Part shown: positions 1 to 37,609 of the stretch, one piece after another
How positions within the stretch are numbered: the stretch's first letter is position 1
Layout: every line of letters begins with the position of its first letter
Virus record (IMG/VR): IMGVR_UViG_3300042895_000263
Span: 1-37,609 of that record
DNA: 37,609 bases
Direction: 5' to 3' (one strand)
DNA from: a virus
The notes under the pieces: generated by a model
The model's input: only the letters and a program-made list of their open reading frames with translations
Told to the model about the DNA's origin: nothing
Databases searched by the model: none
Translations under genes and position numbers: made by a program

Positions 1-1224
1 GATAGCCGAGTATCTGCCGTTGGATTGGTTGCCGAACTTAACCTTGCCGACAAGTTTGCCCTTGTCTTGGAAGGTTGCATAGTGATTGCCACTACGCCCA
101 GCGATACGCTCAACCTGTCGTTGGTTGTCGTAGATAAGTTTCATGAATCGTAACTCATGAGCCTGTCGCCTAAGGATAAGTTGGTCGCGGTCAGCCCTAC
201 CCCATGGACTCTCACCAGTACCGAAAGCGGTACGAGATACATGCACATGAAGCCCACAGGTGTCGGTATTCCATGAACGGAACCCTTCACGCTTAAGTTT
301 AGGGATGAAGTCCCAGTTGAAGTCAGTCTGATAAGCCTCAAGCGTATGCGGATGGGTGACTACCTCGAAACCATCAGAGAGTGAGCCATCATCTTTCATG
401 TACGCATGAGAGCCTAGTATGCCTTCGACTAAGGCTGCGCCCTCATAGCGTGAGGTATCGCGTGACTCGACCTCTAACTCAAAGCCGAGATAGTATTGAC
501 CCTTGCCAAAGAAGTACGGGCTAGGTCGGTACGAGTAACTATGGATAGAACCATTGTCCTCATCCTCAGGCTCCGAACAGTCGTGTCCGTTGCCATCCCA
601 ATACTCCTCACTACATTCATCACACGTGTAGACATAGTTATCGTGGCAATTCTGACAGTAAAGTGTGTCGTCATACCATGCGCCATTGTCATTATGGAAT
701 GTGTCATCACAGGATGGACAGGTTGAGAAGTTATGACTCCCACCATTCTCGTCATAGTAGGTTGAGGTACAACTGTCACAACGCATGTCTCCCTCTATCT
801 GAGTGAGTGTCACGAATTGTGAGTTAGTGATTGGCGATAATATACGCCAGTCTCTATTGCGTGTAGTTGCATAGACTGTATTGCAATCTGTACAACTGTG
901 AGAGTGAGCAGATTTGGTTGAACAAGCGAGGTGAACTGTCACCTGTGTCTCTGCATCTGCTAGGTAAGCAGATATGAAAGACCAGCGATGGTCGGAATCC
1001 GACCGCTCACCTATGAACTCAGGTCTATTACAAGCATCACAGGTTGGAGTCTCGTCCATGAGTGGGATTCTTGGGATAGGTTCGTTACGATAGTAACTGT
1101 GGCAATCTCTACAACGCGGAACCTGCTCAGCGCCATAGTCGGATTCGGATATTACGAATAGGAACTCGGACATGCTGCAACGGTGACAGACGCCGATACC
1201 TATAAAACCGTAGCCTTCGGTCAT
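1..1224 (-). CDS. Amidoligase-like protein with N-terminal zinc ribbons (partial, 3' end off the window)
   Basis: An open frame of 408 codons runs leftward from ATG 1224 to the window edge without a stop, so the C-terminus is missing. The N-terminal half has eight CxxC pairs (about residues 13/16, 38/41, 62/65, 111/114, 149/152, 169/172, 190/193, 201/204), read as several zinc ribbons. The second half has YLGFELEVE (about 245-253), DDGSLSDGFEVVTHP (278-292) and CGLHVHVSR (323-331). These match the phage/bacterial amidoligase family (glutamine-synthetase-like COOH-NH2 ligases), in which the acidic strand, the SDGxE segment and the HxH segment build the ATP/metal site. Known family members are thought to join amino groups to carboxylates on peptides or cell-wall components; the substrate here is unknown. 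Its ATG overlaps the upstream stop (ATGA), so it is last in a coupled leftward operon. Family call fairly sure; function inferred. Confidence 0.8.
   Translation of the reverse strand, partial: MTEGYGFIGIGVCHRCSMSEFLFVISESDYGAEQVPRCRDCHSYYRNEPIPRIPLMDETPTCDACNRPEFIGERSDSDHRWSFISAYLADAETQVTVHLACSTKSAHSHSCTDCNTVYATTRNRDWRILSPITNSQFVTLTQIEGDMRCDSCTSTYYDENGGSHNFSTCPSCDDTFHNDNGAWYDDTLYCQNCHDNYVYTCDECSEEYWDGNGHDCSEPEDEDNGSIHSYSYRPSPYFFGKGQYYLGFELEVESRDTSRYEGAALVEGILGSHAYMKDDGSLSDGFEVVTHPHTLEAYQTDFNWDFIPKLKREGFRSWNTDTCGLHVHVSRTAFGTGESPWGRADRDQLILRRQAHELRFMKLIYDNQRQVERIAGRSGNHYATFQDKGKLVGKVKFGNQSNGRYSAI
990..1004. repeat. Palindrome copy 1, GGTCGG-AAT-CCGACC
   Basis: First of five copies of GGTCGG-N3-CCGACC. 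It lies inside the amidoligase-like gene, where it encodes part of ERSDSDH. Confidence 0.6.
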
Positions 1225-1433
1225 AATTCCACATACCCTTCTACTATTGCATGGACAAGGCTTTCTTCTTCTGCGGTGGCTATCTCAGCATAAGCCTCAG
1301 CCACTCGGTTGAACAGCATGGCATAACTATCTCTGCGATAGTCGGTCATGCGTTCATCGCTATCTAGCAGTTCGCTTACGGCTTCTAAGCCAATAAGCAC
1401 CATGAGCAAGTCGTTCTTGCCTTCTAGTTCCAT
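1221..1433 (-). CDS. Small acidic hypothetical protein (70 aa)
   Basis: Not recognised. The protein is short, acidic and mostly predicted helical (segments such as LLMVLIGLEAVSELL and AEAYAEIATAEEE), with no Cys, no signal peptide and no convincing membrane segment. It starts two bases after the stop of the 130-residue gene (TAA-TC-ATG) and its own stop overlaps the start of the amidoligase-like gene, so translation of all three is probably coupled. Small acidic helical proteins in early phage operons are often host-interaction or inhibitor proteins, but nothing here shows that. Confidence 0.65.
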   Translation of the reverse strand: MELEGKNDLLMVLIGLEAVSELLDSDERMTDYRRDSYAMLFNRVAEAYAEIATAEEESLVHAIVEGYVEL

Positions 1434-1435
1434 GA

Positions 1436-1828
1436 TTACTCATCTCCTTCATAGTGATAGTCAGAGTGTGTGATTATGACGAACTTACGATAATCATCAT
1501 CCCAAGTGAATGAGTCGTAGATAGTCTGGTCGGTTTCCGACCGCAATTCGTCAATGAAGTTAGCCATGCTTTCTGTATCGTCCACATAGCCGAACATTGG
1601 CGCGGTTCTGAAGGTACTGAAGCCACACATCAGGGTTGAGTGTGGTATGCCGTCTAAATCTGTATCAACAGTAACGACATAGATTTTGCCTTCATAGGTC
1701 ATGTGGGTGCTTCTATCTCCGATTAGCATAATGCAATCAAGAAAGTTATTAGAGCGAGTAGACTCTAAGATGGATGCATCATAACCAAAGTGAGTTTCAT
1801 AGGCTTCGAACCATGTCACTTTAGCCAT
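1436..1828 (-). CDS. Hypothetical protein (130 aa)
   Basis: Not recognised. Soluble, acidic, rich in aromatic residues and in Asp/Glu (for example TVDTDLDGIPHS and DSFTWDDDYRKFVIITHSDYHYEGDE at the C-terminus). It has no membrane segment and only two scattered Cys. It begins two bases after the stop of the 50-residue membrane protein and ends two bases before the next ATG, so it is the second gene of the leftward operon. One copy of the GGTCGG-N3-CCGACC palindrome lies inside it (1528-1542). The alternating hydrophobic/charged pattern suggests a small alpha/beta fold; no function can be given. Confidence 0.7.
   Translation of the reverse strand: MAKVTWFEAYETHFGYDASILESTRSNNFLDCIMLIGDRSTHMTYEGKIYVVTVDTDLDGIPHSTLMCGFSTFRTAPMFGYVDDTESMANFIDELRSETDQTIYDSFTWDDDYRKFVIITHSDYHYEGDE
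1528..1542. repeat. Palindrome copy 2, GGTCGG-TTT-CCGACC
   Basis: Second copy, inside the 130-residue hypothetical gene. The three central bases differ from copy 1 while both 6-base arms are identical, so it is the arms that are conserved. Confidence 0.6.
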
Positions 1829-1830
1829 GA

Positions 1831-1983
1831 TTACTTACCTGCCTTGCTATCTAGCCATGCTTTGCGGTATGAGTCGCGAGACTGTGTGATGCGTGCGTTA
1901 GCGATTGCGGTGGTGATTACGAGTGTTACAGATACTACTAGCGCAATCATGACTGCTAGTAGGTCGAGTGTAGTTAGGTACAT
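1831..1983 (-). CDS. Small single-pass membrane protein (50 aa)
   Basis: Start ATG 1983, stop TAA 1833-1831. The product has a short N-terminus, one hydrophobic stretch (about residues 5-26, LDLLAVMIALVVSVTLVITTAI) and a polar basic tail ending SRDSYRKAWLDSKAGK, so it is probably anchored with the tail in the cytoplasm. The start is supported by GAAAGG seven bases upstream and by a consensus promoter 70-95 bases upstream. It is the first gene of the leftward operon. No family recognised. Confidence 0.65.
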   Translation of the reverse strand: MYLTTLDLLAVMIALVVSVTLVITTAIANARITQSRDSYRKAWLDSKAGK

Positions 1984-2002
1984 TTGGAACCTTTCGGGTA
2001 GT

Positions 2003-2017
2003 GGTCGGAATCCGACC
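2003..2017. promoter_or_regulatory. Palindrome copy 3, in the leader of the leftward operon
   Basis: GGTCGG-AAT-CCGACC lies between the inferred transcription start near 2045 and the ATG at 1983. That position fits an operator or an RNA hairpin close to the ribosome-binding site. Confidence 0.55.
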
Positions 2018-2051
2018 AGTTAATGAGGACATAGTTATCCCCATTGAGATA

Positions 2052-2080
2052 AGAATACGCTAGTGGCTAACCAATGTCAA
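2052..2080 (-). promoter_or_regulatory. Leftward sigma70-type promoter of the 1831-1983 operon
   Basis: On the minus strand, TTGACA (2080-2075), a 17-base spacer and TATTCT (2057-2052) form a near-consensus -35/-10 pair. Transcription would begin near 2045, leaving a leader of about 60 bases that contains a GGTCGG-N3-CCGACC palindrome (2003-2017) before the 50-residue gene. The 12 bases TTGACATTGGTT recur in the second leftward promoter at 3031-3059. Confidence 0.6.
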
Positions 2081-2091
2081 ATGGTCAGGGC

Positions 2092-2233
2092 ACGACTACG
2101 GCTACCCTAACCCGACACAAACCTTTCGCGCCTTTATCTATTCCCCCCTAAAAAATAAGATTCAGCAGACGACTACGGCTATCCCCCCTTGCCCCGACAC
2201 AAACCATCCGACACAAACTGTCGGACACAAACC
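2092..2233. repeat. Iteron-like repeats (CGACACAAAC, 14-base spacing)
   Basis: Copies of C/G-GACACAAAC-C/T start at 2113, 2195, 2209 and 2223. The last three are exactly 14 bases apart. The first and second copies each follow a copy of ACGACTACGGCTA (2092 and 2169), giving a compound repeat unit. Related CAACACAAA elements occur near 3183 and 3210. Direct repeats at a fixed short spacing are typical of iterons bound by a replication initiator or of arrayed regulator sites; which applies is unknown. Confidence 0.55.
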
Positions 2234-2273
2234 TTTTTTTTTGGCGCGCCGTCCGCGTGCGGACATGGCGAAA

Positions 2274-2299
2274 CCCCCCACCCCCGAAAGGGTGAGGGG
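2274..2299 (-). terminator. Rho-independent terminator after the 217-residue gene
   Basis: A ten-base stem with one mismatch (CCCCCCACCC pairing with GGGTGAGGGG) and loop CCGAAA. Reading leftward, it is followed by only three T (TTTCG), so the U-tract is weak. It starts 25 bases after the stop codon of the leftward gene ending at 2325. Confidence 0.6.
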
Positions 2300-2302
2300 T
2301 CT

Positions 2303-2317
2303 GGTCGGAAACCGACC
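2303..2317. repeat. Palindrome copy 4, GGTCGG-AAA-CCGACC
   Basis: Fourth copy, between the stop codon of the 217-residue gene (2325) and its terminator hairpin (2274-2299). In RNA it would form a second stem directly before the terminator. Confidence 0.55.
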
Positions 2318-2324
2318 GCCTAAA

Positions 2325-2978
2325 TTATGCGCTTGCCTTCACAGGATGCGCGACTGATAGAGCGCGAGAGTTGGCAATCTGAGCCTTAATCAAGCGACCC
2401 AGTTTTTCAGCGTTCTCGAAATTGTGAACCAGTGCCTTGTCACCTTCCAATTCTTGAAAGAGTCCAAGCGCAAGAGTTACAACCGCATCAAAATCAACCG
2501 CGGCCGCTTTCATTTTCGCGGAAATTTCTTTCTCGGATGCTGTCTCCTTACCTGCTGAGCGTGTCTCGGCTTCTGCCTTGTCCTCGGTTAAACCGTCCAC
2601 AATTTTACCAAAATCAGCGAATGAGCGCGCAATCTGCACATTCTCCTTGAACTCAGCCTTACTCATAACGCGGAGCGCATCTTGGGTAGTGGTGACGAGT
2701 TTCTTAACGTTCACCTTCTCGCCACCTTTCAGGCTTCCCAAGTTGTAAGCATCCACGACATATGAACGCCATGAACCCTTAGCGAAAGTCGAACCCTCGC
2801 AAGCCTCAACAGTTGCAGCCCATCCACGAGTTGAAAGTGAACCAGCGATAACCATTTCAGCGGACTTATCGAACCAAGCGCGAAATGCGCCCTCGTTAAT
2901 AGTTGCACCCAATTCGAGCGCAAGAGCCTTGTTCGCTGTGTCTTCTGTCTTTACTTGCTTTGATGTTGCAGTTGTCAT
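2325..2978 (-). CDS. Hypothetical protein (217 aa), leftward early gene
   Basis: Not recognised. The frame is open to 3188, but ATG 2978 is preferred: GGAAAAAAAATC stands directly upstream, and a promoter lies at 3031-3059, so the longer version would start upstream of its own promoter. The product is soluble and mainly helical, with an Ala/Lys/Glu-rich middle (about residues 130-165) and few aromatic residues (RAWFDK, TRGWAAT, KGSWRSYVVDAYNLG). No Cys-based metal site or membrane segment. It has its own promoter and terminator, so it is monocistronic and probably well expressed early. A DNA-associated role is possible from its genome position but has no motif support. Confidence 0.75.
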   Translation of the reverse strand: MTTATSKQVKTEDTANKALALELGATINEGAFRAWFDKSAEMVIAGSLSTRGWAATVEACEGSTFAKGSWRSYVVDAYNLGSLKGGEKVNVKKLVTTTQDALRVMSKAEFKENVQIARSFADFGKIVDGLTEDKAEAETRSAGKETASEKEISAKMKAAAVDFDAVVTLALGLFQELEGDKALVHNFENAEKLGRLIKAQIANSRALSVAHPVKASA

Positions 2979-3030
2979 GATTTTTTTTCCATTTCCACCA
3001 TTCGAGACGTTCGCCCGACTTGATAAGAGA

Positions 3031-3059
3031 ATCTTCTCATACATCCAAACCAATGTCAA
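3031..3059 (-). promoter_or_regulatory. Leftward promoter of the 217-residue gene
   Basis: On the minus strand TTGACA (3059-3054), 17 bases, then GAAGAT (3036-3031), which keeps the key A and T of a -10 box. It shares TTGACATTGGTT with the promoter at 2052-2080, which supports both. Palindrome copy 5 lies just upstream. Confidence 0.5.
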
Positions 3060-3082
3060 AACACCACGACCAAAGCCCAAAC

Positions 3083-3097
3083 GGTCGGAATCCGACC
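3083..3097. promoter_or_regulatory. Palindrome copy 5, upstream of the second leftward promoter
   Basis: GGTCGG-AAT-CCGACC lies 24 bases upstream of the -35 box (3059-3054) of the promoter for the 217-residue gene, a usual place for an activator or repressor site. Confidence 0.55.
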
Positions 3098-3403
3098 ACC
3101 AACCAGCCCCGAAGGAATACCCCTCAAAGCCCGTAGGAAGCCCATAGAAGCCCGAACGGAAAGCCCCGAGCAGATAGTCACCCAACACAAACCCCCACGC
3201 ATAAGCCCCAACACAAAATAAAATCGCCTCGCCGCTAAAGCGGCTCGGTGTCTGCCGATGGTTACTACATCGCGCAGCGAAATACTAAAAGCGCGGGGGG
3301 GCAAAGCCCCCCTCGACCCCCCAAGAACGCGAATGTGCTCGTCCCTCGCACTCCTATTCGCCAGAAATACTTCGTGGTCGCAGTGGCGACCCCAGTGCTA
3401 TTA

Positions 3404-3606
3404 ATACGGTCCCCGTATATATATACACTATCGCCTAAAATTATTTTTACAGTATTTAGGCTCTAGTGTCCCGTATTGTCCGTATTGGTAGTATATTTCT
3501 AGTGACTTTAGTCACATTTGGTATATACTACCGTTCGGTTTTTGTATTTGAACGGGTTAGTATATATGTACGGATAAACGAACGGCAAGTACGTAGTGAG
3601 TTTATC
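3404..3606. repeat. Chain of five AT-rich inverted repeats (candidate origin or packaging site)
   Basis: Five consecutive inverted repeats almost fill 200 bases: ATACGG-3-CCGTAT (3404-3418); a nested one with ACACTA/TAGTGT outer and GCCTAAA/TTTAGGC inner arms (3425-3469); a nested one with GGTAGTATAT/ATATACTACC outer arms and inner GTGACT-TT-AGTCAC (3487-3532); CCGTTC/GAACGG (3531-3555); and GATAAAC/GTTTATC (3573-3606). CCGTATTG is also repeated in tandem with a 10-base period near 3470-3488. The surrounding DNA is rich in alternating TA. Such structure suits an origin, a packaging site or a multi-operator switch between the divergent operons. Confidence 0.6.
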
Positions 3607-3640
3607 TAACTGTGAGTGGGTGGCTAAGACAGACCGTAAG

Positions 3641-3722
3641 GGCTGGCTTGGATGCCAGCCACGAACACACGGGGGTTAGCGAGGCTTGTGAGCAAGCCGA
3701 GCGGTAAAGGGGTAATAACCCC
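3641..3722 (+). promoter_or_regulatory. Structured leader of the terminase operon
   Basis: Three perfect hairpins stand between the AT-rich zone and the terminase start: GGCTGGC-TTGGAT-GCCAGCC (3641-3660), GGCTTG-TGAG-CAAGCC (3683-3698) and GGGGT-AATA-ACCCC (3709-3722). The last is followed by GTTTTC and resembles a weak terminator. They could act in attenuation, mRNA protection or as part of the packaging site. No tRNA fold fits. Confidence 0.45.
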
Positions 3723-3753
3723 GTTTTCATATAGGGGTTTTATAGGAGGAGTC

Positions 3754-5625
3754 ATGGCTGCAGGCAAAGGTTCTGAGCACCATAATGTCATAGCATTGCG
3801 TGAGGCCAAGGCTAAGGTTTTAGAGTTTATTAAGCAAGGGCTAGACCTGCAAGATGCCATCGTTAGGGCTGATAGAAAGCCTGATGTCATGAAGGTCTGG
3901 CGCCAAGACGAGCAGTTCATGAAGGCCCTAGATAAGGCCCGAACTGAAGGAGAGAAAACCCTCTCCATCGTCACAGGGGACGCTAAGTTTAAGATAGGCT
4001 TTGAGGAGTTTTCGAAGGAGTTCCTAGGCAGCCCTATCTTTGACCATCACCGTTCTTGGATTGATGTCCTAGAAGGACGTGAGCCAAGTTACATCCATGA
4101 GAGCATGGTCTATGAGCCTGCCTCTGGCAAACGGCTCCTAATAAACGTACCCCCCGAGCATGCCAAGTCTACCGTCATCACGGTCAACTACTGTGTTTAT
4201 CGCATTGCCATGGACCCCAACATCAAGATTACCATCGTCTCAAAGACTCAAGAGCGCGCCAAAGAATACTTATACTCAATTAAGCAGCGCCTGTCTCATG
4301 AGCGGTGGGCTAAAATGCAATCCGTCTATGGTTCTGTCGGAGGATGGAAAGAGGATGCGGATACTTGGAAGGCTGATAGGATTTACCTTTCTCGTGATTC
4401 TACCGAGAAGGACCCGACTGTGCAAGCACTCGGAGTTGGTGGCCAGATTACTGGCGCCCGTTCCAACCTCATCATCCTGGACGACGTTGTTACGACTTCA
4501 AACGCGCATGAATGGGAGAAGCAACTTCTCTGGCTCCAACGAGATGTAATTACCCGTCTGGGTGATTCTGGTAAGTTGCTGATTGTGGGCACACGTATTG
4601 CCTCAAATGATTTATATCGTGAGATTAGAAACCCTGACCACTGGACTGGTGGCAAGACTCCGTTTACATACATGTCAATGCCAGCAGTATTGGAGTACAA
4701 TGACAATCCCGAAAAATGGGTTACCCTTTGGCCAAAGTCTAATATCCCATGGGAGGGTTCAGATGAGGACTTACTACCCGATGAAGACGGTCTTTATCCT
4801 AAATGGAATGGGCCAGCACTGTTTCGTAGACGTTCAGAGGTCTCTCCTTCTGCTTGGGCACTTGTTTATCAACAGCAAGACGTCCAAGAAGACTCAATCT
4901 TTCCCCCTGCATGTGTCCAAGGTTCAGTCAATAGGATGCGCAAGCGAGGGATTCTAAAGCCTGGAACTCCTGGTCACCCCAGTGAGCAAGGTCAGTGGTA
5001 CACCATCATGGGCTTAGACCCCGCGATGGCTGGTAATACCGCTGCTGTTATTATGACGGTTGACCGTCAGACTAGAAAACGCTACGTGCTTGATGTAGAG
5101 AATATGCAAGAGCCAACTCCTCAAAAGATTCAAAGATTGATTGAGGACTGGGTTGGCAAGTACCATCCTCAAGAACTACGTATTGAAACTAACGCTCATC
5201 AGAAGGCTTATGCTTTAGATGAAGTATTGCGTACCTTCCTTGCTTCGGCTGGTGTGAGGTTCTCAAGCCAGTTTACTGGTAGGAACAAATGGGATACTGG
5301 TTTCGGTGTGGCTGCTATGTCAGGCCTGTTTGGGACTATGCGTACCAATGTACATCAAGATGATAACTTAATTGAACTTCCATCGCAAGATGGTTCAGAG
5401 GGTGTCAAGGCTTTAATCCAACAATTAATTACTTGGAAGCCAGATACTAAGGGTAAGACTGACTGCGTTATGGCATTGTGGTTCTGTGAACTGCGTGCAC
5501 GTGAGGTAATCAGTACAACACGTATGGGGCAAAGTCACATACCAAACAAGTGGGCAACACCCAAACAACAAGGTAATCGTTACATGATAAATCTAAACGA
5601 TTACGAATTTGCTCAATACGAATAG
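3754..5625 (+). CDS. terL: Terminase large subunit (623 aa)
   Basis: Packages DNA into the procapsid: an ATPase motor plus a nuclease that cuts the concatemer. ATPase motifs: PPEHAKST (about 133-140, variant Walker A), NLIILDD (238-244, Walker B plus catalytic acid) and LLIVGTR (275-281, coupling motif). RNase H-like nuclease acids: D422 in GLDPA, E478 in IETN and D570 in KTDCVMAL. The first 75 residues (KAKVLEFIKQGLDLQDAI and following) look like a helix-turn-helix of the small-terminase kind, and no separate small subunit is found. ATG 3754 is chosen over the longer frame from 3652 because AGGAGG precedes it by four bases; the longer frame would use the hairpin leader as coding sequence. 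First gene of the late operon. Confidence 0.95.
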   Translation: MAAGKGSEHHNVIALREAKAKVLEFIKQGLDLQDAIVRADRKPDVMKVWRQDEQFMKALDKARTEGEKTLSIVTGDAKFKIGFEEFSKEFLGSPIFDHHRSWIDVLEGREPSYIHESMVYEPASGKRLLINVPPEHAKSTVITVNYCVYRIAMDPNIKITIVSKTQERAKEYLYSIKQRLSHERWAKMQSVYGSVGGWKEDADTWKADRIYLSRDSTEKDPTVQALGVGGQITGARSNLIILDDVVTTSNAHEWEKQLLWLQRDVITRLGDSGKLLIVGTRIASNDLYREIRNPDHWTGGKTPFTYMSMPAVLEYNDNPEKWVTLWPKSNIPWEGSDEDLLPDEDGLYPKWNGPALFRRRSEVSPSAWALVYQQQDVQEDSIFPPACVQGSVNRMRKRGILKPGTPGHPSEQGQWYTIMGLDPAMAGNTAAVIMTVDRQTRKRYVLDVENMQEPTPQKIQRLIEDWVGKYHPQELRIETNAHQKAYALDEVLRTFLASAGVRFSSQFTGRNKWDTGFGVAAMSGLFGTMRTNVHQDDNLIELPSQDGSEGVKALIQQLITWKPDTKGKTDCVMALWFCELRAREVISTTRMGQSHIPNKWATPKQQGNRYMINLNDYEFAQYE

Positions 5626-5632
5626 GATAACA

Positions 5633-7375
5633 ATGGTAGACATTAAACTCATCGCACGCCGCGTGGAGTCTATGAAGCATCGTGCTTATGAGCGCGATAC
5701 CCAAATGGCTAACGTACTTGCTGTGCGCCAGGGAAAGATGGTCGAGATATTTCCTGACATGTTCCCTGAGGGAATGTCTCATGCCATGGTTGCTAACTTT
5801 ATCGATGTCGCAGCACGCGACTTGGCAGAAGTTCTAGCACCGTTACCTTCTATCAATTGCTCTACTACAAATGTAACCTCAGATAATGCTCGTGAGTTTG
5901 CTGATAAGCGCAGCATGATTGCAAACAACTATGTCTATACATCTCGTTTGCAGACTCAGATGTACCCAGGTTCTGACCAGTACTTCTCCTATGGTTTCTT
6001 GCCTATCCATGTTGAGGCAGATTGGGACTCTAACCTTCCTCGTATCCGCGTAGAAGACCCAACTGGTGTCTACTATGAGCGTGACCGTTTTGGCCGCCTA
6101 GTTGCATACGCTAAGCGTTACAACAAGACAATGATTGAACTTGTCAATGAGTTCCCTGAGTTTGACCGTGCAATCCTAGGTCAGTTTGGCTATGACCAGA
6201 ACTTGAACCAAGAGATTGAAATCATCCGCTATATGGATAAAGATTCAATCGTCTTGTATGTTCCTTCACGTAAAGATTTAGTTCTTAGTACCGCTAAAAA
6301 TCCTATGGGTAAGATGACCGTAGTTGTTGCAGAGCGTCCATCTATTGATGGAAAGCCTCGCGGACAGTTTGATGATGTAATCTTCGTACAACTTGCTCGT
6401 GCTCGTTTTGCTAACCTTGCCATGGAAGCGGCTGAAAAGTCTATCCAGGCTCCACTTGTAGTACCTGATGACGTTCTGGATATGCCTATGGGCCCAGATG
6501 CAATCATCCGTACTACAAATCCTAATGGTGTTGGGCGTGTCCGTTTGGATATTCCCGCTGCTACTTTCCAGGAGCAATCAGCACTCCAATCAGAATTAAG
6601 ACTTGGTGCTCGATATCCTGAGGGTAGAACTGGAAACATTGACGCTAGTGTTATCACTGGCCAAGGTGTCCAGGCATTACTTGGTGCTTTCGACTCTCAG
6701 ATTAAGGCTGGTCAAACAGTCCTTGCTGAGGTGTTGGAAGATGTCATCAAGTTATGTTTCGAAATGGATGAAATCCTTTTCAATGAAAAGAAGACAGTTA
6801 GAGGAACCGCGCAAGGAACACCGTACGAGTTAAAGTACATGCCAGGCAAGGACATTAAGGGCGATACTTCGGTAGAAGTCCGATATGGCTTGATGGCTGG
6901 ATTAGACCCTTCACGCGCTCTAATTTTCTCTCTCCAAGCATTAGGTGCTGATTTAGTGTCTAAGGACTTCATTCGTCGCGAGTTACCATGGAGCGTTAAC
7001 GTTACTATGGAAGAACAGCGTATTGAAATCGAAAAGATGCGCGAGAATCTTACTGCATCTATTACTGCAAGTGCGCAAGCAATCCCAGCGATGGTAGCAC
7101 AGGGTCAAGACCCAACTAAGTTAATCCAGAATATTGCCGACGTTATTGAACGTCGTCGTAAAGGGGAGAGCATAGAGTCTGCTGCGTTGGCAGTGTTTAA
7201 GGTGGAAACACCTGAACAGCCTCCACAGTCGGAGATGGCTCCGCCAGGTTCACAAGGCCCAGTTGAGCAAGCGCCCCCGTCCCCAGCGGCTCCTGGACAA
7301 CCTTCTGGCGGGGCCCCTCAACAACAGGGACCACCACCAGATTTGCAAACAATGCTAGCAGGCTTAGGGGGATAA
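5633..7375 (+). CDS. Portal protein (580 aa)
   Basis: Expected to form the dodecameric ring at the capsid vertex through which DNA passes and to which the tail attaches. Assigned from its place directly after the terminase, its length, and a portal-like layout: a helical N-terminus with many Arg/Met, an alpha/beta core (QFGYDQNLNQEIEIIRY, KDSIVLYVPSRKD), a long region with EQRIEIEKMRENL helices, and a disordered Pro/Gln/Gly-rich tail (about residues 525-580). ATG 5633 follows AGGATAACA, seven bases after the terminase stop. No catalytic motif is expected. Sequence resemblance is moderate, context strong. Confidence 0.82.
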   Translation: MVDIKLIARRVESMKHRAYERDTQMANVLAVRQGKMVEIFPDMFPEGMSHAMVANFIDVAARDLAEVLAPLPSINCSTTNVTSDNAREFADKRSMIANNYVYTSRLQTQMYPGSDQYFSYGFLPIHVEADWDSNLPRIRVEDPTGVYYERDRFGRLVAYAKRYNKTMIELVNEFPEFDRAILGQFGYDQNLNQEIEIIRYMDKDSIVLYVPSRKDLVLSTAKNPMGKMTVVVAERPSIDGKPRGQFDDVIFVQLARARFANLAMEAAEKSIQAPLVVPDDVLDMPMGPDAIIRTTNPNGVGRVRLDIPAATFQEQSALQSELRLGARYPEGRTGNIDASVITGQGVQALLGAFDSQIKAGQTVLAEVLEDVIKLCFEMDEILFNEKKTVRGTAQGTPYELKYMPGKDIKGDTSVEVRYGLMAGLDPSRALIFSLQALGADLVSKDFIRRELPWSVNVTMEEQRIEIEKMRENLTASITASAQAIPAMVAQGQDPTKLIQNIADVIERRRKGESIESAALAVFKVETPEQPPQSEMAPPGSQGPVEQAPPSPAAPGQPSGGAPQQQGPPPDLQTMLAGLGG

Positions 7376-7376
7376 A

Positions 7377-7595
7377 ATGGCTACAAGGAAGAAGCGAGCA
7401 GTTGATGAAGACTACTCAAAACTAGACCAGTATGCCATTGAGTTACACGAATTTTATAAATCTTTGCGCAAAGCAGGGTTTACAGTTGATAATGCATTAT
7501 GGATTTTATCTGCAAAAGAGATGCGTCCTGAATGGATGGTATCGGCACCAACACTAGATGATATTAGAAAACACATGGATGAGGATGAAGACTAA
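7377..7595 (+). CDS. Small hypothetical protein after the portal (72 aa)
   Basis: Not recognised. Basic N-terminus (MATRKKRA), a helical middle (ELHEFYKSLRKAGFTVDNALWILS) and an acidic end (KHMDEDED). AGGGGG lies seven bases upstream of ATG 7377. Its stop shares one base with the next ATG (TAATG). Position suggests a virion or assembly role, for example a portal chaperone, but this is only contextual. Confidence 0.75.
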   Translation: MATRKKRAVDEDYSKLDQYAIELHEFYKSLRKAGFTVDNALWILSAKEMRPEWMVSAPTLDDIRKHMDEDED

Positions 7596-8035
7596 TGGCT
7601 ATTAATGAAAAAGTCTCAGGTGTAGGTGCAAACTCATCTCGTACTGATAATAATGTTTCTGAGCGCGTAGCAAAGATTCAACGCGAAGCAAAGATTCAGA
7701 ATTCAACTGGTGGCGCATACACTAATCGTCAAGATTTAACTTCCCTTGCTGGTGGGGCATCTACTGATGTTCCTAGCGTAAATATGAATACAGGTACTCC
7801 TGTATCTCAAATTCCTTCTGGCAATGTCTTTACACCTGGTTCAGGACGCGATGGTGTTCCTCTTTCAGATGGTGCACAGTTTGGTCCTGGTCGTGGTATA
7901 GAAGCACAAGCACCTACTGCTGAAATGTTAAATCCAGATTCTATGTTTATTCGCGCCATGGCTCAGGCTAATCCTGAATCACGCCAACTGTTCATGATGG
8001 TTGAAGCACTTAACGAAATGGAATTAATGGATTAA
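7595..8035 (+). CDS. Hypothetical virion-region protein (146 aa)
   Basis: Not recognised. Low-complexity and Gly/Ser/Thr/Asn-rich over most of its length, so probably disordered, with a short Arg/Lys helix (residues about 24-34, RVAKIQREAKI) and a final helix (QLFMMVEALNEMELMD). Coupled by TAATG overlaps to the genes on both sides. Disordered proteins with terminal helices in this position can be minor capsid, internal or scaffold-like components; no direct evidence. Confidence 0.72.
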   Translation: MAINEKVSGVGANSSRTDNNVSERVAKIQREAKIQNSTGGAYTNRQDLTSLAGGASTDVPSVNMNTGTPVSQIPSGNVFTPGSGRDGVPLSDGAQFGPGRGIEAQAPTAEMLNPDSMFIRAMAQANPESRQLFMMVEALNEMELMD

Positions 8036-11000
8036 TGGCTAATCCTAAAGTATTAACTCCTGCACAGCGTTTGATGGAAGTCCAAGTGGCTTCCTTAACG
8101 CCTGAATCGTTCTCAAACCTTACTTCTATTACTAACAAGTACCCTGGAATAAGTAACGACGTTGCTATTGCAATGGTCCGTCAAGGTTTGAATGCTGATA
8201 CTCCTGGTTTGGGTAAGATTGCAACTATTGACGGTATTGCTGCACTTAAAAACGAGAAATTTAAAGTCGACAAACTTAAGAGTAGCGTAAAGCCTGACCG
8301 TGGTGTCTTAGGTGCTATGGAAAAAACTTTTAGAGAAGCAGTCTACAATCCATTTAAGGGTACAATTCGTACCACTTTTGCAGGACTACGCTTGCCATAC
8401 GATATTGCAACAGTAGGAATTCGTAACTTAACTGCTGGCGAAGATGCAATTACAGATATGGGTAACGCATTTCAAGCAACAACCTTTGGTTCACTACTTG
8501 CTAGTGGTGGCAAAGGTACAGGTTCTGGTTTCTTTATCTCACCTGAAACCAAGGTAGGCAAAGCACAGGCTAGAGCAATGGGTAAGTATGGCCAGATTAA
8601 TGGCGAGTCATTTACCATTGGGCGTAGCATTTTTAACGGTATTGGCATGAACCCTAATAGCAATGCCTATCATATTTCATCTGGAATTGTAGACGCAGTT
8701 CTAAACGTTGCAGCAGACCCATCAACTTGGTTTGGTCCTGGCGCTGTAGGAAAACTATTAACTCAAGGCAAGACTGTCACTGCACTTACCAAGGAATTAT
8801 CCGATGCCACTAAGAGTGGCTTTGATAACATGGCCAAAGAAGCAATTGACGAACTTGAAAATACTAACCAGATTATTAGAGATAAACTTAACAAGAAGAT
8901 TTCAAGTCCTTACAAGCGATATTCTTCTAAGTACAAGAAGTTAGAGCAAGAAATTATTGCTACTGAGACTGCAATTACCAATGCTCAAATTGGGACATTT
9001 AAAAAACTTCTTAATACTAATAAAGATATCTATGCCTGGGAAGGTGTAGACAAAGCAGCAGAAGCAACCCTGTCTAATAATGCTATTGCTAAATGGTTTG
9101 TTGAAAATCCTAAGGTTCAGACTGGTGAATTGACTAAAGCAATCTCACTTCTTGCTGCAGATATGAAGAACACTGGTGGATTCTTTGAAGGTCTTATCCT
9201 TATGGACGAAGTTCCACAGATAGGTAAGATTTCTGTAGGTGTTCATGCTGCTGGAAACGTAGCAGATGAGTTTGCTATTACACTTAAGACAGGAAAAGAA
9301 CTTAAACTGCTCGATATTGCAGATAACTTTATAAGTGCTAACCAAAAAACGCGTACTGCTGAGTCATTAAACCGCAGTAAGTTTGCTGACTCAATAGATA
9401 AGATGGCTAAGGGTAGACCCGAAGCAGAATTTCGTGTTCTAACAGAGTTATCTACTGAATTAAGAAATGATATGGCAAACCTTGATGGTTTCCTTGGTTC
9501 TATCTTTACAACTGGTGATGAATTAACCGCAGCAACACCTTTTTCTACTTTGCTACAACGAATTGCAGAGTACAAAAACCCTAAGTTGTCATCAGAACTA
9601 ATTGATTTGGCTGCAAAGGTTTGGAAAGTTGATGGATTCTCAAACATCCGTTCAATTTATGGACAAGTTGGTGGCGTAGTAGTCACTAATACTAAGCGTC
9701 TTGCTGCAAAGGGTGCCGAATTTGGCAATGCTGCAGCAGAAGTACTTGACCCAACTAACCTAGGTCCTAATCTTATTAAGGTTATAGACTCAATCAAGGC
9801 TCCTCAGGTTGAATTGGTTCGTTTGCAAAATGAAGTTGATACTTTACTAGGCAAGCAGATAGATTTAAAGGATAAAGAAGACTGGTTTAAGTTACTTCGC
9901 GATAAGGCACAAGAAGACCCAGAAATCCTTAAAGAACTTATTCAAGACCCAGCAAATGCAGGCATCAAGGGACTTCTTAAGATGGAACTGCAGATTACTG
10001 AAAACAATGTTTACAGAGAATCAATCATGGCTCAAATGGGCATCACAGATAACTTCATGGGTGAGGTTCGTGATACTCCTGGGGCAGAAGAGGCACTCAA
10101 GTTTATCCTTGGACGTCAATTCCAACCTATTGCTGAGTTGATTGCTAAAGAGACAGATACTGTCCGTCTTAAGCGACTATTCAATCGCAAATTAGATGAC
10201 AATATGGTTAAAGAACTTACTGTTGCTAGCAATGCTGATGAAGTATTCACTGTTTTCTTAAATCAATTTGCACCAGGACAGGACCCAGTTAAGGTAAAGG
10301 AAGCACTATCTATTGGTGCTAAGATTGCTACTAACCCTGTTGCTCGTATGGTCCCTGCAGTCAATATGGATGCAATCCGCTATGCAGAGAACATTAACAA
10401 AGCATTTGGACGTTTCTACATTCGTACAACAGCGCTTAACCTCAATGACTTAACTGGACTCAACAATGGTGTTGAGGACTGGATGAGTTCTGTAGGCATC
10501 AAGCGCATTGTTGGAAAGAATGTACAAGAAAAGATTATTGCTGAGACGCAACGCGCTATATTCAAGGCTGCAACAAATGCTGAGCGTGCTAAGGCAGTTG
10601 CTAGTGGTATTGGTAAGTTAATGGATGAGGTAGGTTCTACACTTAGCCTACCTAAAGACAAGATTGATGAACTTAAGAAGACTGCATCAATTGCTGGTAG
10701 CGAAGAAGCATTTATTAAAGATTATGCATTAAAGACTTCTATTAGCAACGCTGGAACTGGTATTGTTAATGCTGGTGGCAAGAGTATCCAGTTAGATAAG
10801 GGTATCCGTGAAGGACAGTTAGTTCACGATGTTATTACCCTTCCAGACTCACGTGCAATTAATAAAGCAGTGGTTGCACACAAGACTAACGTTCCTCTAT
10901 ATGGAGCAGCAAAGTCTACAAAGATTTTCCTTGAAGAAACAAATGATATCTGGCGTACGGCGCAGTTAGTTGGCCGTGCATCATACGTATTCCGTAACAT

Positions 11001-13821
11001 TGCTGAAATGCAAATGCGTCAGTTCTTCTCAGGACATTACAGTTTATTTAATAACCCAATTGGTTTCATCTCTATGATGATTGCCAATCCAGAAGGCAAC
11101 GCATTACAGAAGTCTCTTGTAAAGCGTTCTAAGTATGGTGTCAACGCACTCAATGAGTCTTTCAAGACAGTAGATGCAGAAGTAGAACTATCTAGGTCTG
11201 TTATTGCTCGCCGTGCACTTATGCGTGGTAGTTCTTTAGGCGATTATGGCAAGGCCGGCCGTGGTGCTAACAAGCAGAAAGCCTACATGACTGTAGGCGT
11301 TGACCATCCTGAGTTCTTTAACGGATTAGCATGGACTGTTAATAACTTCTCAGCAGATAAGTTCATGCCTGATGTTATCTCTGTTATGCGAAAGAACACA
11401 CCTGAGGCTAAAGATGCCTATGTTGATAACCTAATCAATACATTTGATGAGCCAGGAAATAAACTTAAAGAATTCGTATCAGCAATCTATGATGACAATG
11501 ACGGAATGCGTGAGTTACTTCTTAAGAATCCAGGACTAGAAACAGGTCCAGGTGCAGTTAAGGATAACATTAGCCGTGAGAATCTTCTTATCTGGCTATT
11601 TGATGAGACTCAACCTAACAGTTACGCTGGTCAACTTAACCTTCTAGGTGGACAAGGTTCCCAAAAGAACCTAATCATGGACTTGATTCTCAACGGAGAA
11701 GCACTTACAACTACCGCTGCTGGTAAAGCAGTAAAGATTAAGACTCCATACCGTCAAACAGGACTAACAAGTGAGCAAGTTATTGCTGCTGAAAAGGCTT
11801 ATGTAAAGCAAGTTGAAAGTATATTCCAGCGTGAACAACTAACTGGTTCTGTAGTAACTAACGTTACTGAGACATCAACAGGTCCAGAGTTTATGAAGCA
11901 AGCAAACAAGTTTACTGACTGGTTCTTTAATCTTGCAGCCCGTGCTGAAAGCAACGCTAACCTTGGTCCTGAGTTTGATGCTGCTTACTGGGACTACATT
12001 GCAGGCTATGCAGATATGTTAGATACAGCAGAACTAACCAAGTTGCGCAATACAGCCAATAAGGTCTTTGCTCCTAATAGAACTGCTTCTGGCAAGATTA
12101 TTGGTCGAGTTCCACCAGGGCTTCGTGTTATTAACAAGACTCTTAAAGAACGTTTGAAGAATCTTAACTATGTCCACAAAGGTGGAGCAAGCCTTAAGAC
12201 TCTTGATGGTATTGCTGCAGACCAGGCTTCTGAGTATGTCAAGGGTCTATTCTACGATGCTGCAAAGCAGAAACAGTGGGCTAACGCTGCTCGTATTGTA
12301 GCCCCCTTTGCACAAGCACACTATAACACTCTTGCTAAATGGGGAGAACTTACTTGGTCTAACCCAGTTCCTATCTACAAGTTTGGTAAAGCATTTGATT
12401 CGCTTACTAAACAAGGTTCAAATATTATCTATGAAACAACTGGCATGACATATGATGATAACAAGGGATTCATCTACAAGGATGATAACACTAATCAATT
12501 AAACTTTAAGATGCCTTTGGTTGGAAACTTCCTTGGTGCACTTGCTGGTGGAAGTATCAATGCTAAAGATGCAGTCCAAGTTACTTCTCCTGTAGAATCT
12601 CTCAACTTAGCATTTGGTTCTGTTAACCCAGTTGTTCCTGGTTTTGGACCTGCAATGGTTGCTGCCTATCAAGTATCTGGAAGAACATCTGCTTTCGGTC
12701 CAATAGATGACATTGTTAGAGACATTCTAACTCCGTTTGGTGAGCCTAAGACTCCTGGAGACCTAGTGCTTCCTGCATGGTTGAAAAAAGGATTTGCTGC
12801 TTTCCAAGGTAATGATGCAACCACACTACGCAACGTTAAAGACTTTGCTGCCTACCTAGCCTCAACAGGTGAATATGGTGGAGACCAAGCATTAGTTAAT
12901 GACGCACAGCGTACAAGATTATTTAATGATGCTACAAGAATGGCTAAAGCCTTTGGTGCTTGGAATGCTCTATTCACAAGCATCTCACCTTCTGTTCCAA
13001 TGACAGAGGTTCTTGCAAGTGTTAAAAACCCTGAAAACAAGCAGAACTTTATGACGATGACTATGCTTTATGACAACCTACAGAAGTTAAAAGATAGATA
13101 TCCATCAGACCAAGGTGTTGCAATCTCTAAGTTTGCTGAGCAATTTGGCGCTAACAACCTTCTTGTGGCAGTTAGCGGAACAACACCAGGAACTTCTGGT
13201 AAAGCAGATGCTTGGACTTTCTTGAATAACAACCCAGGTGCATCTGATAAGTATGGACGACCTAACGAAGATGTGATTCCTTTCTTCTTCCCAGGTGGAG
13301 AATACTCTCAGAAGTACTACAATTGGCAGGTTAAAAGTGGTGCTCGTCGTAAGTTATCTACTGCTGAAATCATGCAAGAATCAGAAAACATGGTTTATGC
13401 GATGCTTAAGAGTCAGATTACTGAGCGACAGATTGCTGGATTCTACACAGGAGACTGGGCTGTCGAACAAGTTGCCTTACTAAACAAGCAGTTTGGTGGC
13501 GCTAAGCCAGTAGATAGCCTTGTAACAGGAATATCTGATGCTCGTGTAGCAACCATTGAGAAGGCTTTGCAAGACCCAGCATTTGAAGCATCACCAGTCT
13601 ACAAGCAACTCTCTGAGTTCTACCCATTGTTTAGCAAGTATAAAGATTTATTAAACCAACTTAAGGTTAGCAACTATGCTGAACTTTCATCTAAGGGTGG
13701 AATTCCAACATTGATGCGCGATGAACTTACCTCACTAGGAGAAAAGTTAATGACAGAAAACCCCGACTTTATCCCTATGTATTACGGGGTATTTGCTGGA
13801 ATACTAAAGGAGAGTAAGTAA
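8035..13821 (+). CDS. Giant virion protein, probable ejected internal protein (1928 aa)
   Basis: The largest gene of the window, between portal and capsid genes. The protein is mostly helical. Early short hydrophobic or amphipathic stretches are followed by VAADPSTWFGPG (about 224-235), a segment common in large phage virion proteins; further on come RTAQLVGRASYVFRNIAEMQ (about 972-991) and a region around ARIVAPFAQAHYNTLAKWGE (about 1417-1436). No peptidase, lysozyme, kinase or polymerase motif was found by eye. In short-tailed phages proteins of this size and position are internal virion proteins injected with the DNA to span the envelope. A tape measure is less likely, since it lies upstream of the capsid gene and no tail-tube genes are present. 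Confidence 0.75.
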   Translation: MANPKVLTPAQRLMEVQVASLTPESFSNLTSITNKYPGISNDVAIAMVRQGLNADTPGLGKIATIDGIAALKNEKFKVDKLKSSVKPDRGVLGAMEKTFREAVYNPFKGTIRTTFAGLRLPYDIATVGIRNLTAGEDAITDMGNAFQATTFGSLLASGGKGTGSGFFISPETKVGKAQARAMGKYGQINGESFTIGRSIFNGIGMNPNSNAYHISSGIVDAVLNVAADPSTWFGPGAVGKLLTQGKTVTALTKELSDATKSGFDNMAKEAIDELENTNQIIRDKLNKKISSPYKRYSSKYKKLEQEIIATETAITNAQIGTFKKLLNTNKDIYAWEGVDKAAEATLSNNAIAKWFVENPKVQTGELTKAISLLAADMKNTGGFFEGLILMDEVPQIGKISVGVHAAGNVADEFAITLKTGKELKLLDIADNFISANQKTRTAESLNRSKFADSIDKMAKGRPEAEFRVLTELSTELRNDMANLDGFLGSIFTTGDELTAATPFSTLLQRIAEYKNPKLSSELIDLAAKVWKVDGFSNIRSIYGQVGGVVVTNTKRLAAKGAEFGNAAAEVLDPTNLGPNLIKVIDSIKAPQVELVRLQNEVDTLLGKQIDLKDKEDWFKLLRDKAQEDPEILKELIQDPANAGIKGLLKMELQITENNVYRESIMAQMGITDNFMGEVRDTPGAEEALKFILGRQFQPIAELIAKETDTVRLKRLFNRKLDDNMVKELTVASNADEVFTVFLNQFAPGQDPVKVKEALSIGAKIATNPVARMVPAVNMDAIRYAENINKAFGRFYIRTTALNLNDLTGLNNGVEDWMSSVGIKRIVGKNVQEKIIAETQRAIFKAATNAERAKAVASGIGKLMDEVGSTLSLPKDKIDELKKTASIAGSEEAFIKDYALKTSISNAGTGIVNAGGKSIQLDKGIREGQLVHDVITLPDSRAINKAVVAHKTNVPLYGAAKSTKIFLEETNDIWRTAQLVGRASYVFRNIAEMQMRQFFSGHYSLFNNPIGFISMMIANPEGNALQKSLVKRSKYGVNALNESFKTVDAEVELSRSVIARRALMRGSSLGDYGKAGRGANKQKAYMTVGVDHPEFFNGLAWTVNNFSADKFMPDVISVMRKNTPEAKDAYVDNLINTFDEPGNKLKEFVSAIYDDNDGMRELLLKNPGLETGPGAVKDNISRENLLIWLFDETQPNSYAGQLNLLGGQGSQKNLIMDLILNGEALTTTAAGKAVKIKTPYRQTGLTSEQVIAAEKAYVKQVESIFQREQLTGSVVTNVTETSTGPEFMKQANKFTDWFFNLAARAESNANLGPEFDAAYWDYIAGYADMLDTAELTKLRNTANKVFAPNRTASGKIIGRVPPGLRVINKTLKERLKNLNYVHKGGASLKTLDGIAADQASEYVKGLFYDAAKQKQWANAARIVAPFAQAHYNTLAKWGELTWSNPVPIYKFGKAFDSLTKQGSNIIYETTGMTYDDNKGFIYKDDNTNQLNFKMPLVGNFLGALAGGSINAKDAVQVTSPVESLNLAFGSVNPVVPGFGPAMVAAYQVSGRTSAFGPIDDIVRDILTPFGEPKTPGDLVLPAWLKKGFAAFQGNDATTLRNVKDFAAYLASTGEYGGDQALVNDAQRTRLFNDATRMAKAFGAWNALFTSISPSVPMTEVLASVKNPENKQNFMTMTMLYDNLQKLKDRYPSDQGVAISKFAEQFGANNLLVAVSGTTPGTSGKADAWTFLNNNPGASDKYGRPNEDVIPFFFPGGEYSQKYYNWQVKSGARRKLSTAEIMQESENMVYAMLKSQITERQIAGFYTGDWAVEQVALLNKQFGGAKPVDSLVTGISDARVATIEKALQDPAFEASPVYKQLSEFYPLFSKYKDLLNQLKVSNYAELSSKGGIPTLMRDELTSLGEKLMTENPDFIPMYYGVFAGILKESK

Positions 13822-15191
13822 TGGCTGGTCCAGTTTACAAAACCGCAGACGCTGCTCGTGCTGCCAACGCTGCTCGTATTGCCAATGCTGTCCGTCCTAC
13901 AGCCTTTGCTCAAATGTCAAATGTTCAAGGTACTGGAAATCTTAACTCAGCATTTATTTACACTGCAAATGACCCGTTCTACCAGTTTGCATATGCTGAG
14001 GGAACTGCCAAGGCACAGGCTGCGCAACGATTAAACCAGGCTCTTAATAAAACTCCGTCCTCTCAACCTGGATTTAAGAATCAGTTTGAGTACATGCAGA
14101 ACTTGCTTCGTGTATCAGGTATTAGTAAGTCAGCAGTAACTGATAGCAACGCATTGAGTAACATTATCATTGCTGGTGCTGCAGTCAACCAAGACCCATT
14201 TACATTCCTTGAGAGTTACATTTCAAACAAGCCTAAAGGTGCTGGTATTGCTCAGCCCGATACTACTACTCAGTACACTAAGCAGATTCAGACTGCTCTA
14301 CAGTTTAAAGACCTTGGTGATGCTCGTCAGTACTACAGTGATTCTTACTTTGCTACATGGGGTTCATACCCCAGCGCAGACCTAGATAAGAAGTTTCAAG
14401 ATGCTTGGAATAATGAAGTTAAAGACCAGGACCAACCATCAACTACTACAACTAAAACTGAAAAGGCTCCTATCTACGATAAGAAGAGCAAGCCAGTTAT
14501 TGATAAAACAACGGGTAAGCAGCAGATTGATAGATTTGGTAATCCACAATATTCTTTAGTTGCCAAGGACAAGAATGGTCAGTACCGCTATACAACAGTT
14601 GTAACTGGAACTACAACAGCAAAGGGTGAAGGATTCACTAATGAAGAACAAGGCCAGTTCCTTGCTGACTTCTTAGTTAATAACAATCCTGATGCTGCTT
14701 GGAATGTCGATAATCTTGGTGGCGCTGCTAAGACTCTTTATGATGGAATTGCAGCATTTCACAGGTCTAACTATTCAAAGGTTCCAGACCTAGTAACACT
14801 ACAGCCACTTATCAAGAATGTTCTTTCTAGTGCAGATGCAAACGCTGCTAATGAGTACCTAACTCAGTATAAGAATAGTGCTCGCAAGCAAACTGCTTCT
14901 AAGTATATGAGTCTTGCTGAGTATATTAACGCTGGTGAAGATGCTGACAAGTATGTCAAGCCAATGCTAGAGGGTCTATCTTCTATGCTTGAAAAAAACT
15001 TCACAATAGATGACCCATTTGCTGTGCAAGTATTTAACTTCAAAGATGATAAGGGTGTCTATCGTATGCCTAACGCGCTTGAACTAAATCAGATGGTTAT
15101 GAACCATGCTGATTACGGCAAGACAGCAGCAGCAGTTAACCAGGCTGTAGATATGACTCAAAGCATCAAGAGCAAGTTAGGACGTTCATAA
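13821..15191 (+). CDS. Virion-associated protein, unknown (456 aa)
   Basis: Not recognised by family. Starts MAGPVYKTADAARAANAARI, an Ala/Arg-rich opening whose PVYKTADAAR recurs in the basic protein at 20487-21053. The rest mixes helical segments and a Lys/Thr/Gln-rich linker (about residues 208-250). Start at 13821 is well supported by AAGGAG and the one-base stop/start overlap. Lying in a run of three large genes before scaffold and capsid, it is likely an internal or ejected virion protein working with the 1928- and 691-residue products. Confidence 0.72.
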   Translation: MAGPVYKTADAARAANAARIANAVRPTAFAQMSNVQGTGNLNSAFIYTANDPFYQFAYAEGTAKAQAAQRLNQALNKTPSSQPGFKNQFEYMQNLLRVSGISKSAVTDSNALSNIIIAGAAVNQDPFTFLESYISNKPKGAGIAQPDTTTQYTKQIQTALQFKDLGDARQYYSDSYFATWGSYPSADLDKKFQDAWNNEVKDQDQPSTTTTKTEKAPIYDKKSKPVIDKTTGKQQIDRFGNPQYSLVAKDKNGQYRYTTVVTGTTTAKGEGFTNEEQGQFLADFLVNNNPDAAWNVDNLGGAAKTLYDGIAAFHRSNYSKVPDLVTLQPLIKNVLSSADANAANEYLTQYKNSARKQTASKYMSLAEYINAGEDADKYVKPMLEGLSSMLEKNFTIDDPFAVQVFNFKDDKGVYRMPNALELNQMVMNHADYGKTAAAVNQAVDMTQSIKSKLGRS

Positions 15192-17266
15192 TGCCATTAA
15201 TTATTAGACCAGACTTAATGATTCTTGATGGTGGAGAAGTTGCACCTAGAACACGTAAAACAACAGCAGCAGCCCCTGCTCCTGCTCCCGCACCAGCACC
15301 CGCTCCTGCGCCAGCACCAGTTGCAAAGCCTGCTCCTGCCGCACCCGCTGCACCTGCAGCCCCAGCAAATGCTCAGATTGCTGTTCAAAAATTACAAAGC
15401 GGTATACCATTAACCGCTGCCGAAAATAAGATTCTTGGGATATCAACAACTCCTGCAAAACCAACACAAACTGCTGCTCCTGCAGCACCTGTTGTTGCTA
15501 AAGCAGCAACGACTCCTACAACTGTTAATACAACTACTGCTGCTGGCATTGCTGCAGCATCAGCCCAACCTGCTCCAATTCCAGTAGTGGCTGGAACAGG
15601 CGGAGTTATGGGCGGTTCTTCTAACGCAGGTGCTTATGCTTCTAGTGGATTTCCTGGGTCTGATAAGACTCCAGTATCAGTTGCAACATCTGTAAAATCA
15701 GAACCTGTTAACTCTGGAATTGCTCCGCTTACTGGTCCAACATGGCAACAAGTAGCAGATGCTAAAGAAGCAGAAGCAGCAGACAAACTAGCAGCAAAGC
15801 CAGACCCAACTAAGACTGCTTATGCAGATTTGACTCCAAAACAGCGTGCTGATATGACGCAGGACGAAAAGATGGCTTACATCAGGGCTGCTCTCGTTGC
15901 TTCAAAGGCTGCAGCAGCAGGAAAACGTGCAGCAACTGACCCAATGTTTAACTTTGCAGTACGTCCAGAAGCACCAGCAAAAGATGCTAATTTTATTTAT
16001 TATTACTCTTGGATTGGCGGAGTATCAGGTGGTGAGTGGAAACTCTATCGTGCACTTAATACTCCAGAGAACGTGGCAAAGTATGGTTCACGTGTATTTG
16101 GTGGACCAACTCAAGCAACTTCATTTTCTGCAGTAGGAGCAGGTACTTTAATAAATCAACCATCACCTGTCTATGGTGCAGATGGTGGTCTTACTGGCTG
16201 GAACGTTCAAGGCGTTGGCACTGTTGGAACTGGTGGTACAGGAACTGGTGGCGGAGGTACAGGCGGTGGCGGTACTGGTGGCGGTGGTGGAGCAGGTGGT
16301 ACTGGTAACTCTCCAGTCATAGGCACTGGTGCACCAACAACTAACATTGACGTCCTTAAGGCTGCACTTCGCGGTCTAGGGTTTACATCAGCAATCCTTG
16401 ATTCATCTACAACATTTCTTAATAACTTGTTAAAGGATGGCCTTGACTATGACAATGCCACAGAAATCTTTTTAAACAATAAAGAGTACACTCTCAAGAG
16501 TGGAACAAAGATGGAGTCTCCATTCTATACAGAGTATGGCTATCTCAATGAAGGTCTAGTCACACCTAAGAGTGCAAATGAACTGTTTAACTTTGTTGAA
16601 GGCGCTAAGGGCGTAATCGATAAATACAAACTTAGCACTAAATTTATAGCACGTGACGCACTCAAGGAATATGTTAAGAATGGCAAAACAGTAACAGATT
16701 TGTCTAAGAACGCAGCAACTGCTCAATTAAAAGCACTTGAAGCAGACCCATTCCAGGTTCAAGCACTTATTGCTCAAGGCTTTATTGCTTCTGCAGCAGG
16801 CCTTAATGATTTCTATATGGACCCAAAGATTGGTCAAGAGCAACTAGAACTTAATCGTCAGAGTGGTGTATTTACAGCAGAAGCACTTCGTCGTGCTAAG
16901 ACTGGTGGCATAGTTACAGATGCTGCGCAACTAGCAAAGTTTAGGCAACTAGCAGCAGGCCTGACTGGCAAGGGTTACAACGATGCACAGATTGCGCAAC
17001 TTGCTGGAGTAGGTTTTGAAAATGTTGCTCAGGACTTGCGACCTCTTACATCGCTCTCTCAGATTTATGAGAAGACTGGTGGAACGGTTGCATCTAATGC
17101 AGCACTCACATCTGATATCCAAAGCAGCCTTCTTGCAGAAGAGTTCCAAGGCACAGCATCGGAACGTCGCAAGAGACTTGCTGAGCAAAACCTAAGAGCG
17201 TTCCAGGGAACATCAGGAGTTACTTCTGGTTCTCTCAGAACCGCAGGAGTTTCAGGACTCCTATAA
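15191..17266 (+). CDS. Virion-associated protein with Ala/Pro and Gly-rich linkers (691 aa)
   Basis: Not recognised by family. A short N-terminus (MPLIIRPDLMILDGGEV) is followed by an Ala-Pro dipeptide run (about 27-60), then Ala/Thr/Pro-rich sequence to about residue 210, a globular part, a Gly/Thr linker (about 347-373, repeats of GTGGGG) and a helical C-terminal third (for example EALRRAKTGGIVTDAAQLAKF and ASERRKRLAEQNLRAFQG). Modular build with extended linkers suits a flexible internal virion protein. Last gene before the only sizeable gap in this stretch of the late operon; TAATG overlap with the upstream gene. Confidence 0.7.
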   Translation: MPLIIRPDLMILDGGEVAPRTRKTTAAAPAPAPAPAPAPAPAPVAKPAPAAPAAPAAPANAQIAVQKLQSGIPLTAAENKILGISTTPAKPTQTAAPAAPVVAKAATTPTTVNTTTAAGIAAASAQPAPIPVVAGTGGVMGGSSNAGAYASSGFPGSDKTPVSVATSVKSEPVNSGIAPLTGPTWQQVADAKEAEAADKLAAKPDPTKTAYADLTPKQRADMTQDEKMAYIRAALVASKAAAAGKRAATDPMFNFAVRPEAPAKDANFIYYYSWIGGVSGGEWKLYRALNTPENVAKYGSRVFGGPTQATSFSAVGAGTLINQPSPVYGADGGLTGWNVQGVGTVGTGGTGTGGGGTGGGGTGGGGGAGGTGNSPVIGTGAPTTNIDVLKAALRGLGFTSAILDSSTTFLNNLLKDGLDYDNATEIFLNNKEYTLKSGTKMESPFYTEYGYLNEGLVTPKSANELFNFVEGAKGVIDKYKLSTKFIARDALKEYVKNGKTVTDLSKNAATAQLKALEADPFQVQALIAQGFIASAAGLNDFYMDPKIGQEQLELNRQSGVFTAEALRRAKTGGIVTDAAQLAKFRQLAAGLTGKGYNDAQIAQLAGVGFENVAQDLRPLTSLSQIYEKTGGTVASNAALTSDIQSSLLAEEFQGTASERRKRLAEQNLRAFQGTSGVTSGSLRTAGVSGLL

Positions 17267-17273
17267 AAGAATC

Positions 17274-17300
17274 CCCTCTGGACCAATCGGCCCCAGAGGG
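17274..17300 (+). terminator. Hairpin between internal virion genes and scaffold gene
   Basis: Perfect eight-base stem CCCTCTGG/CCAGAGGG with an 11-base loop, seven bases after the stop of the 691-residue gene. No T run follows, so it may be a partial terminator or an mRNA processing/stability element that lets the scaffold-capsid segment be expressed at another level. Confidence 0.4.
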
Positions 17301-17383
17301 CGTAATAGACCGATAGTACAAGCCAATGCAGATACCCCATCTGAATTGAGGTGTGCGACAACTACTAAAAGGGAGATAATCGC

Positions 17384-17863
17384 ATGAGCGATAACCGCGA
17401 CAACTACTGGGCAGATGACGAAGAAGATGACGAAACAAGTACACCTGTATTTGAATCAGATTCGGACCTTGTTAAGCGACTACGTAAGCAATTAAAGGCT
17501 GAGCAGCGCAGAAACAAAGACCTTGAGACATCATATGGTGAACTCACCAAGGCCCAAAAAGAGCGGATTCTAAAGGATGTACTTACATCCAAAGGTGTCA
17601 ATCAAAAGATTGCACAGTTTATTCCATCTGATATCGAGGCATCTGAAGATGCTATCAACGCTTGGTTAGATGCAAATGGTGAGGTCTTCGGATACACACC
17701 AGCACCTAAGCAAGCAGTTAACGAAAATGATATCGCTGCTATGCAGAGAATGGATTCTGTGCTAACTAATGCTGAGACACCTGCTTCTTCTAACGATTTA
17801 CAAAATCGTCTTGCCAATGCAAATACAGAAGAAGAGATTCTATCCATACTCAGCGGTCAGTAA
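17384..17863 (+). CDS. Probable capsid scaffolding protein (159 aa)
   Basis: Very acidic N-terminus (WADDEEDDETST), a charged coiled-coil segment (about 29-65, LVKRLRKQLKAEQRRNKDLE), then mainly helical acidic sequence. No Cys or hydrophobic segments. Size, charge and position immediately before the major capsid gene are typical of scaffolding proteins, which guide procapsid assembly and are then removed. GGGAGATAATCGC precedes ATG 17384. No protease gene is evident nearby, so removal may occur by exit rather than cleavage (inference). Confidence 0.78.
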   Translation: MSDNRDNYWADDEEDDETSTPVFESDSDLVKRLRKQLKAEQRRNKDLETSYGELTKAQKERILKDVLTSKGVNQKIAQFIPSDIEASEDAINAWLDANGEVFGYTPAPKQAVNENDIAAMQRMDSVLTNAETPASSNDLQNRLANANTEEEILSILSGQ

Positions 17864-17897
17864 AACCGCACACTAACCAGAAAGGGGATATCGCCAA

Positions 17898-19085
17898 ATG
17901 GCTGATGTCTTTTCAACTACAACCTCTGGGTTAGGTTCCAATCTTGTAACTATGGCGTACGACAAGTTGATTGAACTCAACTTACGTTCAACACCACAGT
18001 TCCGTGCAATCGCGGACAAGAAAATCGGAAACCCAACTCACGACGGTTCTTCAATTCGTTTCCAGTTCCACAACGATATTTCTGACACCTCAATCGCAGG
18101 TGCCACACTCGCTGAAACTGTAGACCCAGATGCAGTAGCACTACCAGCAACTACAACACTAGATGTCGCACAGACAGAACTAGGTCGCGTAGTACTTCCA
18201 ACACGCAAGTTGTCACTTATGACTCTTGCTGACGTTGACCCATGGATTGCTAACGCAGTCGCATTCAACATGGCAACTACACTAGACAATGGTGTTGCTG
18301 CTATCCTAGATGCAGGTACAAACGTTATCCGTGAGTCTGGTGGAGCACTTTCAACAACTGCTGCTAAGTCAACAATTGACACAACAGACACATTCAAGGG
18401 ACGCGACGTACGTTACGCTGTAACAAAGTTGCGTGCTGCTAATGTTGTTCCTCGTGGCGGAATGTATGTTTCATACATCCACCCAGAAGTTTCACATGAC
18501 CTACGTACAGAGACAGGTAACAACATCTGGCGTACACCACATGAGTACCAGAGTGCTGGTCCATTGTTCGCTGGTGAACTAGGCGCATGGGAAGGTGTCC
18601 GTTTCATCGAGACACCACGCATGACAAACACAGTATCAGGTAAGGCACTAACAGCACTTGCTACTGCAGCAGCAGTATCAGGTGTTTCAGGTGAGTTCAC
18701 AATCGTTGCAGCAAACGCTGCATTCGGTGGTCTTGCTGAGGTAGGAGATGCAATCTCTGGTACTAACGTAGGTTCAGGCGCTTTGATTACAGCAATCTCA
18801 GTTGGTGCAACAAACACTACATTCACAGTGTCTGTCGCTAACTCAGGAACTGTTGGAACAAACACACTTACAGTTACTCCAAAGGCACGCGTTTACAACA
18901 CTTACGTACTAGGACAGCAAGCACTTGCTGAAGCAGTATGGAAGGAACCAGGCATTGAGTTTGGTAACGTTGTAGACAAGTTGAACCGTTTCCGCCCAGT
19001 CGGCTGGCACGGTATCATCAACTGGTCAATCTACCGTCAAGAGGCGCTATACCGCATCGAGACTGCTTCATCAGTTCGTCCATAA
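17898..19085 (+). CDS. Major capsid protein, N4-gp56-like (395 aa)
   Basis: Forms the icosahedral shell. It has the layout of the N4-gp56 family (HK97-type fold): N-terminal arm, a loop region with repeated TLAETVDPDAVALP-like strands, LSLMTLADVDPWIANAVAFNMATTLDNGV (about 105-133), the domain segment GGMYVSYIHPEVSHDLR (about 187-203), GELGAWEGVRFIETPRM (226-242) and a C-terminal GWHGIINWSIYRQEALYRIETASS. An extra beta-rich Thr/Gly/Ala segment (about 246-328) separates the IETPRM strand from the C-terminal part and looks like an insertion domain. AAAGGGGATATCGCCAA precedes ATG 17898. Confidence 0.88.
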   Translation: MADVFSTTTSGLGSNLVTMAYDKLIELNLRSTPQFRAIADKKIGNPTHDGSSIRFQFHNDISDTSIAGATLAETVDPDAVALPATTTLDVAQTELGRVVLPTRKLSLMTLADVDPWIANAVAFNMATTLDNGVAAILDAGTNVIRESGGALSTTAAKSTIDTTDTFKGRDVRYAVTKLRAANVVPRGGMYVSYIHPEVSHDLRTETGNNIWRTPHEYQSAGPLFAGELGAWEGVRFIETPRMTNTVSGKALTALATAAAVSGVSGEFTIVAANAAFGGLAEVGDAISGTNVGSGALITAISVGATNTTFTVSVANSGTVGTNTLTVTPKARVYNTYVLGQQALAEAVWKEPGIEFGNVVDKLNRFRPVGWHGIINWSIYRQEALYRIETASSVRP

Positions 19086-19127
19086 TCTAAGTATTTAGAT
19101 GGGTGGGGCAGGGGGTAACTCCTGCTC
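19085..19127 (+). terminator. Two small hairpins after the capsid gene
   Basis: ATCTAA-GTAT-TTAGAT (19085-19100), overlapping the last base of the capsid stop, and GGGCAGG/CCTGCTC with one G-T pair (19106-19127). No T run follows, so leaky termination or 3' end protection of the abundant capsid mRNA is more likely than full termination. Confidence 0.4.
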
Positions 19128-19154
19128 TATCCATAAAACGGCTTAGGAGGCTAA

Positions 19155-19406
19155 ATGGCATACAGATTCACAACACCTACAGTGAGCGAAGGCCCTGCAG
19201 GTGAAGGCCGTCTATTTGGCCGCTACAGGCTCGTAAGAGGCATCACAGTCTTGAAGATAGATGGCGAGTACTACGAAGTACGCTATCCATCCTCAGAAGA
19301 GGTAGATGCTGCCGAAGAGGCTTACATGGGGGGATACTCCTATGAAGTCAGCCCAGGAGAGAAAGCCAGCCTTGAGGCTGCAGGATACACAGTGGAGACG
19401 GTATGA
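19155..19406 (+). CDS. Small hypothetical protein after the capsid gene (83 aa)
   Basis: Not recognised. A compact beta-rich N-terminal part (YRFTTPTVSEGPAGEGRLFGRYRL then GITVLKIDGEYYEVRYPS) and an acidic C-terminus with EVDAAEEAYMGGYSYEVSPGE. Preceded by TAGGAGG. Its stop overlaps the next start (ATGA). Short proteins of this shape just after capsid genes are often found in actinophage-like genomes and may be head-completion or structural proteins; not demonstrated here. Confidence 0.75.
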   Translation: MAYRFTTPTVSEGPAGEGRLFGRYRLVRGITVLKIDGEYYEVRYPSSEEVDAAEEAYMGGYSYEVSPGEKASLEAAGYTVETV

Positions 19407-19717
19407 GACACAGATTAGACCATCCAGAGGATGTTGAAGGTTGCTTTGGATGCAAGGTTCTAGGACTTCAAATGAGTCCAGGAGATGCATCATCTCAGAA
19501 GATGGTAAGTAACAAGAAGTGGGACGGTGAGTTAGAAGCCTATCGCGCAGCACGTGCTGATGGCATTCAACCTGCTGGTACAAGTATGAAAAAGATTCAG
19601 GAAGCACGTCGTGCCTCTGATGTCATGGGTAAAGCATTTGATGCGAACACCATGGGAGATAGCAAGATAATTCAAAATAAAACAGTAGCAACACTCAAGG
19701 AAGTAGGAGCAATATAA
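19403..19717 (+). CDS. Zinc-motif phage protein (104 aa)
   Basis: Starts MRHRLDHPEDVEGCFGCKVLGLQMSPGDA: the HP-x7-CxxC pattern suggests a small metal site. The remainder is basic and helical (LEAYRAARADGI, MKKIQEARRASDVMGKAF). Similar small proteins with an H-P-CxxC opening are common in actinophage genomes without known function (from general knowledge, not a search). ATGA overlap with the upstream gene and a one-base overlap with the next. Confidence 0.72.
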   Translation: MRHRLDHPEDVEGCFGCKVLGLQMSPGDASSQKMVSNKKWDGELEAYRAARADGIQPAGTSMKKIQEARRASDVMGKAFDANTMGDSKIIQNKTVATLKEVGAI

Positions 19718-19878
19718 TGCCAAAGGTAGGAATGAAAGAATTCTCTTACACAGCAAAAGGTATGGCAATGGCTAAGGCTGAGGCTAAGAAGACTGGTAAG
19801 AAAATGGTTGTAAAGAAGACCGCTAAGAAGAAGACCATGAAGAAGGCTGCAAAGCGTGGATTGTTTGGTGGTATGTAA
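19717..19878 (+). CDS. Lysine-rich basic mini-protein (53 aa)
   Basis: ATG 19717 shares its A with the previous stop, and the stop TAA at 19876-19878 shares its last base with the next ATG, giving a perfectly coupled small gene. The product is about one third Lys (KKTGKKMVVKKTAKKKTMKK) with Ala and Met, ending RGLFGGM. It looks like a histone-tail-like DNA-condensing or capsid-interior protein; no family recognised. Kept because spacing and coupling leave no alternative for this stretch. Confidence 0.68.
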   Translation: MPKVGMKEFSYTAKGMAMAKAEAKKTGKKMVVKKTAKKKTMKKAAKRGLFGGM

Positions 19879-20132
19879 TGGCTAAGAATATGTCATATCT
19901 AGATAATCTTAAGAAAGAAGTATTACAGAAGAGTAAAGCATCAGATAAACTATCTGCAGCAAAGTACAAGTCTACTTATGGAACAATGGGCATTAAGAGT
20001 CCTGCTGATAGAGTTGCTGCAACAAAGGCTGCTAAGGCAAACGATAATGCGCTTGGTCAATTATTTGGTGCAATTCTTCAAGGTCGTCGTTATGATGACA
20101 AGACAGGCAAGCAAATAAAGAAGAACAAGTAA
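19878..20132 (+). CDS. Basic hypothetical protein (84 aa)
   Basis: Not recognised. Lys/Ala-rich and helical (LDNLKKEVLQKSKASDKLSA, RVAATKAAKANDNALGQLF), ending in QGRRYDDKTGKQIKKNK. Second of four strongly basic proteins encoded in a row after the capsid gene, suggesting contact with packaged DNA or the capsid interior (inference from charge and position). Confidence 0.72.
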   Translation: MAKNMSYLDNLKKEVLQKSKASDKLSAAKYKSTYGTMGIKSPADRVAATKAAKANDNALGQLFGAILQGRRYDDKTGKQIKKNK

Positions 20133-20198
20133 ATGGTAGTTAGAAAACCAGGGAACTGCCGCTTATGCGGTAAGCCAGATGAGAAATGTAAGTGCTGA
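20133..20198 (+). CDS. Zinc mini-protein (21 aa)
   Basis: ATG 20133 directly abuts the previous stop. The product contains NCRLCGKPDEKCKC, i.e. CxxC-x6-CxC, a complete four-cysteine metal site in 21 residues, then TGA 20196-20198. The following gene starts with GTG 20209, using GAGGAAAAAGAA that begins in this stop, which fits translational coupling. So small a frame could be chance, but tight junctions on both sides and the Cys spacing argue that it is real. Confidence 0.5.
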   Translation: MVVRKPGNCRLCGKPDEKCKC

Positions 20199-20208
20199 GG
20201 AAAAAGAA

Positions 20209-20487
20209 GTGAAAGACTCACGACTAACACGGGCTGGAGTGTCAGGCTTTAATAAGCCTAAGGCTACTCCTAGCCACCCTACTAAGTCACACGTAGTTGT
20301 GGCTAAGGTAGGTAGCCAGGTTAAGACCATACGCTTCGGACAACAAGGCGTTTCTGGCTCACCTAGAAAAGCAGGAGAATCTGCTGCCTATGCAGCACGT
20401 AGAAAGTCTTTCAAAGCAAGACATGCAAGCAATATATCCAAAGGAAAAATGAGTGCCGCATATTGGGCAGACAAGGTGAAATGGTAA
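20209..20487 (+). CDS. Conserved phage protein, basic (92 aa)
   Basis: Opens (M)KDSRLTRAGVSGFNKPKATP, continues with KSHVVVAKVGSQVKTIRFGQQGVSGSP and ends FKARHASNISKGKMSAAYWADKVKW. This pattern is familiar from conserved hypothetical proteins shared by many marine and freshwater tailed phages (recollection of the family, function unknown). The frame is open from ATG 20179, but GTG 20209 is chosen: it follows GAGGAAAAAGAA and avoids overlap with the zinc mini-gene, and recalled homologues begin at this point. Position and charge suggest a virion or DNA-packaging-related role. Confidence 0.75.
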   Translation: MKDSRLTRAGVSGFNKPKATPSHPTKSHVVVAKVGSQVKTIRFGQQGVSGSPRKAGESAAYAARRKSFKARHASNISKGKMSAAYWADKVKW

Positions 20488-21053
20488 TGGCAAAAATAAA
20501 AGTATCACAAGCGACAATCGATAAGATTAAGACAATGGGAATGACCAAGGCCCTTAAGACGGCTGCTAACGGTAAAGCAAATGCTGAGATGCGCGAGGGA
20601 CTAAAGCGCATGTACGGAGCAAAGCGTCTTAATGCTGCAGAAACTAGCACAAAGCCTTATAACGTTCGTCCAATCAGTTCAGCAGATAGTGCTCGTGCAA
20701 AGGCAACATCTAAGCCTGTTTACAAGTCAGCAGATGCTGCACGTTCAGCAATGCCAGGCAAGGGACCAGTTGCTAGAGTTACTACTGCTGCTAAGAAGTC
20801 AACAACAACCGACCCATTTGCTAAAGCAGTATTTGGTGTAGGTCGTGCAATTAGCAACAATGGTGCTGGTTCATCTACACGTAAGCCAGTTGCTGGCAAG
20901 CCAAGCATCGGAGAAAAAATTAGCGCAGCAGTTACTGGCAAGGGTGTAGGCAATAAGAATACAGTTACATCAGTAGCAGCAACCAATGCAAAGCGTATGG
21001 GCATTTCAGTTGCAGAGTACAACAAGCGTTTAGCAGCAGCGAAGAAGAAATAA
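20487..21053 (+). CDS. Basic virion-region protein sharing PVYK-S-ADAAR (188 aa)
   Basis: Not recognised. Lys/Ala/Thr-rich throughout, with a helical N-terminus (KIKVSQATIDKIKTMGMTKALK), a disordered middle and an end reading MGISVAEYNKRLAAAKKK. It contains PVYKSADAARSA (about residues 77-88), nearly the same as the N-terminus of the 456-residue protein at 13821. ATG 20487 has the TAATG overlap typical of this operon, so the slightly longer frame from 20463 is rejected. Probably part of the internal or DNA-contacting virion set (inference). Confidence 0.7.
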   Translation: MAKIKVSQATIDKIKTMGMTKALKTAANGKANAEMREGLKRMYGAKRLNAAETSTKPYNVRPISSADSARAKATSKPVYKSADAARSAMPGKGPVARVTTAAKKSTTTDPFAKAVFGVGRAISNNGAGSSTRKPVAGKPSIGEKISAAVTGKGVGNKNTVTSVAATNAKRMGISVAEYNKRLAAAKKK

Positions 21054-21072
21054 TTCAAACTAAAGGAATCTA

Positions 21073-21978
21073 ATGACAACGACCTATGCCAATTTGGTAG
21101 ATGAGATTACTCTCAATCTGTCAGGCTATACATTAAGGCAAGACCGTACTACTCATTTGACTGGCAACGTGACCTCTACTGGTCTGTCGCTGGGTCTAGG
21201 TAGCACGACCAATATTGGTAAAGGTGTTCTTGAGATTGATGATGAATTAATTTGGGTAGATAGTTATGACCGTACTGCTTCAACAGCAACAATAGCACCT
21301 TATGGTCGTGGTTACCATGGTACTGAAAAGGCTATACACCTTGAGAATGCTAAGGTAACCATTGCTCCTACCTTTCCACGAGCAACTATTAAGAAGGCTA
21401 TCAATGACACAATTGATGCAGTATTTCCTAATCTATTTGCTGTCGGAGTCCATACCTTTACATATAATACAGTTAAGACAACATACTCACTTCCTGCTGA
21501 TACCGAGACAATTTTGTACGTCTCATACAAGCCAACAGGACCAACAGAAGAATGGCTTCCTGTAAGAAACTACCGTGCAGACGCATTTGCTAACACAACA
21601 GCATTTGCAACATCACAGAGTATCTCAATATATGACCGCATTGAATCAGGCCGTACAGTTCAAGTCTACTACTCTAAGAAGCCTACTACACTAACAGACT
21701 CTGCATCTAATGCAACATTTGAGGCTGTCACTGGACTGCCTTCATCTTGTAAAGACATCATTGTCTACGGTGCATCATATCGCCTGTCATCATTTGTTGA
21801 CCCAGGTCGACTCAACTATTCATCTGCAGAAGCAGACAATGCAGACACTAAGATTCAATATGGCGCTGGTGCTTCTACTGCCAAGTTCCTTCTTGCACTG
21901 TATCAACAAAGACTCAATGAAGAAACCAAGAAACTGCGTGACGTTTATCCCACCCGAATCCATTACACGAGGTACTAA
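21073..21978 (+). CDS. Probable head-tail adaptor / tail structural protein (301 aa)
   Basis: The N-terminal third is beta-rich with short repeats (LTGNVTSTGLSLGLGSTTNIGKGVLEIDDELIW split by turns); then a helical part (RATIKKAINDTIDAVFPNLF), more strands, and a C-terminal helical part (KFLLALYQQRLNEETKKLRDVYPTR). The combination of helical bundle and beta insert, and the position between capsid and tail-fibre genes, suit an adaptor that joins portal to tail in short-tailed phages. GGAATCTA precedes ATG 21073. Family not named with certainty. Confidence 0.65.
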   Translation: MTTTYANLVDEITLNLSGYTLRQDRTTHLTGNVTSTGLSLGLGSTTNIGKGVLEIDDELIWVDSYDRTASTATIAPYGRGYHGTEKAIHLENAKVTIAPTFPRATIKKAINDTIDAVFPNLFAVGVHTFTYNTVKTTYSLPADTETILYVSYKPTGPTEEWLPVRNYRADAFANTTAFATSQSISIYDRIESGRTVQVYYSKKPTTLTDSASNATFEAVTGLPSSCKDIIVYGASYRLSSFVDPGRLNYSSAEADNADTKIQYGAGASTAKFLLALYQQRLNEETKKLRDVYPTRIHYTRY

Positions 21979-21981
21979 AAT

Positions 21982-24900
21982 ATGACAGTCCGTAAGTATA
22001 TATCAACCTCACAAGAAACAACTTTGACAGTTGCACTGACAAGTAATGCAACAACAATGACTGTAATCTCCGCAGCGGGATTACTCGGTACGCTTACTCC
22101 TGCCGTTGGCGAAACATTTACTGTTGTTATTGACCCAGATACTTCACAAGAAGAAATTGTAGATGTAATAAGTCCTAGTGCTCCAGGTAGCAATACACTA
22201 ACAATTACTCGTGGTGTTGGAGTAGACGGCACTACTGCTATTGCTCACTCTGTTGGTGCAAAGGTACGTCACATGGCTACTGGCCGTGATTTCCGTGAAG
22301 CAAATCTCCACATTGAGAACTCAACAACTGCTCATGGGTTGACTATTGCTAACGTGCTTGAGACATCCGACACAAACATGATTACCAATGCAATGCTACA
22401 GGCAAACTCTGTAACCACTGCAAAGATTACTGACCTAAATGTTACTACTGGTAAAATAGCAGATAGCGCAATTACCTCTGCTAAAATTGCAGACCTAGGC
22501 ATTGCTACTGGCGATATTGCAGACCTAGCAATTACCACAGGCAAGGTTGCAGATGCTGCTATTACCTCAGCCAAGATTGCCGATTTGACAATTGCAACAG
22601 GAGATATTGCTGACAGTGCTATTACTTCGGCTAAGATTGCTGACGGCACTATTGTTGCTGGCGACATCGCTGACGGAGCGATTACTTCTGGAAAGATTCT
22701 AAACGATACAATTGTTAATGCTGATATTAACTCTGCTGCTGCAATCGCCTATAGCAAGTTAAATCTTGCTGGTTCCGTCACATCTGCTGATATTACAGAC
22801 GGCACTATTGTAAACGGTGACATTAGCCCAAGTGCTGCAATTGCGTACAGTAAATTAAACCTTGCTGGCTCTGTTACCTCGTCTGATATTGTAGATGGAA
22901 CTATTGTCAATGCTGACCTTAGCACCTCTGCTCAGGTTGCTTACAGCAAGTTAAACCTTACTAATACAATTGTCAATGCAGACATCAATGCTTCTGCTGC
23001 AATTGAAAAGACAAAGATTTCTGGCACAGCAATTACTGCTGCAGACACAGGTACTGTCACATCAACTATGATTGCCGATGGCGCAATTACTAATGCTGAC
23101 ATCAACGCAGCAGCGGCTATTGCACTCAGCAAGTTGGCAACTGACCCACTAGCACGTGCTAACCACACTGGTACTCAAACAGCATCTACTGTCTCTGACT
23201 TTGACACACAGGTTCGTACATCTCGCTTAGACCAGATGGCAGCCCCTACTGGCTCAGTCTCTGCTAACAGCCAAAAGATTACAAACCTAGCCACACCAAC
23301 ATCTAATACTGATGCAGCAACTAAGGCATACGCAGACTTGATGATTCCTTTGACTCAAAAGGGTGCAGCCAATGGTGTTGCAGAACTTGATGCTGATGGA
23401 CTTCTACCTGCTAATCGACTTCCATCACTATCAATTACTACTACTCAGGTAGTTGCAACGCAGGCAGCAATGCTTGCTCTTACAGCACAGACTGGTGACG
23501 TTGCTGTTCGTACAGATTTAAACAAGACATTTATCCTCACAGCATCACCTGCAACTACTCTTGCTAACTGGCAAGAACTTCTAACACCAACAGATGCTGT
23601 TCTATCTGTCGACGGTCAGACAGGCACAGTAAGCCTATCCTCTACATATGCAACAGTGGCTAATGCTGCTAATAAGTTGCCTTTGGCTGGTGGCACTATG
23701 TCAGGTGCTATTGTAATGGGAAGCAACAAGATTACAGGTCTTGGAACTCCTACTACAACTGGAGATGCTGCTACTAAAGATTACGCTGACACTAAGTTAG
23801 CACTTACAGGTGGAACACTATCTGGTGCTCTTGCTATGGGTACTAATAAGATTACTGGTGTTGGCGACCCAACTAACGCACAAGATGCTGCAACTAAAAA
23901 CTACATTGATAACGTAGTTCTTGCTCCATCTAACTTAATTGGCGTAATTACTTCTGTAGGAAATGCTACATCTATTGCTTCTCAGACTGGTACTGGTACT
24001 AAGTTTGTAGTAGATACAAGCCCTACCCTTGTAACACCAATATTAGGTGTAGCAACTGCTACATCAATTAACGGCACAACAATCCCAGCATCTAAGACTT
24101 TAGTTGCTACTGACTCAACTGTCTATGTTGTTCCTTCTCAGGGTGGTAATTCAGGAAAGTTTTTAACTACAGATGGGACTACCTCAACTTGGGGAACTGT
24201 TGCTGGATATAATGCACCAACCCTAGGTTCAACATCTATTGCATCTGGTGCTACTGTAGCAAATGTTAATGGGTTGACTATTAACTCAACAACAATCCCG
24301 ACAAGCAAAACTCTTGTAACTACAGATACAACAGCATATGTTTCTACTGCTGGTGGTTCAACAGTTACTGCATCTGCTGCTGGAGTAATTCCGCTTGTTC
24401 TTAAAGGAACAAGTTCTCAAACTGCTGATTTATTTCAAGTACAAGATAGCAGCACCAATAAACACTTAGCAATTGGGTATGACGGAAACGTTACTCTTGG
24501 AGGAATACCTGGTTCATATGCTTTGTTAATTGCTAAACCAGCACCAGATGTTAACATATTTGCTACAACTGGAACTAACATTGCTCGCCTAGGGTTGCGA
24601 AATACTAGCGGCTCATTTGAACTTGTAATTGATAACTCAATAGGCAATCTCTACGGACTTGGAAACTATAGTCGTATTATTTCTAATACTGGAGCATATC
24701 CAACTATATTTACAACTAACTCTTTAGAACGTATGCGTATTGATTCTGCTGGTCGTATAGGTATTGGGTCAACCCCAGCAGGTGTTGATGGTATTTTTAA
24801 TGTAAATATCAATGGAACTACATTACACCTTGGTTATGGAACAAATTTTGATAACTACTTTACAGCAGGCACAAACGGTATACAAGTATTCCGTACTGCT

Positions 24901-26154
24901 GGCACTGAACGTGTACGCATTGACTCATCAGGCAATGTTGGTATTGGTACCGCATCACCTGCTGCAAGCACTCGCTTAACTTTGTCTGATACCAATAGTG
25001 CTAAACTTGCACTAACTGGTGGCTCAACTCAAAATGGTATATTGCTTAACGCGGTATCTACTTCTAATCAGTACTATGTAGGTGCAGGAATCAACTTACT
25101 TGTTGGTGGAGATAAAGGATTTCTTATTTATAACACCGCCACTGCAACAGCAAAATTCTTTGCCAACGATATTACGGGCGAAACTCGCGTGCTAGGAACA
25201 ACATTTTTAACAAACTACACTAGTGGTGTAGAGCGTATGCGTATTGATGCTGCTGGTAATGCTTCCTTTACTGGCACTATAGCACCAGGAATGATTATTG
25301 GAAAAACAAATACTGGCGGAACAATCTTAGGCTCAAACGACTCAGGCAGTATCTCAGTTAGAGGAGATGCAACTACTCAAGCCGCTGCAATGTCTTTTCA
25401 TAGAGCGGGCAACTATGCCATAAATATGGGTCTTGATACCGACAACAACTTCAAAATTGGTGGTTGGTCTGCTGGTATCATTATGATGACTCTTACACCA
25501 GCAGGTAACCTAACAGTTCCTGGAACCGTAACTGCGCCAACATTTGCTGGTAATGCAACTACTGCATATGGACTAAATGTTCATGCAGGAAGAAACAATG
25601 AAGCAAACAAAGTTGTAAGAACTGATGGTAGTGGATATTTGCAAACTGGATATATTAACTCTGAAAATGGCAATGAAGGAAATAACTCTAATCCACCTCG
25701 TGTTTGGGGAACAAATGGTGGCGATAATTATTTACGTACATATTTAACAAGTGCTCTTAATGTAAATAGCGCAACTATTCTCAACTCTTCACATTATATT
25801 CAAAAAGTTGGAACTTCGGGTAACTTAAATACTGATTTCCAAAATACTCCTGCAGGAACATTTAGATATAACGGAGATTTTAACGGCGGAACTAACAGCC
25901 TTGGTGGTTGGTGGATTTATGAAAATAAACGCCACGACAATGCTTCTAATTATTGGGGCACACAAGTTGCCTGGGGATGGGAAGATAACGCCAACAGATT
26001 AGCCACAAGAAATGTTAGCGCTAACTCTTTTGGTGCGTGGGTACATTATATTAACTCTTCTAATCACAATACATACGGTTTAAGAAATATACAATCGTCA
26101 ACCTCTGGTCCATCTGGAGGCTCTGATGGCGATGTATGGATTCAATACACTTAA
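21982..26154 (+). CDS. Tail fibre built of repeats (1390 aa)
   Basis: A trimeric fibre or appendage that should contact the host. N-terminal about 130 residues form an attachment-like domain. Residues about 150-380 are degenerate repeats such as AITSAKIADLTIATGDIAD and SAAIAYSKLNLAGSVTSADI, typical of fibrous shafts. Next come TPTSNTDAATKAYAD-type repeats, three copies of the widespread tail-fibre motif (near 445, 595 and 635), then GIGTASPAASTRL-type strands with RMRIDSAGRIGIG and RVRIDSSGNVGIG. The C-terminal 180 residues are rich in Asn, Gly, Trp and Tyr (GGWWIYENKRHDNASNYWG) and are the likely receptor-binding tip. No chaperone peptidase motif seen. Confidence 0.9.
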   Translation: MTVRKYISTSQETTLTVALTSNATTMTVISAAGLLGTLTPAVGETFTVVIDPDTSQEEIVDVISPSAPGSNTLTITRGVGVDGTTAIAHSVGAKVRHMATGRDFREANLHIENSTTAHGLTIANVLETSDTNMITNAMLQANSVTTAKITDLNVTTGKIADSAITSAKIADLGIATGDIADLAITTGKVADAAITSAKIADLTIATGDIADSAITSAKIADGTIVAGDIADGAITSGKILNDTIVNADINSAAAIAYSKLNLAGSVTSADITDGTIVNGDISPSAAIAYSKLNLAGSVTSSDIVDGTIVNADLSTSAQVAYSKLNLTNTIVNADINASAAIEKTKISGTAITAADTGTVTSTMIADGAITNADINAAAAIALSKLATDPLARANHTGTQTASTVSDFDTQVRTSRLDQMAAPTGSVSANSQKITNLATPTSNTDAATKAYADLMIPLTQKGAANGVAELDADGLLPANRLPSLSITTTQVVATQAAMLALTAQTGDVAVRTDLNKTFILTASPATTLANWQELLTPTDAVLSVDGQTGTVSLSSTYATVANAANKLPLAGGTMSGAIVMGSNKITGLGTPTTTGDAATKDYADTKLALTGGTLSGALAMGTNKITGVGDPTNAQDAATKNYIDNVVLAPSNLIGVITSVGNATSIASQTGTGTKFVVDTSPTLVTPILGVATATSINGTTIPASKTLVATDSTVYVVPSQGGNSGKFLTTDGTTSTWGTVAGYNAPTLGSTSIASGATVANVNGLTINSTTIPTSKTLVTTDTTAYVSTAGGSTVTASAAGVIPLVLKGTSSQTADLFQVQDSSTNKHLAIGYDGNVTLGGIPGSYALLIAKPAPDVNIFATTGTNIARLGLRNTSGSFELVIDNSIGNLYGLGNYSRIISNTGAYPTIFTTNSLERMRIDSAGRIGIGSTPAGVDGIFNVNINGTTLHLGYGTNFDNYFTAGTNGIQVFRTAGTERVRIDSSGNVGIGTASPAASTRLTLSDTNSAKLALTGGSTQNGILLNAVSTSNQYYVGAGINLLVGGDKGFLIYNTATATAKFFANDITGETRVLGTTFLTNYTSGVERMRIDAAGNASFTGTIAPGMIIGKTNTGGTILGSNDSGSISVRGDATTQAAAMSFHRAGNYAINMGLDTDNNFKIGGWSAGIIMMTLTPAGNLTVPGTVTAPTFAGNATTAYGLNVHAGRNNEANKVVRTDGSGYLQTGYINSENGNEGNNSNPPRVWGTNGGDNYLRTYLTSALNVNSATILNSSHYIQKVGTSGNLNTDFQNTPAGTFRYNGDFNGGTNSLGGWWIYENKRHDNASNYWGTQVAWGWEDNANRLATRNVSANSFGAWVHYINSSNHNTYGLRNIQSSTSGPSGGSDGDVWIQYT

Positions 26155-26166
26155 TAAGGGGTCAAA

Positions 26167-27123
26167 ATGGCTGTATATGTAAAGGTTGCTGGCACTTGGA
26201 GAACTGCCTCTAATGTGTACACTAAAGTTGCTGGCACTTGGAGAACAGCATCTGATATGCCAGTTAAAGTTGCTGGTGTATGGAAAACTGGAGTTCTAGC
26301 GCAAAAACCTACAGCAGTTGAATACTTGGTAGTAGCAGGCGGTGGCGGTGGTGCAAATGGTGGTGCTGGAGCAGGCGGTTATAGAACGGCAAGCGGTTTT
26401 GCGGTTGCATCTGGTACTGCAATAACAGTTACCGTTGGCGCAGGCGGTGCTGCTGTTACTTTTGGTTCTCCTTACCAACCCGCACCAAACGGAAGTAACT
26501 CCGTGTTTAGTAGCATTACCTCCGCAGGTGGAGGTGGCGCTGCACAAGGTAATCCTGGTGGTACTAATGCAAACGGTGCAGCAGGTGGTTCAGGTTCAGG
26601 TGCTTGGGGAAGTGGAACTGCTGGCGCAGGCAATACTCCTGCAACGTCACCTTCACAGGGTAATAACGGTGGGTCAAGCGGTATATTTTCATTTACTCAA
26701 TACGGTGGTGGTGGTGGTGCGTCTGCCGTCGGTGGTAATGGAGAGCCTACTAATCTTAAAGGCGGAGCAGGTGGTGCAGGTACTGCATCAAGCATTACAG
26801 GAACATCCGTAACCTATGCAGGTGGTGGTGGTGCTGCTACCAACCAAACTGCCTATTCTGCCCCTGGTGGCGCAGGTGGCGGTGGAAATGGTGGCTACAA
26901 CGTTTCTACTGGAGCGGTTGCAGGAACCTCTGGTGCTGCAAATACAGGTGGTGGAGCAGGCGGTCAATACAATACTTACAATACTGGCGGTTCTGGTGTA
27001 GTAATTATTCGCTACCCAAACACCTTTACTAATGCAGTAGCCACAACAGGCTCACCTACATTTACAAACACAGGCGGATATAAGATTTACAAATTTACTG
27101 GAAGTGGGAGCATTACTTTCTAA
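26167..27123 (+). CDS. Glycine-rich adhesin / tail tip protein (318 aa)
   Basis: The N-terminus holds three copies of a short unit (VKVAGTWRTAS, TKVAGTWRTAS, VKVAGVWKTG, about residues 4-42), then VEYLVVAGGGGG and about 220 residues dominated by Gly, with many GGGG/GGAGG runs, and a beta-rich end (GSGVVIIRYPNTF and YKIYKFTGSGSITF). This is the pattern of glycine-rich phage adhesins, whose poly-Gly stretches pack as polyglycine-II helices and present variable loops to the receptor. It sits just after the fibre gene with AAGGGG upstream. Role in host range is inferred from the family. Confidence 0.8.
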   Translation: MAVYVKVAGTWRTASNVYTKVAGTWRTASDMPVKVAGVWKTGVLAQKPTAVEYLVVAGGGGGANGGAGAGGYRTASGFAVASGTAITVTVGAGGAAVTFGSPYQPAPNGSNSVFSSITSAGGGGAAQGNPGGTNANGAAGGSGSGAWGSGTAGAGNTPATSPSQGNNGGSSGIFSFTQYGGGGGASAVGGNGEPTNLKGGAGGAGTASSITGTSVTYAGGGGAATNQTAYSAPGGAGGGGNGGYNVSTGAVAGTSGAANTGGGAGGQYNTYNTGGSGVVIIRYPNTFTNAVATTGSPTFTNTGGYKIYKFTGSGSITF

Positions 27124-27530
27124 TGGCACATTTTGCACAACTAGATGAAACAAACATTGTTACTCAGGTAATTGTTGTAAACAACAATGAACTATTAATT
27201 GATGGCGTTGAGTCAGAGGCTAAAGGTATTGAATTTTGCCAATCACTATTTGGTGGCAATTGGGTCCAAACTTCATACAATAAAAACTTTCGTAAGAACT
27301 ATGCAGGTATTGGTTTTATTTATGACCTAACTCTTGATGCATTTTATGCACCTCAACCGTACTCTTCTTGGGTATTAGATGAGGACGCCATATGGCAAGC
27401 ACCTGTTGCTTACCCAACAGACGGCAAGACTTACCTTTGGGACGAAACAACCCTGCAATGGGTAGAGGTAACTGATACAATAGAAACGAACCAGCCTGAC
27501 GAGGCTGACTTAACAGAAGGAACAAACTAA
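27123..27530 (+). CDS. Conserved phage protein, tail-region (135 aa)
   Basis: Opens MAHFAQLDETNIVTQVIVVNNN and includes EAKGIEFCQSLFGGNWVQTS, FRKNYAGIGFIYD and PYSSWVLDEDAIWQAP. This pattern recurs in many environmental tailed phages as a conserved hypothetical protein close to tail genes (recollection; function not established). Soluble, beta-rich, acidic end. TAATG overlaps on both sides tie it to the adhesin and the next small gene, so a tail or tail-assembly role is likely. Confidence 0.8.
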   Translation: MAHFAQLDETNIVTQVIVVNNNELLIDGVESEAKGIEFCQSLFGGNWVQTSYNKNFRKNYAGIGFIYDLTLDAFYAPQPYSSWVLDEDAIWQAPVAYPTDGKTYLWDETTLQWVEVTDTIETNQPDEADLTEGTN

Positions 27531-27760
27531 TGTCAATTGATTACTCATCACTACTAACTGCAAAACAAAAGCGCGATGTCATAGAACAACGCATTGCTCA
27601 GTTTGCACTAGAGGCATACCAGCACACACTTACCAAAGAAACTTGTGCAGCGCTTGATGACGAAGAAGGTCTCAAATTTCTAGAGAAGTCGCTTATAACT
27701 CTTGAAGCGGCTATCACAACGCATCAAGCAGAACTAGCAAAACTTCCTGCTGACGAATAA
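27530..27760 (+). CDS. Small helical protein (76 aa), possible fibre chaperone or tail protein
   Basis: Not recognised. Almost entirely helical, likely a coiled coil (QKRDVIEQRIAQFALEAYQHTL then LEKSLITLEAAITTHQAELAKL). No membrane segment. Small helical genes right after adhesin genes are sometimes assembly chaperones, but nothing specific shows that here. It is the last gene before a terminator. Confidence 0.7.
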   Translation: MSIDYSSLLTAKQKRDVIEQRIAQFALEAYQHTLTKETCAALDDEEGLKFLEKSLITLEAAITTHQAELAKLPADE

Positions 27761-27782
27761 ACAATAAGTAGCAAGACCACCT

Positions 27783-27810
27783 GAGCGTGTGGCTAAACCG
27801 CTCATTTTTT
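27783..27810 (+). terminator. Rho-independent terminator inside the late region
   Basis: GAGCG/CGCTC stem (27783-27787 with 27799-27803), possibly longer with rearranged GG/CC pairs, then A and six T (27805-27810). It separates the fibre/adhesin genes from the 754-residue tail gene, only 22 bases before that gene's GTG start, so the downstream genes need read-through or a promoter that is not obvious. Confidence 0.65.
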
Positions 27811-27832
27811 CATGCCTATTCTAAGGAGCAAT

Positions 27833-30097
27833 GTGACAACTTATAGTCCAGATATTACGGAGTCCATCCCGTTAAACGTTGGAAATCCAACAAGTGCGGC
27901 TCTTTGGACAAACAACGCAGAAGACTATGACGTTGCAGTGGGTGGCTTGCCATTCTTCCTAGCACCTACAGACCAGAATCCTTATCAAAGAGAGACTGCT
28001 CCTTATCGTAAGGACCAGTTCGATGCTGCTTCTGAACCAGGTGAACAGTCATTGACTGGTTGGTGGATTCGTTCACAGTCATCTTTCCATGTTGGTAATG
28101 GTATCAAGTTCTATGACCCATCAGCAGGTGAGGCCACTAAGTATCGTTTTGCTGATTCACAAGGTGTGGATGTATGGACTAAAGGTGAAGTCAAACTTCT
28201 GAAAGATGTTACAGACGTACACGTTACAACTGGTGCGGTTGTAGGCACAGACCATCAGCACCCTAACCAGCACATCCGTTCCATTAAATGGAGTGGCGTT
28301 GATGCTGTATTGCTTCATGATGAGTTCGATGTAGACAAGATTTACCCATCAATTACTGTATCTATTAACAACAAAGCGCGTACTACTAACGTAGCAACCC
28401 TTACCACTACTGCAGCACACGGTCTTGCAGTTGGTATGACCATTGTAATAACAGGTGTCGATGCAACATTCAACGGTTCTTACCGTATAACAACCGTACC
28501 TACAACTACTACTTTTACTTATACAACAGGAACAAGCGGAACAATAGCATCCACTGCAGTATCTCCAGTAGGAACTGGTGTAACTAATCCAGTAATTCAC
28601 TACATTGACTACATCTCTGGCACTGACAAGAAAGTGTTTGCTATCTGCGATGATGGAATCAATGCTTACTGGATAACCAATAAAACAGTTGGTGGAAATC
28701 AACGCATTACGATGTTCAAGAAGCCACTATCAGGTGACTCCGTTACTGGAGCATCCAATCCATCTGCAACTGGCGATGTTACTCAGATGTTCCAAGATGC
28801 TAATATTGAAATTGTATATGCAAAGATGGAGTTCATCAAAGACCGTATTGTCCTATGTGTAAACAATCTAGTTTATGAGTTACCAACTAATGCAACTAGC
28901 CTTACAGGTGCAGGTGGTGGAACCCTAGTATATACAAATCCTAATACTAACTATCACTACACATCTGTTGCAGCATCTGGTCCTGCTATCTACACTGCGG
29001 GTCACTCAGGTATATATTCAACAATTCAGAAGTACACATTAAATGCTGCTACTGGTGCTATACCTACACTTGCTCAGGCCGTAGTGGCTGCTGAATTTCC
29101 TCCTGGTGAAATAGTTGAAAAACTATCTTATTATCTAGGGTATATGATGATTGGTACATCTAAGGGTGTCCGAGTTGCTGTAGTCAATGACCAAGACGGT
29201 TCACTAAGTTATGGACCTCTCATAGTAGAAACCAGTCAGCCAGTCTATGACTTTGCTGCTCGTGACCGTTTCGTGTGGTGCACAACAGGTATTGGTGCTT
29301 TAGATGCTGGCCTTATTCGTATTGACTTGAGTCAAAGTATTGAAAACGAACCACTACGGTTTGCTTATGCAAATGACCTACAGGTGACTCAGGTTGCGAC
29401 TCACTATACAACTGCAGTTAACTTTATTGGTACTACCAATCGTCTTGCTTTCTGTACAGAATTTCAAGTAACTGATGGCGCTATCTATCTTGAATCAGCA
29501 ACCGTGCTACGGGCTACTGGTTATGTAACTACTGGTGCTATCCGCTATGGAACGCTTGAGCCAAAGAACTTTAAGTTCTTACGTGCACGAGGTAGTTTCA
29601 CTAATGGTGCTATGGATATCTATTCAGTTGATTCTCTAGGTAATATTTACACAGTCATCACTTACAACTCTACAATTGGTACTCCTGAGTCTGCTACAAC
29701 TAACCCAGAAGGACCACAAGAGTACTTATCCTACAAGTTTACGCTCTCACGCAGTGCAGCCAATACCAGTCTAGGTCCTATATTTAAGGGCTATCAAGCA
29801 AAGGCTCTACCAGCAACAGAACGCCAACGAGTGATTCAGTTCCCTGTATGGTGTTTCGACGTAGAAACCGATAGATATAATGTGAAAACTGGATATGAAG
29901 GACGTGCGTGGGAGCGTATTCAAGAACTTGAGTCAATTGAAAAACTTGGCGATATTGTCAACTTCCAAGACTTTACTACAGGAGAAAGCGTGCAAGCCAT
30001 TATTGAGCGAGTAAACTTCAACCGCAAGACACCACCATCAGGCAAGTTTGATGGCTTTGGTGGCATGCTTACTATCACAGTTAGGACTGTCTTATAA
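27833..30097 (+). CDS. Large tail protein (754 aa), GTG start
   Basis: GTG 27833 is chosen because AAGGAG lies five bases upstream; the in-frame ATG 27812 has only the T run of the terminator before it. The protein is beta-rich from end to end: an N-terminal part with GGLPFFLAPTDQNPYQRET, an inserted AHGLAVG...GVDATFNGSYRITTV unit (about 195-220) of a kind often found in phage tail proteins, WD-like repeats of hydrophobic strands (YLGYMMIGTSKGVRVAVVND) and a C-terminal domain with ERQRVIQFPVWCFD. Probably a propeller-like tail hub, nozzle or spike. Downstream overlap is TAATG. Confidence 0.72.
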   Translation: MTTYSPDITESIPLNVGNPTSAALWTNNAEDYDVAVGGLPFFLAPTDQNPYQRETAPYRKDQFDAASEPGEQSLTGWWIRSQSSFHVGNGIKFYDPSAGEATKYRFADSQGVDVWTKGEVKLLKDVTDVHVTTGAVVGTDHQHPNQHIRSIKWSGVDAVLLHDEFDVDKIYPSITVSINNKARTTNVATLTTTAAHGLAVGMTIVITGVDATFNGSYRITTVPTTTTFTYTTGTSGTIASTAVSPVGTGVTNPVIHYIDYISGTDKKVFAICDDGINAYWITNKTVGGNQRITMFKKPLSGDSVTGASNPSATGDVTQMFQDANIEIVYAKMEFIKDRIVLCVNNLVYELPTNATSLTGAGGGTLVYTNPNTNYHYTSVAASGPAIYTAGHSGIYSTIQKYTLNAATGAIPTLAQAVVAAEFPPGEIVEKLSYYLGYMMIGTSKGVRVAVVNDQDGSLSYGPLIVETSQPVYDFAARDRFVWCTTGIGALDAGLIRIDLSQSIENEPLRFAYANDLQVTQVATHYTTAVNFIGTTNRLAFCTEFQVTDGAIYLESATVLRATGYVTTGAIRYGTLEPKNFKFLRARGSFTNGAMDIYSVDSLGNIYTVITYNSTIGTPESATTNPEGPQEYLSYKFTLSRSAANTSLGPIFKGYQAKALPATERQRVIQFPVWCFDVETDRYNVKTGYEGRAWERIQELESIEKLGDIVNFQDFTTGESVQAIIERVNFNRKTPPSGKFDGFGGMLTITVRTVL

Positions 30098-30294
30098 TGA
30101 CCGCAGTAGATTGGGCAGCACTAATAGTCTCAGTTACAACAATTGCAGCAGCGTTTGCTGGTGGAGTTCGTTGGCTGGTAAAGCATTATCTGTATGAATT
30201 GAGACCTAACGGGGGCGGTTCCGTTAAAGACCAAGTGAATCGATTGGAAGCCCGTGTTGATGAAATTTACTTACTCCTTTGCGAGAAAAAGTAG
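30097..30294 (+). CDS. Small membrane protein with coiled-coil tail, holin-like (65 aa)
   Basis: One hydrophobic helix (about residues 6-28, WAALIVSVTTIAAAFAGGVRWL) followed by a basic/polar linker and a short coiled coil (VKDQVNRLEARVDEIYLLLCEKK). This is the layout of small phage membrane proteins found in lysis cassettes. It overlaps the next gene by 35 bases in another frame. A holin, antiholin or membrane anchor are all possible; being first of a run of membrane proteins before the endolysin supports a lysis role. Confidence 0.65.
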   Translation: MTAVDWAALIVSVTTIAAAFAGGVRWLVKHYLYELRPNGGGSVKDQVNRLEARVDEIYLLLCEKK

Positions 30295-31984
30295 AGTACT
30301 AGCCGCATTTTCTATTGTTATAGGAACATCTTTATTTATGCCTTTTGCCTTTGCTGAGCAAACAGGACCTGCAACTATTACTTGCGCTAAAGAAGATGGA
30401 ACTGAAAAAACAACAAATGTTAATTGGAACAATGCAAACATTTATTTTAAAGATAAAGGTGACATTGCTCGTTTATTTTGCGAAGGTGGGCATTCTGGTG
30501 GATGGCCTATATTTGTAAGCACATCAGTTCCTGATGGTCCGTTTCGATATTATGGTGGGATAGTTCCTATTCCCGTTGAACCCACACCTGAGCCCGAACC
30601 TTCTCCAACTCCATTGCCAGTTCTGTCTCCCTCAGAGACTGCGACTGTTTTAGTCGAACCAACTCCAACTCTGAGTCCTGTACCCTTACCTCAGCCGAGT
30701 CCAAAGCCGACTGTAGAACCAAGTCCTGTGCCTCAGCCCGAACCAACTCCGACTCCAACTTCTTTACCAACACCTGATACATCTGCACCTTCTGTGCCAG
30801 AGACTTCGACTGTGACTGTGCAGCCAATTCCCGTTCCAATCGTTTCACCCGTGGCAACGCCGAGCAATAGCCCAGAACCAACCCCAACAATAGAGCCAAC
30901 GCCCCAGCCCCAACCCACTCCTGAATCATCTAATCTTCCTTCCGTTGATACCAGTACAGTAACATCAATACTGCCAGAGCAACCGATAAACCCAGAACCA
31001 TTACCTACTCCTCTTCCTGTTGAACCAACACCGAGTCCAGAACCTGTTCGTGAACCAACTCCTACACCAACACCAGAGTCTGAATCTACGCCTGCACCTA
31101 CACCAGAACCAGAGCCAACTCCAGCGCCAGAACCTACTCCTCAACCTTTACCTTTACCGATTCCCGCACCCGAGCCAGAACAGACTCTACCTCCAGTGCA
31201 AGAACCTTTACCTCAACCTGAGCCATTGCCAGAGCAGCCCGAGCCTCTAGAACCTGAGCCTTTACCCGAGCCTCCAACTCCCGTAGAAGAGCCTCCAGTG
31301 CCTCCTGAGGAGCCTCCTGTGGCTGTTGAACCGCCTCCTGAAGAGGAGGAACCACCCGTAGATGAGCCACCTAGCCCTGCTCCTGAGCCTGAGACTGAGG
31401 TTGCACCTGAACCTGAAGAAGAGGCTCCTGCAGAGGAAGTTCCTGCTCCTGTAATTCCTGAACCTGCACCTGAACTTGCACCTGAACCTCCTATGGTCGC
31501 AAGTCCTAATGCTACCACAGAAGAAAAAGAAATTGTTGCCGAAGCAATCATTGAAGCAGCAAATGGTGCTCCTGTGACTGCACAAGCAATCCAAGAAGCA
31601 GGTCTTGAGTACAAAGACTTGCCACCTGCTACACCTGTAGAAGTCCGTGAGGATGAGAATGGCAATGAAGTTGTCATCACAGCAGAGGTAGCAGCAGCAT
31701 TGGTAGTTCTTGAAAGTCCTGCTGAACTTCTAACTGCAATCTTTAATGACCCAGGTCAAGCACTTCTTGCTATTGCAAGTATTGGTGCTGATATGTCAGA
31801 TGAAGAAAGAGAAGAATCAGAAAAAATTATTGTTGCATCTGTTATTGCTGGTCAAGCCGCCGTTAATGCGGCAGGCATGGCAGCAGCAGCAGCCACTACC
31901 AGAACCCCGTCTGGTGGCGGTACAACTGGCGGAGGCGGAGCCTCTGCTGGTGAATCTAAAGCCGTAAGGAGACGCAAGCCTTGA
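30260..31984 (+). CDS. Exported proline-rich repeat protein (574 aa)
   Basis: ATG 30260 (GGAAG ten bases upstream; GTG 30254 and TTG 30257 are in-frame alternatives) starts a clear Sec signal peptide: basic SFARKSR, hydrophobic VLAAFSIVIGTSLFMPF and AFA before EQ (cleavage after about residue 32). A small domain with two Cys (42 and 74) follows, then about 320 residues of Pro/Glu/Thr/Ser repeats (PEPTP, PEPLP, PEEPP), then a helical Ala/Glu-rich domain (about 425-560) and a Gly-rich end with VRRRKP. No catalytic motif, LPxTG or lipobox. Such a rod could span the cell wall. Placed inside the lysis cassette; function unknown. Confidence 0.8.
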   Translation: MKFTYSFARKSRVLAAFSIVIGTSLFMPFAFAEQTGPATITCAKEDGTEKTTNVNWNNANIYFKDKGDIARLFCEGGHSGGWPIFVSTSVPDGPFRYYGGIVPIPVEPTPEPEPSPTPLPVLSPSETATVLVEPTPTLSPVPLPQPSPKPTVEPSPVPQPEPTPTPTSLPTPDTSAPSVPETSTVTVQPIPVPIVSPVATPSNSPEPTPTIEPTPQPQPTPESSNLPSVDTSTVTSILPEQPINPEPLPTPLPVEPTPSPEPVREPTPTPTPESESTPAPTPEPEPTPAPEPTPQPLPLPIPAPEPEQTLPPVQEPLPQPEPLPEQPEPLEPEPLPEPPTPVEEPPVPPEEPPVAVEPPPEEEEPPVDEPPSPAPEPETEVAPEPEEEAPAEEVPAPVIPEPAPELAPEPPMVASPNATTEEKEIVAEAIIEAANGAPVTAQAIQEAGLEYKDLPPATPVEVREDENGNEVVITAEVAAALVVLESPAELLTAIFNDPGQALLAIASIGADMSDEEREESEKIIVASVIAGQAAVNAAGMAAAAATTRTPSGGGTTGGGGASAGESKAVRRRKP

Positions 31985-32148
31985 AAATATTAAGAGACAT
32001 GGTTGACCAACTTTGGACACTGCTTGGCATGTTCATTGCATGGGTTGTTCTTGATGGAAGTGCCAAGACAGTAGTTGGCTATGCCATTGGTGGAACACTT
32101 ATTGCCTGGGCAATCACATACCCACTACGTAACCCGAAGGACGAATAA
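31981..32148 (+). CDS. Small two-helix membrane protein, TTG start (55 aa)
   Basis: TTG 31981 overlaps the upstream stop; AAGGAG lies ten bases before it, inside the end of the proline-rich gene. Two hydrophobic helices (LWTLLGMFIAWVVL and VVGYAIGGTLIAWAI) flank a short polar turn, with charged ends, so a helical hairpin in the membrane is expected. The stop shares a base with the next ATG. Holin or holin partner is the likeliest role, given the position two genes before the endolysin. Confidence 0.68.
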   Translation: MKILRDMVDQLWTLLGMFIAWVVLDGSAKTVVGYAIGGTLIAWAITYPLRNPKDE

Positions 32149-32390
32149 TGGACACATTTAAAAGTGTAATAATGAGAATCTTTGCTGTTATTGCAGCAGA
32201 ATCTCTTGGAGTTATTGGTGCTGGTTCCTTGGTAGGTATCGAAGTATGGCAAGCAGGAGTATTGGCAGGTGCACTAGGTGCAGCCCGCGTACTTGAGACT
32301 TTAGCCCGCTTCTACCTAGCAGACGGAAGCCTGACATCAGAAGAAATCAACGCAGCCTTTGCTAAGGTTGACAAGAAAGCGAGTGAATAA
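32148..32390 (+). CDS. Putative holin (80 aa)
   Basis: A mostly hydrophobic first half (IMRIFAVIAAESLGVIGAGSLV and VWQAGVLAGALGAARVLETLA) is followed by a charged tail (EEINAAFAKVDKKASE). Two membrane-spanning segments, size and location directly upstream of the endolysin with TAATG coupling are typical of holins, which open the membrane at a set time to release the endolysin. Family not identified by name; the neighbouring 55-residue protein is the rival candidate. Confidence 0.65.
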   Translation: MDTFKSVIMRIFAVIAAESLGVIGAGSLVGIEVWQAGVLAGALGAARVLETLARFYLADGSLTSEEINAAFAKVDKKASE

Positions 32391-32899
32391 TGGGACAAAG
32401 AAACGACTTCATCAAAACTGCAAGAGCAGAAATTGGTGTAATCGAAGGACCTAAGGACAACGAAACCAAGTACGGAGCCTTTACTAAGGCTAACTTCCTA
32501 CCTTGGTGTGGTTCTTTTGTGAACTGGTGTGCTAACGAGGTTGGCTTGAAGATTCCTTCATGCGTATCAACTGTTGTTGGTGCATCTGCATTCATCAAGA
32601 AGGGTCAGTGGGAAAAGGCTGAGGAAGCCACACCACTACCAGGAGATGTTGTCTTCTTTGATTTCCCGAACGACGGCGTAGACCGAATCTCACATGTTGG
32701 GATTGTGGTCAGGGACAATGGCGACGGTACTGTTACCTGCATCGAAGGCAATACTGCCCCAGATAAAAAGGGTGACCAGCGCAACGGAGGGCAAGTATGC
32801 CTAAAGAAGCGTGCTTACAAGAAGAAGAACGGGCCTGCCTTAAAGAAATCTGCTGCAGTAGTTGTGGTAGGATTCGGCAAGCCTGTATTTAAGTCATAA
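32390..32899 (+). CDS. Endolysin with CHAP domain (169 aa)
   Basis: Cleaves host peptidoglycan at the end of infection (amidase or endopeptidase). CHAP-type motifs: catalytic Cys40 in PWCGSFVNWC, His102 in ISHVGIV and the acidic/polar third residue in CIEGNT (E119 or N121); also PLPGDVVFFD, the usual strand before the His. No signal peptide, so it depends on a holin. The C-terminus is a short Lys-rich stretch (RAYKKKNGPALKKS) rather than a standard wall-binding domain, which makes it a minimal, single-domain enzyme. Confidence 0.9.
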   Translation: MGQRNDFIKTARAEIGVIEGPKDNETKYGAFTKANFLPWCGSFVNWCANEVGLKIPSCVSTVVGASAFIKKGQWEKAEEATPLPGDVVFFDFPNDGVDRISHVGIVVRDNGDGTVTCIEGNTAPDKKGDQRNGGQVCLKKRAYKKKNGPALKKSAAVVVVGFGKPVFKS

Positions 32900-32928
32900 G
32901 ACTTTTATACTTGAAAAAAGGAGAACCA

Positions 32929-33117
32929 ATGGATATCAATACACTTAAGCAAGTCTCGTTGTCATATGCTCGTGCAGCAGGTGCAGCGGTAGTTGCGATG
33001 TACCTAGCAGGAGAGACAGACCCTAAGAAGTTGGCTTACGCCTTCGCAGCAGGTTTTATCGGTCCAGTTGCTAAGTACTTCGACAAGTCAGCGAAAGACT
33101 TCGGTTTGACCAAGTAG
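32929..33117 (+). CDS. Small holin-like membrane protein (62 aa)
   Basis: ATG 32929 follows AAAAGGAGAACCA, a strong site; the earlier TTG 32911 in frame lacks one. Two short Ala/Gly-rich hydrophobic segments (ARAAGAAVVAMYLAG and KLAYAFAAGFIGPVA) are separated by a charged turn (ETDPKK), with a basic end (KSAKDFGLTK). Small proteins of this form occur next to endolysins in actinophages and may be holins or membrane regulators. Its TAG stop lies inside the first downstream hairpin. Confidence 0.65.
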   Translation: MDINTLKQVSLSYARAAGAAVVAMYLAGETDPKKLAYAFAAGFIGPVAKYFDKSAKDFGLTK

Positions 33118-33178
33118 GCTAAAGCCTACAAACTAGCCCCTCATTTTACTAGCAATAGTAGAGTGGGGGGCTATTTTG
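33114..33178 (+). terminator. Tandem hairpin terminator closing the late/lysis operon
   Basis: First GTAGGC-TAAA-GCCTAC (33114-33129), then a long stem of 18 pairs including G-T pairs (TAGCCCCTCATTTTACTA with TAGTAGAGTGGGGGGCTA, loop GCAA, 33134-33173) followed by TTTTG. It faces the leftward FmdB-like gene ending at 33305, so it may stop transcription from both sides. Confidence 0.85.
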
Positions 33179-33304
33179 TCGTCCATAGGATACCCCAAAC
33201 AGGTCGGAAAGATGGCGAGTTGCGCCACTTTCACGGCTCCCAGGTCATAATGTATGGGTCAGGGGTACTTATCGCCTCAACTCGAGGTCAATTTACTTTT
33301 GTTA
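33179..33304. other. Spacer between terminator and leftward gene
   Basis: No ORF or RNA gene seen. It contains one half-site of the left-arm palindrome (GGTCGGAA at about 33202) and one arm of a CTCAACT/AGTTGAG inverted repeat whose other arm lies in the next gene. Confidence 0.4.
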
Positions 33305-33481
33305 TCATCCGCCAGTTGAGTAGAAACCCTTAGCATTGAACTTTACAGGGGCAGAGTTATAGACCCTAGTCATGGGGTCATTGCAGGTATCGCAGTAGGG
33401 TATGATTTCATCATCTGTCATACCCCTGGTAATGATGACAACCTCTGAATCGTTCTCACATTTGTACTCGTAACTAGCCAT
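33305..33481 (-). CDS. FmdB-like zinc ribbon protein (58 aa)
   Basis: ATG 33481, preceded on the minus strand by GGAGGGTTGA; TGA 33307-33305. The opening MASYEYKCENDSEVVIIT, the second Cys pair in YCDTCNDPMTRVY and the ending KFNAKGFYSTGG match the FmdB family of small putative regulators (usual form: xYEYxCxxC, CPxC, FKGxGFYST). The first pair is reduced to one Cys (KCEND instead of CxxC), so zinc binding may be incomplete. It is the only leftward gene right of 3 kb, convergent with the late operon and divergent from the replication operon. FmdB proteins are common in actinophages; the role is not established. Confidence 0.82.
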   Translation of the reverse strand: MASYEYKCENDSEVVIITRGMTDDEIIPYCDTCNDPMTRVYNSAPVKFNAKGFYSTGG

Positions 33482-33620
33482 TCAACCCTCCAAGATTAGA
33501 GACTTAGTGTATCATAAAAGGGCGGGTAACCGTGGGGCGGAAACTTCAAATGACGGTGACGACATATGTCTGATTCCAACTCCCTGAACCACCATTAAAT
33601 TCTATGGGGGGTAGGGGGGC

Positions 33621-33657
33621 GTTTCTTAAAATCTGGCTCAGACAGCATTTAAGAAAC
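33621..33657. repeat. Inverted repeat GTTTCTTAAA ... TTTAAGAAAC
   Basis: Perfect ten-base arms around a 17-base centre that itself contains TCTG-GCT-CAGA. Located 34 bases upstream of the -10 box for the replication operon, so it is a candidate operator. As RNA on the minus strand it is not followed by a T run. Confidence 0.55.
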
Positions 33658-33690
33658 CCGTTTCGAGTAGCGGGGTAGTTTAGGGTCTGC

Positions 33691-33702
33691 TACAGTCATC
33701 CC
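33691..33702 (+). promoter_or_regulatory. -10 box placing transcription start at the ATG (leaderless)
   Basis: TACAGT (33691-33696) fits TANNNT and is followed by exactly six bases before ATG 33703. A start seven bases after the box would be the A of the ATG, and no Shine-Dalgarno sequence is present. No good -35 is visible. Leaderless genes with this layout are frequent in Actinobacteria. Confidence 0.45.
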
Positions 33703-34461
33703 ATGAACGAATTACCTAAGCATATTTCCTATTCCAGTCTAACCACTTGGCAAGAGTGTGGCTGGAAATACTATCTACAAAAAGTCGAAGGCGTTAAAGA
33801 AGCACACGCCGTATGGTTTACTGGTGGCTCAGCAGTACATAAGGCTACCGAGAACTATGACAACGCAGGCAACATTACTCTTGACTCTGCCTACCTTGAT
33901 ACCGTCTGGAACGATGCTTGGTTTGCCCAAGTAAAAGAAGACGAAGAACTCAACGGTGACATGAACACTTGGCAGTTTGCCAAGAAAGAAGACATGACAT
34001 GGTGGTATGGCGAAGGTCGCTGGATGTTAGAGAACTGGGCTAAGTTCCGCATGAACGGCTGGTCAGTCTATGAAGACTTCGTTGAAAAAGAATATGAAAT
34101 TGAAATCGATGACTCATCTGTGAAGATGGCCATTGACCGAGTGATGGTGGACTTCGAGGGGAATCGGGTGCTCCTCGACATCAAGACTGGTGCGTCATCT
34201 CAGAGGCATCCTTTGCAACTGGCTGTCTATGCGTGGGCACTGGAGAAGCAAGGGATATCTGTCGATAAGGCAGGCTTCTGGGATGCACGTACTGGTTACG
34301 TTTCGTTATGGAACCTCACCAATCTGCACTCAGACCGAGTAGAAGATATACTCAACACCTTTGATAAAGCACGCAAGGAAACAATCTTCCTTCCTAACAT
34401 GTCTAACTGTGGTCGATGTGGTATAACATCCTCCTGTAAATATGTTAATAGCAACGCATAG
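33703..34461 (+). CDS. Cas4/RecB-like PD-(D/E)XK nuclease with Fe-S cysteines (252 aa)
   Basis: Likely a DNA end-processing exonuclease in phage recombination or replication. Motifs: ISYSSLTTWQECGWKYY with Cys19; GSAVHKATE with His46; AIDRV with D145; LLDIKTG with D159 and K161; Q172 in LQLAVYAW; and the C-terminal Cys triplet C236, C239, C245 in NCGRCGITSSC. Cys19 plus this triplet is the four-cysteine iron-sulfur clamp of Cas4/AddB-like nucleases. No CRISPR array or cas genes are near, so a role in CRISPR adaptation is not implied. First gene of the rightward replication operon. Confidence 0.88.
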   Translation: MNELPKHISYSSLTTWQECGWKYYLQKVEGVKEAHAVWFTGGSAVHKATENYDNAGNITLDSAYLDTVWNDAWFAQVKEDEELNGDMNTWQFAKKEDMTWWYGEGRWMLENWAKFRMNGWSVYEDFVEKEYEIEIDDSSVKMAIDRVMVDFEGNRVLLDIKTGASSQRHPLQLAVYAWALEKQGISVDKAGFWDARTGYVSLWNLTNLHSDRVEDILNTFDKARKETIFLPNMSNCGRCGITSSCKYVNSNA

Positions 34462-34495
34462 AGTTCAAACTCGAACATGAATGAGGAGATAGAAA

Positions 34496-34924
34496 ATGAC
34501 TGGTAACTTCCAAGTTAGTAGCAAACTCTATGACGGACGTATATTCGTTGTAGCGTCAGAGACCTACGCAGGATTCTGCGAGGCTCTAGAAAGTGCAGTA
34601 GGCGTTGAGGAGTCACAAGACCTTCTTAAGCAGATGGCACAATCACTATCAGGTGCTCCACAGAATGCATCACAGGCAGTAGAGAACGTTCGTTCTTCTT
34701 ACCCTAATGCACAAGTAGACCACACTGCACATCCAACACAAACTTCTGGCAATACTATGGGACCAGAAGCAAAGAAGTGCCACCATGGTATTATGACAAA
34801 GCGACAGGGACAGGGTGCTAAGGGACCATGGAAGGGCTATATGTGCCCATCTCCAAAGGGAACTCCAGACCAGTGTGAGCCAGTCTTTATTCGTCGTAAT
34901 GATGCAGAATGGAATAGTTTCTAA
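34496..34924 (+). CDS. Zinc-site protein in the recombination module (142 aa)
   Basis: The N-terminal part is beta/alpha (FQVSSKLYDGRIFVVASETYAGFCEALESAV); the middle is Gln/Asn/Ser-rich and flexible; the C-terminus has KKCHHGIMTKRQGQ and GPWKGYMCPSPKGTPDQCEP, i.e. Cys/His groups that could bind one zinc. Proteins with this C-terminal zinc signature occur next to Cas4-like nucleases and helicases in actinophages (general recollection) and may bind DNA. GAGGAGATAGAAA precedes ATG 34496. Function not established. Confidence 0.72.
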   Translation: MTGNFQVSSKLYDGRIFVVASETYAGFCEALESAVGVEESQDLLKQMAQSLSGAPQNASQAVENVRSSYPNAQVDHTAHPTQTSGNTMGPEAKKCHHGIMTKRQGQGAKGPWKGYMCPSPKGTPDQCEPVFIRRNDAEWNSF

Positions 34925-34927
34925 ACA

Positions 34928-35719
34928 ATGAGAACACTTGCACGCGCCGTAGGTACTAAGGACATAGGTGGCGAACCGCTACCAACTGTCTTTCGTACCT
35001 TTGAACTCAACAAGGTCGTGTTTCGGCGTGCCGAAATCTCGATGATTGCTGGTACACCTGGTGCTGGCAAGTCTTCTGTTGCTTTAGCATTAGCATTGAG
35101 AGCAAAGGTTCCAACACTGTACGTCAGTGCTGATACCAATGCACATACAATGGCTATGCGATTACTATCTATGATAACTGGCAAGACTCAATCTGATGTA
35201 GAAATTTTACTTGAGACTGAGGTTGCTACTTCAAGGAAAGTAATCAATGACCATGCGCAGCACATCTTCTGGTCTTTTGATTCTAGTCCTACGCTAGATG
35301 ATTTAGACCAGGAGGTTGCTGCGTTTGAAGAACTATGGGGATGTTCACCTACTCTTATCGTTATTGATAACCTTATGGATATCGCTAACGATGGCGGAGA
35401 AGAGTTTGCAAACATGCGCTCTACTCTGAAAGAACTCAAGTACCTCGCAAGAGATACTAACGCTGCTGTTGTAGTACTCCACCATACAAAGGAGTCCTAC
35501 ATCGGGACACCGTGCCAACCACGTTCCTCTCTACAAGGAATGGTTGCACAGTTGCCCGCACTTATCTGTACTGTTGGCTCTGATGCTCCTGGTTTTATCG
35601 CCGTAGCACCAGTTAAGAACCGTTATGGTAAGGCAGACCCGACAGGCAACACTGCCTTTTGGTTGAACTTTAACCCTGAATACATGGATGTTTCTGACAT
35701 CGCTGAAAGGTTAAAATGA
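34928..35719 (+). CDS. RecA/DnaB-like ATPase, probable replicative helicase or recombinase (263 aa)
   Basis: P-loop GTPGAGKSS (42-50), Walker B LIVIDN (about 143-148, D147), then AAVVVLHHTKES (about 179-190), the His pair typical of the DnaB/RecA fold sensor region, and FIAVAPVKNRYGKADPTGNTAFWL near the end, which resembles the DnaB arginine-finger strand. It lacks the DnaB N-terminal domain, so it is a single-domain motor. It should act with the primase encoded downstream. Starts three bases after the preceding stop; its stop overlaps the next start (ATGA). Confidence 0.85.
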   Translation: MRTLARAVGTKDIGGEPLPTVFRTFELNKVVFRRAEISMIAGTPGAGKSSVALALALRAKVPTLYVSADTNAHTMAMRLLSMITGKTQSDVEILLETEVATSRKVINDHAQHIFWSFDSSPTLDDLDQEVAAFEELWGCSPTLIVIDNLMDIANDGGEEFANMRSTLKELKYLARDTNAAVVVLHHTKESYIGTPCQPRSSLQGMVAQLPALICTVGSDAPGFIAVAPVKNRYGKADPTGNTAFWLNFNPEYMDVSDIAERLK

Positions 35720-35808
35720 GTATCATCGACCCTATCGTACCTCACCCTGACTGGGGCAATCCGTTTCCTAACGTAGACCCTGATGAGTGGGAAGATGACG
35801 ATGACTAA
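35716..35808 (+). CDS. Acidic mini-protein (30 aa)
   Basis: ATG 35716 overlaps the helicase stop (ATGA) and the frame ends at TAA 35806-35808. The product is rich in Pro, Asp and Trp and ends DPDEWEDDDD. It may be a real coupled gene; short acidic peptides next to helicases can modulate protein partners, but no function is shown. It fills an otherwise empty space of exact length, which is the main support. Confidence 0.5.
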   Translation: MSIIDPIVPHPDWGNPFPNVDPDEWEDDDD

Positions 35809-36004
35809 AGATATAAACCAACTAAAGCCAGATTACACAAGGGCGATGGATATACGTGGTGAACCAACCACGGTATGCATCTGTGGATGTTACATTTGGA
35901 ATCTCAAAGTAGCCTTCGAACAAGATGGTACTATTGGGATGTATTTCAGAGATATGGAGTGTGCTGACTGTGGAACACAGGCAACCGCCCCAATTGAGGA
36001 GTAA
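35801..36004 (+). CDS. Small zinc ribbon protein (67 aa)
   Basis: Contains TVCICGCYIW (CxCxC spacing) and ECADCGTQ (CxxC), a single zinc ribbon. Several in-frame ATGs exist (35783, 35795, 35801); 35801 is preferred because GGGAAG lies six bases upstream and overlap with the 30-residue gene is then only eight bases. Zinc ribbons of this size are common in phage replication regions, and partner or nucleic-acid binding is likely; the exact role is unknown. Confidence 0.7.
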   Translation: MTKDINQLKPDYTRAMDIRGEPTTVCICGCYIWNLKVAFEQDGTIGMYFRDMECADCGTQATAPIEE

Positions 36005-36006
36005 GA

Positions 36007-36438
36007 ATGAAACTAACAACATATGCTTGGATAATGGCTGCTGTAGTCTTTGTGGGAACTTTGCCTCACGCTGTGGGTGCGATGTTTTTGGAAAGACAAA
36101 TAGCAATCAAAGAGAATTGCGCTAAGCCAATCTTTGGTGTAGTAGCAATATCCGAGATGAAGAAGATGGCAAAATGGATTGCAAAGGGCAAAGTCCTGGA
36201 GCAATACAAGAGTAATCATGAGTGGAAGTCACTCTTTACTCTATGGAACAGGGAGTCTCGCTGGGATTACACGGCGAACAATCCTCGTTCATCTGCTTAT
36301 GGAATACCTCAGATGCTTAATATGCCAGAGAATACTCCAATGAATAAGCAGATTGACTTAGGTCTCAAATATATCAAGCACCGTTACGGCAGTCCATCAA
36401 AGGCTTTGGCCTTTCATAATCGCAACGGCTGGTATTAA
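36007..36438 (+). CDS. Membrane-anchored lytic transglycosylase-like protein (143 aa)
   Basis: An N-terminal hydrophobic segment (about 6-27, YAWIMAAVVFVGTLPHAVGAMF) acts as a signal or anchor. The C-terminal half reads WKSLFTLWNRESRWDYTANN, then SSAYGIPQML and LKYIKHRYGSPSKALAFHNRNGWY: the ES-x-W-N-P-x-S-AYG-x-PQ arrangement of SLT/goose-lysozyme-like transglycosylases, with the Glu of NRESRW as catalytic acid. It should act on peptidoglycan outside the membrane. Unusual in a replication operon; GAGGAG precedes ATG 36007. It could help lysis, or weaken or remodel the wall during infection. Confidence 0.82.
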   Translation: MKLTTYAWIMAAVVFVGTLPHAVGAMFLERQIAIKENCAKPIFGVVAISEMKKMAKWIAKGKVLEQYKSNHEWKSLFTLWNRESRWDYTANNPRSSAYGIPQMLNMPENTPMNKQIDLGLKYIKHRYGSPSKALAFHNRNGWY

Positions 36439-36440
36439 TC

Positions 36441-36782
36441 ATGGGTGGTCGCGCAGCAAAGGCTAAAGGTGCAGGAGCAGAGCGAGATGTAGTCAAATAC
36501 CTCAAGCAATGGTTCCCGTATGTAGACAGGCGTTTAGCAGGTGCGACCCTTGATAAAGGTGACATCTCAGGTATACCTGGTGTTACTATAGAGATAAAGA
36601 ACCACGCTAAGATGGACTTAGCAGGGTGGACAGAAGAGTTGATAGTCGAGATGACTAACGATAAGGCTTGGACAGGCGTAGTTGTGCACAAGAGGAAAGG
36701 CAAGGGGAATCCTGGAGACTGGTACGCAACTATGCCTGTACATGTATGGGTAGAACTCTTAAGGAAGGCACTAGACAAGTGA
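36441..36782 (+). CDS. Holliday-junction-resolvase-like nuclease (113 aa)
   Basis: KGAGAERDVVKYL (E14), DKGDISGIPGVTIEIKNHAK with D41 and E51-I-K53: a compact PD-(D/E)XK nuclease core of the Hjc/phage endonuclease type. It probably resolves branched recombination or replication intermediates before packaging. It starts two bases after the preceding stop, with no good Shine-Dalgarno, so coupling is likely, and its stop overlaps the GTG of the primase gene (GTGA). Confidence 0.8.
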   Translation: MGGRAAKAKGAGAERDVVKYLKQWFPYVDRRLAGATLDKGDISGIPGVTIEIKNHAKMDLAGWTEELIVEMTNDKAWTGVVVHKRKGKGNPGDWYATMPVHVWVELLRKALDK

Positions 36783-37159
36783 ACGATGAAAACCCGAACA
36801 TCACTGCAATACTAGAGCACTATGGTGCTACAGTTCCAACCCGAAATGGTTGGGCTAAGATGAAGTGTCCGTTTCATAATGATTCACACGCATCAGCAGC
36901 AGTTAATCTGCAAGAAAATCTTTTCAAATGCCATGGATGTCAGTACAAAGGCAGTGGCTACAAAATCATTATGGATAAAGAGGGGGTAGGTTTTCGTGAA
37001 GCAATCAGCATCGCAGAAGGAATCCTTAACCAATGCGGCCAGGCATTACCACAGCGCATTGGGCGAGGCGGAAGAATATCTGGCAGGTCGAGGAATAACA
37101 ATGGAGCAAGCGACAGCCGTACGCTTGGGCGTCGTCTCAGAGCCGTTAACGGGTCATGA
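36779..37159 (+). CDS. Primase zinc-binding domain ORF (126 aa)
   Basis: GTG 36779 overlaps the resolvase stop. Residues 27-56 hold C30, H33, C51 and C54 (KCPFHNDSHAS, FKCHGCQYKGSG), the CHC2 zinc-binding domain of DnaG-type primases, followed by GVGFREAISIAEGIL, the usual helix after it. From about residue 85 on the sequence turns into Arg/Gly-rich filler (RIGRGGRISGRS), and the true primase sequence continues one frame over, in the next ORF. So this is the N-terminal part of a primase made from two reading frames or two proteins. Longer starts from 36668 are rejected (they read through the resolvase gene). Confidence 0.82.
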   Translation: MNDENPNITAILEHYGATVPTRNGWAKMKCPFHNDSHASAAVNLQENLFKCHGCQYKGSGYKIIMDKEGVGFREAISIAEGILNQCGQALPQRIGRGGRISGRSRNNNGASDSRTLGRRLRAVNGS

Positions 37160-37609
37160 AACGTATCTCAATAGGCTCGCGATTCCGTATATTACGCGTT
37201 CAGGGGTGGTGGACATTAGATTCCGTTCAATGGACCTATCAGAACCGAAATACATGGGAATGGCTGGTGCGACAACGCATCTCTACAATGTTAGTGCGTT
37301 CTTTAGAGCGACCTCATTTATTTCTATCTGTGAAGGTGAGATTGATACGGTCACACTCGATACTGTATGTGGTATACCTGCGGTGGGGGTCCCAGGAGTT
37401 AATAACTGGAAGAAGCATTACACCAAACTCCTGCAAGATTTCGAAAAGGTATTCCTCTTTGCCGATGGGGATAATGCTGGTACTGATTTTGGCAAGTCTC
37501 TTTCTCGTGAGTTGGGTAACCTTGTGGTAGTACAAATGCCTGAGGGTGAAGATGTTAATTCTATGTATCGTCTGCATGGAGCAGAGTACTTTAACCACAA
37601 GATTGAGAG
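36996..37609 (+). CDS. Primase catalytic (TOPRIM) ORF, partial at window end
   Basis: In the +1 frame relative to the zinc ORF, opened by a TAG six bases before GTG 36996 and preceded by GAGGGGG. It reads SLTNAARHYHSALGEAEEYL and GRGITMEQATAVRLGVV (primase core), KYMGMAG, then the TOPRIM motifs ICEGEID (E113) and FADGDNAG (D157, D159). It stays open to the right edge (204 codons, C-terminus missing). It overlaps the zinc ORF by 164 bases. Synthesis could be by internal start at GTG 36996 or by a +1 frameshift from the zinc ORF; the sequence alone does not decide. Confidence 0.85.
   Translation, partial: MKQSASQKESLTNAARHYHSALGEAEEYLAGRGITMEQATAVRLGVVSEPLTGHETYLNRLAIPYITRSGVVDIRFRSMDLSEPKYMGMAGATTHLYNVSAFFRATSFISICEGEIDTVTLDTVCGIPAVGVPGVNNWKKHYTKLLQDFEKVFLFADGDNAGTDFGKSLSRELGNLVVVQMPEGEDVNSMYRLHGAEYFNHKIE

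Follow-up and report, generated by a model that had tools for sequence, protein, structure and literature searches.

A stalk protein with exchangeable heads and a small membrane partner form an accessory cassette in viruses of freshwater actinobacteria

The stalk gene and its neighbourhood

The window (the whole 37.6 kb stretch of DNA analysed here, an IMG/VR virus record) has a GC content of 44.8% and encodes a large terminase, a portal and a major head protein. Rfam and tRNA searches of the window gave no matches. The locus consists of the following features, with the parts of the stalk protein listed below its gene.

30097..30294, +: upstream 65-aa membrane protein (phrog_9869), overlapping the start of the stalk gene
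30260..31984, +: stalk protein gene, 574 aa, based on its ORF, purifying selection and a family covering at least 441 viral contigs
30260..30355, +: Sec signal peptide (residues 1-32), with a hydrophobic core and an A-x-A site
30356..30571, +: two-Cys head domain (residues 33-104, 72 residues), with Cys42 and Cys74
30572..31507, +: Pro/Glu/Thr stalk (residues 105-416, 312 aa)
31493..31798, +: conserved C-terminal domain (CTD, approximately residues 412-513)
31799..31894, +: C-terminal helix with a hydrophobic stretch (residues 514-545), a likely membrane anchor
31895..31981, +: Gly-rich basic tail ending in VRRRKP, predicted to be cytoplasmic
31981..32148, +: the partner, a 55-aa two-helix membrane protein whose TTG start overlaps the stalk stop
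32148..32390, +: 80-aa phrog_26427 protein, often but not always a neighbour of the partner
32390..32899, +: CHAP endolysin (Pfam PF05257, 4e-12; phrog_21357), a neighbour only
32926..33117, +: 63-aa holin-like membrane protein, a neighbour only, still present where relatives are without the pair
33134..33173, +: predicted intrinsic terminator (18-pair stem and TTTT; consensus match only), closing the late unit

The stalk gene starts at ATG 30260, with an additional in-frame GTG at 30254. At the composition of the window, 574 codons without a stop would arise by chance with a probability of 7e-15, and the longest frame over 300 shuffles was 238 codons, compared to 574 for the stalk ORF. The gene shares 35 nt with the upstream 65-aa ORF and 4 nt with the downstream 55-aa ORF. 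The small overlapping membrane ORFs on both sides noted in the initial annotation are therefore present, and co-translation is supported. The 65-aa phrog_9869 protein is a backbone gene outside the pair and is kept in relatives without it. The phrog_26427 family is labelled as a nuclease, yet its 80-aa product resembles a small membrane protein, so this label may be wrong.

The signal peptide is predicted to end around residue 32 (ARKSRVLAAFSIVIGTSLFMPFAFA, followed by EQ), and the N-terminal segment is hydrophobic and has an A-x-A-type site in all 102 distinct full-length relatives. Cys42 and Cys74 of the head (structure model with a pLDDT of 79) are the only Cys residues in the window protein and are both invariant in 35 relatives. 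Pro accounts for 37% of the stalk residues, Glu for 17% and Thr for 11%, with zero Cys. The CTD alignment (A2) holds 71 sequences with 51-91% identity, and Cys is absent from the 14,926 residues of the family CTDs. An invariant Cys pair in the head, with none in the CTD, fits an extracytoplasmic protein. The C-terminal 160 aa or so are predicted to be helical with one beta-hairpin and a final 32-residue helix (model with a pLDDT of 70). In 102 out of 102 relatives, the KD19 of the C-terminal helix is 1.57 or higher and the net charge of the last 9 residues is +2 or more. The median dN/dS among relatives is 0.23 for the head, 0.17 for the CTD and 0.13 for the partner, indicating purifying selection. 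As such, the ORF and the build first described for it (signal peptide, two-Cys domain, Pro-Glu-Thr rod and helical C-terminus) are confirmed, with a rod of 312 residues.

No family match to the stalk protein was found in Pfam, PHROGs, NCBIfam or PADLOC, and sub-threshold Pfam matches such as Ig_mannosidase (E 0.058) were judged to be due to chance. Fold searches with the head and the CTD against the PDB gave nothing at an E-value of 0.001 or better, while PDB profile searches gave chance-level matches only. The literature searched, an incomplete set without supplementary tables, held no account of this protein. The initial remark that it is unlike any standard lysis component is supported.

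Pairing, exchangeable heads and spread of the family

The partner has two hydrophobic helices with charged ends, apparently forming a hairpin with a short invariant loop, and matches no holin family in PHROGs. Its core is almost invariant (QxWTxLGM..AWVVLDGSAK), with 16 core positions identical across 89 distinct partner sequences. In all 152 loci for which 250 bp or more of downstream sequence are available (approximately 138 distinct contigs), the partner lies directly 3' of the stalk gene, and its start overlaps or abuts the stalk stop in 148 of these. Conversely, the CTD is found directly upstream of 228 of the 232 partner ORFs in the loci fetched. The remaining four are two contig ends with the tail of the CTD visible, one contig starting at the partner and one locus interrupted by a second exported ORF. 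The distances of CTD and partner correlate (Spearman 0.47), compared to -0.06 to 0.15 for the partner and other neighbours; the correlation for CTD and endolysin is 0.40. It is thus well supported that the real unit is the stalk gene plus its 55-aa partner, in an obligate pairing. In L191 (270-700), the stalk gene and the partner are separated by a second small exported ORF that is rich in Cys and Pro and has VDKCPEFCPP repeats.

By sequence, the heads of the 102 distinct full-length proteins form five classes, all on one CTD: two-Cys (48), beta-type (42), PA14 (7), a class of four and a single protein. PA14 passes the Pfam cut-off in both L069 and L080 and was not detected by Pfam in the head of the window protein. 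The two-Cys head is joined to the CTD within one ORF in 74 out of 75 complete cases, the lone exception being L382, and appears, by sequence, to be found only in this family. In L382 (940-1614), the stalk ORF stops within the proline repeats while the partner is present, reflecting either a frame error in the assembly or a broken copy. A copy of the phage's own tail fibre was also considered as the source of the head; a sequence-level match is absent from the flanks. Mimicry of the receptor-binding protein of the same phage is unsupported, since none of the heads is similar at this level to a neighbouring tail protein.

Most stalks are proline-rich. Those of L069, L071, L076 and L080 are rich in Ala and Glu and, based on this composition, are probably helical. 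At full extension, the quartiles of reach are 57-82 nm for proline stalks versus 42-67 nm for the four putatively helical ones, a similarity that looks as if reach outweighs sequence. The stalks of the two-Cys relatives measure approximately 50-120 nm when fully extended, in line with the earlier suggestion that the rod could span the peptidoglycan.

A protein scan with the stalk protein retrieved 163 relatives. The scans with the CTD alignment and with the partner alone gave at least 441 and at least 576 viral contigs, respectively. The CTD occurs once per record in 12 out of 12 records of 40-127 kb. No relative of the CTD was found in 84,980 species genomes, and neither the CTD nor the partner has one in 50,697 cultured-phage records. 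Both are also missing from 166 genomes of one actinobacterial order, a search without positive control in what is perhaps not the true acI order. The family is therefore restricted to viruses in the databases searched. The search for the terminal domains in other genomes, proposed together with the initial annotation, thus yielded, for the CTD, viral contigs and no cellular species genomes. That annotation is partly supported by these results; it missed the obligate partner, the head as an exchangeable module and the large virus-only family.

Regarding the hosts, WhiB, an actinobacterial marker, is encoded by 12 out of 12 relatives tested and absent from the window; its presence in these relatives points to actinobacterial hosts. 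In L255, a contig titled MAG Bifidobacterium breve, WhiB is close to that of Nanopelagicales MAGs, and the title is probably wrong. The viruses carrying the family range from approximately 37 to 127 kb, and their backbones have at least two terminase types. Genes for Hsp20 and WhiB flank the pair in a 112 kb relative, and in L146 a terminase of a different family (phrog_2) lies near it. This occurrence on different phage backbones indicates an accessory unit.

Phages without the pair

By terminase, the Planktophila phages LanE43AprE7 (E7) and F5 (OX376640, OX376641; PMC10202952) were found to be the closest cultured relatives, with 58% TerL identity to the window, the same gene order and GC contents of 44.8% and 44.7%. 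At the homologous site, both phages lack the stalk gene and the partner and have a different endolysin. In E7, a single ORF separates the shared membrane ORF from the holin-like ORF; it encodes an endolysin, assigned as M15-like by eye from its motifs. The endolysin is thus swapped at the same site, being CHAP in the window (32390-32899) and M15-like in E7 (L287:30698-31201). The window also has a transglycosylase-like ORF at 36007-36438 (phrog_12661), and the E7 relative of this ORF, on the opposite strand at L287:37610-38026, has a signal-peptide-like stretch at its start. The cultured Planktophila phage records L286 and L287 are filed, unannotated, as 'Caudovirales sp. ct2KA10'.

Both pair genes are also missing at this site in 67 out of 70 metagenomic relatives sharing the membrane ORF, these 70 being the ones with enough sequence among 80 fetched, in a sample drawn with E7 as lead and biased towards it. 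In the pair-less relatives inspected, an endolysin and a holin-like gene directly follow. The cultured Planktophila phages lyse their host (PMC10202952). As these lytic, collinear phages and 67 of the 70 relatives do without the pair, it can be considered accessory.

Proposed function and alternatives

Based on the computed anatomy, pairing and accessory status, the stalk protein and its partner very probably form a membrane-anchored surface display unit, for which we infer the following topology. The stalk protein would be exported via Sec with the two-Cys head leading, the proline-rich stalk would reach outward through the wall, and the C-terminal helix and basic tail would stop in the membrane. 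There, the CTD might bind the 55-aa two-helix partner, which would hold or gate the stalk protein and be made in step with it through translational coupling. The displayed head might bind a ligand on the host surface, the most likely one being the receptor or glycan that incoming phages use. Such binding could block the adsorption or DNA entry of competitors and could also prevent the loss of progeny on the same cell or its debris. The five head classes on a single CTD, PA14 among them, the similar reach of both stalk types and the single copy per record speak for this picture.

As a leading but tentative reading, this late accessory cassette displays a membrane-anchored stalk on the infected cell and excludes or masks that cell against other phages. 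Exclusion or receptor masking as the actual purpose of the display is likewise put forward with reserve. The initial annotation had suggested superinfection exclusion or an infected-cell surface protein, and this is still the best guess for a function that we infer from the features above. Like known superinfection-exclusion proteins the stalk protein is phage-encoded, and a location in the envelope is predicted from its signal peptide and C-terminal hydrophobic helix. No match to a known superinfection-exclusion protein was obtained in Pfam, PHROGs, NCBIfam, PADLOC or the PDB. Points against this reading are the correlation of the CTD with the endolysin, the missing PDB fold matches for the two-Cys head and the CTD, heads unlike neighbouring tail proteins in sequence, and the late placement, which would confine any effect to a late stage at which exclusion is of less value.

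Llp of T5 and Ltp of TP-J34 are phage superinfection-exclusion proteins. SieA of P22 is another (PMC10883804). These proteins block other phages and resemble the stalk protein in being phage-encoded and exported or membrane-located. However, they are small lipoproteins or integral membrane proteins with no long stalk, swappable heads or invariant partner. CwpV of Clostridioides difficile is a cell-surface protein guarding the cell against phage (PMC4737114). It differs in being a bacterial gene to which no relation was found, whereas the stalk protein is encoded by the phage together with a small membrane partner.

A broader idea, drawing on the computed modularity and spread and held more loosely, is a universal platform. 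Unrelated phages of freshwater actinobacteria would mount exchangeable binding heads, on proline or helical stalks, on the invariant partner and docking domain, and the head displayed on the living infected cell might either control phage access or signal lysis.

The display unit might also be an adhesin of the infected cell, its head binding cells, particles or glycans to bring about lysis near new hosts or escape from grazing. The PA14 domain of yeast Flo adhesins binds glycans. In these adhesins (PMC8621652), a PA14 head is carried on a long stalk, as in the seven PA14-class proteins among the 102 relatives. Long stalks with PA14 or other beta-type heads are thus adhesin-like in build, and heads vary while anchor and partner are fixed. 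However, Flo adhesins are wall-anchored host proteins, and the head of the window protein is neither PA14 nor any other known adhesin domain. As the hosts are free-living plankton and a protein made late in a lytic infection has only a short time in which to act, we regard adhesion as unlikely.

A role as a sensor for lysis timing seems less probable again. Here, the partner would be a holin-like pore held closed or triggered by the stalk protein, while the head senses external phage or the state of the envelope. The lysis-inhibition pair RI/T of T4 likewise combines an exported sensor with a membrane protein, T being a one-helix holin with a periplasmic domain. This pair has no stalk, however, and belongs to the lysis machinery. 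The short invariant loop of the partner hairpin, predicted to face the exported CTD, would suit a sensor, and the late unit includes an endolysin in many phages. Nevertheless, the endolysin is kilobases away from the pair in some phages, and pair-less relatives retain an endolysin and another holin-like gene, with the cultured ones lysing their host with a different lysis set. A lysis component as the main role was rejected in view of the accessory status. The location 'inside the lysis cassette' that was initially reported therefore holds by position and does not extend to a demonstrated role in lysis, and the suggested function in wall disruption is unsupported.

It is very unlikely that the stalk protein is a virion component, e.g. 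a fibre, with an N-terminal hydrophobic stretch that does not serve as a signal peptide. The gene lies just downstream of the tail genes and the family has beta-type domains, but the consistent signal peptide, the C-terminal helix with its basic tail and the tie to a membrane protein argue against this. Moreover, the protein is missing from collinear, infectious cultured phages and matches no tail or fibre family in PHROGs. Finally, a wall-disrupting or spanin-like part bridging the membrane and the wall or outer layer, as a membrane-anchored rod close to an endolysin might suggest, is least credible given an accessory pair with variable heads, the lack of an enzymatic domain in Pfam and PHROGs, and actinobacterial hosts (based on WhiB) without the outer membrane that spanins disrupt.

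The acI group of freshwater actinobacteria is abundant in lakes, and the isolation of its first phages is recent (PMC10202952). The cultured phages without the cassette, together with their host, offer a test bed. The near-invariant partner with its swappable heads makes for a testable system, in terms of the ligands of the heads and of the exclusion of rivals versus lysis timing. A cassette common to hundreds of freshwater actinobacterial viruses points to a shared selective pressure at the surface of the infected cell.
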